Shown here: positions 1 to 64,000 of the stretch, one piece after another
Numbering within the stretch: the first letter of the stretch is position 1
Layout: each line of letters opens with the position of its first letter
Assembly: GCA_947475245.1 (NCBI GenBank)
Contig: CANJLW010000013.1
Location: 1 to 64,000 of the forward strand
Source: Acetobacteraceae bacterium
GTDB lineage: Bacteria > Pseudomonadota > Alphaproteobacteria > Acetobacterales > Acetobacteraceae
DNA length: 64,000 nt
Direction of reading: 5' to 3'
Position numbers and translations under genes: made by a program
Notes under the pieces: generated by a model
What the model was told of the DNA's origin: nothing
Seen by the model: only the letters and a program-made list of their open reading frames with translations
The model's database searches: none

Positions 1-67
1 CCCAGCGGTCGAAGATTTGTTCAAAACGCATCTGACGTATTCCCTCGTGAATGCGCGTCCGGTCCAT
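1..67 (-). CDS. IS transposase, 5' end only (cut by window edge)
   Basis: The first 22 codons of a leftward gene begin at an ATG at position 67 and read MDRTRIHEGIRQMRFEQIFD, followed by RW. From memory this resembles the N-terminus of ISNCY-type transposases, in which a short basic leader precedes a helix-turn-helix. The rest of the gene lies left of the window, so the catalytic domain cannot be checked. The 80 bp outside the start carry short repeats typical of an IS end. Family assignment is tentative because so few residues are visible. Confidence 0.5.
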   Translation of the reverse strand, partial: MDRTRIHEGIRQMRFEQIFDRW

Positions 68-107
68 GCTTGCCCCCTGCTGGGGGAAGGGTTTGGACCG
101 GACACTT

Positions 108-141
108 CACGAGCTACAAAATGCGGACAGATCACGAGCTA
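108..141. repeat. Repeated cacgagcta motif at probable IS end
   Basis: The 9-mer cacgagcta occurs at 108-116 and again at 133-141, in the short non-coding stretch outside the partial transposase. Repeated transposase-binding motifs are common in IS ends, so the element boundary probably lies close to 141-147. I cannot see the other terminus or a target-site duplication. Confidence 0.35.
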
Positions 142-250
142 GTGACACGATGCTCCGTTTGGGTTGCCGTGAAAGCCTGTCGGCGTCAAACTGGTGACAG
201 CCGAGCCCAGAAGCGGCCCGCGTGGCAAATTACGGGAAATGTTCGCTGTC

Positions 251-2362
251 ATGTCGTTGATCACCCCTGGTCGCTTTTCGGGTCTGACCCCCCTGCTCGC
301 ACCGCGTTCGGTCGCCGTTCTCGGTGCCTCCTCCGACCCGACGCGGATCAGCGGTCGGCCGATCGCGTATATGAAATCGCAGGGCTTCCAGGGCGGGCTG
401 TATCCGATCAACCCGAATCGCAGCGAAATTCAGGGCCTGAAGGCCTATGCCTCGGTCGCGGACCTGCCGGAAACCCCGGATGTCGCCATCGTCGCCATCG
501 CCGCCGAACACGTGCCCGCGGCGGTCGAGGAACTCGGCAAGAAAGGCTGCAAGGGGATCGTCATGTTCTCCGCCGGCTTCGCCGAGATGGACGAAGCGGG
601 CGAGGAAGTGCAACGCGCCATGGTCGCCACCGCGCGGTCCTACGGCATGCGCCTGCTCGGCCCGAACTGCCTGGGTGTGTTCGACGCCCGGCGTTCGTAC
701 TACGCGACGTTCTCGTCCTCGTTCGACAGCGGCTGGCCCGTGGAAGGGCGCATCGGCATCGCGAGCCAGTCCGGCGCATACGGCACGCATCTTTACACCC
801 TGGCGCGCAACCGCGGCATCGGCGCGTCGCTGTGCGTCATGACCGGTAACGAGGGCGACGTCACCGTCGGTGAGTGCATCGGTTGGCTGGCGGAAAACCC
901 CGAAGTCGACGTCATCGCCGTCTACGCCGAAGGCATCCGGGAAGCCCCCGGCCTGATCGCCGCGCTGGAAGCCGCCCGCGCCGCCAAAAAGCCCGTCATC
1001 ATGCAAAAAGTCGGGCGCAGTGAGCTCGGCACCAAGGCCGCGAAGTCGCACACCGCCTCCATCGCCGGCGACGACGCGGTGACCGAGGCCGTGATGGCCG
1101 AATTCGGCGTCTACCGCGCCCGCAACTCCGAAGAGATGCTGGACATCGCGCATACCGCGACGCGGAAAATCTACCCGGCGGCCAATACCATGGGCGTGAT
1201 CACCGTGTCCGGCGGCGCCGGGGTGCTGATCAGCGACGTGGCGGAAAGCCTGGGCCTGTCGATGCCGGAAATGCCGATGGAGGCGCAGCAGCGCCTGCGT
1301 GGGCTGGTGCCGTTCTGCGCCCCGCGCAACCCGGTCGACGCCACCGCGCAGGTGTCCAACGACGTGACGCTGGTGAAGACCTTCACCGAATCGATGGTGC
1401 TCGACGGCGGCTATTCCTCTGTGCTGGGCTTCTTCAGCATGTCGGCCTCTTCCCGCCGTTGGCCCGCGATCCGCGAGCAGTTGAACGTGGTGAAGACCGA
1501 AAACCCAGGACGCCTGTATGCGCTGTCCGTCATCGTGCCGCCGGAGGGCCGCGACGAATTGGAAGCCGACGGCTGGGTGGTGCACGAGGACCCGACCCGC
1601 GCCGTGGTCGCCATCGACGCCATGGGCCGCTTCGGTGCCGCCTTTGCCGCGCCGCCCAATGCCCCCGCGCCGACGCTGGGACCGGTGACGCTGCCCGCGA
1701 CCACGCCGACGGAAGCCGAGGCGAAGACGCTGCTCGCCGCCTCCGGCATTGCCTCCGCCCCCGAAGCCGCCTGCGCCGCGGTCGAACAGGTCGTCGCGGC
1801 GGCGGAAAAGTTCGGCTTCCCCGTGGTGATGAAGATCCTGTCGCCGGACATTCTGCACAAGTCGGAAATCGGCGGCGTGCTGCTGGATGTCGCCGACGCG
1901 GCCGGCGTGCGGGACGGCTTCGCCCTGCTGCTGGAGCGCGCGAAACAAGCCGCGCCGACCGCAAGGATCGAGGGCGTGCTGGTCGCGAAGCAGTTGAAGG
2001 GCGGGGTGGAATGCATTCTGGGCATCCATCGCGACCCGGTGTTCGGCCCGATCGCCATGTTCGGCCTGGGCGGCATCTTCGTCGAAATCATGAAGGACGT
2101 GGTGTTCCGCCGAGCGCCGTTCGGGGCGGATGTGGCGGAAACGATGATCCGCTCCATCAAGGGCGCGCCGCTGCTGCTGGGCGCGCGCGGACGCAAGCCG
2201 GTTGATATCAAGGCGCTGGCCGAGATGCTGTCGCGCCTGTCCGCCTTCGCGGTGGCGGCCGGCGATCGGTTGCAGTCGATCGACCTGAATCCGGTCTTCG
2301 CGATGCCGGAGGGCGAGGGCGCGTTCGCAGTCGATGCCGTGATCGAGATCGGGGAGCATTGA
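251..2362 (+). CDS. Acetate-CoA ligase (ADP-forming) family acyl-CoA synthetase
   Basis: A single-chain NDP-forming acyl-CoA synthetase of about 703 residues, predicted to convert a carboxylic acid, CoA and ATP to acyl-CoA, ADP and phosphate in the cytosol. Domain order is an N-terminal CoA-binding Rossmann fold (LAPRSVAVLGASSDP, near residues 15-30), two succinyl-CoA-ligase-like flavodoxin folds, and a C-terminal ATP-grasp domain (FPVVMKILSPDILHKSEIGG). The segment AAKSHTASIAG contains the histidine that is phosphorylated in this family. ATG 251 was chosen because homology starts just after it; ATG 239 and GTG 194 are in-frame alternatives and none has a strong ribosome site. The substrate is not deducible. 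A paralogue lies at 47357-49495. Confidence 0.88.
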   Translation: MSLITPGRFSGLTPLLAPRSVAVLGASSDPTRISGRPIAYMKSQGFQGGLYPINPNRSEIQGLKAYASVADLPETPDVAIVAIAAEHVPAAVEELGKKGCKGIVMFSAGFAEMDEAGEEVQRAMVATARSYGMRLLGPNCLGVFDARRSYYATFSSSFDSGWPVEGRIGIASQSGAYGTHLYTLARNRGIGASLCVMTGNEGDVTVGECIGWLAENPEVDVIAVYAEGIREAPGLIAALEAARAAKKPVIMQKVGRSELGTKAAKSHTASIAGDDAVTEAVMAEFGVYRARNSEEMLDIAHTATRKIYPAANTMGVITVSGGAGVLISDVAESLGLSMPEMPMEAQQRLRGLVPFCAPRNPVDATAQVSNDVTLVKTFTESMVLDGGYSSVLGFFSMSASSRRWPAIREQLNVVKTENPGRLYALSVIVPPEGRDELEADGWVVHEDPTRAVVAIDAMGRFGAAFAAPPNAPAPTLGPVTLPATTPTEAEAKTLLAASGIASAPEAACAAVEQVVAAAEKFGFPVVMKILSPDILHKSEIGGVLLDVADAAGVRDGFALLLERAKQAAPTARIEGVLVAKQLKGGVECILGIHRDPVFGPIAMFGLGGIFVEIMKDVVFRRAPFGADVAETMIRSIKGAPLLLGARGRKPVDIKALAEMLSRLSAFAVAAGDRLQSIDLNPVFAMPEGEGAFAVDAVIEIGEH

Positions 2363-2820
2363 GGATCGCCTGCTTGTTCTCCACACTGCGCGGCCTGGGC
2401 TTGTGCCTGCTGCTGTTGCTGACCGGGTGCGTCGATCATTGGGCGCGCCCGGGCGGCACTCCGGCGCAGCTTGCCTATGCAAAGCAGGCCTGCGAATCCC
2501 GCGCCATGGCGATGTTTCCGCCGGTGTTGCAGCAGATCATGACCTCTCCCGGTTATTGGACGCCGCAGCAGACCAATTGCCACACGCAGGATGGGCGCAC
2601 CCATTGCCGCACGACCGGCGGGTATTTCGTGCCGCCGTCGTTCGCGATGATCGATCATAACGAACAGGCGCGCGACAGTGCCTATCGCGCCTGCATGTAT
2701 TCGGATGGTTGGATCCTGGCGAAGGACAAGGACGAGGCCGCCGCCATCACGCGCTCCGCGCCTCCGCCATTACCGCCTCCCCCGCCCGCCTCGCAGCCAC
2801 GCGAACCACGTAAGAACTGA
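2359..2820 (+). CDS. Small putative lipoprotein
   Basis: A 153-residue protein with a hydrophobic signal segment ending in the lipobox LLTGC (cysteine 24), so it is probably lipidated and held in the envelope. The mature part has several cysteines and a proline-rich tail, and I recognise no domain. The likely start is TTG 2359, overlapping the stop of the synthetase (TTGA). A second in-frame TTG at 2371 is equally plausible. It ends 8 bp before selB, so the three genes may be co-transcribed. Function unknown. Confidence 0.65.
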   Translation: MRIACLFSTLRGLGLCLLLLLTGCVDHWARPGGTPAQLAYAKQACESRAMAMFPPVLQQIMTSPGYWTPQQTNCHTQDGRTHCRTTGGYFVPPSFAMIDHNEQARDSAYRACMYSDGWILAKDKDEAAAITRSAPPPLPPPPPASQPREPRKN

Positions 2821-2828
2821 GCCGCGGC

Positions 2829-4697
2829 GTGATCATTGCCCTCGCGGGACATGTCGATCACGGCAAGACCGCGCTGATCCGCGCCCTGACGGGCATCGAC
2901 GCCGATCGGCTGCCGGACGAAAAGCGTCGCGGCATGACGATCGATCTGGGCTTCGCGCATCTGCGCCTGCCGGACGGGGGCACGCTCGGGTTCGTCGATG
3001 TGCCCGGCCACGAACGGTTTCTGGGCAACATGCTGGCCGGCGTGCTGTCGATCGACAGGGTGCTGCTGGTCGTCGCCGCCGATGACGGGCCGATGCCGCA
3101 AACCCTGGAGCATCTGGCCATCCTGCGCCTGACCGGCGTGACGGACCTGACCGCCGTCGTGACCAAGATCGATCGCGTCGATGCCGACCGGCTGGACCAG
3201 GTCCGGCGCGATATCAGCGCCTGTCTGGCACATGCGGGATTCCCGGATGCCCCGATCCGCAGCGTGTCGAGCCTGACCGGGGACGGCATCGACGATCTGC
3301 GCGCCGACCTGATCGCGAAATCCGCCGCCGCCGGGGACTCCCCGCCCAGCGGCGGCTTCCGCCTGCCGATCGATCGCGCCTTTACCGTCGCCGGGGCGGG
3401 GCTGGTCGTCACCGGAACCATCGCCGCCGGCACGGTCTCCGTTGGGGACAGGCTGGTGGTGTCACCCTCCCGCCTGACCGCCCGTGTCCGCGGGATCGAG
3501 GTCCATCACACCGCTCGGCAAACCGCGCGCGCGGGGGATCGCTGCGCGCTGGCCATCGCCGGGCCGGATGTGGAGCGGGCGGCGCTGAGCCGCGGCGACT
3601 GGCTGATCGCCCCGGAGTTGCATGCGCCGTCCCGGCGGATCGACGTGCGGCTGACTGCCTCCGCACTGCGGCCGTTGCGCCATGCCGACCATGGGATGGC
3701 GCATCTGGGATCGACCAGCGTCGGCGCGCGGGTGCTGATCGTCGACGGCGAAGCGGGGCTCGCCAGCCTGGTGCTGGATCGCCCCGTCGTCGCGCTGTGG
3801 GGCGATCGGGTGGTATTGCGCGATACCGCCACCGGTCGGATCGCCGCCGGCGGACGGGTGATCGATCCATTTTCGCCGCCGCGGCGCACCCGGCGCGAAC
3901 AGCGCGCGGTATCGTTACGCGCCGCCATGCTGGACGATCCTCGGGAAGCCTTGACGGAACTACTGGCCGCGGAAGGCTGGGTCGATCAGAGCCGGTTCGA
4001 GCTTGCCCGCAACCTGCCGAACGGGTCGGTGAGGGTTGATGGGGCGATGAGGATCGGTCGGGCGAGCCGGCCGATTTTGATCTCGGAGGCCACGCGCCGG
4101 GACATCGCCGACGCGCTGCTGAAGCGCCTGCGGGCGTGGCACGACCGTCATCCCGACCGCATCGGGCCGGACAAGGCGGCACTTTTGGCGGGCGCGGCGG
4201 CCTGGCCGGTCGAGACAGCCGAGGCGGTGCTGCTGGAACTGGTCGCGGCGGGGCAGATTCTGCGCGGCGACGCGGCCTGGCGTCTGCCGGATCACAATCC
4301 CACCTTGGCGCCGTCGGACGAGGCGCATTGGACCCGGATCGCCGCGTTGCTGGTTGCCGCCGATACGCGACCGCCGCGGGTGCGCGAACTGGCCGAAGCG
4401 CTGGCGCTGGAACCCGACGCGATGGAGGCGGTGCTGATCCGGCTGGAACGTTTCGGGCGTTTGCTGCGGGTCGCCCCCAACCGGTTCTTCTTACCGGCGA
4501 CCGTCATCGCGCTGGGTGAGATGGCGCGGGAACTGGCGGCGGACGGCGGTTTCGGCGCGGCGGATTTCAACCGTAAATCCGGTATCGGGCGGAACCTGAC
4601 GATTCCGGTGCTGGAGTATCTGGACAAGATCGGCGTCACGCAGCGATCCGGGGAGCGTCGGCATGTGTTGCGTTCGGCCGAGGAGGTTCTGGGATAG
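2829..4697 (+). CDS. selB: Selenocysteine-specific translation elongation factor SelB
   Basis: SelB is the EF-Tu-like GTPase that delivers Sec-tRNA(Sec) to UGA codons marked by a SECIS hairpin. At 622 residues it has the usual length. The G1 loop (GHVDHGKT) lies at residues 7-14, followed by the switch region RRGMTIDLGFA, G3 DVPGHE and G4 TKID. The C-terminal third contains winged-helix-type segments that in E. coli SelB bind the SECIS RNA. The start is GTG 2829. Neither selA nor the tRNA(Sec) gene is in the window. Its presence implies that the organism decodes UGA as selenocysteine, which bears directly on the TGA-interrupted gene at 25857-26468. Confidence 0.95.
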   Translation: MIIALAGHVDHGKTALIRALTGIDADRLPDEKRRGMTIDLGFAHLRLPDGGTLGFVDVPGHERFLGNMLAGVLSIDRVLLVVAADDGPMPQTLEHLAILRLTGVTDLTAVVTKIDRVDADRLDQVRRDISACLAHAGFPDAPIRSVSSLTGDGIDDLRADLIAKSAAAGDSPPSGGFRLPIDRAFTVAGAGLVVTGTIAAGTVSVGDRLVVSPSRLTARVRGIEVHHTARQTARAGDRCALAIAGPDVERAALSRGDWLIAPELHAPSRRIDVRLTASALRPLRHADHGMAHLGSTSVGARVLIVDGEAGLASLVLDRPVVALWGDRVVLRDTATGRIAAGGRVIDPFSPPRRTRREQRAVSLRAAMLDDPREALTELLAAEGWVDQSRFELARNLPNGSVRVDGAMRIGRASRPILISEATRRDIADALLKRLRAWHDRHPDRIGPDKAALLAGAAAWPVETAEAVLLELVAAGQILRGDAAWRLPDHNPTLAPSDEAHWTRIAALLVAADTRPPRVRELAEALALEPDAMEAVLIRLERFGRLLRVAPNRFFLPATVIALGEMARELAADGGFGAADFNRKSGIGRNLTIPVLEYLDKIGVTQRSGERRHVLRSAEEVLG

Positions 4698-4857
4698 TCC
4701 AATCCGGTTATTTCGAATACAATAATATTGAAATACATACCACGGCGAATACACTGTTAAAATTTTACAAACGCCGACATTATTTCCTTGTTTCCGGACT
4801 TTAACTGCCCGCACTCTCCGCGCATTCACCGACCAACGCGGCAAAGGCGCCCCGATC

Positions 4858-5517
4858 ATGCTCCAGATCGCGATTATCCTGTTCCTGCTGGCGACAACCC
4901 TGCCCGCCCGCGCGCTGCCGATTACCGGTGCCTTCGACGCCACGCTTCGGCTTAGCCAGGATGCGTCCGCGATCCTTGGCGGTGGGTGGGACGGTCGTTT
5001 CGTACATATCGCGGTGCTGTACGACCCCGATCTGCTGGCTCTGACCAATGTCGGCGGGTTCGAATACACGCCGGAGGTCGCAGCCGGCGGACTGTCGATG
5101 CGGATCGACGACGGGGACCGGTCGTTGCTGTTCACCCAGACCGATATCGATCTGATGTCGGGACTGGCCACGGGGTACGACCCGTTCCTGCCGCCGCCGC
5201 CGGAATCGCTGGAAATCGGGACGATCGAAACCGACCGGGGCGTCGCTTTGTTTCTGAGCGCGCATCTGATCGTCAATACCGCCTGGTCGGCCGGAATGCT
5301 GGACAGCCAATCGGGCTTCACGGACCTGATGGCCAATCTGTCGGACGAGCCCGAACAACAAGGCGGACAATGGCTGAACATTGCCGTTTGCTGCCTGCTG
5401 GAAGCCGATCTCGAACCCGCTGCCGCGCCGGAACCGGCCGGCTCGGCCTGGTTCGGCGTCGCGCTGCTCGGCCTTGCTTTGATGCACCGCCGAACGATGG
5501 CATTCCGGAAAACCTGA
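4858..5517 (+). CDS. PEP-CTERM domain protein (exported)
   Basis: A 219-residue secreted protein. Residues 1-20 form a signal peptide (MLQIAIILFLLATTLPARA). The C-terminus has the tripartite sorting signal of PEP-CTERM proteins: PEPAG, a hydrophobic helix (AWFGVALLGLALM), then HRR. Such proteins are processed by an exosortase and are usually displayed on the surface or released into extracellular polymer. The middle region matches no family I recognise. A 160-bp AT-rich gap after selB probably holds its promoter. Two further PEP-CTERM-linked genes are at 8939 and 20478. Confidence 0.75.
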   Translation: MLQIAIILFLLATTLPARALPITGAFDATLRLSQDASAILGGGWDGRFVHIAVLYDPDLLALTNVGGFEYTPEVAAGGLSMRIDDGDRSLLFTQTDIDLMSGLATGYDPFLPPPPESLEIGTIETDRGVALFLSAHLIVNTAWSAGMLDSQSGFTDLMANLSDEPEQQGGQWLNIAVCCLLEADLEPAAAPEPAGSAWFGVALLGLALMHRRTMAFRKT

Positions 5518-5521
5518 TTGT

Positions 5522-7885
5522 ATGAGGTCGAGTATGGACACTCCGACTTCCCCCATCTTACCGCTCGGCTTTCCCCATAGTTCCCATTGGGGGGCGTTTT
5601 CCGTCGTGCGCCGAGGCGACGGGATTGAGATCGTGCCGCACCCGTCGGACGCCGATCCCGCGCCGCTGCTGGGCAATATTCCGGCCTCCCTGACCCATCG
5701 CGCACGCATTGCCCGCCCGATGGCGCGACGCGGATGGCTCGAAAACGGGCCCGGCCCCGACGGGCGGCGCGGTCGGCAGGATTTCGTGCCGCTGGATTGG
5801 CCAAGGGCACTCGATCTCGCGGCGGAGGCGCTGCGTCGGACCTATGCCGATCACGACGGGCGCGCGGTGTTCGGCGGTTCCTACGGATGGTCCAGCGCCG
5901 GGCGCTTTCATCACGCACAAAGCCAGGTGCATCGGTTTCTGAACGCGTTGGGCGGCTACACGAAGTCGGTCAACACCTATAGCTCCGCCGCGGCCGCCGT
6001 GATTCTGCCGCACATCATCGGCACGCAGGAATCCGCCGGTCGAGAGAATGTCAGTTGGCACGAACTGGCGACGGAAACCGAACTGGTGCTCGCGTTCGGC
6101 GGCCTGCCGCTGAAGAACACTTCGGTCAGCAGCGGCGGCACCAGTCAGCACGTCGCCCGCGCCCATCTACAGGCGGCGCATGACCGCGGCACGCAATTCC
6201 ATCTGTTCAGCCCGATCCGCGACGATCTGACCGAAGCCGTCGATCCCGTCTGGCACGCGCTGCATCCCGGCACCGATGTTCCGCTCATGCTGGGCATGGC
6301 GCATACCCTGGTCAGCGAGGGGCTGTTCGACCGCGATTTCGTCGCCCGCTTCTGCGCCGGGTTCGATCTGTTCGAGCCGTATCTGATGGGCCGAACCGAC
6401 GGGCAGCCGAAAGACGCCGCCTGGGCCGCCGCGATCTGCGGTCTGCCGTCCCACGACATCGCCGCGCTGGCCCGCCACGCCGTGGGCAAGCGGGTACTGA
6501 TCACCTGCGCGCAGTCGTTGCAACGCTCCGAACACGGCGAGCAACCGGTCTGGATGGGCGTCGTTCTCGCGGCGCTGCTGGGGCAGATCGGCCTTCCCGG
6601 CGGCGGCTTCGTTTATGCCATGGGATCGATCGGCAATGTCGGCAAGCCCGCCCTGGCCGTGCCGCTGCCGACGCTGCCGCAGGGGCGCAACCGTATCCCC
6701 GATTTCATCCCCGTCGCGCGTATCGCGGACCTGCTGCTGAACCCCGGGCAGAGCTACGACTTCAACGGCAAGGCGATGACCTACCCGGATATCCGTCTGG
6801 TCTATTGGGCCGGCGGCAATCCCTTCCATCATCATCAGGACCTCAACCGCCTGCGTCAGGCCTTTGCCCGTCCCGACACGATCATCGTGCACGAGACCGG
6901 CTGGACCGCGACGGCGCGTCATGCCGATCTGGTGTTCCCCGCGACCGTGACGTTGGAGCGTGAGGATATCGGCGCGGCCGGCAACGATCCGCTGATGGTC
7001 GCGATGCACCGCGCCAAACAACCCTTTGGCGAGGCACGCGACGATTACGCGATTTTTGCGGACCTCGCCGAACGGCTTGGCGTCGCCGAACAGTTTACCG
7101 CAGGCCGCTCCGCCCGCGACTGGCTGCGGGTGCTGTATGAACCCACCCGCGCGGGGCTGGAGAAACTGGGGCTGGACGCGCCCGACTTCGAGCGCTTTTG
7201 GGCCGCCGGCGAAGTCGTGTTGCCTACCCTGCCCTGGTCCGGCGGCGTCGCGCGCGCGTTCCGGCTTGATCCCGTCAACGCCCCGTTGTCGACGCCCAGC
7301 GGCAAGGTGGAAATCGGGTCAACGACCATCGCGGGCTTCGGCTACGACGATTGTCCGGGGCATCCGACCTGGATGCCGCCCAGCGACGGGTTCGGCGCGC
7401 CGCGTCAGGCCGATTTCCCGCTGGTGATGGTGGCCAACCAACCCGCCACCCGACTGCACAGCCAGTTGGACTATGGCGCGACCAGCCTGGCCTCCAAGAT
7501 CCAAGGGCGGGAGCCGATGCGCATCCACCCGGAGGACGCCAAACAGCGCGGCCTTGCAGACGGCGACATCGCGCGGGTTTTCAACGATCGCGGGGCGTGC
7601 CTTGCCGGGGTGATCGTCAGCGATGCCGTACGCCTCGGCGTGGTGCAGCTTGCCACCGGGGCCTGGTACGATCCAATCGACCCGACCGCCGATAATCCGC
7701 TGTGCGTGCACGGCAATCCGAACGTGCTGACGCGCGATATCGGCACGTCGCGCCTAGCGCAGGCCTGCACGGGGCAGCTATGTCTGGTGCAGGTGGAACG
7801 CTTTACCGATGCCCTGCCGCCAATCCGCGCCTTTGACCCGCCGCCGCTTCAGGGCAGCGGCACGGTGAGTGCTTCGCTGCCGTAA
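5522..7885 (+). CDS. Molybdopterin-dependent oxidoreductase, BisC/TorA/DorA type
   Basis: A 787-residue protein of the DMSO-reductase superfamily, binding the bis-MGD molybdenum cofactor. The segment GGSYGWSSAGRFHHAQSQ, near residues 120-137, carries the serine that ligates molybdenum in DMSO, TMAO and biotin-sulfoxide reductases, so this is neither a Cys nor a Sec enzyme. There is no N-terminal Cys cluster for Fe-S and no obvious Tat signal, which favours a cytoplasmic biotin/methionine sulfoxide reductase (BisC-like). The C-terminal molybdopterin-dinucleotide-binding domain is present (near LVMVANQPATRLHSQLDYG). It starts 4 bp after the PEP-CTERM gene; ATG 5534 is an alternative start. The natural electron acceptor is unknown. 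Confidence 0.88.
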   Translation: MRSSMDTPTSPILPLGFPHSSHWGAFSVVRRGDGIEIVPHPSDADPAPLLGNIPASLTHRARIARPMARRGWLENGPGPDGRRGRQDFVPLDWPRALDLAAEALRRTYADHDGRAVFGGSYGWSSAGRFHHAQSQVHRFLNALGGYTKSVNTYSSAAAAVILPHIIGTQESAGRENVSWHELATETELVLAFGGLPLKNTSVSSGGTSQHVARAHLQAAHDRGTQFHLFSPIRDDLTEAVDPVWHALHPGTDVPLMLGMAHTLVSEGLFDRDFVARFCAGFDLFEPYLMGRTDGQPKDAAWAAAICGLPSHDIAALARHAVGKRVLITCAQSLQRSEHGEQPVWMGVVLAALLGQIGLPGGGFVYAMGSIGNVGKPALAVPLPTLPQGRNRIPDFIPVARIADLLLNPGQSYDFNGKAMTYPDIRLVYWAGGNPFHHHQDLNRLRQAFARPDTIIVHETGWTATARHADLVFPATVTLEREDIGAAGNDPLMVAMHRAKQPFGEARDDYAIFADLAERLGVAEQFTAGRSARDWLRVLYEPTRAGLEKLGLDAPDFERFWAAGEVVLPTLPWSGGVARAFRLDPVNAPLSTPSGKVEIGSTTIAGFGYDDCPGHPTWMPPSDGFGAPRQADFPLVMVANQPATRLHSQLDYGATSLASKIQGREPMRIHPEDAKQRGLADGDIARVFNDRGACLAGVIVSDAVRLGVVQLATGAWYDPIDPTADNPLCVHGNPNVLTRDIGTSRLAQACTGQLCLVQVERFTDALPPIRAFDPPPLQGSGTVSASLP

Positions 7886-7920
7886 ACCCAATCGGCACCG
7901 ACGGCCCGATGTTCGGCCGG

Positions 7921-7958
7921 CCATGTGCCGCAGGCCACTCGGTCCTGTCGGCACATGG
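7921..7958. terminator. Long stem-loop between convergent genes
   Basis: The 10-bp arm ccatgtgccg (7921-7930) is perfectly complementary to cggcacatgg (7949-7958). Pairing continues inward with cagg/cctg after a single bulged t, giving 14 bp around a 9-nt loop. It lies between the rightward oxidoreductase and the leftward sulfotransferase, where a bidirectional terminator is expected, but there is no T-tract on either side. Confidence 0.5.
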
Positions 7959-8043
7959 GTGGAGTCCGGTCTGTTAAGCGGTGTGCGTCGACGGGTTTAT
8001 CCCCGTCCGGCGGCGCCGAGCGCGCCGAACCAGCGACGCCGGG

Positions 8044-8865
8044 CTACACCACCCGCACGGTGGGCGGGATCTGCGTCGGGTCGTCCCAGAACGCATCGTG
8101 CTCGAACTTCGCGTATAGATCTGGCGGCAGCACCGGTGCCCGTTTCTCCACCCGCACGGCGGAGCGCACATGATGCAGTCCGGGCGTGCCCAGACGCATG
8201 TCGAAATCGATCATGTCGTAGGCCGGCTCGATATGTTCTGGATCGTGGGCAAACCATTCCTCGCCGAGGAAATCGTAGATCGCGGCCAGCGTCCCCAGCG
8301 GGTTCGCCGTCAGCGACTCATAGCGCACCAGCAACAGCCGATCGGCGTGCGGGCCGTAGATGCCTTCACGCAGGGCCTGGTAGGCGTAGCCGGTCATGCC
8401 GTCGCCCTTAGCCAGCGCCTCGACGCGGGAATAGACGGTGCCACCGGGATCGTAGTTGAAGATGCCGGACAGTTCGAAGGCGTTACGGCGGATCAGGCTC
8501 TCGATACTGTCGATGATCGCGGCGGGATTGCGCACGCAACAGATTACCTTGGCTTTCGGGAACAACTGGCTCAGCGCCGGCAGCTTGGTGGTCCATTGCC
8601 GGTTGGTATCGAACACCAGTTGGGTCGGATGGATGTCGGCGTAATAGGCATCGAAACAGGCGCGCAGCAGGCGCTGGCGCTGGTCGTCGTCGATGAACAC
8701 CGCGCCCTCGTTCCGCGCGCTGGTGGCGGTCATCATGGCGTTGAAGATCGCGCCCACCGGGCTGGTCATGCTGGCGGCGAAACGCGGATTCTGCCGCAGC
8801 AGGGTGGACAGCAGCGTGGAGCCGGCGCGCGGCAGGCCAGCGATGAAATGAATGCCGTTGTCCAC
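8044..8865 (-). CDS. Sulfotransferase family protein
   Basis: A 273-residue cytosolic protein that opens with the 5'-PSB (PAPS phosphate-binding) loop GLPRAGSTLLSTLL, near residues 9-22. The distal region VICCVRNPAAIIDS matches the 3'-phosphate-binding motif of sulfotransferases. The family transfers sulfate from PAPS to a hydroxyl or amine acceptor; which acceptor cannot be told from sequence. It is transcribed away from the PEP-CTERM gene's stop, 73 bp downstream of it. A role in decorating exported or surface polymers is only a contextual guess. Confidence 0.8.
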   Translation of the reverse strand: MDNGIHFIAGLPRAGSTLLSTLLRQNPRFAASMTSPVGAIFNAMMTATSARNEGAVFIDDDQRQRLLRACFDAYYADIHPTQLVFDTNRQWTTKLPALSQLFPKAKVICCVRNPAAIIDSIESLIRRNAFELSGIFNYDPGGTVYSRVEALAKGDGMTGYAYQALREGIYGPHADRLLLVRYESLTANPLGTLAAIYDFLGEEWFAHDPEHIEPAYDMIDFDMRLGTPGLHHVRSAVRVEKRAPVLPPDLYAKFEHDAFWDDPTQIPPTVRVV

Positions 8866-8938
8866 GCTGTGTCCGATCCTGGGTGAGTGCCGCCGATCCT
8901 ATAGCACGGCGGGCCGCGATCGGCCCGCCTACCAAAGG

Positions 8939-9841
8939 TCAGGCTTTGCCGTTGTTACGGCGACGCGCCCAGGCCAGCACCGCGGCGCCAACGCCAAACA
9001 GCCCGAGCGTCGCCGGTTCCGGCACATCCTGGGTGATCGAGATGTAGCCGTTGCCGCTGCGCACGCCCGCCAGCATGATCAGCAGGGTGCCGGCATTGAA
9101 CGAACTGCCGCCACCGCCGGCAGCGTAAAGAGAGTTGCCGAAGCCACCCTGCGCCGTGACGCCGCCACCGGTGCCGCCGGCGTAGCCGCCGCCCCCGCCG
9201 CCCGTGTTGCCGCTGCCCCCGGCGCCGCCGCCAAAGCCGCCATTGTCAGTCCTCCCGCCCCCACCGGCGCCGCCAGCGAGCCCGGACAGAAACGACCCGC
9301 CGCCCACACCGCCACCCGCAGGACCGCTGGCGCCGGAGCCATTGAAGCCGCCGCCACCGCCGCCGGCGCCGCCGGGTATGTTCCAAACGCCGCCGCCGCC
9401 GGAGCCGCTGAGGCTGGCGCCACCCGTCGCACCAGCGTAATTGCCGTTATGACTGCCGCCGCCGCCGCCGCCGCCCGCGACGAGCAGCGGCGCAAGTCCG
9501 GATTGCATGACGACAAAACTGCCGCCTCCGCCGCCGCCGGCACCGTTACCGCTGATGCTGACGCCGCCCTGGCCGCCGACGGCGATCTCCAGCACCGTGC
9601 CAGCGGTCAAGCTAAAGATGCCAGCGGCCTCGCCACCTTTGTTGCCAGCCCCTCCGCCAGGGAAATTAAAGCCGTTGCCGCCCTGCGCGCCGAAGGCGAC
9701 GATGTCGTACAGACCGCTGGTCGGCACGGTCCAGTTCACGATGGAGCCGGAATAATTGAACGTGACCAGCGCCGCGTCGGCTTTCGACGCGACGGCGGCG
9801 AGCGCCAGCAGCGATGCGCTGGCGAGCAAAAATGTTTTCAT
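8939..9841 (-). CDS. Glycine-rich PEP-CTERM surface protein
   Basis: A 300-residue exported protein starting at ATG 9841, after a ggggac ribosome site. The signal peptide (MKTFLLASASLLALAAVASK...) ends near residue 24. The central 190 residues are dominated by glycine runs (GGGGGGG, GGAGGGG), typical of glycine-rich extracellular repeat domains. The C-terminus is a textbook PEP-CTERM signal: VPEPATLGLFGVGAAVLAWARRR. It is expected to be processed by an exosortase, which is not in this window. An upstream in-frame extension of 46 codons exists but lacks signal-peptide logic and was excluded. Confidence 0.85.
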   Translation of the reverse strand: MKTFLLASASLLALAAVASKADAALVTFNYSGSIVNWTVPTSGLYDIVAFGAQGGNGFNFPGGGAGNKGGEAAGIFSLTAGTVLEIAVGGQGGVSISGNGAGGGGGGSFVVMQSGLAPLLVAGGGGGGGSHNGNYAGATGGASLSGSGGGGVWNIPGGAGGGGGGFNGSGASGPAGGGVGGGSFLSGLAGGAGGGGRTDNGGFGGGAGGSGNTGGGGGGYAGGTGGGVTAQGGFGNSLYAAGGGGSSFNAGTLLIMLAGVRSGNGYISITQDVPEPATLGLFGVGAAVLAWARRRNNGKA

Positions 9842-10304
9842 GTTGTCCCCATTTGGGCTGGTGAAATGCACTTCGCCGATCTGACGACACCAACGATCCA
9901 CCGCTTCCGGTGTTTCCGCCCTTGCGCCACCTGCCCGATGCAGACCAACTGGATTGATAAGGAGCAAGAATCGGACCAATGACCCAAGGCCATGATATCA
10001 CGATATAGTTACAATTACCTTTGCAACAATATTCCCGATATGTAAGGTTTTTCGACAACCCGATCTTCTCGCTTCTGCATACGTTTTCGTAAGGGAATGC
10101 TGAGAAAAATTTGCCGCAGGCAAGCTTCTGGGGCATAGTTTTCAGATCATCTGCCCAAAAGGCCCACCATGCTCTGCACCTCGCCGGATGGGACGATCCC
10201 GGAATTCACCGTCGGTCGAGGATCAATGGGATCTGGCGGGCGAGCAGCAGACCAACAGCGATCCGCGTGAACATCGGCTGGTTCCCGCGGTCAGGGAGAC
10301 GGCG
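9842..10304. other. 463-bp divergent intergenic region
   Basis: This separates the leftward PEP-CTERM gene from rightward ppk2 and must hold both promoters. The stretch around 9985-10100 is markedly AT-rich for this genome, including a tgatatca palindrome near 9992. The right half (10140-10300) is GC-rich and has no convincing ORF; a 65-codon frame at 10111-10308 has no support. I see no RNA gene here. Confidence 0.5.
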
Positions 10305-11177
10305 ATGAAAATCGATTCCGACCGATTTCGGGTGCGCGAGGACCACGATGTGGACCTCGGCGATTGGCCGACCCGGATCAAGCCGTACTACGATTCAGAC
10401 GCCGACTACAAAAAGCGGCTGCGTGCGTCCGTCGACATGCTGGCACGCTATCAACAGACACTGTACGCGTCGAACAGCCATGCGATCCTGTTGATTTTTC
10501 AGGCCATGGACGCCGCCGGCAAGGACGGCATCATTCGCCACGTTTTGTCGGGGATCAATCCGCAGGGCTGTCAGGTCGTCAGCTTTCAACATCCCACGCC
10601 CAGCGAATCCCGGCACGACTTCCTGTGGCGCGCGACGCGGGAATTGCCGGAACGCGGGCGGATCGGGGTATTCAATCGGTCCTATTACGAGGAGGTTCTG
10701 ATTGCGCGGGTCCATCCGGAAATCCTGCGCGCGCAAAACATTCCCGATGAGCCGAAGCGGGACTCCACGATCTGGCGGGATCGGTTTCAGTCGATCGTCG
10801 ATCTGGAAGGACATCTGCAACGTAACGGCACGCGCATCGTGAAATTCTACCTGCATTTATCGCCGGAGGAGCAGCGCAAGCGCTTTCTGGATCGTATCGA
10901 CGATCCCACCAAGAACTGGAAATTCACCCGCGCCGATCTGGAAGAACGCCAGTACTGGGCGGAATACATGAAGGCGTACGAGGCATGCCTGGGCGCGACC
11001 AGCACGAAGGAAGCACCCTGGCACATCGTGCCGGCCGACGATAAACCAAACGCGCGTCTGATCGTCGCGCGCATCGTCCTGGACTTGTTCAAAAGCCTCG
11101 ATCTGCAATACCCGAAGGCCAGTCCGGAGCGAATTGCGGAGCTTGCCGCAATCCGCGACCAGTTGGTGCGGCCCTAG
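10305..11177 (+). CDS. ppk2: Polyphosphate kinase 2 family protein
   Basis: A 290-residue PPK2-type kinase, which moves phosphate between polyphosphate and nucleotides (NDP or NMP). The Walker A-like loop is [10 protein letters not shown]. The region [17 protein letters not shown] matches the Walker B/lid area, and [18 protein letters not shown] is the characteristic C-terminal stretch. ATG 10305 follows a cagggaga ribosome site; an in-frame upstream ATG at 10188 adds 39 unconserved residues and was rejected. It converges on the BLUF gene with a 4-bp overlap of stop codons. Which PPK2 class it is (ADP-forming or AMP-phosphorylating) is not settled by eye. Confidence 0.9.
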
Positions 11178-11614
11178 GCAGGCCCGTCTCGATCGTACAC
11201 CAATTGGTAGATTGCCTGCCCCAGTGCGTCCGCCGACATCCGCCTGGGGTCGAAACCGCTTTCGCCCGCGAACCCGCCGAAGCGTTCGGTATCGCGCGCC
11301 GACAGGCCGACATAGGCCATCGACCAATTGCCAAACAGACGCTCCGCGGCGGGAGAGAACGTCAGCAGGGTCACGTCTTCGTGTCGGTCGTCCTGGGCGA
11401 TGCGTTCGAAGATGTGTTCGACCGCTTCGCGGGAGCCTTCCAGGATCTGGGCAAAGCACAAAGAGTTGAAGATCAGCGCGCCGGTGACGCCAACCGTGGC
11501 GTTGTTGCGACGCGCGACGGACAGAATATCGCGGATTCCGTCGTGCAATGCCTCTTCCAGGCCCGCCAATCGATTTCGGCTGAAGTAAGTCAACTGGTGC
11601 AACGCATCCTGCAT
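11174..11614 (-). CDS. BLUF-domain blue-light sensor
   Basis: A 146-residue single-domain BLUF protein that binds FAD and senses blue light. The photoactive tyrosine is Y10 (QLTYFSRN), the flavin-contacting asparagine N38 (NATVGVTG), and the glutamine Q56 (FAQILEG). The C-terminal part includes the GNWSM segment with the Trp/Met pair. Compared with short BLUF proteins such as BlrB, there is about a four-residue insertion between the Tyr and the Gln. There is no output domain, so it must act on a partner. It lies 14 bp downstream of a PAS-GGDEF-EAL gene on the same strand, the obvious candidate. Confidence 0.9.
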
Positions 11615-11628
11615 TTGACGATCGTCCT

Positions 11629-13320
11629 TTATGTCTGTTCGGGGGCAACGGCACGCTGAAGTTCGATGGCCGCCTCGGGCGACATGGGGCGGCCGGTCAG
11701 GAAGCCCTGCACGGTCCGACAGCCCTCTGCCTTGATCCGGGACAATTGCTCATCGGTTTCTATCCCCTCGGCAATCGTGTCGATACCGAGACTCTGTCCC
11801 AACGCCACCACGGCGCGGACAATGGCCCCGCAATCCGGGCTTTCTTCCACGCCCTGCACGAAGGACTGATCGATCTTGATCTTGTCGAAGGGAAACTTTC
11901 GCAGGTAGCTCAACGACGAATACCCGGTCCCGAAATCGTCCATCGCGACGCGCACGCCCAGTTGTTTCAGGCCACGCAATTGGGCGAGTACGATTTCGGT
12001 GTTGTCGAGCAAGGCGGTTTCGGTAATTTCCAGTTCCAGCCGAGACGGTTCCAGCCCCGACTGGCGCAACACCGCGCGGACGGTATCGACGAGTTTGCCG
12101 TTGCGAAACTGTGCCGCGGATACGTTGACGGCAACGCCGATCGACGGGTCCCAATTGGTCGCCTCGCGGCAGGCCGTGTGCAGCACCCATTCGCCGATCG
12201 GGATGATCAGACCGATTTCCTCGGCCACGGGAATGAACTCCGACGTCGCCACCGCGCCGCGCCTTGGATGGGACCAGCGCAGCAGGACCTCGAAACCGAT
12301 CAGCCGGTGCGGATCGAGGCGATATTGCGGTTGATAGACCAGATGGAACTCCCGCAGCGGCAGCGCGCGGCGCAGTTCCTCCTCCAACCGGCGCCTGACC
12401 TGCATTTCGGCATCCATGCTTGACTGGAAAAAGCGAAACCGGCTTCGTCCGTCGGCCTTGGCGCGGTACAAGGCAAGATCGGCGTGACGCAGGACCGTGT
12501 CGCGATCGTGACCATGGGCCGGGGCCAGCGCGATACCGATACTGGCGCCGATATTCAGTTGATGGCCGGATATGACGTAGGTGCGCCCGATTAACTCCAC
12601 CAATCGACGCGCCATTTGTTCGGCGGAGCGCGGCTGAGACTCGTTTTCCTGCACGATCGCGAATTCATCGCCGCCCAGGCGCGCGACCATATCGGTCCGC
12701 CGCGTGGCGTTGCGCAGCCGATCCGCGACCTTGATCAGCAGCAGGTCACCGATATGATGCCCAAGCGTGTCGTTCACCAGTTTGAAACGATCAAGGTCAA
12801 GATACAGTACAGCAACCTCCGCCCCGGTCGTTTTTGCACTGCCGAGCGCGTTGGTGAGATGGGCAATGAGTCCGGCGCGATTGGGAAGGCCGGTCAACGG
12901 ATCGTTCGCCGCCAGCGCGGCTTCCCTGACATAGGTCGTGACGTCGACAAGGGTGATCACCACGGCGTCGGCATGCAACGGCCTGATCCGCGCATCCAGG
13001 ATTCGCCCATCAGGCAATCCCACCCGGATAGCATCGCTCGGCGCGCGCGCGTCGATGGCGCGGTTCAGTTCGACGGCATTGGACACGCCGGACAGGTGCA
13101 GCAGCGAACGGATACCGATGTCCGCCGCCGGCATCAGGGCAAACATCGTGGAGGCGCTGGCATTGGAGAAACGAACGATTCCCTCCGCATCCACGATCAG
13201 GACACCCGCCGGAATCTCGGCCAACACCGCGACCGGATTGTCCTTGATCGATTGCGCCGGTTCGCGCTGCCATGCAGCGACGGAGAAGGCGTTTGCGAGT
13301 TCCGGATAATTGATACTCAT
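11629..13320 (-). CDS. PAS-GGDEF-EAL cyclic-di-GMP enzyme
   Basis: A 563-residue cytosolic c-di-GMP turnover protein without membrane segments. A PAS-like sensor (about residues 28-130) precedes a GGDEF domain (about 135-295) with an intact LGGDEF signature and an RxxD inhibitory I-site (RRTD) five residues before it. The C-terminal EAL domain (about 310-555) has EVLLRW in place of EALLRW. Its other PDE motifs are intact: NVSAAQF, ELEITET, DDFGTGYSSLSYL and AEGIET. Both activities may therefore be functional. The BLUF gene follows 14 bp downstream, suggesting light input in trans. The AT-rich 13321-13460 region upstream probably carries the promoter. Confidence 0.93.
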   Translation of the reverse strand: MSINYPELANAFSVAAWQREPAQSIKDNPVAVLAEIPAGVLIVDAEGIVRFSNASASTMFALMPAADIGIRSLLHLSGVSNAVELNRAIDARAPSDAIRVGLPDGRILDARIRPLHADAVVITLVDVTTYVREAALAANDPLTGLPNRAGLIAHLTNALGSAKTTGAEVAVLYLDLDRFKLVNDTLGHHIGDLLLIKVADRLRNATRRTDMVARLGGDEFAIVQENESQPRSAEQMARRLVELIGRTYVISGHQLNIGASIGIALAPAHGHDRDTVLRHADLALYRAKADGRSRFRFFQSSMDAEMQVRRRLEEELRRALPLREFHLVYQPQYRLDPHRLIGFEVLLRWSHPRRGAVATSEFIPVAEEIGLIIPIGEWVLHTACREATNWDPSIGVAVNVSAAQFRNGKLVDTVRAVLRQSGLEPSRLELEITETALLDNTEIVLAQLRGLKQLGVRVAMDDFGTGYSSLSYLRKFPFDKIKIDQSFVQGVEESPDCGAIVRAVVALGQSLGIDTIAEGIETDEQLSRIKAEGCRTVQGFLTGRPMSPEAAIELQRAVAPEQT

Positions 13321-13543
13321 GCTGAAGGATTATCCCGCCGGTTGCAGATGAGACGCCACGCGTGTGAAGTCCGATCTGACACCAGCAATGCGTGCATATC
13401 CTCAATTCTACGTCATATATTCGTTAAATAACAACCCGTAATACACATTCAGGGCAATCATCGCAATAAAAACACAGGGTGCACCGTTGCCAGGGCCCGC
13501 TTCACGCCGCAGAGTCGCGCCGCAGCCGGAGCCGAAAGCGACC

Positions 13544-15085
13544 ATGCCGAATCATCGCAACGTCCTGTTCATCGTCACCGATCAATGGCGCGGCGACACG
13601 CTGGGTTGTCTCGGCCACCCCGGGCCGCCGACACCCAACCTCGATGCCCTCGCGGCGGAGGGTGTGCTGTTCCGCTCCCATTTCGGGCAGAGCGCGCCCT
13701 GCTCTCCGGCGCGGGCGTCGCTGCTGACCGGTCTCTATGTGATGAACCACCGGGTGGTGGCCAACGGCGTGCCGCTCGACGCACGCCATGCCACCCTGCC
13801 CGGTCGCCTGCGATCGGCGGGCATCGATCCATTATTGATCGGCTACACCAGCACGACACTCGACCCGCGTCAGGTCGGCGCCGAAAGTCCCGGCTTTCGC
13901 GAGCCGGCCGAACCGATGGACGGGTTTCGCCCGCTGGCCTGGTTCGACGAGCTGGAATTCCGCAACTACTTCGCCTGGGCCGCCGAACGTGGGCTGACGC
14001 TGCCCACCGACCCTTCGACCTTGTGGCGGCCGGCGGAAGGCCCGCCCGGCCCGACCGCTTCGCCCAGCCGCATTCCGGCGGAGGTTTCCGATACCGCCTG
14101 GTCGGCCGATCACGCCATTTCCTTCTTGCGCGGGCGCCAGCCCAACAGGCCCTGGTTGCTGCATCTCGGCTTCTATCGCCCGCACCCGCCGTTCGCCGCG
14201 CCCGCACCTTATCATCAGGCCGTGCCGCTCGATCGCATTCCGCCTGCCTTGCGCGGCGACCTCGCGACGGAAGCCGAACAACATCCGCTGATGGCGCATT
14301 TCCTGGCGACGCAGAAAAGATCGTCATACTTTGAGGGGGCGGAGGGCATCGTCGCGCCGCTGAGCGATGCCGAAGTCGCGCTGACCCGACGTTCCTATTA
14401 CGGGCTGATCGCCGAAATCGATCATCAACTTGGTCTGGTCTTCGCCGAACTGCGCCGCACCGGGCAATGGGACAACACGCTGATCGTCTTTACATCCGAT
14501 CATGCGGAGCAGTTGGGCGATCACCATTTACTGGGCAAGCTGGGCTGGTTCGACCAGAGCTATCACTTGCCGCTGATCGTTCGCGATCCCGACGCCGCGG
14601 CGGATGCCGGGCGCGGGCGAGTGGTGGAGGCATTGACCGAGGCCATCGACGTCATGCCGACCATCCTGAACTGGTACGGCCTGCCCATACCGCGCGCCTG
14701 CGACGGGAACTCCCTGCGCCCGTGGCTGCATGGGGAAACACCCACCGCGTGGCGCGACGCGGTACACTTCGAGTACGACCTGCGCGGCGGCTGGCCGCGC
14801 GCGGGGGTGCCGCCGCTGGGCCTGGGACTCGACGAGGCCTCGCTGGCGGTCACCCGCACCGCGGCGTGGAAATACGTCCACTTCGCCACCCTGCCGCCGG
14901 TCCTGTATGATTTGCGCGCCGACCCCGGTGAGATGCGCAACGTCGCGGGCGATCCCGCCTATGCGGGTCTGCTGGCGCACGCGGCGGGGCGGATGCTGTC
15001 ATGGCGGCTGAAACATGCCGATCGGACGTTGACGCATCTCTGCGCCACGCCCAACGGTTTGGTCGACCGCACCGCGGCCGACTGA
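13544..15085 (+). CDS. Sulfatase / phosphonate monoester hydrolase family enzyme
   Basis: A 513-residue alkaline-phosphatase-superfamily sulfatase. The start MPNHRNVLFIVTDQWRGDT supplies the metal-binding aspartates. CSPARASLLTG (Cys53) is the CxPxR sulfatase signature, whose cysteine is converted to formylglycine by a maturation enzyme not found in the window. A second metal site is suggested by NTLIVFTSDHAEQLGDH. No signal peptide is visible from ATG 13544, so it appears cytoplasmic, like the phosphonate monoester hydrolase/choline-sulfatase branch. An in-frame ATG 57 bp upstream is possible. It ends immediately against the convergent amidohydrolase. Confidence 0.88.
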   Translation: MPNHRNVLFIVTDQWRGDTLGCLGHPGPPTPNLDALAAEGVLFRSHFGQSAPCSPARASLLTGLYVMNHRVVANGVPLDARHATLPGRLRSAGIDPLLIGYTSTTLDPRQVGAESPGFREPAEPMDGFRPLAWFDELEFRNYFAWAAERGLTLPTDPSTLWRPAEGPPGPTASPSRIPAEVSDTAWSADHAISFLRGRQPNRPWLLHLGFYRPHPPFAAPAPYHQAVPLDRIPPALRGDLATEAEQHPLMAHFLATQKRSSYFEGAEGIVAPLSDAEVALTRRSYYGLIAEIDHQLGLVFAELRRTGQWDNTLIVFTSDHAEQLGDHHLLGKLGWFDQSYHLPLIVRDPDAAADAGRGRVVEALTEAIDVMPTILNWYGLPIPRACDGNSLRPWLHGETPTAWRDAVHFEYDLRGGWPRAGVPPLGLGLDEASLAVTRTAAWKYVHFATLPPVLYDLRADPGEMRNVAGDPAYAGLLAHAAGRMLSWRLKHADRTLTHLCATPNGLVDRTAAD

Positions 15086-16285
15086 TCAGCCGGCCAGGAT
15101 CGTCGCGGCCGCGTCGGCGAACACCTGGCAGCCCAGCACCAAATCCTCGTCCGCCGTGTTCTCGGTGTAATGGTGGCTGATTCCGCCGATGCTGGGCACG
15201 AACATCATGCAGGACGGCACACGCTCCGCCAGGATTTGCGCGTCGTGACCGGCGCCGCTGGGCATGCGTTGATGGGCATTGCCCGCATGAACGGCGGCCG
15301 CGCTTTCCAGCGCATCCTGAAACCCAGCGTTCATGGCCTGAGGGGTGGAGCGTCCGCGATGCACGATGCTGACGCGGCACGGGCCTTCGTTCGCCTTGGC
15401 GATCAGTGACTCCAACTCCGCCGACAAGGTTTGCAGGATTTCGGGGCTGGTATCGCGGAACTGGAAGACCATTTCCGCCCCGCCCGGAACGATCGACGGC
15501 GCGCCGGGATCAAGGGTTATGTCGCCGGTGGTCCAGACCGTGCGCGGACCCGCGACCTCGGGGAAGCGATCGTAGATTGCGTTGGCGAAGCGCACCAGCG
15601 CGACGCCCGCATCCTTGCGGATCGCCATGCGCGTCGTTCCCGCGTGGTTTTGCACCCCGTCGAACTGGATGCGGAAGCGATGACTGCCGACGATGGCGGT
15701 CACCACGCCGATGCGCAGGCCTTTGTCCTCCAGCTCCGCGCCTTGCTCGATATGGGCTTCCATGTAGCCCATGGTCCGCGCGGGATCGATGGTCAGGCGT
15801 TCGCGGCCGGCGAATCCGGCTTTCTCCAACGCCACGCGCAGCGGCGTGCCGTCATCGCGGAATTTGCAGCCGTCGATTTCGGCTTCGGACAACAGGCCGC
15901 AATAGGATCGGCTGCCGATGAAGGACCCGAAATGACCTTCCTCGTCGGCCCAGGCGGCGACGTCGATCCCCTTCCCCAGGGCGCGGGCGACTTCCAGGCC
16001 GAAGATCACGCCCATCGCGCCATCCAGCCATCCCGCGTGGTTTTGGGTTTCCAGGTGACTGCCGAGAAGAAGTTTGGGGCCGGGGGTGGGGTCGAAGCCG
16101 TAGACGTTGCCGATGCCGTCGATTTCGGCGCGCAACCCGGCCGCTGTCAGGCGCGCGACCAGCCAGTGGCGGGATTCGATGTCCTGGGGAGAAAATGTGG
16201 GTCGATGCACGCCGGTGCGGTACTTGCCGATCTCCCGCAGTGCATAAAGGTCGGTTAGCAGCCTCTCGCCATCGATCGCCGGCAT
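15086..16285 (-). CDS. Zn-dependent amidohydrolase, allantoate/N-carbamoyl-amino-acid hydrolase family
   Basis: A 399-residue M20-type metallohydrolase of the hydantoinase/carbamoylase group, which cleaves N-carbamoyl amino acids, ureidoglycolate-type compounds or allantoate. Metal-ligand motifs are GSHLETQNHAGWLDGAMG, DEEGHFG and HIEQGAELE. The first has Glu where most relatives have Asp (HLE instead of HLD). The dimerisation-domain motif GVQNHAGTTRM is present. The start MPAIDGERLL at 16285 fits family length; an upstream extension of 49 codons looks non-coding. The substrate is unresolved. It is transcribed divergently from the monooxygenase-like gene, across about 100 bp. Confidence 0.87.
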   Translation of the reverse strand: MPAIDGERLLTDLYALREIGKYRTGVHRPTFSPQDIESRHWLVARLTAAGLRAEIDGIGNVYGFDPTPGPKLLLGSHLETQNHAGWLDGAMGVIFGLEVARALGKGIDVAAWADEEGHFGSFIGSRSYCGLLSEAEIDGCKFRDDGTPLRVALEKAGFAGRERLTIDPARTMGYMEAHIEQGAELEDKGLRIGVVTAIVGSHRFRIQFDGVQNHAGTTRMAIRKDAGVALVRFANAIYDRFPEVAGPRTVWTTGDITLDPGAPSIVPGGAEMVFQFRDTSPEILQTLSAELESLIAKANEGPCRVSIVHRGRSTPQAMNAGFQDALESAAAVHAGNAHQRMPSGAGHDAQILAERVPSCMMFVPSIGGISHHYTENTADEDLVLGCQVFADAAATILAG

Positions 16286-16389
16286 GGTCACGCTCCGCTT
16301 ACTGTCCTTGTGCAGTGCAGCATGGGGATCGGGACTTTGTCCACAGACAATCGGCGGGTTTTGCCAAATCGGCGTTACGGCGCGAAAGT

Positions 16390-17634
16390 ATGGGGACAAG
16401 CGACGCGGGCGGCATGCAATCGTCCCGCGCAACAGTCAAAAGGAACGCCCCGCTGTCACACTCGTTGTCGGACCAGGCCGAAGCAGTACTGGACCAGGCG
16501 CGCGCCCTGCTGCCGGCCCTGCGCGAACGCGAAGCCGCGACGGCGGAGGCGCGGTGTGTGCCGGATGCGACCGTCGCCGCCTTCCATGCCGCCGGCCTGC
16601 CGAACGTGTTGCAACCACGGCGCTTCGGCGGGCTGCAACTCGGCTTCGACGTTTTTTCCCGGATTGTGGAGACCCTGGCGGAAGGCTGCGCGGCCAGTGC
16701 CTGGGTCTATGCGGTGCTGGGCGAACACCAATGGATTCTCGGATGTTTCCCCGAACAGGCGCAGATCGATGTCTGGGGAGACAATCCGCGCGCCGTTGCC
16801 TCATCCTCCCTCGCCCCGCGCGAAACCGCCGTCCCCACGCTCGGCGGTTGGCGGCTGACCGGGCAGTTCCCGTTCTCCTCCGGCTGTCAGCACGCGCAAT
16901 GGGCGATCATCGGCGCGCGGGCCGAGGACGCGGCCGGCAATCGGCCAACCCGCTATATGCTGGTCCCGATGCAGGAGATCGAGCAGGTCGACGACTGGCG
17001 CGTGCTGGGACTGCGCGGCACCGGCAGCCGATCGCTGCGGTTGCGCGATGTGTTCGTGCCCGCGCACCGGACCGTGCTGCTGCGCGACCTGCTCGACGGC
17101 ACGACACCGGGAAGCGCGGTTCATCCCGATTACCCGTTGTTGCGCGCCCCGCGCGGCTTTCTCGTACCGTTCTCCCTTCCGCCCGTGGCGTTCTCTCTCG
17201 CGCGCCGAGGGCTGGATCAGGTGACGGAAGCGCTGCGGTCCCGCGTGTCGCGGGGCGTGCGGACGGTCGCGGACTCCGAGGTCACGCAGATGCGCCTGGG
17301 CGAGGCGTCCGCCGCGATCGATCTGGCGGTCCTGGTACTGCATACAAGGCGCGACCAAAGCATCGCGGCGCTGGCGGCTGGGCAGGCGATCGGTCCGCAG
17401 GACATCATGCGCAACCGACGCGATATCGCCTATGCCACCGATCAATTGCGGGTCGGTGTGCAGCAATTGATGGAATTGAACGGTGCCCGCACCGTCTACG
17501 ACAACGATCCGTTGCAGGCCGTTCTGCGTGACGTGCTGACCATCGCCACCCATTCCGTGGTGCAATTGCAGCTTGCGATGGTTCCCTACGGGCGTTCTTT
17601 GCTGGGGCTGCCGCCCGCCGCCGGTGAAGCATGA
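16390..17634 (+). CDS. Acyl-CoA dehydrogenase-fold flavin monooxygenase-like protein
   Basis: A 414-residue protein of the acyl-CoA-dehydrogenase fold, most like the two-component flavin-dependent hydroxylases (HpaB/HsaA/DszC-type). Telling segments are PRRFGGLQLGFDVF, GCAASAWVYAVLGEHQW, WRLTGQFPFSSGCQHAQW and VLGLRGTGSRSLRLRDVFVP. Such enzymes use reduced FMN/FAD from a separate reductase; two stand-alone flavin reductases are encoded at 32840 and 53948. ATG 16390 is chosen; ATG 16414 is possible. Its stop overlaps the thiL start (ATGA), so the two are translationally coupled although their roles have no evident link. Confidence 0.78.
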   Translation: MGTSDAGGMQSSRATVKRNAPLSHSLSDQAEAVLDQARALLPALREREAATAEARCVPDATVAAFHAAGLPNVLQPRRFGGLQLGFDVFSRIVETLAEGCAASAWVYAVLGEHQWILGCFPEQAQIDVWGDNPRAVASSSLAPRETAVPTLGGWRLTGQFPFSSGCQHAQWAIIGARAEDAAGNRPTRYMLVPMQEIEQVDDWRVLGLRGTGSRSLRLRDVFVPAHRTVLLRDLLDGTTPGSAVHPDYPLLRAPRGFLVPFSLPPVAFSLARRGLDQVTEALRSRVSRGVRTVADSEVTQMRLGEASAAIDLAVLVLHTRRDQSIAALAAGQAIGPQDIMRNRRDIAYATDQLRVGVQQLMELNGARTVYDNDPLQAVLRDVLTIATHSVVQLQLAMVPYGRSLLGLPPAAGEA

Positions 17635-18587
17635 CCGCCCCCCTCCCAACCGAATTCTCCCTGATCGCTCGGCATTTTCGTCCGCTCGCCGGGCCGGGCG
17701 CGCTGGATTTGCGCGATGACGCCGCCCTGTTGCGCCCGCCGCCGGGGCGGGAACTGGTGCTGACCGTCGATGCGATGGTCGCCGGCGTGCATTTCCTGCC
17801 CGACGATCCGCCCGATCTGGTTGGGCGCAAGCTGCTGCGGGTCAACCTGTCGGACCTTGCCGCCAAGGGCGCGACGCCGCTGTGCTATCTGATGACGGTG
17901 TCCACCCCGCGCGGCACGCCTGACGATTGGTATGCCGGTTTCGCCGCCGGACTGGCACAGGACCAGGCGACTTACGGAGTGACCTTGCTGGGGGGCGATA
18001 CGACCTCCACCCCCGGCCCGGTCTCGCTGTCGTTGACCATCATTGGGCATGTCGCGCCGGGTCAGGCCGTGCATCGCTTCGGCGCGCGCGCCGGGGACGA
18101 TATCTACGTCACCGGCACGATCGGCGACGGCGCGCTGGGGCTGGCCGTGGCGCAAGGGCGACTGACCGACGGCACGGGCTACCTGCTGGACCGCTACAGG
18201 CTGCCGCGCCCACGAGTCGGGTTGGCGATCGCGGGGATCGCCACGGCAAGCATGGATGTCTCCGACGGGTTGGTGCAGGACCTCGGGCATATCTGCCGGA
18301 CCAGCAATCTCGGCGCGACCTTGAACGCCGCATCCGTTCCCCTCTCCCCCGCCGCTCGGCGCGCCGGGCCGGACTGGTTGGTGACTTGCCTAACCGGCGG
18401 AGACGATTACGAGGTGTTGATGGCCGTGCCGCCGGAACGATCGGCGGCATTACACCAGGCAGCCGCCGCCATCGGCACCACCGTCACCCGCATCGGCAGC
18501 TTCCATGCCCAACCCCTTGGCGTATCGGTCAAAGGCGCGGACGGCGAACCCATGACAGTGCAAGCCGGCGGCTGGAGCCATTTTTAG
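17631..18587 (+). CDS. thiL: Thiamine-monophosphate kinase
   Basis: ThiL makes the cofactor thiamine diphosphate from thiamine monophosphate and ATP. The 318-residue length is normal. Recognisable are the N-terminal EFSLIARHFRPLAG, the Mg-binding DLRDDAALL and TVDAMVAGVHF, NLSDLAAKGATP, the glycine-rich LLGGDTTSTPG, and MDVSDGLVQDL. The start ATG overlaps the stop of the preceding gene by 4 bp. In many proteobacteria thiL sits with nusB/ribH, so this location is unusual. Confidence 0.95.
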   Translation: MTAPLPTEFSLIARHFRPLAGPGALDLRDDAALLRPPPGRELVLTVDAMVAGVHFLPDDPPDLVGRKLLRVNLSDLAAKGATPLCYLMTVSTPRGTPDDWYAGFAAGLAQDQATYGVTLLGGDTTSTPGPVSLSLTIIGHVAPGQAVHRFGARAGDDIYVTGTIGDGALGLAVAQGRLTDGTGYLLDRYRLPRPRVGLAIAGIATASMDVSDGLVQDLGHICRTSNLGATLNAASVPLSPAARRAGPDWLVTCLTGGDDYEVLMAVPPERSAALHQAAAAIGTTVTRIGSFHAQPLGVSVKGADGEPMTVQAGGWSHF

Positions 18588-18613
18588 GCATCCCCGGCGA
18601 TCAGGAGGACCCC

Positions 18614-19777
18614 ATGACAACAATCGTTTATGCCAGCGTCGGACCGAAACTGACCCGCTACGACATCGATGTCGAAGCGGCGACGCTGACGGCGCGTGAG
18701 TCCGTGGAAGTCGCGGCCAACGTGCAATATGTCTGGCCGCATGCGTCCCGACGCTTTCTGTATGTCGCCAGCAGCGACAGTGCCGCCGGGATGGGGCCGA
18801 TCGGCACCAACCATTACGTCACCGCGTTTCGCATCGCGCCCGGCACCGGCGCATTGGAACAACACGGCGCGCCGATCAGGCTGCCGCATCGTCCCATTCA
18901 CATGGCGACCGACGTGCCGTCGGAGCATGTTCTGGTCGCGTTCAACAATCCCGGCGGCATCAGGGTCTATCAAATCCTGCCCGATGGCACCCTGGGCTCG
19001 GAAGTGGCGCAGAGCGACGGGATCGATCCCGGGGTGTTTCCGCACCAGGTTCTGGCAACCCCGGATAATCGGCTGGTCCTGCTGATCGCGCGCGGGCACG
19101 ACGCCAATACCGAACGCGGGGAAGTGCCCGGCGCGCTCAAGGTGTTCGATTACGCCGCCGGGATGCTGAGCAACGAGCAGTCGATCGAGCCGAACGGCGG
19201 ATATGGATTCGGCCCGCGCCATCTCGATTTTCACCCGACCCGCCCGTGGATCTACGTCTCGCTCGAACGGCAGAACGAGGTCGCGATGTTCGAACGCGTG
19301 GGTGACGCTCTGGCCCCGATGCCGGCGTTCCGCGCCAACACGCTGGCCGATCCGGATAATCGACGCGGCCATCAATTGGTCGGCACCGTGCACGTGCATC
19401 CCAACGGACGCTTCGTCTACGTCGCGAACCGGGGCGGTTCATCGGCCTCCATGACGCCGGGCGCGGTGTTCGAGGCCGGGGAGAATTCCATCGCGGTCTT
19501 CGCCATCGACCCGACGACCGGGGAACCGACGCTGGTGCAGAACGCCCCGTCGCACGGGGTGCATCCCCGTACCTTCCACATCGACCCGACCGGGCGATTG
19601 ATGGTCGTCGCGCATATCGCGGGGATGACGGTCCGTGACGGCGATACCGTCGCCTACGTCCCCGCGCGCCTGTCGCTGTTCCGCATCGGGGACGACGGTA
19701 CGTTGAGCTTCGCGCGCGCTTACGACATCGATGTCGGCGACAAGCTGATGTGGTGGATGGGTATGGTGTCGGTGTAA
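18614..19777 (+). CDS. Lactonase family (6-phosphogluconolactonase-type) beta-propeller protein
   Basis: A 387-residue YbhE/Pgl-type seven-bladed propeller. Blade motifs recur as HASRRFLYVAS, DPTGRLMVVAH, HPNGRFVYVANRG and FHPTRPWIYVSLE. Relatives include cycloisomerase-like and 6-phosphogluconolactonase enzymes, so hydrolysis of a sugar lactone is plausible but unproven. A strong aggagg ribosome site precedes ATG 18614, 26 bp after thiL. No signal peptide. Confidence 0.82.
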   Translation: MTTIVYASVGPKLTRYDIDVEAATLTARESVEVAANVQYVWPHASRRFLYVASSDSAAGMGPIGTNHYVTAFRIAPGTGALEQHGAPIRLPHRPIHMATDVPSEHVLVAFNNPGGIRVYQILPDGTLGSEVAQSDGIDPGVFPHQVLATPDNRLVLLIARGHDANTERGEVPGALKVFDYAAGMLSNEQSIEPNGGYGFGPRHLDFHPTRPWIYVSLERQNEVAMFERVGDALAPMPAFRANTLADPDNRRGHQLVGTVHVHPNGRFVYVANRGGSSASMTPGAVFEAGENSIAVFAIDPTTGEPTLVQNAPSHGVHPRTFHIDPTGRLMVVAHIAGMTVRDGDTVAYVPARLSLFRIGDDGTLSFARAYDIDVGDKLMWWMGMVSV

Positions 19778-19788
19778 CGCGCGGGGCG

Positions 19789-20406
19789 TTACATCGGCGG
19801 GATCAGCCCGTCCTTACCCACCGACAGGCGGTCGGCGCTCAGCTTACCGTCGTCCGCCTGTATCGCGTTGGCGATCAAATGCGCGCCGGGAACCAGCAGC
19901 GCGCGCGATCCCGGCGCGTAGGTCACCACCGGCGTGTTCGGCGGTACGGCGATGGTCTTCTCGCCGCCGCCATAGGCCAGTTTCAGGATGCGACCGGCGG
20001 ATACCGTCACTTCGCCGACCGTACCGTTGGTCATGGTGCTCTGCGGCTCCAGATCGAACGGGCGATGGCCGTCGCCGGTGCCGCGCATCGATTCCGGAAA
20101 GACGTGCACTTCCAGCGCGCGCAATGTGCCGTCGGGCTGCCCCATGGCGGCGGAACCGACGTAATCGCCGGGCTTGATCAGTTCCAACGCCAGCGGGACG
20201 ACAGCCAGAACGGTGGCATTGGGCCGCAAGGTCAGCGTCAGTTTCTCCCCGCGCCGGGTCGTCAGCGACAGCACGTCACCGTCGATCGAGTCGATGGAGG
20301 CGCGAATGCGCACCGTGCGCGGTGCCTGAGCACGCGCGGGCGCGGTCAGCAGCAGCGCGGCGGCGCCGCCCAAGACAAGGCGACGGCTGATGAACCGGAT
20401 CGACAT
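19789..20406 (-). CDS. Exported protein with twin-arginine signal, function unknown
   Basis: A 205-residue protein. Residues 1-27 look like a Tat signal (SRRLVLGGAAALLL followed by an APARAQA cleavage region). The mature protein begins with an OB-like stretch (VRIRASIDSIDGDVLSLTTRRG) resembling DUF5666-type periplasmic domains. No catalytic motif is apparent. ATG 20406 is preferred over an in-frame start 14 codons earlier because it places the signal at the N-terminus. Convergent with the lactonase gene. Confidence 0.7.
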   Translation of the reverse strand: MSIRFISRRLVLGGAAALLLTAPARAQAPRTVRIRASIDSIDGDVLSLTTRRGEKLTLTLRPNATVLAVVPLALELIKPGDYVGSAAMGQPDGTLRALEVHVFPESMRGTGDGHRPFDLEPQSTMTNGTVGEVTVSAGRILKLAYGGGEKTIAVPPNTPVVTYAPGSRALLVPGAHLIANAIQADDGKLSADRLSVGKDGLIPPM

Positions 20407-20477
20407 GCGCACGACTCCCGTTGATGGGCGGATTGGCCACGACGACAAGACGCGCCGGTGCCCGGAATATTCCTGGA

Positions 20478-21881
20478 TCAGCGAACGCCGCTGGGCCAGA
20501 GCACGACGCGCAGGGTCTGCAACAGGATGACGAAATCGAAAAGAATGGAGAAATTCTTAACGTAGTACAGATCGTAACTGAGCTTGGAGCGCGCGTCGTC
20601 GACCGATGCTCCATACGGGTAATTGATCTGTGCCCAGCCCGTCAGCCCTGCCTTCACCATGTGACGCTCGTTGAACAGCGGGATTTGTTCCGCCAGTTCG
20701 GCGATGAATACCGGGCGTTCGGGGCGAGGTCCGACGAAGGACATTTCGCCCTTCAGGATGTTCAGCAACTGCGGCAGTTCGTCGATGCGGGTGCGGCGCA
20801 GGAACAGACCGACCTTGGTGATACGGTTATCCTTGGCCGCCGCCCAGACGGCGCCCTGCGCCTCGGCGTCCACGCGCATGGTGCGCAGTTTCATGATCCA
20901 GAACACGCGGTTGTCCAGGGTCACGCGTTCCTGACGGTAGAAGATCGGTCCTTTCCCCTCCCACCGAATGGCGATCATGCCGCCGATCAACAGCGGCGCG
21001 GACAGCAGCAGCACCAGGGAACTGACGACGAGGTCGAACAAACGCTTCAGAAAGCGATCGATCATGCTGAAGGTGAACCCGTCGGAATAGACGAGCCAGC
21101 CGAGTTCCATGCGTTTCAGATCGACCCGGCGAATTTCGTTTTCGATGAAACTAAGGTACTGCACGACCGGGAAACCGGCCTTTTTGCAGTCGAGCAGGCG
21201 TTCCAGGTTCATGCCGCGCCGCTCATCCGGGGCGATGACAATCTGGTCGGGCCCTTCGGCCATGGCGAGTTTCAGCACGTCGAAGGTTTCGGCATGCACG
21301 ATCCTGCCGGCGGGATCGGCGGCCAGCCGGGGGTCGATTTCGCCCAGCGACGCGTGATGCAGGAAGACGATGTCGTAGCTAAGGCTGGTGCCTTCCTTGG
21401 TGATCATGCGCAGCAGGTCCCAGGCCCGTTGGCCGGCACCGACGATCAGCAGGCGGCGCACCAGGACCCGGCGACTCAGCAGGACATTCAGGAACAGCCG
21501 ACCGGCGAAGGCGCAGCCGGTGAAGGCCACGGTGGCGACGGCGAACAGGATCGCCTGATCGCGCCCGCCGGGTTGGGCAAATGTATCGGGCGCCAGAGCG
21601 GTCAGTGCCTGGCAGATCATGATCGACACCGCCGCGCCCATGCCCACCACAAGCGGGACTCGGCTCAGCGACTTCCCGGTTTCCATCAAGGCGTCGCGAC
21701 GATACAGCCCCATCGCGAACAGCAGCAACAAATCGGCGGGCGGGTAGATCAGCGGGCGGATATCCAACGGATATGTCGTCAGCGCCGACAAATCGTAGCG
21801 GCTGGCCCAGAGCGCGACCGGCCAGACAAGCAGCGCGAGAATCGCATCGAGGATAAAAAGGGCCGTGCCGCTTGTGATCAT
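20478..21881 (-). CDS. Polyprenyl glycosylphosphotransferase (PEP-CTERM/EpsB-type sugar transferase)
   Basis: An integral-membrane initiating transferase that moves a sugar-1-phosphate onto undecaprenyl phosphate to begin exopolysaccharide repeat units. It has four to five N-terminal membrane segments, a CoA-binding-like Rossmann region (RRLLIVGAGQRAWDLL), then a fifth helix and the bacterial sugar-transferase domain. That domain shows KRLFDLVVSSLVLLLSAP, KLRTMRVDAE, RRTRIDELPQLLNILKGEMS and GPRPERP. The layout matches the subfamily associated with PEP-CTERM/exosortase loci. ATG 21881 gives 467 residues; a TTG at 21944 would add 21. Two PEP-CTERM substrates are encoded in the window. Confidence 0.87.
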   Translation of the reverse strand: MITSGTALFILDAILALLVWPVALWASRYDLSALTTYPLDIRPLIYPPADLLLLFAMGLYRRDALMETGKSLSRVPLVVGMGAAVSIMICQALTALAPDTFAQPGGRDQAILFAVATVAFTGCAFAGRLFLNVLLSRRVLVRRLLIVGAGQRAWDLLRMITKEGTSLSYDIVFLHHASLGEIDPRLAADPAGRIVHAETFDVLKLAMAEGPDQIVIAPDERRGMNLERLLDCKKAGFPVVQYLSFIENEIRRVDLKRMELGWLVYSDGFTFSMIDRFLKRLFDLVVSSLVLLLSAPLLIGGMIAIRWEGKGPIFYRQERVTLDNRVFWIMKLRTMRVDAEAQGAVWAAAKDNRITKVGLFLRRTRIDELPQLLNILKGEMSFVGPRPERPVFIAELAEQIPLFNERHMVKAGLTGWAQINYPYGASVDDARSKLSYDLYYVKNFSILFDFVILLQTLRVVLWPSGVR

Positions 21882-21973
21882 CGCAATATGTCGCGCTTTT
21901 TGTAGCCGTTCGTACGGTTTAGCGCACCGACGGCGGCTTTCCAATTCCGCATGCGGACAAAATCCGCGTCGGA

Positions 21974-22930
21974 TCAGACAATCGCCTCGCGCCCCATGTC
22001 CAGGAACTTTTGTCGACGCCGCAGCTTAAGCGCGGCGGGGTCGGACGTGCTGAGCAGCGCCAAGGTTTCCGCGATCGACGCGCCGACGGCGGCGACGGTG
22101 GCCGCCGGATCGCGCTGCGCCCCGCCCAGCGGTTCCGGGATGACGGTATCGATGATGCGCAACTTCTTCAGGTCGTCCGCGGTCAGACGCAGCGCTTCCG
22201 CCGCGGTGCTGGCCTGCGCCGCGTCGCGCCACAGAATCATCGCGCACCCTTCGGGGGAGATCACCGAATAGACCGCGTGTTCCAGCATCAAGGTCCGATC
22301 GCCCGCCGCCAGCGCGATCGCTCCGCCGGAGCCGCCCTCTCCGATAATCGTGGAAATCAGGGGCACCGGGGCTTCGAGGCAGGCTTCGATCGAACGGGCG
22401 ATGGCTTCCGCCTGGCCGCGTGCCTCGGCGTCGATGCCGGGGAACGCGCCGGAGGTATCGACGAATGTCAGGATCGGCAGCCCGAAGCGTCCCGCGAGTT
22501 CGATCAGGCGGCGGGCCTTGCGGTAACCCTCGGGACGAGCCATGCCGAAGTTGTGTTTGACGCGGGATTCGGTATCGGCACCTTTTTCGGTGCCGAGGAC
22601 GACCACAGAGCGGCCACGAAAGCGCCCCATGCCGCCCTGAATGGCGGCGTCGTCACCGAAGGCGCGATCCCCCGCGAGCGGCGTGAAATCGGTGATCAGC
22701 GAGGCGATGTAGTCCTTGGTCTTGGGACGGTCCGGATGGCGCGCGACCTGGGTTTTCTGCCACGGCGTCAGCTTGGCATAGGTTGCGCGCAACTGCCGAT
22801 CGACCGCAATCGTCAGGCGCGCGACCTCCTCGGCGATGTTGACGCCCTCGGGCTCCGACATTCGTCGCAGTTCCTCGATCTTGCCTTCAAGTTCGGCGAT
22901 CGGTTTTTCGAAGTCCAGGAAATGGCGCAT
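21974..22930 (-). CDS. accA: Acetyl-CoA carboxylase carboxyltransferase subunit alpha
   Basis: AccA, half of the carboxyltransferase that makes malonyl-CoA for fatty acid synthesis, partnering AccD. 318 residues is standard. Key stretches are FEKPIAELEGKIEELR at the N-terminus, then DRAFGDDAAIQGGMGRFRG, HNFGMARPEGYRKA, FVDTSGAFPGIDAEARGQAE and IIGEGGSGGAIAL. It lies downstream of xerD on the same strand, an arrangement I recall from alphaproteobacteria. Confidence 0.97.
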   Translation of the reverse strand: MRHFLDFEKPIAELEGKIEELRRMSEPEGVNIAEEVARLTIAVDRQLRATYAKLTPWQKTQVARHPDRPKTKDYIASLITDFTPLAGDRAFGDDAAIQGGMGRFRGRSVVVLGTEKGADTESRVKHNFGMARPEGYRKARRLIELAGRFGLPILTFVDTSGAFPGIDAEARGQAEAIARSIEACLEAPVPLISTIIGEGGSGGAIALAAGDRTLMLEHAVYSVISPEGCAMILWRDAAQASTAAEALRLTADDLKKLRIIDTVIPEPLGGAQRDPAATVAAVGASIAETLALLSTSDPAALKLRRRQKFLDMGREAIV

Positions 22931-22985
22931 GGGGCGGGGCGTTTACCATGAAGTGTCGCGACGGGAAATGTCGGTTTGGGAGGGG

Positions 22986-23870
22986 TCAGATCGCGCGGGC
23001 CAACGGGTGGTGCTGTTCGACCAGCCGGCGCAGGCGTTCGCCCATCACATGGGTATAAATCTGCGTTGTCGAAATGTCGGCGTGGCCAAGCAGCATTTGC
23101 AAACTGCGCAGGTCGGCGCCGTGGGCGAGCATGTGCGACGCGAAAGAATGCCGCAGCAAGTGCGGGGAAACGCGCGCCGGGTCAAGATTGGCCGCCAGCG
23201 CGACCTGTTTCAGCAGCAGGAAGAAGCTTTGCCGCGTCAATGGCGCCTTGGGGTCGCGCCCGGGAAACAGAAAGCGCGATTGCGTGTCCGTTGCCTCGAT
23301 CAGGCGCATGGCGGCGGCCCGCGCGCGGTCGGACAGCGGCACCATGCGTTCCTTGCCGCCCTTGCCCTTGATCAGCAGCAACTGTGCATCGCCGCTCAGC
23401 GCCGCGCGCGGCAGGGCGAGAAGCTCCGACACCCGCATGCCGCTGGAATACAGGATTTCCAGCACCGCCATCGCCACCGCGCCGGTCCGCCCCGGTCGCT
23501 GTTCGGCGGCGGTGAGCAGGGCATCGACCTCCTGCTCCGTCAGGTATTTCGGCAAGGTGCCGGGCAGCGTCGGCGAATCGAGCAGGCTGGTGGGATCGTC
23601 GGCGCGCACGCCTTCGCGCAGCAGAAAGCGGTGGAACTGTCGCAGCGCGGAGAGCCGACGAGCGGCTGTGCGGGCTTTGAGACCGGCGGGCGCGTGGCCG
23701 GCCATGTAAAGGCGCAGCGTCTCGGCATCGGCCTGAGACGCCCCCTGCCCCCGAGTCGCGGCGAAGGCGGCGAAGTCGTCGAGGTCGCGTCGATAGGCCA
23801 ACAGGGTATTGCGCGCGGCACCGCGTTCGGCGGCGATCATCTCCAAAAACGCCTCGGAATGGCGATCCAT
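22986..23870 (-). CDS. xerD: Site-specific tyrosine recombinase XerD
   Basis: A 294-residue tyrosine recombinase. An N-terminal SAM-like core-binding domain is followed by the catalytic domain with the expected Arg (SSGMRVSELL), Lys (IKGKGGKERMVPL), HxxR (HLLRHSFASHML), His (LLGHADISTTQ) and nucleophilic Tyr (IYTHV). XerD with XerC resolves chromosome dimers at dif. Position between accA and aroK supports XerD rather than XerC or an integrase. The ATG at 23870 shares its A with the TGA stop of the upstream 47-codon gene. Confidence 0.94.
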   Translation of the reverse strand: MDRHSEAFLEMIAAERGAARNTLLAYRRDLDDFAAFAATRGQGASQADAETLRLYMAGHAPAGLKARTAARRLSALRQFHRFLLREGVRADDPTSLLDSPTLPGTLPKYLTEQEVDALLTAAEQRPGRTGAVAMAVLEILYSSGMRVSELLALPRAALSGDAQLLLIKGKGGKERMVPLSDRARAAAMRLIEATDTQSRFLFPGRDPKAPLTRQSFFLLLKQVALAANLDPARVSPHLLRHSFASHMLAHGADLRSLQMLLGHADISTTQIYTHVMGERLRRLVEQHHPLARAI

Positions 23871-24013
23871 CAGCGTCCCTGAAAGCGATCGTTCGGCAGG
23901 GTTTTCTCGATCGCCGAGGATTTCGGGCTTGGCGGGAACACACCCAGCATGGCGACCCCGACAGCCAAAAGCAGCAGGATCGCGGCCAGTACGGCGAGGA
24001 AGATGCGGGTCAT
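23870..24013 (-). CDS. Conserved-looking 47-residue membrane protein upstream of xerD
   Basis: A very small ORF beginning MTRIFLAVLAAILLLLAVGV: one transmembrane helix followed by a soluble tail, FPPSPKSSAIEKTLPNDRF. Its TGA overlaps the xerD ATG by one base, indicating translational coupling. From memory, similar tiny proteins with a PPxP...KTLPNDRF tail sit at this position in related genomes. Function is unknown. It may have been missed by gene callers because of its size. Confidence 0.72.
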   Translation of the reverse strand: MTRIFLAVLAAILLLLAVGVAMLGVFPPSPKSSAIEKTLPNDRFQGR

Positions 24014-24141
24014 CGCGTGAAACGGCCTGTGGTTGCCCCGGCGGCGCGCCGCCGGCGGTTGGATGTTCGGCTTGCGCCGCCGATTGGGGCCACGCTTGCG
24101 CCGTGGCCTGACAGATATGGGGTGTGCTAGCCTCGCTGACC

Positions 24142-25821
24142 ATGACACGCAACACCGCCCTGCGGGAGGGCCCAACTCTTCCCGAATCGCTCGCCGGCCG
24201 CAGCATCGTCCTGGTGGGACTGATGGGCGCCGGTAAGACCTCCATCGGTCGCCGCCTTGCCGCGCGCCTGGGTTTGCCGTTCCGCGACGCGGATGCGGAG
24301 ATCGAACTGGCGGCGGGCTGCACGATCCCCGAACTGTTTGCCCGCTATGGCGAACCGGCGTTTCGCGACGGGGAACGGCGTGTGATCCGGCGGCTGCTGG
24401 CGGGCGATCCGATGGTGCTGGCCTTCGGCGGCGGCGCGTTCATGGACCCGGAGACTCGGGCCGCGACACGATCGGACGCGATCTCCGTCTGGCTGCGCTG
24501 CCCGCTGGCGACTTTGGTGCGCCGTGTCGCCGGTCGCGACAATCGCCCGCTGCTGGCGGGCGGCGATCAGGAAGCCACCCTGCGGCGGCTGATGGACGTG
24601 CGCCATCCGATCTACGCGGAAGCCGACCTCGTCGTCGATTGCGGAGAGGAACCGGCCGATTTCACGACCGGCCAGGTTCTGAACAAACTTCTGGAGTTCA
24701 AGCCCGCCCGCCGTTTGTCGGTCGTGCTGTCGACGACCAGCTACGATGTCGTGATCGGCGACAATCTGCTGGCCCGCGCGGGCGCGCTGCTGGCCCCGCG
24801 CCTGCCGCAAAAGCGCGCCGTGGTGGTCACCGACAAGGCGGTCGCGGCCTTGCATCTGCCGACGCTGATGGCCGGTTTGAAAGAAACCGCGTTCGACGCG
24901 AAATCGATCGTGATCGATGGCGGAGAGGCGTCGAAGACTCTCGATACCTATTTACAGGTGGTCGATGGCCTGTTGGAGGCCAAGGTAGAGCGTCGCACCG
25001 CCGTGATCGCGCTGGGCGGCGGCATTGTCGGCGATCTCGCGGGATTCGCGGCCGCGACCACGCTGCGCGGTCTGCCCTTTGTGCAAATCCCCACCACGCT
25101 GCTGTCGCAGGTCGACAGTTCGGTCGGCGGCAAGACGGGCGTGAACACGCGCCACGGCAAGAACCTGGTCGGCGCGTTCTACCAGCCCCGGATGGTGCTG
25201 GCCGATACCGCGACGTTGGCGACCCTGCCGATCCGGGAACTGCGCGCGGGCTATGCCGAAATCGCCAAGGCCGGGCTGATCGGCGATGCCGCGTTCTTCG
25301 ATTGGTGCGAACAATACGGTGCGGCGGTGATCGGCGGCGATCGCGACGCGCAGGCGGAGGCGATCAAGCGGGCCTGCGCGTTCAAGGCCCAGGTCGTCGG
25401 CGATGACGAGCGGGAAGAAAAGCCGAACGACGGGCGCGCCCTGCTGAATCTGGGGCACACCTTCGGGCACGCGTTGGAGGCGGAGTACGGCTACGACGGC
25501 GGCCTGTTGCATGGCGAGGGTGTCGGTGTCGGCCTCGGTCTCGCCTTCAAGCTGTCCGCTCGTCTGGGGCATTGCACGCAGTCCGACGTCGATCGGGTCC
25601 TGTCGCATGTCGCCTCCGTCGGCATGGCGGCGGATCTCAGGATGCTGAACCGGCGCTTTTCCGCGGCCACGCTGATCGGGCATATGCGTCGCGACAAGAA
25701 GATGCGCGACGGCGCGCTGCATTTCGTGCTGGCGCGCGGTATCGGGCAGGCATTCACCTCGTCGGACGTGCCGGCGGACGCGGTGGTAGACTTGCTGCGC
25801 GACGAGGGGTGCGAGGCCTAG
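24142..25821 (+). CDS. aroKB: Fused shikimate kinase / 3-dehydroquinate synthase (AroK-AroB)
   Basis: A 559-residue bifunctional enzyme of aromatic amino-acid biosynthesis. Residues 1 to about 185 are shikimate kinase, with the P-loop VLVGLMGAGKTSIGRR, substrate residues in DADAEIE and FGGGAFM, and the lid RDNRPLL. From about 190 it is 3-dehydroquinate synthase: IDGGEASKT, ALGGGIVGDLAGFAAA, QIPTTLLSQVDSSVGGKTG, HGKNLVGAFYQP and NLGHTFGHALE. Most bacteria have two adjacent genes; here the reading frame runs through without a stop. Divergent from the xerD cluster. ATG 24142 was preferred to an upstream in-frame codon at 24124. Confidence 0.95.
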   Translation: MTRNTALREGPTLPESLAGRSIVLVGLMGAGKTSIGRRLAARLGLPFRDADAEIELAAGCTIPELFARYGEPAFRDGERRVIRRLLAGDPMVLAFGGGAFMDPETRAATRSDAISVWLRCPLATLVRRVAGRDNRPLLAGGDQEATLRRLMDVRHPIYAEADLVVDCGEEPADFTTGQVLNKLLEFKPARRLSVVLSTTSYDVVIGDNLLARAGALLAPRLPQKRAVVVTDKAVAALHLPTLMAGLKETAFDAKSIVIDGGEASKTLDTYLQVVDGLLEAKVERRTAVIALGGGIVGDLAGFAAATTLRGLPFVQIPTTLLSQVDSSVGGKTGVNTRHGKNLVGAFYQPRMVLADTATLATLPIRELRAGYAEIAKAGLIGDAAFFDWCEQYGAAVIGGDRDAQAEAIKRACAFKAQVVGDDEREEKPNDGRALLNLGHTFGHALEAEYGYDGGLLHGEGVGVGLGLAFKLSARLGHCTQSDVDRVLSHVASVGMAADLRMLNRRFSAATLIGHMRRDKKMRDGALHFVLARGIGQAFTSSDVPADAVVDLLRDEGCEA

Positions 25822-25856
25822 CTGCCTCCTCCCCCCGGCGCGTTTTCAGCATTCGG

Positions 25857-26468
25857 CTAACGCGGACGTCGCGGCGACGGGATCGGGCAGACACCGGGGG
25901 CGGGGTTGCCGTCCTCCACCAGGTCGACCGTCTCCTGATCCAGATCGGTCAGGAACGTCGCGTGGAAGCGATTGACCAGATTGCTCAACCCCACTGTCAT
26001 GCAGATGTCCATGATCTGCGCGGTGGAGAAATGCGCGCTCAACGCCGCATAGGTCGCGTCGTCGATCGGTTCCAGTCGCGTCGACTTCTGCGCGTAGCGC
26101 ACGATGGCGGTCTGGGCGGCGTCATAGACGCCCTCCGGCAGCGGATCGTCCACCAAATGCCGCATCTGATCTTCCGTTAACCCGAGGCTCCGACCGAGCA
26201 CAGTATGGGTGGGAATTCAGTAGTAGCAGTTGTTGACGGCGGTCGCGGTCAGATACGCGAGTTCGCCGTGCGCGAGGTCCAGCGTGGTGTCGCCGCGATA
26301 AACCGTGGCGGCGAGTTGCGCGAAGGCCATGCCCGCGGCCGGGCGATTGGCCAAGGCGCGATAGATATTCACCAGCCGTCCGCGCGATTTTTGCGCGGCT
26401 TCCAGGAACGCCCTGGCATCGGCCGGTGTTGCGGGGTCGTCTTCCCGCAACAAGGGTATGCGCGACAT
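25857..26468 (-). CDS. Selenoprotein, AhpD/carboxymuconolactone decarboxylase family (TGA = Sec84)
   Basis: Read through one in-frame TGA (26217-26219), this is a 203-residue AhpD-like protein. Residues 1-83 (MSRIPLLREDDPA... to AVNNCYY) and residues 85-203 (IPTHTVLGRSLGLTEDQM...) are in the same frame with no indel. The TGA replaces the second Cys of the peroxidase-type CxxC-xxx-H centre, giving C81-Y-Y-U84-I-P-T-H88. A SECIS-like hairpin lies directly 3' of it and selB is in the window, so selenocysteine insertion is the best explanation. Relatives act as thiol peroxidases or disulfide reductases; the substrate is unknown. A gaggag ribosome site, fused to the tctC stop codon, sits 10 bp after tctC, implying co-translation. 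The alternative is a nonsense-mutated pseudogene. Confidence 0.85.
26180..26219 (-). promoter_or_regulatory. Candidate bacterial SECIS element
   Basis: Counting the T of the TGA as base 1 on the minus strand, gctc (21-24) pairs with gagc (30-33) around the loop ggtcg. T20 is bulged, G19 pairs with C34, and a lower stem forms between accc (10-13) and gggt (37-40). E. coli fdhF has the same logic: bulged U, 4 bp, and a GGUC loop at bases 22-25. Here the ggtc is at 25-28, within the spacing allowed for bacterial SECIS elements. It overlaps codons 84-97 of the gene. Confidence 0.75.
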
Positions 26469-26478
26469 CGTCTGCTCC

Positions 26479-27450
26479 TCAATCCATGGAAATCTTGGCT
26501 TCGACGATCAGCTTGCCGTTCAGAATCGTCTCCTGCTCCAACGACTTGCCCACTTCTTCCGGCGTTTGGATCGGGGTGGAGACGTTGATTTCGCGCATGC
26601 GGGCGATCATTTCCGGGGTTTTGGCGATCTCGACGATCTTCTTGTTCAGCGCCAGCACGATGTCGCGCGGCGTGCCGGTGGGGGCGGAGACGACGTACTG
26701 GATCGACACGTCGGAATCGGGATAGCCCTGCTCGGTCAGCGTCGCCACGTCGGGGAAGTCGGGGTGACGGGTCGGGTAGTTGATGTTCAGCAGCTTGAGC
26801 TTGCCGGAACGGACATGCGGGATGACGTTGATCTCGTTCATCATGTGAACGTGTCCGGACAGTAGATCGTTCATCGCGTCCGCGCTGCCGCGATAGGGCA
26901 CGTGCAGGATGTCGACCCCGGCACGGGCCTTGAACATTTCCACCCGCATCTGCGAATAGGTGCCCAGGCCCGCCGAACCATAGGCGAGCTTGCCGGGGTT
27001 CTTCTTCGCGTAATCAACGAGTTCCTTGATATTGTTGATGCCCAGCGAAGACAGGATCACGAAACCGCAGACAAGATCGCCGACGCGCGCGACCGGCACG
27101 AAATCCTTGCGCGGGTCGTAGTTCAGCTTGCGCAGTTGCGGCAGCACCGTCAGCGTCGCGGCCGGGGTGAACAGGAACGTGTACCCGTCGGGCGTGGCGC
27201 GCGCGGCGGCTTCCGTCCCGATGGCGCCCGACGCGCCGCCCTTGTTGTCGATGACGAAGGGATGGCCGAACGCGAGTGTCAGCTTTTCGGACCATGGCCG
27301 AGCCATGACGTCGGTGGCGCCGCCGGGGGCGTATGGGACGATGAGTTTGACGGGCTTCGTCGGCCATGTCTGCGCCGACGCGGAACCGGCCATCGCGACG
27401 GCGAAGACACCGGCCAGAATGGCTCCGGCAACCCTGCAAAACTTACGCAT
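26479..27450 (-). CDS. tctC: Tripartite tricarboxylate transporter substrate-binding protein (Bug family)
   Basis: A 323-residue periplasmic binding protein of the Bug/TctC family. The Sec-type signal peptide MRKFCRVAGAILAGVFAVAM... is cleaved near SASAQ. The mature start WPTKPVKLIVPYAPGGATD and the later YGSAGLGTYSQM and LHVPYRGSADAMNDLLSG are family hallmarks of the carboxylate-binding loops. It is divergent from tctB-tctA across 105 bp and is followed by the selenoprotein. The ligand, a di- or tricarboxylate or related acid, is not deducible. Confidence 0.93.
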   Translation of the reverse strand: MRKFCRVAGAILAGVFAVAMAGSASAQTWPTKPVKLIVPYAPGGATDVMARPWSEKLTLAFGHPFVIDNKGGASGAIGTEAAARATPDGYTFLFTPAATLTVLPQLRKLNYDPRKDFVPVARVGDLVCGFVILSSLGINNIKELVDYAKKNPGKLAYGSAGLGTYSQMRVEMFKARAGVDILHVPYRGSADAMNDLLSGHVHMMNEINVIPHVRSGKLKLLNINYPTRHPDFPDVATLTEQGYPDSDVSIQYVVSAPTGTPRDIVLALNKKIVEIAKTPEMIARMREINVSTPIQTPEEVGKSLEQETILNGKLIVEAKISMD

Positions 27451-27555
27451 TGTTAATCCCTCTCTGGACGGCATACGGGCCAGCCCTTAGTAGGGAGTGT
27501 TGCCGTTTCAAGTGATTTCGGCAAGCATCGCGCATTGAGACTCAAAGGGGGAAAC

Positions 27556-28038
27556 ATGGCCAGCGGCTCACCGCGGCCGGCATCCGGGGCGGGGCTTTTC
27601 AAAAGCCCCAAAGACGTATGGTCCGGCGTAATGTTTATCGCGATCGGCGCCCTCGGGCTTTGGATCGGCAGGGACTATCCGATGGGAAGCCCCGTGCGTC
27701 TGGGCACCGGCGTTTTCCCTCGGCTTCTGTGCTGGGGCCTGATCGTGATCGGCGCGATCGTGTTGGTTCAGGGTTTCATCGTTAAGGGTGAACCCGTCGG
27801 CAAGTGGGCCTGGCGCCCGATCATCCTCGTCAGCATCGCCGCGACGCTGTTCGCGCTGCTGATCGAACCGGCCGGCCTCGTCGTCAGCATGATCGTCCTG
27901 ATGGGTATCGGTGCCCTCGCGGGCGACGATCACACCATCAAGGAATGGTCGATCTTCAGCGCCATCATGGTGGTGATCTCCGTCGCCATGTTCATCTGGG
28001 GTCTCGGCATGCCGATAAAGGTGTTCCCATGGAGCTGA
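27556..28038 (+). CDS. tctB: Tripartite tricarboxylate transporter small membrane subunit
   Basis: A 160-residue protein with about four transmembrane helices (including VMFIAIGALGLWIG, LLCWGLIVIGAIVLVQGF and FSAIMVVISVAMFIWGLGM). It matches the TctB subunit, which pairs with TctA in the inner membrane. A good ribosome site (aaaggggga) precedes ATG 27556. Its end overlaps the tctA start by 10 bp, so the two are coupled. Confidence 0.92.
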   Translation: MASGSPRPASGAGLFKSPKDVWSGVMFIAIGALGLWIGRDYPMGSPVRLGTGVFPRLLCWGLIVIGAIVLVQGFIVKGEPVGKWAWRPIILVSIAATLFALLIEPAGLVVSMIVLMGIGALAGDDHTIKEWSIFSAIMVVISVAMFIWGLGMPIKVFPWS

Positions 28039-29537
28039 ATCATCTTTTCGAGAACCTCTCGCTCGGGTTCTCCGTCGCGCTGACGTTTCAAAACCTGTTC
28101 TGGTGCCTTGCCGGCGCGATCATCGGCACCGCCATCGGCGTGTTGCCGGGCGTCGGACCGGTCGCGACCATGGCTCTGCTGCTGCCTGTTACCTACTATC
28201 TGCCGCCCGAAGGCGCGCTGATCATGCTCGCCGGCATCTATTACGGCGCGCAGTACGGCGGTTCCACCACGGCCATTCTGGTGAACCTGCCGGGCGAAAG
28301 TTCCTCGGTCGTTACCTGTCTCGACGGGTATCAGATGGCGCGTCAGGGACGCGCCGGCGCTGCTCTGGCCATCGCCGCGATCGGCTCGTTCTTCGCGGGC
28401 TGCGTCGCGACTCTGCTGATCGCTGTCGCCGCGCCGCCGCTGACGCTGTTGGCGCAGCAGTTCGGTCCGGCGGATTACTGCTCGCTGATGGTGTTGGGTC
28501 TGGTGACCGCGGTGGTCATGGCGCATGGCTCCGTCATCAAGGCCATCGGCATGATCTTCCTCGGTCTGCTGCTCGGCATTGTCGGCACCGACGTGAACAC
28601 CGGTAATCTGCGGTACGATTTCGGCATCGGCATCCTGTTCGACGGCATCAACTTCGTGCCGATCGCCATGGGCGTGTTCGGCATCAACGAAATCATGGCG
28701 AACCTGACCAACCCGGAACGCCGCGATCTCGTCAGCGCCAAGGTGACCGGCCTGATGCCGACGCGGAAGGACCTGACGGACGCAACCCCGGCCATCCTGC
28801 GCGGCACCGTCATCGGCAGCTTGTTGGGCGTTCTGCCCGGCGGCGGCGCGGTGCTGGCGTCCTTCGCATCCTACAGCATCGAGAAGCGAATCGCGAAAGA
28901 CCCGAGCCGCTTCGGCAAGGGTGCGATCGAAGGCGTCGCCGGTCCTGAATCCGCCAACAACGCCGCCGCGCAGACCTCGTTCATTCCCATGCTGACCTTG
29001 GGCATTCCGTCCAACGCGGTCATGGCGATGATGGTCGGCGGCATGATGATCCACGGCATCATCCCCGGCCCGCAGGTCATGACGGAGCGTCCCGGCCTGT
29101 TCTGGGGCATGATCGTCAGCATGTGGGTCGGCAATTTGATGCTGATCTTCTTCAACCTGCCGCTGGTCGGCATGTGGGTGAAGATGCTGACGGTGCCGTA
29201 CCGCCTGATGTCGATCGCGATCCTGTTCTTCTGCTGCATCGGCGTCTACACGCTGAACAACTCGGCGGACGAAGTGCTGCTGATCACGTTCTTCGGCGTC
29301 GTCGGCTACATCTTCGTCAAGCTCGACTGCGAAGCGGCGCCGATGCTGCTGGGCTTCATCCTGGGTCCGATGATGGAAACCTATCTGCGTCGCGCGATGC
29401 TGCTCTCGCGTGGCGATGCGATGGTGTTCCTGGAGCGCCCCTTGAGCCTCAGCTTCCTGATCGCGGCGGCCGTTCTGCTGGCGATCATCGCGCTGCCGAG
29501 CATTCGGAAGACGCGTGAGGTTGCGTTCGTCGAGTAG
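28029..29537 (+). CDS. tctA: Tripartite tricarboxylate transporter large permease
   Basis: A 502-residue, roughly 12-helix membrane protein of the TctA family that performs ion-coupled uptake of the ligand delivered by TctC. Family signatures seen are GTAIGVLPGVGPVATMALLLP near residue 35, GIYYGAQYGGSTTAILVNLP, the second repeat LLGVLPGGGAVLASF, and PESANNAAAQTSFIPMLTLGIP. ATG 28029 lies inside the end of tctB. Confidence 0.96.
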   Translation: MELNHLFENLSLGFSVALTFQNLFWCLAGAIIGTAIGVLPGVGPVATMALLLPVTYYLPPEGALIMLAGIYYGAQYGGSTTAILVNLPGESSSVVTCLDGYQMARQGRAGAALAIAAIGSFFAGCVATLLIAVAAPPLTLLAQQFGPADYCSLMVLGLVTAVVMAHGSVIKAIGMIFLGLLLGIVGTDVNTGNLRYDFGIGILFDGINFVPIAMGVFGINEIMANLTNPERRDLVSAKVTGLMPTRKDLTDATPAILRGTVIGSLLGVLPGGGAVLASFASYSIEKRIAKDPSRFGKGAIEGVAGPESANNAAAQTSFIPMLTLGIPSNAVMAMMVGGMMIHGIIPGPQVMTERPGLFWGMIVSMWVGNLMLIFFNLPLVGMWVKMLTVPYRLMSIAILFFCCIGVYTLNNSADEVLLITFFGVVGYIFVKLDCEAAPMLLGFILGPMMETYLRRAMLLSRGDAMVFLERPLSLSFLIAAAVLLAIIALPSIRKTREVAFVE

Positions 29538-29548
29538 TCGGATCGGCG

Positions 29549-30466
29549 TCAGGCGGGTTCGCCCCGCCTGACCCGTTCGCGATGGAGATTATACAGGCCG
29601 GCGGCCGCGACAATCGCGGCGCCGGCCGCTGTCGTTATGGAGAGCAGTTCGCCGAACACCAGCCAACCGGCGACGCCGCCCCAGACCAGCATCGTGTATT
29701 CATAGGGTGCCAATGCGGAGACCGGGGCCAGACCGTAGGCCCGCGTATTGACGCAATGCGCGGCGCCGCTGGAAACACCCAGGAAGATCAGCGCCCACCA
29801 GGCCTCGGTCAGCAGCGGCCCGACAGGCGGATAATACACCAGCATCAGCGTACCGCTGCACAGATGGGCGATCATCAGCCAGAACGCCTGACACTCCGGC
29901 GTTTCGGTCACCGAGAGTTGCCGGGTCATGATGCGGGTCACCGCCATGGTGAATATGCCGACCAACAGCAGCAAGGTCGTCGGTGTCCACAGATCGCCAT
30001 CGGGACGCAGCATCACCAACACGCCGGCAAAGCCGATCAGCGTGGACACCAGCCGCCGCCAACGAATGCGCTCCCCCAACATCGGCACCGCGAGCAGCGT
30101 CATCATCAATGGCGCGGTGAAGCCGATGGCGTAGGTATCGGCGAGTTGCATGTCGATCCAGGCGATGTACCAGGTCATCGACACGAAGGCGGATAACGTG
30201 CTGCGGATGGCGACCAGGTGCCAACGCACCGGCAGCAAGGCGCGCCAGCCGCCGAAGCCGGGCCCGGCGATCGCGACCGCCGCGACCGTGACGGCGCCGA
30301 ACACGCCCCGCCACATCATCGCCACGGCGACTCCGACAAAGGGGATCGCCCATTTCGCGGCGACATCGCCCAACGTCCAGATCAGATAGGCCAGACAAGC
30401 AAGACCGATGCCGCGCACCGTATCCGAGGCGTTGTCCGTCAACGCCACGTTCCTGACAGCTCTCAT
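29549..30466 (-). CDS. DMT-superfamily (EamA) transporter
   Basis: A 305-residue inner-membrane protein with ten predicted helices in two EamA repeats (first repeat from GIGLACLAYLIWTLGDVAAKW; second including TPTTLLLLVGIFTMAVTRIMT and ending LLSITTAAGAAIVAAAGLYNLHRE). Family members export metabolites or amino acids; the substrate is unknown. It is transcribed convergently with tctA and divergently from the methyltransferase operon. Confidence 0.88.
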   Translation of the reverse strand: MRAVRNVALTDNASDTVRGIGLACLAYLIWTLGDVAAKWAIPFVGVAVAMMWRGVFGAVTVAAVAIAGPGFGGWRALLPVRWHLVAIRSTLSAFVSMTWYIAWIDMQLADTYAIGFTAPLMMTLLAVPMLGERIRWRRLVSTLIGFAGVLVMLRPDGDLWTPTTLLLLVGIFTMAVTRIMTRQLSVTETPECQAFWLMIAHLCSGTLMLVYYPPVGPLLTEAWWALIFLGVSSGAAHCVNTRAYGLAPVSALAPYEYTMLVWGGVAGWLVFGELLSITTAAGAAIVAAAGLYNLHRERVRRGEPA

Positions 30467-30742
30467 GGTTCTCGGTCGTCCCCGTCGCCTTATGTCGGCC
30501 GTCTTGGGCCAGCGTAAGGCTTGCGACAAAGCAACCGCCAAGGCAACCGATCAGGGACTGGGTCAGGCGGCCGCGTATCGTCGCCGATACCAACCGCGCA
30601 CCGGATAACAGTCTGCCACATCGCCATTGTCGGCGCGCCGAGATAGGCTTCCCCCCAGGCCAAATGCGTGGAGGCGCTGAGCGGGTCGGCAGTCGCGCCC
30701 AACAGACTCCGGCGTTACAGCCGCCGCGATCCGGAGACCGCC

Positions 30743-31459
30743 ATGGAACCCGCCGAATACGCTCTGATGGATGCCGCCGAGGATCGGATGTGGTGGTACC
30801 GCGCGCTGCATCGCCGGTTGGACGATGCCCTCGACGGCATCGACGGACCGATTCTGGACGCGGGCTGCGGCACCGGCGGCTTCATGGCCGTCACCAGGCA
30901 TCGCTCCTTCGTCGGGCTTGAATGGGCCGCCGACGCCGCCCGACGCGCGGCGGAGAAATCCGGCGCGCCGGTCGCGCGCGGCAGCGTCAATGCCCTGCCC
31001 TTCGCCGACCGCAGCTTCGCCGCCGTGGTGTCGGCGGATGTGCTGTGCCATGCCGCCGTCAACCCGAGCGCGGCGCTGAAGGAGTTCCGGCGCGTGCTGC
31101 GACCCGGCGGGCGGTTGGTCGTGAACATGCCCGCCTATGCCTGGATGCTGTCGGCCCACGATACGCGGGTGCGCAATGTCCGGCGGATGACCGCACGCGA
31201 AACCGCCGCGATGCTGACGGACGCGGGCTTTGCGCAGGCTCAGGCGCGCTACTGGAACGGGTTGCTGCTGCCCTTGATGATCGCGCAGCGGAAAATTCTG
31301 ACTCGTGGCGATTCCGCGTCCGACGTTGCCCCGTTTCCGCCATGGCTGGATGCGATATTCCGTGGCATGACGCGGTTTGAACGCGCCCTGCCTTTCCCGA
31401 TGCCGGCGGGCGGATCGGTTTTGGCGATCGCCGTAAAACCCGTCGCGGAGCAGCCATGA
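30743..31459 (+). CDS. Class I SAM-dependent methyltransferase
   Basis: A 238-residue methyltransferase with SAM-binding motif I ILDAGCGTGGFMA, followed by VGLEWAADA and motif LPFADRSFAAVVSADVLCH, then RVLRPGGRLVVNMPAY. It starts at ATG 30743 and its stop overlaps the start of the GT2 gene (ATGA). The linkage to a polyprenyl-phosphate glycosyltransferase and a small flippase-like protein suggests a role in lipid or glycan modification; the substrate is not known. Confidence 0.88.
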   Translation: MEPAEYALMDAAEDRMWWYRALHRRLDDALDGIDGPILDAGCGTGGFMAVTRHRSFVGLEWAADAARRAAEKSGAPVARGSVNALPFADRSFAAVVSADVLCHAAVNPSAALKEFRRVLRPGGRLVVNMPAYAWMLSAHDTRVRNVRRMTARETAAMLTDAGFAQAQARYWNGLLLPLMIAQRKILTRGDSASDVAPFPPWLDAIFRGMTRFERALPFPMPAGGSVLAIAVKPVAEQP

Positions 31460-32433
31460 ACGAGCCGACCGATCCCACCCCTCCTCCCCGCTCCGGCCTG
31501 TCTATCGTCGTGCCGGTCTATCGCGGCGCGGCCACCGTCGGCTTGCTGGTGGAGGCTCTGTCCGCCTTGCGTCCCGAAGGCGGGCTGGAAATCGTGCTGG
31601 TGAACGACGGCAGCCCCGACGATTCCGGCGATGTCTGCCGATCGCTGATCGAAACCGCGCGCGTCAAACTGATTTATATCGAGCATGCCCGGAACTACGG
31701 CGAGCATAACGCGGTCATGACCGGGCTGCGCCACACCACCGGCGCCTATGTCATCACCATGGACGACGACCTGCAAAACCCGCCGGAGGAAGTGCTGCGT
31801 CTCTACGATCACGCGCGTCTCGGCGGGTGGGATGTCGTTTATACCCGCTATGCGGTGAAGCAGCACGCGCCCTGGCGCAATCTGGGCAGCCGCTTCGCCA
31901 ACAAGGTCGCCGATACGCTGCTGGACAAGCCCAAGGGCCTGTATCTGTCCTCCTTCCGCTGCATGTCCGACCTCGTCGTGCGATCGGTCACCCGCTACAG
32001 CGGCCCTTACCCCTATATCGACGGGTTGATCATGCAGATCACCCAGCGGATCGACAGTATCGAGGTGCGTCATCTGCCGCGCGCCGAGGGGCGTTCCAAT
32101 TACACGCTGCGCCGTCTGGTGCGGCTGTGGCTGAACCTCGCCACCAGTTTCTCCCTGGCGCCGCTGCGCATGGCAATCTTCGCCGGCGCGGCGATGGCGA
32201 GCATCGGGACCATCGGCGCCGTGCTGACGATCCTGGAGGCATTGTGGATGCATAACACGCCGTCGGGCTGGGCATCGACGATGGTGGTGATCCTGCTCGT
32301 CTCCGGCGTGCAATCGATGATTCTCGGCGTTCTCGGCGAATATGTCGGGCGCACCTTCCTGTCGGCCAATGGGAAGCCGCAGGGGACCGTGCGCGAAATC
32401 CATCGCAATCGCCTGGAAGGCACCGGCTCGTGA
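31456..32433 (+). CDS. Family 2 glycosyltransferase, polyprenyl-phosphate type (GtrB/ArnC-like)
   Basis: A 325-residue GT-A glycosyltransferase. The N-terminal domain has LSIVVPVYRGAATVG, VNDGSPDDSGDVC and the metal-binding TMDDDLQNPPEE. Two C-terminal membrane helices (MAIFAGAAMASIGTIGAVLTI and TMVVILLVSGVQSMILGVLG) are as in GtrB/ArnC enzymes, which load a sugar onto undecaprenyl phosphate. Coupled by overlaps to the methyltransferase upstream (ATGA) and the small membrane protein downstream (GTGA). Confidence 0.92.
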   Translation: MNEPTDPTPPPRSGLSIVVPVYRGAATVGLLVEALSALRPEGGLEIVLVNDGSPDDSGDVCRSLIETARVKLIYIEHARNYGEHNAVMTGLRHTTGAYVITMDDDLQNPPEEVLRLYDHARLGGWDVVYTRYAVKQHAPWRNLGSRFANKVADTLLDKPKGLYLSSFRCMSDLVVRSVTRYSGPYPYIDGLIMQITQRIDSIEVRHLPRAEGRSNYTLRRLVRLWLNLATSFSLAPLRMAIFAGAAMASIGTIGAVLTILEALWMHNTPSGWASTMVVILLVSGVQSMILGVLGEYVGRTFLSANGKPQGTVREIHRNRLEGTGS

Positions 32434-32762
32434 CCGTCTATTGGCTGTTTCTGGCGGTCGCGATCGGCACCAGCCTGTTTGGGCAGACCTTGTTGAAGGC
32501 CGGCGCGGGCGCGCCCAATTTCATCGCGCAAATTCTCGACATCCGCACCATCGCCGGTTTCTGCCTCTATGGCGGCGCGGCGGTGATGTACATCGTCGCG
32601 CTGCGTCGGATTCCGATGTCGGTCGCCCTGCCCTGCACCGCGATTTCCTACGTCGCGGCCGCGCTGATCGGCCACTTCGCCTTCGGCGAATCGCTTGGTG
32701 GCGCGCAGATCGCCGGCCTCGGCCTGATCTGCGCCGGTGTCGTGCTGCTGGCTTTCGCCTGA
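32430..32762 (+). CDS. Small four-helix EmrE/ArnE-like membrane protein (probable flippase subunit)
   Basis: A 110-residue protein of four transmembrane helices in the small-multidrug-resistance/EamA fold (FLAVAIGTSLFGQTLLKAG ... LPCTAISYVAAALIGHFAFGES). Directly behind a GtrB/ArnC-type transferase, the natural reading is a flippase for the polyprenyl-phosphate sugar, by analogy with ArnE/ArnF. GTG 32430 overlaps the preceding stop. Drug export is less likely given the context. Confidence 0.8.
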   Translation: MTVYWLFLAVAIGTSLFGQTLLKAGAGAPNFIAQILDIRTIAGFCLYGGAAVMYIVALRRIPMSVALPCTAISYVAAALIGHFAFGESLGGAQIAGLGLICAGVVLLAFA

Positions 32763-32839
32763 CAAGGCGGCCGGGGCTTCTGGCCTGTCCTGAATCGTTC
32801 TGCCATAGTCCGCGACAGAGTCAGGGGATGGAGTGAACC

Positions 32840-33331
32840 GTGCCGGTCGAAAAGCAAGCATACCGTGAGGCGATGGCGCGCCTGGGCGCAGCCGTGAATG
32901 TGATCACCACCGACGGTCCCGGGGGCAAGGCCGGCTTTACCGCCTCCGCCGTCACCAGCGTAACCGACACGCCGCCGATTCTGCTGGTTTGCGCAAACCG
33001 CAAAAACGACTCCTATCCGGCCATGCGCGAAAACGCCGTGCTGTGCGTCAACACGCTGACGCCGTCGCAGGAAGACCTGTCGCCTCTGTTCGCCGGCATG
33101 ACCGAGCATAAGGACGACACCCGCTTCGGCATGCACACCTGGCACACGCTGGAAACCGGCGCTCCCGTGCTCGACGAAGCGGTGGCGGCGTTCGATTGCC
33201 GGATCACCCAGGTCGTGGAGGTCGGCACCCACGACGTGTTCTTCTGCTCCGTCGAAGCGGTGCGGGTCGGTTCGCGCCACGAAGGGCTGATCTATTACGG
33301 GCGCACCTATCACAAGGTCGCGATGGACTGA
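32840..33331 (+). CDS. Flavin reductase family protein (RutF/HpaC-like)
   Basis: A 163-residue FMN-binding split-barrel protein predicted to reduce FMN/FAD with NAD(P)H for a partner monooxygenase. Seen motifs are AMARLGAAVNVITTDGPGGKAGFTASAVTSV at the start (first 30 residues), SVTDTPPILLVCANRK, and the C-terminal GLIYYGRTYHKV. GTG 32840 start with a gggatggag-like upstream site. No monooxygenase is adjacent; the candidate partner at 16390 is distant. Confidence 0.88.
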   Translation: MPVEKQAYREAMARLGAAVNVITTDGPGGKAGFTASAVTSVTDTPPILLVCANRKNDSYPAMRENAVLCVNTLTPSQEDLSPLFAGMTEHKDDTRFGMHTWHTLETGAPVLDEAVAAFDCRITQVVEVGTHDVFFCSVEAVRVGSRHEGLIYYGRTYHKVAMD

Positions 33332-33339
33332 GCCTCGGC

Positions 33340-34116
33340 TCAGTTCCCGCCCAGAACCTGCCGATACGGCGCGGGGGAGACCTGATAGGCGCCGTGATAG
33401 GGTTGATCGAGCGCCGCGATCAGACCAATCGTGATAACCGACGCGCTGGTCGACAGGATCAGCGCGACGGCTTGCGCCCGACGGCGTTCCAGGTGCACCG
33501 CCGCGACCGCCATCTGCGTCAGCACCGCAAGCAGTAACACCACCGACCAGCGTAGCGCGGATGTGTGCGACCCCATCAGCGACAGGCGTGTGGAGCGTGC
33601 GTCCGCGATCCGCCCGACAGCAGCCAACATCGCCGTTTGCACCCCCGGTTGCTCGGCGTATCCCGTCGCGACGGCGCGTGTCAGCGCCGAAAACCGCTCC
33701 GTCGTGATCGGCGCGCCGTTACCGGTGGCGCGCCGCGGCCAATCGTCCTCGATAACCGAACGCATATAGGCGCGCGCCGTCTCGGCGACGCCGCCGGGTT
33801 GCGATGGGGCGGGTCGCGACGCGGCGGGCACATCCAGCGCGATCAGCATCGATACGGCGTCGGCTTCCTGCTGGATCGCGCGCGCCGCCTGTCGGTTGGC
33901 GTCCCAGATGTCGGACGCAAGAAAGCCGGTCATCAGCCCCAACGGCAGCGCTGCGGAGACGAAGAACGGCGCGACGACGCCCTGAAAACCGGCAATCCAG
34001 ACCTTCGCCGGCGAATGAAAAGTCATCCAGTTGATCAGCGCCCCCGTCAGTCCCAGGCCGCACCCCAGGCACGCGACGATCGCCCATTCCGGAAGGCCGA
34101 GCCAGAGGAGGATCAT
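33340..34116 (-). CDS. DUF4239-type membrane protein
   Basis: A 258-residue protein with two N-terminal helices (WAIVACLGCGLGLTGALINW and GVVAPFFVSAALPLGLMTGF), a soluble middle, and two C-terminal helices. The stretch LASDIWDANRQAARAIQQEADAV resembles the bestrophin-like DUF4239 family of unknown function. ATG 34116 was chosen because membrane helix 1 starts right after it. It ends 8 bp from the convergent flavin reductase. Confidence 0.7.
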   Translation of the reverse strand: MILLWLGLPEWAIVACLGCGLGLTGALINWMTFHSPAKVWIAGFQGVVAPFFVSAALPLGLMTGFLASDIWDANRQAARAIQQEADAVSMLIALDVPAASRPAPSQPGGVAETARAYMRSVIEDDWPRRATGNGAPITTERFSALTRAVATGYAEQPGVQTAMLAAVGRIADARSTRLSLMGSHTSALRWSVVLLLAVLTQMAVAAVHLERRRAQAVALILSTSASVITIGLIAALDQPYHGAYQVSPAPYRQVLGGN

Positions 34117-34271
34117 GGGTGGAGTCTTTCGATGGGAGGGGTGACTTATCGCAGCGACGGGGCGCGGTCGAGGTCGCGCGACACATACCGATGCAACCGA
34201 TATACTGGACGGATACCAAGGTTTGAGCGCCATATGCGTTCAGTTACGGTACCAGAGCGAAGGAAGCCACG

Positions 34272-35270
34272 ATGCCCGTTCGAACGATCAGGCTAAGCGT
34301 CTCGTTGTGCGTTGTCGCGGGACTCCTGAGCGGTTGCGCGCAAGGCCCTCTCTCGACACAGGAAGGCCGCCTGGGATCGGACGACGGCACCGATTCCTGC
34401 CGTCCGCAACTCGTGGCGCTGGATTCGACGGGCGATTACTTCGGCGCGCAAATCCTGGCCGGGGCGGGCCTGGGCGCGGTCGGCGGCGCGATGGTCGGCG
34501 GATTGATCGGCGGCGACTGGAAGGGCGCGCTGATCGGCGCGGCGGCGGGCGGCGCGCTGGGCGCGGCGGGCGGCTACTGGTCGGCGCTGCAACAGCAACG
34601 TCGCGATCAGGCCGGTCTGTTCAGCCAGGTGACCGACGATCTGACGCGGGAAAACGCCCAGATCGATCGCACCCAACTGGCGTTCGACCAACTGATGCAG
34701 TGCCGGTTCCGTCAGGCGCAGGCGATCAACGCCGACTATAAATCTCGCCGCATCACGCGCGACTACGCGCAGGCGGCGATGGACGCCGTCAACCGCCGCA
34801 CGCGGGCGGAGTTGGACATGGCGCGCCGGATCAACGACCGCCTGAACAGCCGCGGCGAGGAATTCACCGTCGCCGCCGAAAACCTGACGCCCACGGCACC
34901 CGCGGCACCAGCGACCGTCGCGCCCGCCCGGGCGGTCGCCGCCAAACCGGTGACGCTGCGTCGACCGGTGCCGTTGAAGCTGACGCCCGACCCCGCCGCC
35001 CCGGATATCGGCCAATTGCAGGCGCGTCAGGTGGTCAACGCCACCCCCAGCCGATCCGGCTATGTCCTGGTCGAAACCGCGAAGGGGGAGCGCGGCTACG
35101 CGCCCGTCGCCGACGTTCAGGGTGCCCTTGCCCCTGCGGCACCCATCGCCACCGCGTCGGGCGATCCGCGCCAACTCGCGGGCAGCAATGCCGCCCGCCG
35201 CGACAGCTTCGCGCAAAGTGTCGCCGTGTCGGAAAAGGCAACCGCGTCCGGGTTTGAGCTGGCCGGATGA
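34272..35270 (+). CDS. Glycine-zipper lipoprotein with C-terminal SH3-like region
   Basis: A 332-residue lipoprotein with signal and lipobox VAGLLSGC (Cys22). It is followed by a glycine-zipper segment (GAGLGAVGGAMVGGLIGG...GAAAGGALGAAGG, residues about 64-100), a charged helical region, and a C-terminal part that may be SH3-like (LKLTPDPAAPDIGQLQARQ...). Glycine zippers often insert into or span membranes. It lies 42 bp upstream of the WD40-caspase gene on the same strand and may form a two-gene unit with it. Confidence 0.72.
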   Translation: MPVRTIRLSVSLCVVAGLLSGCAQGPLSTQEGRLGSDDGTDSCRPQLVALDSTGDYFGAQILAGAGLGAVGGAMVGGLIGGDWKGALIGAAAGGALGAAGGYWSALQQQRRDQAGLFSQVTDDLTRENAQIDRTQLAFDQLMQCRFRQAQAINADYKSRRITRDYAQAAMDAVNRRTRAELDMARRINDRLNSRGEEFTVAAENLTPTAPAAPATVAPARAVAAKPVTLRRPVPLKLTPDPAAPDIGQLQARQVVNATPSRSGYVLVETAKGERGYAPVADVQGALAPAAPIATASGDPRQLAGSNAARRDSFAQSVAVSEKATASGFELAG

Positions 35271-35312
35271 TCTTCCGCCCGCCGCGGCCGACCGAGGTTG
35301 AGGCAAGCGCGC

Positions 35313-38237
35313 ATGCCTGAAGACGTTCGCTCCGCGCTCGCGCTGCTGTGGCTGCTGTGTCTGCTGGCGACCGGTTCGGCGCGCGCGGGGGAGCCTCCGA
35401 CCCAGCCGTTCCTGCGCATCGAGGCCGCCGGGCATACCAGCGCAGTGCCGCGTCTGGCGATCGACGCGACCGGGCGGCTGCTGGCGACCGCCGGTTATGA
35501 CAAGACGATCCGGCTTTGGTCGCTGCCGGACGGCGCGCCCGTCGCCGTGCTGCGACCGCCCATCGGCGCGTTGCAGGAAGGCGAGATCAACGCCGTCGCC
35601 GTCAGCCCGGACGGGCGACGCGTGTTCGCCGCCGGCGCCACCGCCGGACAGTGGGACAACGCGTTCGCCATCTACATCTTCGATACCGAGCGCGCGACGC
35701 TGGTCAATCTGCTGGGCGGACTGCCGGCCCCGGTCAACGACCTGACCATCGCCCCCGACGGCGCGCAGGGCGGCGCGCGCTTTGCCGCGGGCCTTGCGCA
35801 GGGCGGCATCCGGGTCTGGAGCAGCACGACCGGCGCGCTGGCGTTCGAGGATCGAGCCTACACCGGTCCGGTACGCTCCGTCGTCCTGGACCGCGAAGGG
35901 CGCTTGTTCACCGCTGCCGCCGACGGGCGCGTGCGGGTCTACGATGCCGCCGGCAAGAAACTGGCCGACGCCGCGGCACCGTCGGGATCGCGCCCCTGGG
36001 GTCTGGCCGTGTCGCCCGACGGGGCGCTGCTGGCGGTCAGCCAGGAAACCGCCGACAAAACCGGTCGGATGCGGGTCGATGTGGTCTCCGCCCGCACCCT
36101 CGCGCCGGTCTTCACGCCGGACACCACGGGTTTGACCGGCGACGGGCTGCTGACCGTCGCCTGGGCCGCGGACGCGCGCGGCGGCGTTCAGCTGCTGGCC
36201 GGAGGCTACGCGCACGACGCCAGTTTTTATGTCATTCGCCGTTGGGGCGATTTCGGTCTGGGCGGATACACCGACCTCGCCGCCGCGCGCGATACGATCC
36301 GCCACATCGTGCCGCTGCCCGGCGGCGGCGCGGTCTATGCGACGGAAGACCCGGGATGGGGACGGATCGCCCCCGACGGGCGCATCGTCCGGCTGCCGAC
36401 CCCGGTGCTGGCAGACCTGCGCCCGTCGCGCGAAAAGCGCCTGGCACTCTCGCCCGACGGCGATGTGGTCGAATTCGCCACCGCCGCCGGCGTGCAGCGT
36501 TTCGCCGCCCGCGACCGATCGCTGAACCCGATCACGACACAAGACACCGGGTTGATCGCGGCACGCACGGACTCCCCTGAACTGCGGCTGGTCGGATGGC
36601 GCGACAGTAACGCGCCGACCCTGAACGGTCGCCGACTGGCGCTGGAGCGTGACGAGATCGCCCGCGCGGTCGCCATCCTGCCGGATGGAAGCGGCGTGCT
36701 GCTTGGAACCGACACCCACCTGCGCGTTTACGATAAGGACGGGAAATCGCGCTGGGTCGTGGACACGCCGGCGGCGGTGCGCGCCGTCGTCGTCGCCGGG
36801 CGGGTCGCGGTGGCAACGCTGCTGGACGGGTCGGTGCGTTGGTTCGGCCTGGACGACGGCATCAAGGAGCGCGCCGCGCTGGTCGCCCATGCCGACGGCG
36901 TGCGCTGGGTCCTGTTCACGCCGGACGGTTTCTTCGATCACGCAGATCGCGGCGGCAACGAACTGGTGGGGGTCCATCTGAACGGCACCCGCAAGCAGCA
37001 ACCGGAATGGATCAGCTTCAGCCAGGCCTATCGCGTTCTGTATGCGCCAACCCTTGTCCGCGCCCGCCTGCTGGGCCAACCGCCGCCGCCGGGGACGCGG
37101 CAAACCGACCTCGGCGACATCCGTTCTCGGCTGGCGCGCCAACCGACGGTGGAGATCAAGGACGCCTGCCTGCCGCAGGCCGATCTGTCCTGCCGCCCGC
37201 TGGCGTTGAAGCCGAACACGCCGATCGTCGTGCCCGCCGATGCCGCGAGTATTCGTCTCGGCGTCGTCGTCACCGAACGCGGTCTCGGCGTCGGTTCGCT
37301 CGATCTGTTCGTCAACGATCGCAACGCCGGGCGAAGCCCCGCCCCGGCCAATGGCGGTGCGCTGATCGTCGACGCGGCGCTGGATCAGGGCAGCAATGCC
37401 GTGCAGGCGCGGATTTACGATAAAAGCGGGGCGATTTTCACCCAGGCGACGCCGCTGCTGCTGACCCGCGCCGGGCCGGCCACGACGACGGGTCGCGGCC
37501 GGCTGTTCGCCCTGGTGATCGGCGTGGATCAGTTCACCGCGCCGTCGCTGACGTTGAAATATGCCGTGGCCGACGCCCGCGCCTTTGCCCAGGGCATCCG
37601 TCAGGGTGCCGCATCGGTCTATGGATCGGTGGACATCACGGTCCTGCTCGATAAACAGGCCACCCGCGCCGGCATCCTGTCGGCCTTCGATCTGCTGGCG
37701 CGCCAAATCCGCCCCAACGACACGTTCCTGTTCTACATCGCCACCCATGGCGTGCGCGACGAAGCCGCCGACCGCTTTCTGCTGATCCCGCAGGATGTCT
37801 CCAACGTCTCCTCCCTGCCCGCCCTGGCGCGCCAGTCGATCGACGAGGCCACGCTCGTCGCGGCGCTGTCGCGGATCGAGGCACGCGACGCGTTGCTGTT
37901 CCTCGACACCTGCCACGCCGCGCAGTTGACCACGGACACGCTGGCCAATGTCGGGCACGAGACCGGGCGCTATCTGCTCGCCGCCAGCAGTTCGGTGCAG
38001 GAAGCGCTGGACAGCTACGACAATCGTAACGGCGTGTTCCTGTTCGCGGTGCGAGAGGCGTTGGAGGGCCGAGCCGGGCGGGACGTCGACGGCAATCTGG
38101 GTGCCCTCGGTCTCGGCGAATACGTATCCCGCCGGGTCAGCGAACTCGCTCGGCAGAAAGGCCACGATCAGGATGCGGTCTTCCGCGCGGCGCAGCGCGA
38201 CCTGCGGTCATTCCCGATTGTGAAGGTCGCGCCCTAA
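35313..38237 (+). CDS. WD40-repeat caspase-family protease (metacaspase-like)
   Basis: A 974-residue protein. The signal-like N-terminus (ALALLWLLCLLATGSARAG) suggests export. Residues about 35-480 form WD40-type propeller blades (e.g. IDATGRLLATAGYDKTIRLW, VSPDGRRVFAAG, VSPDGALLAVS). A C-terminal caspase-type peptidase domain occupies about 725-950. The catalytic dyad is His812 (YIATHG) and Cys867 (FLDTCHA); RGRLFALVIGVDQF is the usual first strand. Bacterial WD40-caspases are linked to signalling or regulated death, but no role is proven here. It follows a lipoprotein gene and converges on cydC with a 4-bp overlap. Confidence 0.88.
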   Translation: MPEDVRSALALLWLLCLLATGSARAGEPPTQPFLRIEAAGHTSAVPRLAIDATGRLLATAGYDKTIRLWSLPDGAPVAVLRPPIGALQEGEINAVAVSPDGRRVFAAGATAGQWDNAFAIYIFDTERATLVNLLGGLPAPVNDLTIAPDGAQGGARFAAGLAQGGIRVWSSTTGALAFEDRAYTGPVRSVVLDREGRLFTAAADGRVRVYDAAGKKLADAAAPSGSRPWGLAVSPDGALLAVSQETADKTGRMRVDVVSARTLAPVFTPDTTGLTGDGLLTVAWAADARGGVQLLAGGYAHDASFYVIRRWGDFGLGGYTDLAAARDTIRHIVPLPGGGAVYATEDPGWGRIAPDGRIVRLPTPVLADLRPSREKRLALSPDGDVVEFATAAGVQRFAARDRSLNPITTQDTGLIAARTDSPELRLVGWRDSNAPTLNGRRLALERDEIARAVAILPDGSGVLLGTDTHLRVYDKDGKSRWVVDTPAAVRAVVVAGRVAVATLLDGSVRWFGLDDGIKERAALVAHADGVRWVLFTPDGFFDHADRGGNELVGVHLNGTRKQQPEWISFSQAYRVLYAPTLVRARLLGQPPPPGTRQTDLGDIRSRLARQPTVEIKDACLPQADLSCRPLALKPNTPIVVPADAASIRLGVVVTERGLGVGSLDLFVNDRNAGRSPAPANGGALIVDAALDQGSNAVQARIYDKSGAIFTQATPLLLTRAGPATTTGRGRLFALVIGVDQFTAPSLTLKYAVADARAFAQGIRQGAASVYGSVDITVLLDKQATRAGILSAFDLLARQIRPNDTFLFYIATHGVRDEAADRFLLIPQDVSNVSSLPALARQSIDEATLVAALSRIEARDALLFLDTCHAAQLTTDTLANVGHETGRYLLAASSSVQEALDSYDNRNGVFLFAVREALEGRAGRDVDGNLGALGLGEYVSRRVSELARQKGHDQDAVFRAAQRDLRSFPIVKVAP

Positions 38238-39865
38238 CCCGCCGCCGCCACCGCGCGACCGTTAGACAAACGGAATATCCTGTCCAACCGTTCCACCCCG
38301 GTCAGCCGATGCGCGATCAGCACGACGGTGCGGCCTTCGGCAACCGTGTTCAACGTGGTCAGGAAGGCGCGTTCGGTATCCGCGTCCAGGCCCGCGCAGG
38401 GTTCGTCCAGGATCAGGATCGGCGCCTGAGTCAGCAGCGTCCGCGCCAGAGCCAGGCGGCGCGCCTGCCCGCCGGAAAACCTGGCACCGCCCTCCCCGAC
38501 CCAGGTGTTCAACCCGTCGGGCAGTGCGCGCACCACCTCCGCGATACTCGCCGCCTCCAACGCCCCCCACAGCTCCGCCTCCGTCGCTTCGGGGCGCGCC
38601 AACAGCAGATTGGCGCGGATGGTATCGTCGAACAGATGGGTCGCCTGGCTCAGCCATCCGATCCGCGCGCGCGTGTCGGCGGCGGACAGGGTCGCGATAT
38701 CGACCGCGGCGATGGAGATCGTGCCCTGTTCCGGCGCGGCGACCTTCAGCGCCAATGCGGCGAGCGAGGATTTGCCCGCGCCGGAGGGACCGAGCAACGC
38801 GATGCGCGCGCCCGGCGGGATATCCAGCGTCAGACCGTTGAAGACCAGCGGCCGTTCGGCCTGCCAGCGAAAGCGAACACCCTCGAACCGCAGCGCCGAA
38901 CCGGCGGGAAGCGTCGCGGGCCGAACGGGATCGGGCACCGGGGTCGGCGCGTCGGCGGCTTCGAACACCCGACGCGCGGCGGCGGCGGCATGGCCGGCCA
39001 GTGCCCCGGCGCGGGACAATCCGCCCACGGCCTCAAACGCGGCCACGCTCAGAAAGGCCGCGATGACCGCGCCGCCGGGATTGGCGCCCGCGGCGATCAG
39101 GATCGCCAGCAGCGCGGCCTGCGCGCACAGCATCGACGCGGCCCCCGCCAGGGCGGAGCGTGACGCGACGGCGTGCTGCGCCGTCAGCAACGCGGCTTCA
39201 CGCGTCTGAACCGCCGCGATCATCCTGCCCTCCGCGGCGAAGGCGCGAACCTCCCGCAGGCCGGTCAGCGCGTCGAGCGCGGCGACGCGCAGACCGCCGG
39301 TGGCCCGCGCCAGACGATCGCCGGCGGCGGCGGTCGCGCGGGCGGCGATCAGCGGCAGCAGAATGGCCGCCACGATGAGCAGCGCGCCGACGATCAGACC
39401 CAGGCCGATCGCGTTTACCATGATCAGGCCGATCACCGCCGGAAGCAGCAGCACGACGGTCGCCAGCGGGATCAGCACGCGAAGATAAAACCCGTCCAGC
39501 GCTTCGACATCCGCCACCAGGCGCGCCAGCAGATCGCCCGCCTTGCGAAACCCCAGGCCGCCGGCGGAGGAACCGGCGATGCGACGAAAGAACCAAACCC
39601 GCACATCGGACAGCGCGCGAAACATCGCGCCGTGCGTCACCAGGCGTTCGGCATAGCGCAAGCCGACCCGCGCGACGCCCAGGGCGCGCAGCATCGCGAA
39701 CGGCGCCAACGCGCCGGCGACAATGGCGGAGGCCATCGCCAACCCGGTCACCGCCATCATCCCGATGCCCGCCGCCAGCGCCCCAAGCGCAATCAACAGC
39801 CCGGCGATCAGCCAGGCCGCGCGCGCGCGCCACAACCCGACGACACGAAACAGATCGCGGATCAT
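38234..39865 (-). CDS. cydC: Thiol reductant ABC exporter subunit CydC
   Basis: CydC forms with CydD the heterodimeric exporter of cysteine/glutathione needed for cytochrome bd assembly and periplasmic redox balance. The 543-residue chain has an N-terminal six-helix exporter domain (LRYAERLVTHGAMFRAL is a CydC hallmark) and a nucleotide-binding domain: Walker A LLGPSGAGKSS, signature FSGGQARRLALAR, Walker B ILILDEPCAGLD. Its ATG overlaps the cydD stop by 4 bp. cydAB is not in the window. Confidence 0.92.
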   Translation of the reverse strand: MIRDLFRVVGLWRARAAWLIAGLLIALGALAAGIGMMAVTGLAMASAIVAGALAPFAMLRALGVARVGLRYAERLVTHGAMFRALSDVRVWFFRRIAGSSAGGLGFRKAGDLLARLVADVEALDGFYLRVLIPLATVVLLLPAVIGLIMVNAIGLGLIVGALLIVAAILLPLIAARATAAAGDRLARATGGLRVAALDALTGLREVRAFAAEGRMIAAVQTREAALLTAQHAVASRSALAGAASMLCAQAALLAILIAAGANPGGAVIAAFLSVAAFEAVGGLSRAGALAGHAAAAARRVFEAADAPTPVPDPVRPATLPAGSALRFEGVRFRWQAERPLVFNGLTLDIPPGARIALLGPSGAGKSSLAALALKVAAPEQGTISIAAVDIATLSAADTRARIGWLSQATHLFDDTIRANLLLARPEATEAELWGALEAASIAEVVRALPDGLNTWVGEGGARFSGGQARRLALARTLLTQAPILILDEPCAGLDADTERAFLTTLNTVAEGRTVVLIAHRLTGVERLDRIFRLSNGRAVAAAG

Positions 39866-41562
39866 GCCACACCTCTCGCCTGCAACGCGCGCCCGTCGCG
39901 TATGTCGAGCCGCCGTCCGGCGAAGCCATGCGCGGCAGCGGAATGGCTGGCCAGAATAACGGTGCGACCGATCGCGAGGCGGCGCAGACTGTCCAGCACC
40001 TCGGTTTCCGTCGCGGGGTCCAGATGGGCCGTCGGCTCGTCCAATAGCAGCAGCGGGGCGTTCTTCAGGTAGGCGCGCGCGATGGCCACGCGCTGCGCCT
40101 GCCCGCCGGACAGGCCGTAGCCGCCCTCCCCGACCTGCGTATCCAGACCGGCCGGCAGACTGTGGGTAAAGCGGGTGACGCGGGCGCTGTCGGCGGCGGC
40201 CTCGACTTCAAGGTCCGTCGCCTCCGGCCGAGCGAAGCGGATGTTGTCACGAATGGTGCCGGCAAACAGGACGGGTCGTTGGCCGATCCAGGCTGTCAGC
40301 CGCGACAGAGCCTGCGGCACCAGATCGGTGATGTCCGCCCCGTTGATCGTCACCTGACCGCTGTCGGGGCGCACAAACCCGAGCAGAATTTCAATCGCCG
40401 AGGATTTTCCCGCGCCGGACGGCCCGGCCAGGACCAGCGTTTCCCCCGCCGCGACCTTGAAGGTCAGCCCGTCCAACGCCGGACCGCGAGAGGCATCCCA
40501 GGTCAGGCGCACGTCGGTAAAGGCGACCGTGACGCCGCGCGCCTCCACCGTTCTGACCGTCAACGCGGGCGCGGGTTCGGGCATTGGCGGCACATCGGCC
40601 AGGGCCTCCGCCGCGCCGGTCGCGTGCAGCTTGTCCTGATAGGCGGCGGCAAAGCCGCGCAGCGGCGCGAAGAATTCCGGCGTCAACAGAAGCACGAACA
40701 GCGCCATCGCCGGTTGCGTCAAGGCACCATCGGCCAGCGCCGAACCGTAGCGGATCGCCAGCGTCACCAGCGCGACGGCGGCGGCAAGGTCGAGCGCGAC
40801 GGACGACAGGAACGCGACCCGCAGCACGCGCATGGTGCGTTGGCGCAGGTCGTCGGCCGCGGCACCCAGCGCCAATGCCTCGGAGTCCGTGCGCCCCAGC
40901 AGGACCAGCGTGGCGATGCCGCGCATGCGGTCCAGGAAGCGCGCCTGTAAGCGAGCCATGGCATGGAACTGATCGCGCGCGGCGGCGGCGGCGCCGATGC
41001 CGGCGCAGGCCATGGCCACCGGCACCGCGAGGCCGCAACCCAGCAGCACCAGCGCGGCGATCCGATCGACCGCGCAGACCGCGATCAGCACCAGCAGCGG
41101 ACCGATCACCGCAAGCGCCGCCGCCGGCAGCCAGCGCGCGAACAGCCCATCGAGCGCTTCGATCCGGTCGACGACGATGGCGGTCAGATCGCCGGTATGG
41201 CGCGCGCGCAGCATCGACGGCCCGGCATGCAACAAACGGGTGAACACATCGCTGCGCAAGCGCCGCCGAGCCGACGACCCCGCCTGAAACGCAGAGCGTT
41301 CGGCGAGCCACGACAGGACGACGCGACCCAGCCCGGCCAGGGCGAAACCGATCAGCGGTGCCGTCGGAGAGGGGGCGACGGTATCCGCCGATGCGCCGAG
41401 CGCGAGTGCCAGCACGGTCGCGGCACAGAAGGCCTGAGCGATGGCCAGCACGACACCGGCAACGCCGCAGATCAGGACGGGCCTGACCGGGCGCCAGCCG
41501 GTCTTTTGCTCGCGCCGAAGCCAGACTCGCGCGGCGGCGTTACGTTGATGAGATTCAGACAT
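39862..41562 (-). CDS. cydD: Thiol reductant ABC exporter subunit CydD
   Basis: A 566-residue ABC exporter half-transporter matching CydD: exporter transmembrane domain with RLRSDVFTRLLHAGPSMLRARHTGDL and DRIEALDGLFARWLPA, then an NBD with Walker A LAGPSGAGKSSAIE, signature LSGGQAQRVAIARAYL and Walker B LLLLDEPTAHLD. ATG 41562 was preferred to a start 12 codons upstream. Coupled to cydC by an ATGA overlap. Confidence 0.92.
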   Translation of the reverse strand: MSESHQRNAAARVWLRREQKTGWRPVRPVLICGVAGVVLAIAQAFCAATVLALALGASADTVAPSPTAPLIGFALAGLGRVVLSWLAERSAFQAGSSARRRLRSDVFTRLLHAGPSMLRARHTGDLTAIVVDRIEALDGLFARWLPAAALAVIGPLLVLIAVCAVDRIAALVLLGCGLAVPVAMACAGIGAAAAARDQFHAMARLQARFLDRMRGIATLVLLGRTDSEALALGAAADDLRQRTMRVLRVAFLSSVALDLAAAVALVTLAIRYGSALADGALTQPAMALFVLLLTPEFFAPLRGFAAAYQDKLHATGAAEALADVPPMPEPAPALTVRTVEARGVTVAFTDVRLTWDASRGPALDGLTFKVAAGETLVLAGPSGAGKSSAIEILLGFVRPDSGQVTINGADITDLVPQALSRLTAWIGQRPVLFAGTIRDNIRFARPEATDLEVEAAADSARVTRFTHSLPAGLDTQVGEGGYGLSGGQAQRVAIARAYLKNAPLLLLDEPTAHLDPATETEVLDSLRRLAIGRTVILASHSAAAHGFAGRRLDIRDGRALQARGVA

Positions 41563-41631
41563 GCAACGCGGGATTAGCGCAGCATGGGCCGGATGCACAG
41601 GTGTCGCGTCGACTCCGCCGGCTGGTTGGGC

Positions 41632-42417
41632 CTAATCGTCCTTTTGAATGACGGCGCCGGCCGTCATGCCGCCGTCGACGGAGATCGTCTGGCCGTTGAC
41701 GTAGCAGCCCGCCTGCGAGGCCAGGAAGACGACCACGCCCGCGACCTCGTCAGGCTCACCGATGCGCTGCATGGGGTTGTCGCGCGTGGTCTTGCGGTAG
41801 CGCACGGGGTCTTCCCACAGCGCGCGGGCAAAGTCGGTCCGCACCAGGCCGGGCGCGATGGCATTGCCGCGCACGTTCTTCGCGCCCCATTCCACGGCGA
41901 TGTTACGGACCAGCCCGATATCGGCGGCCTTGGAGATGCCGTACAGCCCGATCGTCGCCGATCCGCGCAGCCCGCCGATGGAGGAGATGATAATGAACGA
42001 ACCGCCGCCGCGTTCGGCCATCTTGCCGAGGGTCATGTTCGACAGCCAGAAGTTGGAGCGTACGTTGGCCCCCATCACACGCTCATACACCTCATCCGAG
42101 ACAGCCGCCTGCGGGCCGATGAACGGGTTTACGGCCGCGTTCGACACGACGATGTCGATGCCGCCGCATTGCGCGATGGTCTGATCGACGAGGTTTTGCA
42201 GTTCTTCCTTGCGCGCGATGTGGCACTGGATGGCAATGGCCTTGCCGCCGGCATCACGGATGCTCTGCGCGACGGTCTCGCACACATCGCCCTTGCGGCT
42301 GGAGATGACGACCGTCGCGCCGTGTTCGGCCAGACGTCGGGCGGAGGCGAGGCCGATACCCTTGGTCGCGCCGGTGACGATGGCGACCTTACCGGTGAGA
42401 TCGAACAGCGATGGCAT
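41632..42417 (-). CDS. Short-chain dehydrogenase/reductase (SDR)
   Basis: A 261-residue classical SDR. The cofactor motif is TGATKGIG near residue 15 and the structural NNAG-like motif reads VSNAAV. The catalytic Ser/Tyr/Lys appear in ISSIGGLRG and YGISKAA. The C-terminal QTISVDGGMTAG is typical. SRKG after strand beta-2 suggests NADP(H). Substrate unknown. It lies 122 bp downstream of a Baeyer-Villiger-type monooxygenase, so both may process a ketone/alcohol substrate, which is inference only. Confidence 0.9.
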   Translation of the reverse strand: MPSLFDLTGKVAIVTGATKGIGLASARRLAEHGATVVISSRKGDVCETVAQSIRDAGGKAIAIQCHIARKEELQNLVDQTIAQCGGIDIVVSNAAVNPFIGPQAAVSDEVYERVMGANVRSNFWLSNMTLGKMAERGGGSFIIISSIGGLRGSATIGLYGISKAADIGLVRNIAVEWGAKNVRGNAIAPGLVRTDFARALWEDPVRYRKTTRDNPMQRIGEPDEVAGVVVFLASQAGCYVNGQTISVDGGMTAGAVIQKDD

Positions 42418-42539
42418 GATTGGGGTTTCCTCGGCGTTTGCGTTGACGGGCAGTATGCGACGGCTCGCCCGAAGGTCAATCGCAGCGCCGAGGCAACCGC
42501 CTTTCCTGCGGGGAAAGGCGGCATCACCCCGGTTGTTGT

Positions 42540-44177
42540 TTATGCCGACAGAACGAACCCCTTGTAGTCCTGCGCCACGACCTCCGCGCAGATCTTCCGA
42601 TAGCGGGCCATTCCGCCCGCGTAGGGCATGAATACGCGCGGCTTGCCGGGGACATTGGCCCCCAGATACCAGGAGTGCTTGGCCTGCGGCAGCAGGGTTG
42701 CGTTGGCGGCCTCGTTCACTTCCAGGACCCAGCGATCCGCCGCGTCGGCCAGCGGGGCAATGCGACGCAGGCCGTTCTTGCGCATGTGATCGATACAACC
42801 GGCGATCCATTCGGCGTGCTGTTCGATCGCCACCGGCATGTTGCACAACACAGAAGGGCTGCCCGGGCCGGTCATCGTGAACAGATTGGGGAAACCGACG
42901 ACCTGCAGGCCGAGATAGGTCACCGGGCCGGCATGCCACGCGTCGCGCAGGTTCAGCCCGTTCTCTCCCTGGATATCCATCTTCAGCAGCGGGCCGGTCA
43001 TCGCGTCGAAGCCGGTGGCGAAGACGATGATGTCGAGGTCGAAGGACTCGTTCCCGGTTTCGATGCCGTTCGGCGTGATGCGCGCGATCGGATCGGCGCG
43101 CACATCGACCAGCGAGACGTTGTCGCGGTTATAGGTTTCGAAATAGCCGGTATCGATCGGCGGACGCTTTGCGGCGAAGGGGTGATCGATGTCCGACAGC
43201 TTCGCCGCCGTCGCCGGGTCCTTGACGATCTGGCGAATCTTGTCGCGGATGAACTCCGCCGCCGTGTCGTTCGCGGCCTTGTTGGTCACCAAATCTTGAT
43301 ATGTCGCGCGGAATTGAAGCCCGCCCTTTTCCCAGGCCGCCTCGTAGAGCGCCTTGCGCTCCTCGGGCGTGGAATCCAGTGCCAGACGTTCCGAAATCCG
43401 GAACGGGTGGCCGTTCGGGGTCGAATGCATGACGTCGCGAATTTCGGGGAAGTGGGTTTTGACGTATTGCTTGAACTCTTCCGTCAGCGGCGCATTGCGC
43501 GCGGGCATGGAATAATTCGCGGTGCGCTGGAACACCGTCAGGTGCTTCGCGGTTTCGGCGATGACCGGGGTGGCCTGGATGCCGGTCGATCCGGTGCCCA
43601 CCAAGCCCACCCGCTTGCCGGTGAAATCCACGCCTTCGTGCGGCCATTGGCCGGTGTGGTACCATTGGCCGGCGAAGCTATCGAGGCCGGGGATATTCGG
43701 GATGTTCGCCGCGGACAGGCAGCCGACGGCGGTGATCAGGAAGGTCGCGGTCAGCGATTCCCCCGCTTCCGTCGTGACGCGCCACAGATTGCCCTCGGCA
43801 TCGTAGCGCGCGCCGACGACGCGCGTGTTGAACTGGATGTCGCGCTTCAGGTCGAACTTGTCGGCGACGAAATTCAGATAGCGCATGATTTCCGGCTGTT
43901 CCGGATAGCGTTCCGACCAGGTCCATTCCTTAAGCAGGTCGTCGGAGAAGTAATAGGAATAGGAGTGGCTTTCGGAATCGCAGCGCGCGCCGGGATAGCG
44001 GTTCCAGTACCAGGTGCCGCCCACACCGTCCCCGGCTTCGAGCACGCGGACGTTCAGCCCCAGACGATCGCGCAGACAGATCAGTTGGTACATGCCGGCG
44101 AAACCGGCCCCGATGACCAGCGCATCGAAATGGCCGGTTGCGTTGGTGTTGGAGGTTGCGATGTTATGGTCGGGCAT
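42540..44177 (-). CDS. Flavin-containing Baeyer-Villiger-type monooxygenase
   Basis: A 545-residue class B flavoprotein monooxygenase that would insert oxygen next to a ketone using NADPH and O2. The FAD motif is ALVIGAGFAGMYQL near residue 20, followed by GGTWYWNRYPGARCD, the BVMO fingerprint FAGQWYHTGQWP, and the second Rossmann motif VGLVGTGSTGIQA. These resemble cyclohexanone/phenylacetone monooxygenases. Divergent from an XRE regulator across about 236 bp. Confidence 0.92.
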   Translation of the reverse strand: MPDHNIATSNTNATGHFDALVIGAGFAGMYQLICLRDRLGLNVRVLEAGDGVGGTWYWNRYPGARCDSESHSYSYYFSDDLLKEWTWSERYPEQPEIMRYLNFVADKFDLKRDIQFNTRVVGARYDAEGNLWRVTTEAGESLTATFLITAVGCLSAANIPNIPGLDSFAGQWYHTGQWPHEGVDFTGKRVGLVGTGSTGIQATPVIAETAKHLTVFQRTANYSMPARNAPLTEEFKQYVKTHFPEIRDVMHSTPNGHPFRISERLALDSTPEERKALYEAAWEKGGLQFRATYQDLVTNKAANDTAAEFIRDKIRQIVKDPATAAKLSDIDHPFAAKRPPIDTGYFETYNRDNVSLVDVRADPIARITPNGIETGNESFDLDIIVFATGFDAMTGPLLKMDIQGENGLNLRDAWHAGPVTYLGLQVVGFPNLFTMTGPGSPSVLCNMPVAIEQHAEWIAGCIDHMRKNGLRRIAPLADAADRWVLEVNEAANATLLPQAKHSWYLGANVPGKPRVFMPYAGGMARYRKICAEVVAQDYKGFVLSA

Positions 44178-44329
44178 GGGGACTGAAACGCTCCGCTAAG
44201 GCTGCACTGTCAGGCACATCTGTGCTGCGCATGCAGCATAACCCTTGGCCGGGTTGGATGGCCAGATCGGGCGGCGTTTTCAACGCGGGCCGCGACGTGA
44301 ATGGGTGGTGGGGACGGGCCGCACTCTAT

Positions 44330-44359
44330 GATGTAAAAAACATCAATATCCATGGTATT
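44330..44359. promoter_or_regulatory. Clustered palindromes upstream of the XRE gene
   Basis: gatgt (44330-44334) is inverted as acatc (44340-44344) around five A's. Directly after it, aatatccatggtatt (44345-44359) is a near-perfect palindrome centred on ccatgg. They lie 55-85 bp before the XRE start, in an AT-rich pocket between divergent genes, and could be operators for autoregulation. No experimental or consensus support. Confidence 0.4.
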
Positions 44360-44413
44360 GACGGTAATTCATCTGACTCCTAACCTCCCCGGACCACACA
44401 GCCAAGGCCCAGC

Positions 44414-44680
44414 ATGATCACCGCCGCCCAAATGCGCGCCGCCCGCGCCCTGCTCGGCATCGATCAGCGCCAACTCGCCACGCTGTCCGGCGTCTCTCTG
44501 CCAACCATCCAACGCATGGAAGCCAGCGAATACACCGTGCGCGGCGTCATCGAGACGCTGACCCGCGTTGTGGAGGCACTGGATAAGGCCGGAGTCGAAC
44601 TGATCGGCGACAACGCGCGCAGCACGGGCGACGGGCGCGGCGTGCGCTTCAAGGAGGCCGGCCCGCGCCCCGGCAGTTAA
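44414..44680 (+). CDS. XRE-family helix-turn-helix regulator
   Basis: An 88-residue DNA-binding protein. The HTH spans about residues 5-60: QMRAARALLGIDQRQLATLS (helices 1-2) then GVSLPTIQRMEAS (recognition helix). There is no effector domain. It is 50 bp upstream of the SulP transporter gene on the same strand and probably controls that gene or itself. Confidence 0.85.
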   Translation: MITAAQMRAARALLGIDQRQLATLSGVSLPTIQRMEASEYTVRGVIETLTRVVEALDKAGVELIGDNARSTGDGRGVRFKEAGPRPGS

Positions 44681-44730
44681 CAGCCCCTCATATCCCCATG
44701 CGACGCCGCCCCACGGAAAGGCAATCCGCC

Positions 44731-46440
44731 ATGGCTACACCGACCCGGGAACCAAGCTTCGTCGAACTCTACACGCCGAAACTGATCACTGTCTGGCGAG
44801 AGGGCTACGGGTTATCCGCGCTGCGTGCCGATTCAATCGCAGGCCTGACCGTCGCCATCGTTGCCTTGCCGCTGTCCATGGCGATTGCCATCGCATCGGG
44901 CGTATCGCCCGCCAGTGGGTTGTTCACCGCCATCGTCGGCGGCTTCCTCGTCTCCGCCCTGGGCGGCAGCCGGTTTCAGATCGGTGGGCCGGCGGGGGCC
45001 TTCATCGTTCTGGTTTCGGCGACGGTGGACGCGCATGGCGTCGACGGGCTGATCCTGGCCACGCTGATGTCCGGGGTCATCATCCTCGCGGTCGGCTATC
45101 TGCGGCTGGGGGCCTTCATCAAGTACATCCCCTACCCCGTCACGGTCGGCTTTACCTCCGGCATTGCCGTCATCATCTTCTCCAGTCAAATCAAAGAGCT
45201 GTTCGGCCTGACCTTGCCGGGGAAAGAGCCGGGGCCGATCGTGGCGAAGCTCGACATGCTGGTTCACGCGCTGCCCAGCGTGAACATCGCCGCAATGGCG
45301 ATCGCCGCGTTGGCCATCGCGGTCATCCTGCTGACCCGGCGGTTTCGCCCGCACTGGCCGGGCATGCTGATCGCGGTGGCGCTGGCGGCCGGTATTGCCT
45401 GGCTGCTCAAACTACCGATTGAAACGGTCGGCACGCGGTTCGGCGGTATCCCAAACGCTTTGCCCGCGCCGCATTTACCCCCGCTTTCGCTCGACAAACT
45501 CACCGCCGTCCTCCCCGCCGCCTTGTCCTTCGCGCTGCTCGGCTCCATCGAAAGCCTGCTGTCCGCCGTCGTCGCCGACAGCATGTCCGGGCGAAGACAC
45601 CGGTCCAACTGCGAACTGGTGGCGCAGGGCTTCGCGAACATCGCCTCGGCCTTGTTCGGCGGCTTCTGTGTGACCGGCACGATCGCGCGCACCGCCACCA
45701 ATGTCCGCGCCGGGGCACGCGGGCCGGTGTCGGGCATGCTGCACGCCGTGTTCCTGCTGGGCTTCATGCTGCTCGCGGCCCCGCTGGCGAGCTATATCCC
45801 GCTCGCCGCCCTGGCCGGGGTGCTGGCCGTCGTGTCGTGGAACATGGCGGAAAAGCACGAGTTCATGGTGCTGCTGCGCGCCTCCCGCGGAGACGCCGCT
45901 GTGCTGCTGTCGACGTTTCTGCTGGTCGTCTTCCGCGACCTGACGGAAGGCATCGTGGTCGGCTTCGGGATCGGCGTGCTGCTGTTCCTGCATCGCATGG
46001 CGCAGTCGGTCGAAATTGCCAACGCCCGATCCGTCACCGAAACCGAGGATGTGGCCGACGACGTTCGCCCCGGTGGGCGGACGGCCTACGATCCCGCCAT
46101 GGCGACGGACCCCGATATTGTCGTTTATCGTATTTCCGGGGCGTTCTTCTTTGGCGCCGCGGCCAGTGTCGGCGCGGCCTTGGACAATATCGGCGAAAAG
46201 CCGCGTGCCTATGTGATCGATTTCTCCGCCGTGCCGTTTCTGGACTCAACCGCCGCCGCCACGCTGGCCGGCTTTGCCCGCAAGGTCGAACGGCGCGGCG
46301 CCACGATCTGGCTGGTGGGCGCGTTGCCGGCGATCCGCCAGGTGCTGCTTGCCCACGACGTCGCCCCGCCGGCGGTGACCTTCAGCGACAGCCTGGAGGC
46401 CGCCATCGCGGCGGCCCAGCTACGGTTGGATGCAGGTTGA
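44731..46440 (+). CDS. SulP-family anion permease with STAS domain
   Basis: A 569-residue SulP (SLC26-like) transporter for sulfate, bicarbonate or a related anion. About 12-14 helices include the motif LTVAIVALPLSMAIAIASGVSPASGLF and the later FVLLASIES-like ALLGSIESLLSAVVADSM. A cytosolic STAS domain follows (about 455-560: VVYRISGAFFFGAA ... YVIDFSAVPFLDSTAAATL). ATG 44731 is preferred because of a ggaaagg site; ATG 44698 would add 11 residues. Upstream XRE gene. Confidence 0.92.
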   Translation: MATPTREPSFVELYTPKLITVWREGYGLSALRADSIAGLTVAIVALPLSMAIAIASGVSPASGLFTAIVGGFLVSALGGSRFQIGGPAGAFIVLVSATVDAHGVDGLILATLMSGVIILAVGYLRLGAFIKYIPYPVTVGFTSGIAVIIFSSQIKELFGLTLPGKEPGPIVAKLDMLVHALPSVNIAAMAIAALAIAVILLTRRFRPHWPGMLIAVALAAGIAWLLKLPIETVGTRFGGIPNALPAPHLPPLSLDKLTAVLPAALSFALLGSIESLLSAVVADSMSGRRHRSNCELVAQGFANIASALFGGFCVTGTIARTATNVRAGARGPVSGMLHAVFLLGFMLLAAPLASYIPLAALAGVLAVVSWNMAEKHEFMVLLRASRGDAAVLLSTFLLVVFRDLTEGIVVGFGIGVLLFLHRMAQSVEIANARSVTETEDVADDVRPGGRTAYDPAMATDPDIVVYRISGAFFFGAAASVGAALDNIGEKPRAYVIDFSAVPFLDSTAAATLAGFARKVERRGATIWLVGALPAIRQVLLAHDVAPPAVTFSDSLEAAIAAAQLRLDAG

Positions 46441-47238
46441 TTACGCCGTTTTGCGCAGAACGCAGGTGATGTGATTGACGAACAACTCCCGCAGGATCGG
46501 GATACCGCTGACCGGCAGGTTCCGAACCGTTCTGTACTCAACGTGTTCGACTTCCAGGCCGCTGCGCGCGATCAATCCATCGAACATGGCGACGGTCATT
46601 TTCGGCGGACCGTATTCCATGTTCATGTGACCGTCGGCTCGGTACAGCATCCGCACGCGATGCACCGTCCGCTCCGAAAACAGGATATTCACCCAGGGGC
46701 AGGACGTGAAAAAATGCATGTGCGCGCCATAGGGCGCGAACCACGGCGGGCCGAACGTAATCAGGATGCGTCCGCCAATCCTGACGGCGTCGCCAAGCTC
46801 CCGCAGGTTGCTTGCCGGCTCGGGAAAATGCTCGAACGCGTTCAGCGAAATCGCGACATCGAACGCTTCGGAAATGGACTGGGAAAAGGCGACGTTCGGA
46901 ACCGAACCCGCCATCCGACGAGCATTGTCCAGGCGTGATTCCTGGAGATCGACACCGACGACGTGGGACGCACCCGCCTTGGCCATCGCGATTGCCTGGA
47001 AGCCGTCGCCGCACCCATAGTCCAGCACGCGTTGCCCGGCGATCAGCGCGTCAAAGTCGGGGTACTCCCGGCGCAGGGTCGACAAAGCGTTGGCATCGTC
47101 CCACTGACCGCTGACACCTTCTTCGTAAGCGCCCCGAAACACCGTCGCGGGATCTTTCGACAGCCACAGCAGAAGTCGTTCCGACAGATTAAAAGTCCCA
47201 ACGAGTGCGCGCGCTTTATCCGGGTCCCAGCTGTCCAT
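46441..47238 (-). CDS. Class I SAM-dependent methyltransferase
   Basis: A 265-residue methyltransferase. SAM motif I is RVLDYGCGDGFQAIAM, followed by VVGVDLQESRLDNARR and the acidic loop ISLNAFEHFPEP. An N-terminal extension of about 65 residues precedes the fold. The C-terminal part is rich in aromatic residues (FGPPWFAPYGAHMHFF). The closest general resemblance is to Methyltransf_11/25 proteins; substrate unknown. ATG 47238 is preferred to an upstream in-frame start. It abuts the convergent SulP stop. Confidence 0.82.
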   Translation of the reverse strand: MDSWDPDKARALVGTFNLSERLLLWLSKDPATVFRGAYEEGVSGQWDDANALSTLRREYPDFDALIAGQRVLDYGCGDGFQAIAMAKAGASHVVGVDLQESRLDNARRMAGSVPNVAFSQSISEAFDVAISLNAFEHFPEPASNLRELGDAVRIGGRILITFGPPWFAPYGAHMHFFTSCPWVNILFSERTVHRVRMLYRADGHMNMEYGPPKMTVAMFDGLIARSGLEVEHVEYRTVRNLPVSGIPILRELFVNHITCVLRKTA

Positions 47239-47356
47239 TCCATCCCCACGAACGACCGCGCGTTCGACGCGCCGCACGGTAGGGCCGTCCTGGGGAAGTC
47301 GCAATCATTATAACGGAACCGGAACGCACCGCTCGGCGCGTTCCGGACACGACAAA

Positions 47357-49495
47357 TCAGCCCAGCGGCACAATCAGCGCATCGACCGCCGTGATGCGAT
47401 TGCCGGCGCAGATCAGCGGATTGACGTCGAGTTCCGCCACGCTGTCACGATGATCCGCGGCAAAGCGCGACACGCGGCTGATCACATCGGCGAGCTTGTC
47501 GATGTTCACCGCTTCCATCCCACGGAACCCTTCCAGCAGCTTGACGCCCTTCAGGCCGCGCAGCATCCCGACCGCCTCCGACGGTGTGACCGGCGCGGGC
47601 GACAGGGCGGTGTCCTTCAACACCTCCACCAAAATCCCGCCCAGGCCAACCACGATCAGCGGCCCGAACAGCGGATCGTTCCGCACACCGACCACGATCT
47701 CCACGCCCTGCGGCACCATCGGCTGCACCAGAACGCCGTTGATGCGCGGCGGCGGAGACACCTTGGCGGCGTTCGCCATGACGGCCTCGTACCCCGCGCG
47801 CACTTCCTCGACGGTGCGCAGATTCAGGCGAATGACCCCGGCCTCTGTCTTGTGCGGCAGATCGGGGGATTCGACCTTCAACACCACGGGCAGACCCAGC
47901 TTGGTTGCCGCAGCGGCGGCGGCATCGGCGGAGTCCACCAGGGTTTCCCCAACCACCGGCACGCCGTACAGCGCCAGGACGTCCTTCGCCTCGCGCTCCG
48001 TCAGGGTCTGTTTGCCCGACGCCGCGATCAGCCGCGCGGCTTCGGCCCGCACCGCCGGGTCGGACGGCGGCAGAACCTGCGGCCCCGCCGAACGCTTGTC
48101 GGCCCGCCAGTTCCAGGCGGCCAGTGCCGCGAAACACGCGTTCATGGACCGGAACAGCGCGACGCGTTCCGACTGGTTGGCATCGACAACGCCCGGGCCT
48201 TCCTGCCACTCGGTCTGCCACACCACGCACGACATTTTGCCGTGCTTCACCGCCAGATCGCTGTAAACCAGCGGCCGCTTCGCCGACGGGACGGAGCCAT
48301 AGGTCATGGGGGAGACCAGGACCCCGTACTGCGGATCGCTCAGCAACGCGCCGGCGCAGATGCCCAGCGATTCAGGATCGGACAGCACCTGCGCGGTCAC
48401 GTCGCAGGGATTGCGCGACGATCCGAACTCCGGAATGCGCGACTCCAGGATTTCGCGCACGGAATCGGTCGGCTGCGGCATCGGCACGCCATGCTGTTCG
48501 GCGCGATCCGCCGCCATGATCGCCGCACCGCCGGATGCCGCGACAATCGCCACGCCCGCGGCCTTCGGCGCGGTCGGCGCCTTGGCGAAGAACGCCGCCG
48601 TCTCCAACAGCGCCTCAAAATCATCCACCACCACCGCACCCGCTCGGCGGAACACCGCGCGGTAGGAGTCGTGGGACCCGGCGAGCGAACCGGTATGCGA
48701 CATCGCCGCCTGCGCGCCCTGCTCCCCGGTCGCCATCTTGAAGATCACCAGCGGCTTGTTCGCGCGCCACGCATTCTCCGCCGCCAGCAGCAGGCGTTCC
48801 GGGGTCGACATACCCTCGAACACGCAGGCGATCGACGCGCAGGTGGGATCGTCCACCAGGTAGTTCACGTAATCCGCCATATCGACATCGCAGGAATTGC
48901 CCGACGTCATGACGTGGCTGACGGAATGACCGCGCACCACGCCCTGCGCCAGCGCCATGCCCAACGCGCCCGACTGGGAGATGATGCCGATCGCGCGTTC
49001 CGACGGTTTCGGAATCGGCGTGATGTCCATGAAGGTGATGCGGCTGTCGAGCGTCGCGTTCACCACGCCGATGCAGTTCGGCCCGACGATACGCAGACCG
49101 GTTTCGCGTGCGATCGCGGCCAGTCGTTGCTGCTGCGCGATGCGATCTTCCTTGCCGGTTTCCGAGTAACCCGACGCAAAGATGATGGCCCCGCCGACTC
49201 CGGCCTTGGCGCAATCCAGCACGATTTCCTCAACCGCCTCACGCGCCGCGGTAATCACCGCGCAGTCCACGACCTCCGGCAGATCGCGCACATTGGCGTA
49301 GCAGGTCTGCCCATTGATGGTCGGATAGCGCCCGTTCACGGGATACGATCGACCCGCATAGTGCTGCATGTTGAACATCACCCGCTCTCCGAAAGAGCCG
49401 GCGCGGGTGGAAGCACCGATGACGGCGATGCTTTGCGGATGCAGCAGCCGCGTAAGTTCCTGCCGGCTGTAGACGCCGGTGCGCTTGATTTCCAT
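47357..49495 (-). CDS. Acetate-CoA ligase (ADP-forming) family acyl-CoA synthetase
   Basis: A 712-residue second member of the NDP-forming acyl-CoA synthetase family: CoA-binding domain LLHPQSIAVIGASTRAG, phosphohistidine motif AAMSHTGSLAGSHDSY, and ATP-grasp domain LPVVLKVESPDLPHKTEAG...VVGLGGILVEVLKD. It is the last gene behind dctP-dctQ-dctM, 80 bp after dctM, so it probably activates the acid imported by that TRAP system. ATG 49495 was chosen; a long upstream in-frame extension is an antisense artefact of dctM. Paralogue at 251-2362. Confidence 0.92.
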   Translation of the reverse strand: MEIKRTGVYSRQELTRLLHPQSIAVIGASTRAGSFGERVMFNMQHYAGRSYPVNGRYPTINGQTCYANVRDLPEVVDCAVITAAREAVEEIVLDCAKAGVGGAIIFASGYSETGKEDRIAQQQRLAAIARETGLRIVGPNCIGVVNATLDSRITFMDITPIPKPSERAIGIISQSGALGMALAQGVVRGHSVSHVMTSGNSCDVDMADYVNYLVDDPTCASIACVFEGMSTPERLLLAAENAWRANKPLVIFKMATGEQGAQAAMSHTGSLAGSHDSYRAVFRRAGAVVVDDFEALLETAAFFAKAPTAPKAAGVAIVAASGGAAIMAADRAEQHGVPMPQPTDSVREILESRIPEFGSSRNPCDVTAQVLSDPESLGICAGALLSDPQYGVLVSPMTYGSVPSAKRPLVYSDLAVKHGKMSCVVWQTEWQEGPGVVDANQSERVALFRSMNACFAALAAWNWRADKRSAGPQVLPPSDPAVRAEAARLIAASGKQTLTEREAKDVLALYGVPVVGETLVDSADAAAAAATKLGLPVVLKVESPDLPHKTEAGVIRLNLRTVEEVRAGYEAVMANAAKVSPPPRINGVLVQPMVPQGVEIVVGVRNDPLFGPLIVVGLGGILVEVLKDTALSPAPVTPSEAVGMLRGLKGVKLLEGFRGMEAVNIDKLADVISRVSRFAADHRDSVAELDVNPLICAGNRITAVDALIVPLG

Positions 49496-49575
49496 TGGAT
49501 CGATCCGTTCGACGTTCCCTGTCGCCACCATACAAGCCGCCCAGTGGGCGGCAAGATCGGCGCGACAGGAAAGGC

Positions 49576-50859
49576 CTATTTGATCAGACCGGCACCACGC
49601 GGCAGCATCAGCGACAGCTCGGGAATACAGATAATCAGCATCAAACCGACCAGCAGCGCGATCATGTACGGCCAGTAGGTTTTCGCGTGCTGCCAGACAG
49701 AGACTTCCGCGAATCGCAGCGCCATCAGCAGCCCAACGCCCAGCGGCGGCGTGAACAGGCCGATGCCGACGGCGGCGGTCTGCACGATGTCGAAATGCAC
49801 GGGATGAATGCCGATCTTCATCGCGATCGGGAAGACGACGGGGATCAGGACCACGGCCGCCGGCAGGCCTTCCAGGATCATGCCGAAGACCAGGGTCAGC
49901 ATCGCGACGGCGGTCAGGAACAGCCATTGATGCCCGGTCAGCGGCCCCAGCGCCCAGCCCAGGAACTCCGGCATGCCCGACAGCCCCATCAGGTACTGGA
50001 AGATGCTGGCGACGGCGAGCAGATAGACCACGACGCCGGTCATCACACCGGCCTCGTACGCCAGTCCGAAGACCTGCATCCAGGTCACGCTGCGATAGTA
50101 GAACTTCGCCGCCAGCAGGGCATACAACGCCACGATGGCACCGGCTTCCGTCGCCGTGAACGCGCCCATGTAGAAGCCGCCCAGGATCACCACCGGAATG
50201 ACCATCGGCACGGCGGCGTTCTTCGCGGCCGTCGCCAGGCGCGCGAAACTGGTCGCCGTATCTTTCGGCCAGTGCATGACATGGGCCTGGATGAACACCA
50301 GCACGCACAGGCAGCCACCGACCACGGCGGCCGGAATGAACCCGGCCAGAAACAGTGCCACGGCGGATTGGTTGGTCACCGCCGCGATCACGATCATGAA
50401 GATCGCCGGCGGAACCAGCATCCCCATCGCGGTGCCGGCCGCGATCAACGATGCCGCGTCCTCTGCCCGGTAACCCGCGCGCTTCAACGGCGGCACCAGG
50501 GCGGACCCAAGGGCGGAGACCTCCGCCATTTTCGACCCGCAAATGTCGGAGAAGAAATACGACACCACGATCACCGACATGCCGAGACCGCCGCGCAGCC
50601 AGCCGACCATGGCGCGGGCGAGTTCCACCAGCGATGTGGACATACCGGCGCGTTCCATCAGCGCGCCCGCAAAGACGAAGGACGGGATGGCGAGCAACAC
50701 CCAGGATTGCGATGCCGCGATCATGGTGGAGCCAAGCTGTTGCAGCGGAAAGCCGCCCAACAGCAATCCGACGACTCCGGCGACGCCCAGCGCGAAAACG
50801 ATCGGCATCGACAGAAGCAGAAGCAGCACGAAGACCGCGAGGGTAGCGAGCAGGATCAC
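49576..50859 (-). CDS. dctM: TRAP transporter large permease subunit
   Basis: A 427-residue, roughly 12-helix DctM-type ion transporter subunit. Diagnostic segments are LLAIPSFVFAGALMERAGM, YFFSDICGSKMAEVSALGSALVPPLKRAGY (residues about 100-130) and LFTPPLGVGLLMA. It works with DctQ and the periplasmic DctP for Na+-coupled uptake of a carboxylate. GTG start, 4 bp after dctQ. Confidence 0.94.
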   Translation of the reverse strand: MILLATLAVFVLLLLLSMPIVFALGVAGVVGLLLGGFPLQQLGSTMIAASQSWVLLAIPSFVFAGALMERAGMSTSLVELARAMVGWLRGGLGMSVIVVSYFFSDICGSKMAEVSALGSALVPPLKRAGYRAEDAASLIAAGTAMGMLVPPAIFMIVIAAVTNQSAVALFLAGFIPAAVVGGCLCVLVFIQAHVMHWPKDTATSFARLATAAKNAAVPMVIPVVILGGFYMGAFTATEAGAIVALYALLAAKFYYRSVTWMQVFGLAYEAGVMTGVVVYLLAVASIFQYLMGLSGMPEFLGWALGPLTGHQWLFLTAVAMLTLVFGMILEGLPAAVVLIPVVFPIAMKIGIHPVHFDIVQTAAVGIGLFTPPLGVGLLMALRFAEVSVWQHAKTYWPYMIALLVGLMLIICIPELSLMLPRGAGLIK

Positions 50860-50863
50860 GGTG

Positions 50864-51382
50864 CTATTCCCTTACGTCGTGGGCATCGTGCTGGGTCACC
50901 GGACCCAGCATCGCTTCCACCGCATAGATCGCCATCAGGACGCCGCCGATCACCGCCGGGATGTACAGCCACGCCAGGCTGAACTCCAACGCCGGAGAAC
51001 TCAGCCCGGCGTTGAGCCGAGCGAGTTTGACGCCGAGGACCGCGACGAGGAGGGCGAAGCCGATGATCAAGGCGTGGTTGAAGACATGGATCACGCGTTG
51101 CGCCTTCGGCGACAGCCGGTGCATGAACACGCTCAACGCGAAGTGACTATGCTCCCGCACCGCGATGGCCGCCCCGATCAGCGTGATCCAGGCCAATGCC
51201 GCTTCGCCGACTTCCTCGACCCAGAAGAAATTGACGGGATCGATATCCATCCAGTCGGTAATGGGCAGCAGGACGTAGCGAGCGAGCACGCCGAAGAGCA
51301 TCGTCGCGATCGCGAAGAGCACGAGACCGCCGACGAGGATTTTCGGGACCGCGTTGGCGGCCCCGATCGCGGGATGGGACAT
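50864..51382 (-). CDS. dctQ: TRAP transporter small permease subunit
   Basis: A 172-residue, four-helix DctQ-type subunit (ILVGGLVLFAIATMLFGVLARYV; FFWVEEVGEAALAWITLIGAAIAVREHSHF; and two further helices). The WVEE...REHSHF segment is characteristic. It is sandwiched between dctP (7 bp away) and dctM (4 bp away). Confidence 0.93.
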   Translation of the reverse strand: MSHPAIGAANAVPKILVGGLVLFAIATMLFGVLARYVLLPITDWMDIDPVNFFWVEEVGEAALAWITLIGAAIAVREHSHFALSVFMHRLSPKAQRVIHVFNHALIIGFALLVAVLGVKLARLNAGLSSPALEFSLAWLYIPAVIGGVLMAIYAVEAMLGPVTQHDAHDVRE

Positions 51383-51389
51383 GGTTGGA

Positions 51390-52421
51390 TCAGACCTTGG
51401 ACGCGACAATCAGATCCCACAGCTCGCTGTAGTTCTTCTGGTAGTTCGGCCAGACTTTCTCCCGCGCCAGCTTTTCGAACGGTTCGCGGTTCGGGACGTT
51501 GACCGTCATGCCGCGCGATTCCAGCAGTTCCTTGGCGGATTTTTCCGAATCGATACTTTCCGTCGCGCCGCGCACCTGGGCCTGCGCCTCGCGCCCGGTA
51601 TCAAGGATCAGCTTCTGCTGTTCCGGCGTCAGGCTGTTGAAGATGCCCAAATTCATCGCGACGCAGGTGGAGCCATAGTTATGCGCGGTCATCGAGTAGT
51701 ATTTCGACACCTCGTAGGCCTTCAGCGGCACCATGTTCACCACCGGCAGATCGGCGCCGTCGATCACGCCTTGCTGCGCCGCCGTGATGACTTCCGCCCA
51801 GCCGAGGGGAACCGCAACAGCGCCGATCCCGTTGACGGTATCGGTGAACACCTTTGACGGCTGGGTGCGCATCTTCAGGCCGCGCAGGTCGCGCGGTTCG
51901 TTGATCGGGCGTTTGGAATTCCAGAAATGACGGAAGCCGTAGTCGAAATAATAGGCGACCTTGACGCCGTATTTCTCCTGAAAAATCTTGTCGAGCTTGT
52001 CGCCGACCGAGCCGTTCAGCAGCCCATAGGCCTGTTGATAGGAACTGATCAGGTACGGAACAAGAAACACACCCATTTCCGGAAAGATCGTCGCCGCCGC
52101 GCCCGCCGGCGTGCCCATGAAGATGTTGCCGGACTTCACGGCGTTCAGGATATCGATTTCCTTGGTCATCAGCGTCGCGCCGTGGAATTCGACCTGCAAC
52201 GCCCCGTTGGTGCGCGCTGTCACCGTCTTGGCGAACCAGTCCAACGCCACCGCGCCCGATTCCGGGACCGGCGCGATATGCGCGATCACCAGTTTTTTCG
52301 GCTGCGCCTGCGCGAAGGCCGGCGCCTTGCCGGTCGCGAGAATACCGGCCAAACCGGCGGCTGCCTTGACGAGCGTGCGGCGGGTTGTCGGCACGATGAT
52401 GCGTGGAATGCCGGTTTGCAT
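51390..52421 (-). CDS. dctP: TRAP transporter periplasmic solute-binding protein
   Basis: A 343-residue DctP-family binding protein with a Tat-like leader (TTRRTLVKAAAGLAGILA). The mature region has KKLVIAHIAPVPESG, GLKMRTQPSKVFTDTVNGIGAVAVPLGWAEV (the conserved Arg in KMRTQ normally binds the ligand carboxylate) and GVIDGADLPVVNMV. First gene of dctPQM-acyl-CoA synthetase. Divergent from a cyclase-family gene across 92 bp. Confidence 0.94.
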   Translation of the reverse strand: MQTGIPRIIVPTTRRTLVKAAAGLAGILATGKAPAFAQAQPKKLVIAHIAPVPESGAVALDWFAKTVTARTNGALQVEFHGATLMTKEIDILNAVKSGNIFMGTPAGAAATIFPEMGVFLVPYLISSYQQAYGLLNGSVGDKLDKIFQEKYGVKVAYYFDYGFRHFWNSKRPINEPRDLRGLKMRTQPSKVFTDTVNGIGAVAVPLGWAEVITAAQQGVIDGADLPVVNMVPLKAYEVSKYYSMTAHNYGSTCVAMNLGIFNSLTPEQQKLILDTGREAQAQVRGATESIDSEKSAKELLESRGMTVNVPNREPFEKLAREKVWPNYQKNYSELWDLIVASKV

Positions 52422-52513
52422 GGCAGGTTTCCTCCCGAAAGCGATGCGGTTTCTTGCCGAGGCTTGTAGAGCAATGGCACGCTGTGGCCAACCACGGTTA
52501 AGGGAGCACATTC

Positions 52514-53428
52514 ATGTCCGGTATCATTCAGCATAATTCTCAGGCGGGGCACTCGCTGTGGGGACCGACGGACCAGTTGGGGTCGGGTAACCTTCTGACG
52601 GCGGAAAAGCGGCTCGCCGCGCTGGCGCAGGTCAAGCACGGCCGCGTCTACGACGTCAGCCACGAAATCCACATGGGCGCGCCCTATATGGCACCGAACC
52701 AGACGCCCTATCTGATGTCGATCTGGTCGTCCTGGAAGGACAGCGTCAAGCGCCGCCGCAAGATGGGTATGCGCAACGACGCCGGCTCAAACCTCGAGCG
52801 TATCGAAATGACCACCCACGTCGGCACGCATATCGACGCGCTCGGCCATTTCTCCTCCGGCGACATGCTGTTCAACGGCTTCTGCGCCCCGGACGTCGTC
52901 ACCGACTGGGGTCTCGACAAGCTCGGCATTGAAAACGCACCCCCCATCGTCACCCGCGGACTGGTCTTCGACGTCGCCGGTCTGGATGGCGGAGAGCACC
53001 TGAACCCCGGCCGCGTGATCACGCCGGACGACCTGGCCCGCGCCGCGCATGCCGGCGGCTTCAAGGTGGAGCCGGGCGACGTCGCGCTGATCCGCACGGG
53101 TTGGGGCCGCTATTTCGCCGTCGACAACACGAAATACCTGTCGGGCGAACCGGGCATCGATGTGCCCGGCGCGAAATGGCTGATCGATCAGGGCATCGCC
53201 GCGATCGGCGTGGACAACATGGCGGTGGAAGTTCTGCCGAACCCCGATCACGGGCTGGGCCTGCCGGTACACCAATACGCGCTGTCGCAATGCGGCGTTT
53301 ATTTGATCGAAAATCTGGCGCTGGAAGAACTGGCGCGCGACCGTATTTCGACCGTGTGCTTCATTCTTTTGGCGACGAAGTTTAAGGGCGCCACCGGCTC
53401 TCCGGTGCGCCCCATCGCCATGGTGTGA
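52514..53428 (+). CDS. Cyclase-family metalloenzyme (kynurenine formamidase-like)
   Basis: A 304-residue member of the cyclase/KynB family, hydrolases with a metal site in HxGTHxDxxxH, seen here as HVGTHIDALGH. DVSHEIHMGAPYM and ALIRTGWGRYF are further family stretches. It is longer than KynB and closer to proteins often found beside carboxylate transporters. It probably opens a ring or hydrolyses an amide/lactone. A gggagc site precedes ATG 52514. Divergence from dctPQM suggests shared control. Confidence 0.88.
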   Translation: MSGIIQHNSQAGHSLWGPTDQLGSGNLLTAEKRLAALAQVKHGRVYDVSHEIHMGAPYMAPNQTPYLMSIWSSWKDSVKRRRKMGMRNDAGSNLERIEMTTHVGTHIDALGHFSSGDMLFNGFCAPDVVTDWGLDKLGIENAPPIVTRGLVFDVAGLDGGEHLNPGRVITPDDLARAAHAGGFKVEPGDVALIRTGWGRYFAVDNTKYLSGEPGIDVPGAKWLIDQGIAAIGVDNMAVEVLPNPDHGLGLPVHQYALSQCGVYLIENLALEELARDRISTVCFILLATKFKGATGSPVRPIAMV

Positions 53429-53431
53429 CGC

Positions 53432-53794
53432 TCAGGATTTGCCGCCAAGGCCGGCGGCGTAAACCTCCGGCTTGAACCCGACGATCAGCGCCTCGCCCGT
53501 ATCCAGGACGGGGCGCTTGATCATCGAGGGCGACGCCAGCATCAACGCGATCGCCTTCGCTTCGGTCAGATCGGCGCGATCCGCTTCCGGCAGCTTGCGA
53601 AACGTCGTGCCCGCGCGGTTCAGCAGCAACTCCCAGCCAACCCGACGCGACCAATCCTCCAGCACCGCACGGTCAATGCCCGTGACCTTGTAGTCGTGAA
53701 AGTCGTGGGCAACGCCATGGGTACTCAGCCAGTCCCGCGCCTTTTTCATGGTGTCGCAGGCCTTGATGCCGTGGATGACGATCGGTTTGGTCAT
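53432..53794 (-). CDS. ArsC/Spx-family (YffB-type) thioredoxin-fold protein
   Basis: A 120-residue ArsC-family protein with one N-terminal active-site cysteine (Cys13 in HGIKACDTMKKARDWL) and the family segments NRAGTTFRKLP and MIKRPVLDTGEALIVGF. It lacks the extra cysteines of true arsenate reductases. YffB-like proteins are thought to be glutathione-dependent reductases of uncertain role. ATG 53794. Confidence 0.88.
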   Translation of the reverse strand: MTKPIVIHGIKACDTMKKARDWLSTHGVAHDFHDYKVTGIDRAVLEDWSRRVGWELLLNRAGTTFRKLPEADRADLTEAKAIALMLASPSMIKRPVLDTGEALIVGFKPEVYAAGLGGKS

Positions 53795-53947
53795 GGCAAA
53801 TCTCCGTGCCGAAAGGGATTCTGAATAACGTCTTACCGTGTCGCCGAGATTGTGCGGGACGCCAAATTCCACTACCCAACCCCGCGACAAAACGGCGGCA
53901 AGCTCATCGCGCGTTCCGCCCGCCGACGGAAGGGATTGCATTTCATC

Positions 53948-54580
53948 ATGTTCTACGAACCTCGCTCCGGCCACGGCCTGCCCCACGACCCGTTCAAGGC
54001 GATTATCGCGCCGCGACCGATCGGCTGGATTTCAACCGTCGATGCCCAGGGGCGTCCCAATCTCGCGCCCTATAGTTTCTTCAACGCCGTGCATTCCAAC
54101 CCGCCGATGCTGGCGTTTACCAGCGAGTCGATGAAGCACAGCGCCGCCAATGCCATCGCGAGCGGCGAGTTCGTCTTCAACCTCTGCACGCGGGCGCTGT
54201 TCGACGCGATGAACATATCCTCGGGCGATCAACCCGCCGGGGAGAGTGAGTTCGAGGCGGCGGGGCTGGCGATGGCGGCCTCGCGCATCGTCAAGGCCCC
54301 GCGCGTCGCGGTGTCCCCCGCCTCGCTCGAATGCCGCGTGGTCAGTTCGATGCAGTTGCAGGATGTCGACGCAAAGCCTGTGCAGGGCTGGTTGATCATC
54401 GGACAGGTCGTCGGCGTGCATATTGCCGAGGAATACATCCGCGACGGGCGCTTCGACACCGCCGCCGCCCAGCCGATCGCGCGCTGCGGCTATCGCGATT
54501 ATGCGACGGTGACAGAATTGTTCGAGGCAATGCGCCCGACCGACGGGGGCAGCTACGTCGCGGGGCAACCGGATCGGTAA
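53948..54580 (+). CDS. Flavin reductase-like (FMN-binding split barrel) protein
   Basis: A 210-residue flavoprotein of the flavin-reductase-like family. FKAIIAPRPIGWISTVDAQG is the signature, with NLAPYSFFNAVHSNPPML and KHSAANAI contributing to FMN binding. Homologues act as FMN reductases or flavoredoxins. ATG 53948 is preferred; an in-frame upstream extension of 32 residues is not family-like. It converges on the HI0933 flavoprotein. Confidence 0.88.
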   Translation: MFYEPRSGHGLPHDPFKAIIAPRPIGWISTVDAQGRPNLAPYSFFNAVHSNPPMLAFTSESMKHSAANAIASGEFVFNLCTRALFDAMNISSGDQPAGESEFEAAGLAMAASRIVKAPRVAVSPASLECRVVSSMQLQDVDAKPVQGWLIIGQVVGVHIAEEYIRDGRFDTAAAQPIARCGYRDYATVTELFEAMRPTDGGSYVAGQPDR

Positions 54581-54587
54581 GCCGGTT

Positions 54588-55760
54588 TCAGGCCGCCTCC
54601 CCCGCGCACCAACCGCTCGCCCAGGCCCACTGGAAGTTGTACCCGCCCAGCCAGCCCGTCACGTCGACGGCTTCGCCAATGACGAACAGCCCGGGGACGG
54701 CGTTGGCCTGGAGCGTGCGGGACGACAGGTCCGCGGTATCGACGCCGCCCAGGGTGACTTCCGCCTTGGCGTAGCCCTCGGTCCCCGCGGGCGTGACCGT
54801 CCAGGCCTTCAACCCCGCCGCCAGATCCAGCAACGCGCGATCCGGGGCGTCGGACAATGTGCCGCGCGCCAGGGCCGGCGGCAGGAACACATCCGCCATG
54901 CGCTGCGGCATTGCGTCGGACAGGATGCCGCGCAGGCCCGCCTTGGGGCGCTCGCGCTTACGCTGACGCAGAAAGTCCCCGTCCTGGTCCGGCAGCAGAT
55001 CGAGCACGATCCCCTGCCCCGCTTGCCAGTAAGACGAGATTTGCAGGATCGCCGGCCCCGACAGGCCGCGATGGGTGAACAACATGGCCTCTCGGAAGCG
55101 TCGCTTGCCGATGCCGACGACCACCGTCTGGGATACGCCGCTCAGGAATTCAGTGCGCGACAAATCCTCTCCGCCGAAGGTCAATGGCACCAGGCCGGGG
55201 CGGATGTCGGTCAGGCGCAGGCCGAACCGGCGCGCGAGATCGTGCGACAGTCCGGTCGCGCCCATTTTCGGGATCGACAGCCCGCCGGTGGCCAGCACGA
55301 CGCTCTCCGCGGCGATGTCGGATTGATCGGTTCGGACGTGGAAGCGGTCGGATTTCGAGACGTCACGCACCTGGGTGTTCAACCGCACGACGACGTTCGC
55401 CGCCTCACACTCCGCCAGCAACATGGCGACGATGGCGCGCGCCGATCCGTCGCAGAACAGTTGCCCCAGCGTCTTTTCGTGCCAGGGAATGCGGTGCTTT
55501 TCCACCAGGGCCAGGAAATCGCGGGCGGTGTAGCGCGACAACGCGGATTTGCAGAAATGCGGATTGCCGGAGATGAAGCGGTCGGGCGCGCATTGCAGGT
55601 TGGTGAAGTTGCAGCGCCCGCCGCCGGAGATCAGTATTTTCGCGCCGGCCCTGTCGGCGTGGTCCAGCACCAGCACGCGCCGCCCGCGTCGTCCGGCGGC
55701 GATGGCGCACATCAGCCCCGCCGCGCCGGCGCCCAGTATGACAACGTCGAACTGTTCCAA
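54588..55760 (-). CDS. HI0933-family FAD-dependent oxidoreductase (YhiN/BaiN-like)
   Basis: A 390-residue flavoprotein. The FAD motif is DVVILGAGAAGLMCAIAAGRRG at the N-terminus, followed by the diagnostic AKILISGGGRCNFTN. ATGGLSIPKMGATG and the C-terminal GLFVIGEAVDVTGWLGGYNFQWA complete the family. Its natural reaction is not established. TTG 55760 appears to be the start. Third gene of a run with a DegT aminotransferase and an epimerase, 7 bp downstream. Confidence 0.9.
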   Translation of the reverse strand: MEQFDVVILGAGAAGLMCAIAAGRRGRRVLVLDHADRAGAKILISGGGRCNFTNLQCAPDRFISGNPHFCKSALSRYTARDFLALVEKHRIPWHEKTLGQLFCDGSARAIVAMLLAECEAANVVVRLNTQVRDVSKSDRFHVRTDQSDIAAESVVLATGGLSIPKMGATGLSHDLARRFGLRLTDIRPGLVPLTFGGEDLSRTEFLSGVSQTVVVGIGKRRFREAMLFTHRGLSGPAILQISSYWQAGQGIVLDLLPDQDGDFLRQRKRERPKAGLRGILSDAMPQRMADVFLPPALARGTLSDAPDRALLDLAAGLKAWTVTPAGTEGYAKAEVTLGGVDTADLSSRTLQANAVPGLFVIGEAVDVTGWLGGYNFQWAWASGWCAGEAA

Positions 55761-55767
55761 TCCGCGA

Positions 55768-56904
55768 TCAGACCAGCGAACGCAAAACGGCGCAGGCGGT
55801 TTCGACCTGATCGTCCGTCAGTTCCGGGAACATCGGCAGACTCAGCACCTGTTCCGCCGCGATTTCGGTTTGCCGGCAGCCGGACGGTCCCAGCGCGACC
55901 CGACCGGCATAGGCGGGTTGCCGGTGGACGGGCTGCGGGTAGTGAATGCCCGATCCGATCCCGCCGTCACGCAGGCGGGCCTGCATCTCGGCACGCCGGT
56001 CTGTGCGCGTGACGTACAGATGGAACACATGGCCGGAGTCGTTCCGCCGCGCCGGGGCGGCAAGCGCCGAACCCGCCAGCGCGGCGTCAAACTGCGTTGC
56101 AATAGCGCCGCGACGGGCGTTGCCGGCATCGAGATGGCGCAGTTTCACCCGTAGAATGGCGGCCTGAAGCTCATCCAGGCGGCTGTTCACGCCGACGCTG
56201 TCGCTGATGTAGTGCTTGTGCCAGCCGTACTGGCGCAGCGCGGCGACTTCGGTCGCGCGATCGGGGTCGTGCATCACCACCGCGCCGCCATCGCCGAGCG
56301 CGCCGAGGTTCTTGGTCGGGTAGAAGCTGAACGTGGCGGCATCGCCGAAGGTGCCGACGGCCTGACCATGCAGGCGCGCGCCGTGCGCCTGCGCGCAATC
56401 CTCGATCAACGCGACGCCGTAGCGTCGGCAGAGCGCGACGATGGCGTCGAGGTCGGCGGGTTGGCCATAGAGATGCACGACCAGAACGGCCTTGATCGGC
56501 GGCAGGCCCGCGGGCGGATGGGCCAGCACCTCGGCCAGTTCGGCGGGGTCCATTGTGTAGTGCAGCGGATCGATGTCGATCAGCAGAGGCGTCGCGCCCG
56601 TCATCTCCACCGCCGCGACGGTCGCGACGGCGGTGTGCGAAACGGTGACGACGGTTGCGCCCGGCCCGATGCCCAATCCGCGCAGAGCCAAGGCGATGGC
56701 GTCGGTGCCGTTGGCGCAGCCGATCGCGGTGCCCGCGCCCAACCACGCGGCGTATTCGGCCTCAAAGGCGCGTACTTCCTGACCCAGGATGTACCACCCG
56801 GAGTTCAGCGCGCGGGCGACGGCGACGTCGATCTCCGTCTTCAGGGTCTGATAGCCGGCGCCGGGATTGGCCTGGGGAACAAGGATCGGGGGTGGGGTCG
56901 TCAC
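55768..56904 (-). CDS. DegT/DnrJ/EryC1/StrS sugar aminotransferase
   Basis: A 378-residue PLP enzyme that aminates a nucleotide-linked keto-sugar. The catalytic lysine is K198 (FSFYPTKNLGALGDGG). GCANGTDAIALAL and LIEDCAQAHGA provide phosphate and pyridine contacts, and RLDELQAAILRVKLRHLD is family-typical. GTG start 12 bp after the epimerase stop, so the two should act in sequence on one nucleotide sugar for polysaccharide, lipopolysaccharide or a natural product. Confidence 0.93.
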   Translation of the reverse strand: MTTPPPILVPQANPGAGYQTLKTEIDVAVARALNSGWYILGQEVRAFEAEYAAWLGAGTAIGCANGTDAIALALRGLGIGPGATVVTVSHTAVATVAAVEMTGATPLLIDIDPLHYTMDPAELAEVLAHPPAGLPPIKAVLVVHLYGQPADLDAIVALCRRYGVALIEDCAQAHGARLHGQAVGTFGDAATFSFYPTKNLGALGDGGAVVMHDPDRATEVAALRQYGWHKHYISDSVGVNSRLDELQAAILRVKLRHLDAGNARRGAIATQFDAALAGSALAAPARRNDSGHVFHLYVTRTDRRAEMQARLRDGGIGSGIHYPQPVHRQPAYAGRVALGPSGCRQTEIAAEQVLSLPMFPELTDDQVETACAVLRSLV

Positions 56905-56916
56905 GCTACGAAGCTC

Positions 56917-57888
56917 CTACAGGTAATCGCCGAGACGGGCACGGTACCAATCCAGCGTCCGGCCGACGCCTTCTTCCAACGACACCAGCGGCGACCAGCC
57001 GGTGGCGGCACGGAACGCGGAATCGTCGGCATGATAGCTGCCGATGTCGATGGCGGCGCGATCGGCGGGAAATTCCCGCGTCGTATAGTGCGCCGTCGGA
57101 CCGGCGAGGCGCACCACGAGTTCCGCCAGTTCATGGAGCGAGGTCGGGGGCGATCCGCCGATGTTATAGATGTTGCCGTGGCAGGCAGGGGTTTCGGCGG
57201 CGGCCAGGAACGCGGCGGTGACGTCGTCGACATAGGTCATGTCGCGCAGCTGCGCGCCGCCCCAGACCTCGAACGGGCGGGCTTCCAGAACGCAGCGCAG
57301 CCAGATGCCCAGGAAGGTCTGGCGGGCATCGCGCACCCGCAGGCGCGGGCCATAGCAGTTGGTCAGGCGCAGCGACACGACCGGGCGGCCGCGCACGCGG
57401 TGTTCCAGCAGCCAGTACTGCTCCCCGGCGAATTTCGACACGCCGTTGGCGTCGGGCGGGGCGACGGGTTGGGATTCATCGACCGGCAGTTTCACGACCC
57501 GGCCGTAGAACTGCCGGGTAGAGGCATGCACCACCACGGCATCCGGGGCAGCCTCGCGCGCCGCCTGGATCAGGCGCACCTGCGCGACGGCGTTGATCGC
57601 CATGTCCGCCAGCGGATCGGCCTGCCCGCCCATATGGCTGGTTTGCGCCGCCAGGTTGAAGATCGCCGCCGCGCCCTCGCACAAGGGACGCAGGTCGATC
57701 TCGCGGATGTCGCCGCGCACCAGTTCGACATTGGCGCCGTCGAGATTGCGCGTATTGGCGCCGCCGCCGAACAGGAACCCGTCGAGCGCGGTCACGCGCG
57801 CACCGCGCGCCGCCAACGCGTGGCAAAGATTGGAACCGAGAAAACCGGCCCCGCCGGTCACCAGCACCCTACGCCCTGTCCAGTCCAT
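56917..57888 (-). CDS. NAD-dependent nucleotide-sugar epimerase/dehydratase
   Basis: A 323-residue extended SDR with the cofactor loop VTGGAGFLGSNL (residues about 10-21). The usual YxxxK active site reads N148-G-V-S-K152 (PPDANGVSKFAGEQYW), so the catalytic tyrosine position holds Asn. RLTNCYGPRLRVRDARQTFL and RDMTYVDDVTAAFL are intact. I recall an epimerase subfamily with an NGxxK variant, so the change may be normal for it. Paired with the aminotransferase. Confidence 0.88.
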   Translation of the reverse strand: MDWTGRRVLVTGGAGFLGSNLCHALAARGARVTALDGFLFGGGANTRNLDGANVELVRGDIREIDLRPLCEGAAAIFNLAAQTSHMGGQADPLADMAINAVAQVRLIQAAREAAPDAVVVHASTRQFYGRVVKLPVDESQPVAPPDANGVSKFAGEQYWLLEHRVRGRPVVSLRLTNCYGPRLRVRDARQTFLGIWLRCVLEARPFEVWGGAQLRDMTYVDDVTAAFLAAAETPACHGNIYNIGGSPPTSLHELAELVVRLAGPTAHYTTREFPADRAAIDIGSYHADDSAFRAATGWSPLVSLEEGVGRTLDWYRARLGDYL

Positions 57889-57947
57889 GTAACCTCCGAT
57901 CAGCGAGGATCGTTGTAGCGAAGCATGATGGCGATACTATGGGGAAT

Positions 57948-58901
57948 CTATGGAGAATCAGGCGGCCGGTGCGGCGGCGTCCGACTGTCCGGCCCGGCGC
58001 TGCGCATGATCTCGCTGAACCCGAACAGCAGCATCAGCACGCCGCAGACCACTTCCGCCCCGCTCAACGCCCGCACAAGGTAGGAAACCGGCGCAATATC
58101 GCCGAAGCCCAGCGTCGTGATGGTCGCGACGCTGAAATACAGGGCCTCGATAAAGCTGATCCGCGCGGGATCGCCCTGCAGGCTGAATTGCGGCATCGGC
58201 GTGGTCAGATCCGCGATTCGGTAGAAGCAGGCGAAGATCACCACGATCAGGGAATAGAACGTCAGGAACGCCAGGATCGGCATCACGAGGCGGTCGAGCC
58301 GCGCGGCCACGCTTTCGAATACGACGGCGACATCGACCATCACCAGCACCACGTCGCGCACCGCGACGACCACGAAGACCGTCACCAGCGACATGGCGGC
58401 CAGCAGTGCCAGCCCCTGTTCGTCCGGCCCGAGCGACAGGCGCGGCAACGCGAAGGACGCCGCGCCCACGGCCATGGTCGCGAACAGCCAACGCGTCAGG
58501 CGCGGCAAATGATCGAGATCGCGGACCTGACGCGCATTGATCAGGCTGAACACCCGGCGGCGGCGCATAAAGCAGCTGCCCAGAAAACCCAGCACCGGCA
58601 GCGCGCGCGCCAGCATGGTCGGGCCATGCGGGGCGGCGGCGAAATTGGCTTCCGAAAAGAACTCAAACAAACACGCGTAGATCGCCAGAAAGTTCGCGAC
58701 CGTCATGCCGAAATGCGCGCCGCCGGGAAACAGCAGATAGAAGAACCCAAAGCCGAGCGTGGAGGTTCCGATCAGCGCGACGGTCAGCGGCCAGTCGGCA
58801 CCGATCGCGACGGCGACAAGGCCGACCAGCGCGACCGTGAACACGATCGATTGCAGCCAGTGCTCGTCCAGGCGGCGGGTACGCTTGCGGGTTTGTGTCA
58901 C
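57948..58901 (-). CDS. Two-pore-domain-like potassium/ion channel protein
   Basis: A 317-residue membrane protein. Several N-terminal helices (WLQSIVFTVALVGLVAVAIGA, WPLTVALIGTSTLGFGFFYLLF and others) precede a C-terminal pore module. That module is a helix, a pore loop with the selectivity filter TLGFGDIAP (about residues 262-270), and a last helix. The preceding ALYFSVATITTLGFGD is the classical ion-channel pattern. No RCK or cyclic-nucleotide domain is attached. Its GTG start overlaps the RidA stop by 4 bp. Confidence 0.83.
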   Translation of the reverse strand: MTQTRKRTRRLDEHWLQSIVFTVALVGLVAVAIGADWPLTVALIGTSTLGFGFFYLLFPGGAHFGMTVANFLAIYACLFEFFSEANFAAAPHGPTMLARALPVLGFLGSCFMRRRRVFSLINARQVRDLDHLPRLTRWLFATMAVGAASFALPRLSLGPDEQGLALLAAMSLVTVFVVVAVRDVVLVMVDVAVVFESVAARLDRLVMPILAFLTFYSLIVVIFACFYRIADLTTPMPQFSLQGDPARISFIEALYFSVATITTLGFGDIAPVSYLVRALSGAEVVCGVLMLLFGFSEIMRSAGPDSRTPPHRPPDSP

Positions 58902-59248
58902 GGGATGGCGGCGATGCCCGTGATCTCTACCTTCCAGGCGGGATCGACCAGCCTGGCCTCTACCGTGGCGCGCGCCGGCTTGTTGGCGGTATCGAGCCAG
59001 GCGTCCCACGCCCGGTTCATCGCCGCGACGTCGGCGATATCCGCGACGAAGACCTGGCACATCAGCAGGCGGGATTTATCCGTCCCGGCTTCCGCCAGCA
59101 GCGCGTCGATCTGGCGCAGGATGTCGGCGGTCTGGCCTTCGGCGTCGAGGGACGGGTCGTCGGCCACCTGACCGGCGAGATAGACGGTCTTGCCATGGAT
59201 CACGGCACCGGACAGGCGTTGTTCGGGTTGCAGGCGGCGAATGGTCAT
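58898..59248 (-). CDS. RidA family protein
   Basis: A 116-residue YjgF/YER057c/UK114 protein; RidA enzymes hydrolyse reactive enamines/imines derived from amino acids. AGQVADDPSLDAEGQTADILRQID is the helical signature, and R and E of ARATVEARL are the substrate carboxylate-binding residues. A ggag site lies 9 nt before ATG 59248. Coupled to the ion channel gene (GTGA overlap), an odd pairing. Confidence 0.9.
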   Translation of the reverse strand: MTIRRLQPEQRLSGAVIHGKTVYLAGQVADDPSLDAEGQTADILRQIDALLAEAGTDKSRLLMCQVFVADIADVAAMNRAWDAWLDTANKPARATVEARLVDPAWKVEITGIAAIP

Positions 59249-59302
59249 CGAATGCTCTCCGTCGGGGAATGACGCAGGTTAGCCTGCTTCGACACCGCCG
59301 CG

Positions 59303-60148
59303 CTACGCGGCGGAGCGCCCGAACGGGATGATCCCGCCTTGTTCCAGCGCCAGACTGACGAACCACAGGGCACCCGCGGTCAGCACGATCGCGGGACCGG
59401 CGGGAATCTCGATATGATAGGACACCAGCAGGCCGAAAACCGAGGCCAGCACCGCCAGCGCGACCGACGATCGGATTTGACCGGACAGCGACAAGGACCA
59501 ATGCCGAGCGGCGATGGCCGGGAGCATCATGAGGCCGACGGACATGAGGGTGCCGAGGGCGACGAAGCCGGACACCACGCACAGCACCACCAACGCCAGA
59601 AACACCAGATGCGACAGGCCGCCGCCGCCGCCGGTCGCCGCGGTAAAGCCGGGATCGAGGCTTTCCATGATCAACGGGCGCCACAGGACGGCCAGGACCG
59701 GCAGGACGATCGTCGTGACCCCCGCCATGCAGTAAAGCGCCGTGTCGTCGACCGACAGCACGCTGCCGAACAGCAGATGCGTCAGATCAATCCCCCGCTG
59801 GAGGGAGACGATGGTCACGCCGATTGCCAACGCGATCAGATAAATCCCGGCGAACTGGCTGTCTTCCCGCCCATTGGTATTGCGGCTCAGCCAGCCCGCC
59901 AACAGCGCGACCGCGAGACCCGCGAGAATACCGCCCAGGCCCATGGCCCAGACCGACAGTCCGGCAACGGCGGCCCCAAGGGCAATCCCCGGCAGGACGC
60001 CGTGTTGCAGCACGTCGCTCATGAGGCTCATGCGGCGGAGGACGAGAAAGACCCCCAAGGGTGGTCCCGCCACCGCCAACGCCAGGCATCCGGCCAGCGC
60101 CCGTCGCATGAATCCGAGCTCGAACGGCCCCAGCAACAGGTCGTACAT
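59303..60148 (-). CDS. znuB: Metal ABC transporter permease (ZnuB-like)
   Basis: A 281-residue ABC-3 family permease with about eight helices. Markers are GPPLGVFLVLRRMSLMSDVLQHGVLPGIA, QFAGIYLIALAIGVTIVS, and VALGTLMSVGLMMLPAIAARHW. It imports Zn2+ or Mn2+ together with the ATPase just upstream, whose TGA shares a base with this ATG. No periplasmic binding protein gene is adjacent, so the metal specificity is inferred from family resemblance alone. Confidence 0.9.
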   Translation of the reverse strand: MYDLLLGPFELGFMRRALAGCLALAVAGPPLGVFLVLRRMSLMSDVLQHGVLPGIALGAAVAGLSVWAMGLGGILAGLAVALLAGWLSRNTNGREDSQFAGIYLIALAIGVTIVSLQRGIDLTHLLFGSVLSVDDTALYCMAGVTTIVLPVLAVLWRPLIMESLDPGFTAATGGGGGLSHLVFLALVVLCVVSGFVALGTLMSVGLMMLPAIAARHWSLSLSGQIRSSVALAVLASVFGLLVSYHIEIPAGPAIVLTAGALWFVSLALEQGGIIPFGRSAA

Positions 60149-60888
60149 CAGGCGGCGTGGCGGCGCGACGTGCAGGCCCAGGCCATATGGAACAGGCCGG
60201 CGTGATGAAGGTTATGGTCGGTCAGCGCCTGCGCGGTCGGCCCCCAGGCGATGGCCTTCTGGGCCATCAGCAGGGTTTCCGGGAACACGTCGCGCACGAG
60301 ATCGAGGTCGTGCAGCACCACCACGACGGTTTGGCCGCGCTGATGCCAGGTCTTGACGATGGCGAGCAGGTCGCAGGCGGTGGTGGTATCGACCGCGCTG
60401 AAGGGTTCGTCGAGCAGCAGCACCGGGCAGTCGCGCAGCATCATGCGGGCGAACAGGACGCGCTGAAACTGACCGGCGGACAGATGTCCGATCGGGCGCC
60501 CGCCGTGATCCGGCAGACCGACCGCCGCCAGGGCATCGTCGACGGCGGAGCGCTGGCGCGCGGAAATGCCGCGAAACGATCCCAGCCGGCGGGTGAAACC
60601 CAGCGCGACGACATCGGCGCAGGCGATTGGAAAGTCTCGGTCAAGTTCGCTGCCCTGGGGCAGCAGCGCGATATCGCCGGCCGCCATGCCGCCGCGATCG
60701 ATGCGCCCGGCGGCGAGCGGTTGCAGCCCGACCAAAGCACGGATCAGCGTGGACTTGCCCGCGCCGTTCGGGCCGACGATCGCCGTCAACCCACCCGGCG
60801 CGAAGCACCCGGAAACCGAGCGCACGGCATCGCGCAGGCCATGGCGCAGCGTGACACCTTCGAGTTGGATTGCGCTTGCGGTTACCAT
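60148..60888 (-). CDS. znuC: Metal ABC transporter ATP-binding protein (ZnuC-like)
   Basis: A 246-residue ATPase with Walker A VGPNGAGKSTL, signature LSAGQFQRVLFAR, Walker B VLLLDEPFSAVD and the switch His in VVLHDLDL. ATG 60888 has a gggtggg ribosome site located inside the preceding 34-codon ORF; GTG 60897 is an alternative. Coupled to the permease by stop/start overlap. Confidence 0.9.
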   Translation of the reverse strand: MVTASAIQLEGVTLRHGLRDAVRSVSGCFAPGGLTAIVGPNGAGKSTLIRALVGLQPLAAGRIDRGGMAAGDIALLPQGSELDRDFPIACADVVALGFTRRLGSFRGISARQRSAVDDALAAVGLPDHGGRPIGHLSAGQFQRVLFARMMLRDCPVLLLDEPFSAVDTTTACDLLAIVKTWHQRGQTVVVVLHDLDLVRDVFPETLLMAQKAIAWGPTAQALTDHNLHHAGLFHMAWACTSRRHAA

Positions 60889-60986
60889 ATCGCCCACCCA
60901 ACGGCCGACCAGACGGCGACAAGAACAGCACCGACCACCGCGAGGCGCGGCCCAAGCCCAGCGGTCGGAGCGAGAGGATCGGTCAT
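60882..60986 (-). CDS. 34-residue single-helix leader/membrane peptide upstream of znuC
   Basis: A tiny ORF, MTDPLAPTAGLGPRLAVVGA then VLVAVWSAVGWAIW, with one strongly hydrophobic helix. Its TAA overlaps the znuC start region (znuC ATG at 60886-60888), so ribosomes finishing it could restart on znuC. No ribosome site precedes its ATG; a palindrome lies immediately upstream instead, hinting at a leaderless message. Function unknown, and a chance ORF is possible. Confidence 0.5.
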   Translation of the reverse strand: MTDPLAPTAGLGPRLAVVGAVLVAVWSAVGWAIW

Positions 60987-60987
60987 G

Positions 60988-61000
60988 GTTACTATATAAC
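60988..61000. promoter_or_regulatory. GTTA-n5-TAAC palindrome, candidate Zur operator
   Basis: gttactatataac (13 bp) is an inverted repeat directly abutting the ATG of the 34-codon ORF in front of znuCB. Zur sites in alphaproteobacteria, as I recall them, have a GTTATANNNTATAAC-like core, so it may be the zinc-responsive operator overlapping a promoter. Confidence 0.45.
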
Positions 61001-61038
61001 GTTCCACCGACCCGGATGCAAACCGGGTCAGACGGAAC
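61001..61038. terminator. Stem-loop between rseP and znuCB
   Basis: gacccgg (61009-61015) pairs perfectly with ccgggtc (61023-61029) around a 7-nt loop. An outer pairing gttcc/ggaac (61001-61005 with 61034-61038) extends it. It lies 10 bp after the rseP stop and before the palindrome, so it may end the rseP transcript. No T-tract follows on the minus strand. Confidence 0.5.
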
Positions 61039-61047
61039 GCAGTAGCC

Positions 61048-62163
61048 TTAGCCGATCAGACCGGCGACCCAGCGGAACAGGCCGATATGCGACAGATCGT
61101 TCCAGGTCGCGAAGATGAACAGGCTGGCCAGCACCGCGAGACCGGCGCGGAATCCATATTCCTGCGCCTTGGGCGGCAGCGGGCGACCGCGAATGGCCTC
61201 CGCCAGATAAAACAGCAGATGGCCGCCATCCAGGATCGGGATCGGGAACAGGTTGATCAGCCCAAGGTTCACCGACAGGACGGCAATGAACGAGATCAGG
61301 CTGGCGATCCCGAGTTCGGCGACCTGACCGGAGATTTGGGCGATGCGCAGCGGCCCGCCCAGTTCTTCGGTGCCGCGACGACCGGAAATCATTTGGGCAA
61401 CGCCGCTGAAGGTGTCGGCGGTGATGCTCCAGGTCTGCTTGACGCCGCCGACCAGGGCATCGACGGGGGCGACGGACTGGTATTCGACACGGCCGCCGCG
61501 CACGCCCAACAGCCCGGCCTGCTTGCCGCCGCCGGCATCGCGCGCGCCGGTCAGCACGGCCAGGGTTTTGGTTTCCGCGCCGCGCCTGACGACGATGCTC
61601 AGCGTGCGGGCGGGATTGGCGACGACGATCGTCTGAATATCTTCGAACGTGCGGATCGCCTTGCCGTCGATCGACTCGATCCGGTCTTCCGCCACAAGCC
61701 CGCCGCGGAAGGCGGCGGAGTCCGGCAGTACTTCGCCGATCACCGGCAGGGTCACGGGCCGGCCGACCGCCATGAACAGGGCGGTGAACAGCACCATCGC
61801 CAGCAGGAAATTCGCGATCGGCCCGGCGGCGACGATGATCGCGCGGGACAGCACGGTCTTTTCATGGAAGGTCCGGCCGGGAATCCAACTGGCGCGCACG
61901 GCGTCGGAGACATCTTCCGGGCGTTCCTGTCCGTGCATCTTCACGTAGCCACCCAGGGGCAGCCACGCGAGTTTCCAGACGGTGCCGGTTGAGTCCGTCC
62001 ACTGCGTGATGGATTTGCCGAAGCCGATCGAAAAGACCTCGACCTTTACCCCGCGCCACCGGGCGGCGAGGTAGTGGCCAAGTTCATGGATGAAGACCAG
62101 CACGCCCAGCACGACAACGAAGGCGGCGCCGGTACGGAGCACATCGGGAATGGCGTTCAGCAC
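61048..62163 (-). CDS. rseP: Site-2 protease RseP (RIP metalloprotease)
   Basis: A 371-residue inner-membrane zinc metalloprotease that cuts anti-sigma factors within the membrane and clears signal peptides. The zinc site is H26-E-L-G-H30 in the first helix (VFIHELGHYLAAR). A PDZ domain occupies about 120-200, and the second metal motif FPIPILDGGHLL is near 305-316. Downstream of dxr, as in most proteobacteria. Confidence 0.95.
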   Translation of the reverse strand: MLNAIPDVLRTGAAFVVVLGVLVFIHELGHYLAARWRGVKVEVFSIGFGKSITQWTDSTGTVWKLAWLPLGGYVKMHGQERPEDVSDAVRASWIPGRTFHEKTVLSRAIIVAAGPIANFLLAMVLFTALFMAVGRPVTLPVIGEVLPDSAAFRGGLVAEDRIESIDGKAIRTFEDIQTIVVANPARTLSIVVRRGAETKTLAVLTGARDAGGGKQAGLLGVRGGRVEYQSVAPVDALVGGVKQTWSITADTFSGVAQMISGRRGTEELGGPLRIAQISGQVAELGIASLISFIAVLSVNLGLINLFPIPILDGGHLLFYLAEAIRGRPLPPKAQEYGFRAGLAVLASLFIFATWNDLSHIGLFRWVAGLIG

Positions 62164-62197
62164 GGTGACGGGCCTTCTTTCAGTCTACCGCTCGATA

Positions 62198-63397
62198 TCA
62201 CTGAGCGTGGGCGGGCAGCAGTGCGCGCGCGCTACGCCGAGCGGCGGCGTCGAGCGCGATGACCTCCTCGAGCGTGTCGGCGGGGGGGGCACCGAGTTGG
62301 TCCAATACCTGGGCAACCGTCCCCGCGATATCAAGGAAGCCGATCTCACGTTTCAGGAAGGCTTCAACGGCGATTTCGTTGGCGGCATTCAGGATTGCCG
62401 GCGCGCCGTGCCCGGTGCGCAGGGCGTCCCGACACAAGGTCAGCGCGGGGAACCGCACGGGATCGGGGGCGCTGAATTCCAGGCGCGCGACGGCGGCAAG
62501 GTCGAGGCGCGGTGACACCGTCGCCATGCGGTTCGGCCAGGCCAGCGTATGGGCAATGGGAATGCGCATGTCGGGAGAGCCAAGCTGGGCCAGGACGGAG
62601 CCGTCCTGGTAGCAGACCATGCCGTGGATGACGGATTGCGGGTGGACCAGGATATCGATCGATGTTTCCGCCAGGTTGAACAGCCGAGCGGCTTCGATCA
62701 ACTCGAGTCCCTTGTTGAACAGGGTGGCCGAATCGATGCTGATCTTCGCGCCCATCGACCAGACGGGATGGCGCAGCGCGGCTTCGGGCGTGACACGGGC
62801 CATTTCTTCGCGGGTCAAAGTCCGGAAGGGGCCGCCCGACGCGGTCAGCACGATTTTTTCGATCGCGCCGTGATTGCCGTCAGCCATCGACTGGAAGATG
62901 GCGTTGTGTTCGGAATCCACCGGCAACAGGGTCGCGCCGGCTTCGCGCACCGCGCGCAGCATGACTTCCCCGGCGCAGACCAGCGCTTCCTTGTTCGCCA
63001 GGGCGACGACCTTGCCCGCCCGGATGGCGGCGAGGGTGGAAGCGAGGCCCGCGGCACCGGTGATGGCGGCCATGGTCCAGTCCGCGCCCAGGGCGGCGGC
63101 GTCCACCACGGCATCGGGACCGGCGGCGACCCGGACCGCGGTGCCGGCCAGCGCATCGCGCAAGGCGGCATAGGAGGAGGGATCGGCGACCACCGCCCAT
63201 TCGGCGTTCAAGGCAATCGCCTGTTCGGCCAGCAGCTTCGTATTGCGTCCGGCCACCAGCGCGCGCACCGCGAAACGCTCCGGCTCCGCCAGCAGCAGTT
63301 CGATCGTCTGTGTGCCCACGCTGCCGGTGCTACCGAGTACGGTAACGGACCGAGTTTGACCGGAGGGGCGATTGACGTGTCGTGTTTCGATGTTCAT
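62198..63397 (-). CDS. dxr: 1-deoxy-D-xylulose-5-phosphate reductoisomerase
   Basis: Dxr (IspC) performs the committed step of the MEP isoprenoid pathway, making MEP from DXP with NADPH. The NADPH loop is VTVLGSTGSVGTQTIELL. ALANKEALVCAGE, PVDSEHNAIFQ and LTASGGPFR are active-site stretches, and the metal/substrate loop is HPVWSMGAKISIDSATLFNKGLE (near 200-225). 399 residues is standard. Its ATG overlaps the cdsA stop by 4 bp. Confidence 0.97.
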   Translation of the reverse strand: MNIETRHVNRPSGQTRSVTVLGSTGSVGTQTIELLLAEPERFAVRALVAGRNTKLLAEQAIALNAEWAVVADPSSYAALRDALAGTAVRVAAGPDAVVDAAALGADWTMAAITGAAGLASTLAAIRAGKVVALANKEALVCAGEVMLRAVREAGATLLPVDSEHNAIFQSMADGNHGAIEKIVLTASGGPFRTLTREEMARVTPEAALRHPVWSMGAKISIDSATLFNKGLELIEAARLFNLAETSIDILVHPQSVIHGMVCYQDGSVLAQLGSPDMRIPIAHTLAWPNRMATVSPRLDLAAVARLEFSAPDPVRFPALTLCRDALRTGHGAPAILNAANEIAVEAFLKREIGFLDIAGTVAQVLDQLGAPPADTLEEVIALDAAARRSARALLPAHAQ

Positions 63398-64000
63398 TGC
63401 CACAAGACTACTCCACGTCCCACGCATAGCGCCAGTATGGCCGCGACCGGCGCAACCAGCAGAACGGCATCGAATCGATCGAGCAATCCGCCGTGCCCGG
63501 GGATCAGTCGGCCCGAATCCTTGACGCCGAAATGCCGCTTGATGGCGCTTTCCAAAAGGTCTCCGGCCTGTGCCGTCACGCCCAGGGCCGCGCCGAGAAT
63601 GCACGCACGCGCCATCGATGCGTCCGGATCGAGCCGCCACGCCGCGATCGCGGCGACGCACATGGCGGCGAGCAGACCGCCGACGGCACCGGACCAGGTT
63701 TTGCCGGGGGAGATCGCGGGGGCCAGTTTCGGGCCGCCGAAGACTCGCCCGGCGAGATAGGCGCCGATGTCGCTGCCCCAGACAATCAGCAGCAGAAACA
63801 GGACATTGGCGAACCCCGCGATGGGATCGGCGCGCAGCCAGGCCAGCGCCACCGCGCCGAGACCAACATAGGGCATGCCGATCGCCAGCGTGACGCGACC
63901 GCGCATGGCCCCGCCGAAGCAGAGCAACACGATGACCCCGACGGCCAACGCTTCGAGCCCGGTGATTTCGAAGCCGTCCCCCGCGAGGACGGCCGCGATC
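63394..64000 (-). CDS. cdsA: Phosphatidate cytidylyltransferase, 3' part (5' end outside window)
   Basis: The C-terminal 200 or so residues of CdsA, which makes CDP-diacylglycerol for phospholipids. Visible are several membrane helices and the family signature KRHFGVKDSGRLIPGHGGLLDRFD, preceded by SPGKTWSG. The frame stays open to position 64000, so the true start is beyond the window. Confidence 0.93.
   Translation of the reverse strand, partial: IAAVLAGDGFEITGLEALAVGVIVLLCFGGAMRGRVTLAIGMPYVGLGAVALAWLRADPIAGFANVLFLLLIVWGSDIGAYLAGRVFGGPKLAPAISPGKTWSGAVGGLLAAMCVAAIAAWRLDPDASMARACILGAALGVTAQAGDLLESAIKRHFGVKDSGRLIPGHGGLLDRFDAVLLVAPVAAILALCVGRGVVLWQ

Follow-up and report, generated by a model that had tools for sequence, protein, structure and literature searches.

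A predicted CxxU selenoprotein of the AhpD/CMD family in Alphaproteobacteria

The window, a stretch of 64,000 nucleotides from the genome of an Acetobacteraceae bacterium (contig CANJLW010000013.1, positions 1 to 64,000), carries an AhpD/CMD-family gene on its minus strand at positions 25857-26468, stop codon included. Reading of the frame gave 203 codons plus the stop, with a single internal TGA at codon 84 (26217-26219, minus strand) and no frameshift. This agrees with the initial annotation, which had described an AhpD-like gene of 203 codons interrupted by one TGA and free of indels. When the TGA is read as selenocysteine (U84), the frame is open throughout and yields the motif E69-x11-C81-Y-Y83-U84-I-P-T-H88, in which the C81-x-x-U84-x-x-x-H88 arrangement claimed earlier is recovered. 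The CMD domain (PF02627) was found at 36.2 bits against a cut-off of 23, and covers the TGA position when this is read as Cys. As had also been anticipated, gene calling with translation table 11 splits the gene into two ORFs, at 26217-26468 (83 aa) and 25857-26201 (114 aa).

Directly upstream, on the same strand, lies a gene for a tctC-type solute-binding protein (26479-27474; PF03401, 190.7 bits), which is local context only. Ten bases (26469-26478, minus strand) separate the tctC stop from the ATG of the selenoprotein gene. They contain the GGAG of an SD-like GAGGAG, of which the first two bases fall within the tctC stop codon. Two further features of the window bear on the reading of the TGA, namely a SECIS-like hairpin (26183-26203, minus strand) and the gene for the selenocysteine-specific elongation factor, selB, which the initial annotation had rightly placed in the window (2829-4697, plus strand; TIGR00475, 411.2 bits, cut-off 242.25) and which encodes a GHVDHGK motif.

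The same codon is TGA in all carriers that we examined. These comprise 20 genes, namely the window gene, 18 orthologues that are 63-76% identical to it and one distant relative; TGA was present in 20/20 and Cys in 0/20, and we found no Cys-bearing orthologue among them. A search of the window's genus found a close copy in 6 of 33 genomes, including the window's own, each with the TGA. At the family level, 397 genomes were drawn and four carriers were found at E<=1e-25, all with TGA and two of them new. In the class, 2 of 385 genomes matched at E<=1e-22, the window's own and G442, of which the latter holds the distant relative (L103, minus strand 1501-2076) with TGA at the aligned codon. The phylum search of 398 genomes returned only the window's gene at E<=1e-20. 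In these family, class and phylum searches scoring was limited to eight candidates per genome, and the majority of groups were represented by a sample of their genomes. A single-sequence scan of named genome contigs found no relative, while an alignment-based scan of the same kind of contigs found 18 loci at 63-76% identity (7 already known, 11 new), with TGA at codon 84 in 18/18. The carrier records are labelled Acetobacteraceae (including Rhodopila globiformis DSM 161), Reyranellaceae, Hyphomicrobiaceae, Rhizobiales and Rhodospirillales; one is labelled Chloroflexi, on a 4-kb contig that is possibly mis-binned. The earlier argument that the TGA falls on the active-site Cys position beyond chance is thus borne out by its recurrence at that codon in every carrier, and a sequencing error at 26217-26219 is ruled out by its occurrence in independent genomes.

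Substitution patterns were similar on the two sides of the TGA. Between the window gene and its R. globiformis orthologue (L085), dN was 0.190 and dS 0.856 before the TGA, and 0.151 and 0.821 after it. In comparisons of the window gene with five other orthologues, and in two closer pairs, dN was likewise well below dS on both sides, with dS high and variable across comparisons (in L086, 1.53 before the TGA and 0.75 after). Since dN is far below dS to a similar degree before and after the TGA, selection acts on the downstream part, too, as coding sequence that continues the upstream frame. Among the 20 copies, two look damaged, one by an internal deletion with a stop (G005/L099, at about 121-200) and one by a frameshift (G011/L101, at about 3400-3450); this reflects either decay or draft assembly error.

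Cys at position 84 does occur in more distant CMD relatives. From the genus genomes and plasmids we took 36 such loci, of which 27 aligned over position 84 and nine gave no alignment. Residue 84 was Cys in 16 of the 27 and Glu in 11, the Glu rows forming a separate CMD subfamily, while E69 and H88 were retained in 27/27. Hence, the Cys or Sec homologues that the initial annotation had looked to for support exist, with the orthologues themselves all carrying TGA. In a tree of 44 rows, which included 26 of the 27 aligned relatives (all but L030, whose sequence was too short), one clade (95/94) held the 17 intact Sec proteins without any Cys row inside it. Support was weak (43/81) for uniting all 18 U rows, L103 among them, in one clade, and L036 and L103 had long branches. 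Plasmid matches without a listed gene were considered as possible Sec genes and rejected; annotation in these records is sparse, and the five that were fetched have Cys. Phage matches to the window protein were weak (27.9-30.6% identity).

A hairpin with the inner stem GCUC/GAGC and the loop GGUCG, extending to as many as eight pairs in some orthologues, is predicted just downstream of the UGA, with its loop starting 21 nt after it. In the TGA-anchored alignment, G21 and T23-G29 were invariant in 20/20 rows; these positions cover the loop and the greater part of the 5' side of the inner stem. C22 was replaced by T in L101. The codons concerned are nearly fixed, with CTC in 17/17, GGT in 17/17 and CGG in 15/17 intact sequences at codons 91-93. 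Mean codon entropy was 0.17 for these three codons versus 1.30 across the remaining 56 of the 59 conserved degenerate sites. Random triples had an entropy as low in 0.043% of cases (P=0.00043), a value that is descriptive only because the three sites were picked after inspecting the alignment. The core string GCTCGGTCG was found at this site in 0/27 non-Sec relatives, a set that includes the 16 with Cys at position 84.

Evidence from base pairing was more mixed. In the eight-pair stem, which was named by hand, 86.9% of 160 cells pair, versus 29-49% when the stem is slid by 1-3 columns. Of 500 shuffles, 7 reached the percentage paired and 3 the covariation score. Three covariation measures did not exceed the 500 shuffles (both-side-changed cells, 71; further pair types, 158; both-side-changed pairs, 486), and the stem slid by -1 had three both-side-changed pairs versus one in the named register. 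In L087 and L096 two stem pairs are broken, with the same stem possible one base over. Minimum-energy folds contained the inner stem, in register or shifted by one, in 16/17 sequences at 25 nt, 11/17 at 48 nt and 7/17 at 60 nt; the window sequence kept it at all three lengths. An Rfam scan of the window at the gathering threshold gave no match. Taken as structure, the predicted SECIS hairpin is supported by moderate evidence. The same GCTCGGTCGGAG core also follows the TGA in the distant CMD selenoprotein gene L103 of G442. This suggests a SECIS core that is older than the clade, or one that is bound to the codons encoding LGRS.

The genome of the window encodes the components that selenocysteine insertion requires. 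Besides selB, we found selA on contig C10 (C10:36828-38279), adjoined by a tRNA-Sec gene with anticodon TCA, and selD on contig C5 (305.2 bits, cut-off 125); thus the selA, selC and selD genes on which the initial annotation had made its proposal depend are all present. The genome also has an FdhA gene, in which a TGA gives NQARV-U-HGPT. The selB gene lies on a different contig from selA and selC, and there is no single selA-selB-selC operon. For Alphaproteobacteria, a passage of a 2026 review describes selC nested in selB (PMC13188914). Ten other tRNA-Sec-like matches in this genome were set aside; three of them, including the sole one above the cut-off, were checked with ARAGORN and are tRNA-Ser or tRNA-Gly, and the other seven were all under the cut-off. 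The thiL gene at 17631-18587 matched SelD weakly and was not accepted as a selD gene.

Among the carriers, tRNA-Sec was found in 20/20 (6/6 in the genus, 14/14 outside it) and selA in 18/20 (6/6 and 12/14), the exceptions being L087 and L098, whose draft genomes gave no selA match. In L067 (G008) and L070 (G003) the tRNA-Sec gene lies ~2 kb from selA and is not adjacent to it. Six of the 33 genus genomes lack both an above-cut-off selA and tRNA-Sec, and the window-type gene occurs in none of them. This absence proves little, with six carriers among the other 27 genomes. One genus member (G029) has FdhA with an in-frame TGA, yet its assembly, which is 89% complete, gave no selA and no tRNA-Sec; in another (G020) selA and tRNA-Sec were likewise not found, and its FdhA has no TGA.

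The split of the gene into two ORFs under table 11, together with the further damage in two other carriers, might be explained by a nonsense mutation that broke an AhpD/CMD gene formerly with Cys84. However, a pseudogene would hardly keep the identical TGA in 20/20 carriers, and this conservation argues strongly against decay, as do the similar purifying selection before and after the TGA, the near fixation of the hairpin codons and the presence of tRNA-Sec in every carrier. We consider this explanation extremely improbable. An alternative explanation might be that the UGA is decoded as a different amino acid, through suppression or a changed code, or that the locus encodes two separate proteins, for which the GTG start at 26201 in the downstream ORF could be invoked. 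Yet the UGA falls exactly on the active-site Cys position, the genome has a full Sec system as well as an FdhA gene with UGA, and the CMD domain spans the join between the two ORFs, which makes this alternative highly unlikely too. The selenoprotein interpretation of the initial annotation is therefore supported, and judged from these sequence comparisons the window gene almost certainly encodes a CMD/AhpD-family selenoprotein with Sec84.

In AhpD, the second residue of the redox Cys pair is the one that attacks, and it is this residue that Sec84 would replace. The residues E69, C81, Y83, U84 and H88 were invariant in 17/17 intact sequences. They fit the pattern E-x11-C-x-[H/Y]-C-x3-H with U replacing the second C, and their spacing is identical to that of Glu36, Cys48, Tyr50, Cys51 and His55 of Pseudomonas aeruginosa PA0269. 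These PA0269 residues correspond to Glu118, Cys130, His132, Cys133 and His137 of Mycobacterium tuberculosis AhpD, for which a proton relay has been proposed (both in passages of PMC3141380). Hence, the window protein shares the relay of Glu, Cys, His/Tyr, Cys and His with both enzymes, and differs from them in having Sec where they have Cys. The best PDB matches by sequence, 2pfx (an uncharacterized peroxidase-related protein) and 3c1l (a putative antioxidant defense protein), are both AhpD-like.

A mechanism can be proposed. The hairpin just 3' of the UGA would recruit SelB together with Sec-tRNA(Sec), with its anticodon UCA, so that Sec is inserted at residue 84, a reading that the comparisons strongly support. 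If the protein resembles the M. tuberculosis and P. aeruginosa enzymes in this respect, E69, Y83 and H88 would form a proton relay, and the C81/U84 pair would carry out the redox chemistry. The U84 selenolate might reduce a hydroperoxide, or another oxidised substrate, after which C81 would resolve the intermediate by forming a selenenyl sulfide, and a thiol or dithiol donor of the cell would regenerate the enzyme.

Whether peroxide reduction is the main function can be weighed against the surroundings of the gene. Conserved operons or fixed partner genes across lineages were sought around 18 loci and none was found; the underlying clustering of neighbouring ORFs was done on GC-rich DNA, with shadow ORFs included and short flanks at some loci. 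The initial annotation had known of AhpD-like selenoproteins in print but of none in a Tct-linked setting. Such proteins have indeed been published, and the Tct linkage proved not to be a defining feature: the adjacent tctC occurs in this genome alone. At the 18 other loci no TctC gene was adjacent (the sole TctC match lay ~7 kb away, in L088), and no TctA match was found nearby at E<=1e-8. The neighbours in the genus were MFS, amidohydrolase and putative alcohol dehydrogenase-like genes, and those in other lineages solute-binding, molybdenum hydroxylase and enoyl-CoA hydratase genes; the Pfam scan of neighbours covered ten proteins, two of which had no Pfam match. At three of the 18 loci, each from the window's genus (L084, L099, L101), a gene of the AhpC/TSA peroxiredoxin family lies beyond the next gene on the opposite strand, an assignment for which one of the three loci was scanned with Pfam. 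This is a faint hint of peroxide metabolism.

Possibly, the main task of the selenoprotein is not peroxide reduction; its CxxU site might instead reduce disulfides, pass electrons to another peroxidase, sense redox state or serve in a catabolic pathway. AhpD is described as an adaptor for AhpC (PMC3141380), and the neighbours vary, those that were scanned being mostly transport and catabolic genes. Against this stand the invariance of the AhpD-type catalytic set and the lack of a conserved partner gene across the lineages searched. Because no lineage-wide fixed partner was found, the enzyme may work alone. We give peroxidase activity as the main function of the window protein about an even chance of being right; a different main task is a serious possibility, falling just short of that.

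CxxU selenoproteins of the AhpD/CMD kind have been in print since 2005, and the window gene is not categorically new. The Sargasso Sea survey reports CxxU selenoproteins of two groups, one AhpD-like (27 sequences) and one with a CMD domain (4) (PMC1088965), and the GOS survey reports AhpD-like 1 and AhpD-like 2, both with CxxU (PMC2398784). The 2026 review lists several AhpD and CMD selenoprotein families, gives TIGR01926 as the domain of AhpD-like CxxU selenoproteins, and names MBW1767730.1 as representative of the CMD-like and MCB9421940.1 of the AhpD-like selenoproteins (PMC13188914). AhpD-like 2 (pfam02627) and the Sargasso CMD selenoprotein have the same Pfam domain as the window protein and Sec as the second residue of CxxU. 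In contrast to these marine metagenomic sequences, the window clade comes from genomes mostly labelled Alphaproteobacteria, a comparison made by description only.

The window protein matched five NCBIfam models, each below its cut-off. The best match was TIGR01926, a peroxidase-related enzyme, at 56 bits (cut-off 81.8), and 17/17 aligned members of the clade matched this model at E<=0.001. NF041238 (AhpD_rel_CFYUT) and NF053654 (YciW-related (seleno)protein) are AhpD-related and their NCBI titles admit selenoproteins. The CFYU string of NF041238 recurs in part of the window clade, whereas the window protein scored 23 bits against the cut-off of 175 for this model of 357 positions; for NF053654 it scored 23.2 bits against 310.

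For the Alphaproteobacteria, a 2006 survey counts a single selenoprotein family and names FdhA as the sole selenoprotein of the class (PMC1794560). A 2025 paper credits the alphaproteobacterium Afipia carboxidovorans with three known selenoprotein genes, in a passage that does not give their identities (PMC12013277). The main text of an ISME 2016 survey does not mention AhpD (PMC5029168). Among the open-licence records retrieved, we found no paper on Rhodopila and selenocysteine, and only unrelated titles on selenoproteins in Acetobacteraceae or Reyranella. From its sequence, the window gene represents a new branch of a known kind of selenoprotein; this branch looks Sec-only and is possibly a separate family. 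In a fuller form, this would be a Sec-obligate family of CMD peroxidases, in which the detected members all have UGA and none Cys, in which even a distant relative retains the SECIS core sequence, and which was undescribed in Alphaproteobacteria beside FdhA, having been missed through split gene calls. We regard this fuller proposal as evenly balanced between right and wrong.

Our results thus add a well-supported selenoprotein in Alphaproteobacteria, with the named strain Rhodopila globiformis DSM 161 as one of its carriers. The gene exemplifies those that routine annotation breaks in two or labels as pseudogenes, and the orthologues found here provide material for a family model. Because no Cys orthologue was found, the clade is well suited to studying why Sec is retained in an enzyme. 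If the family is truly Sec-obligate, it may mark an enzyme chemistry that truly needs selenium.
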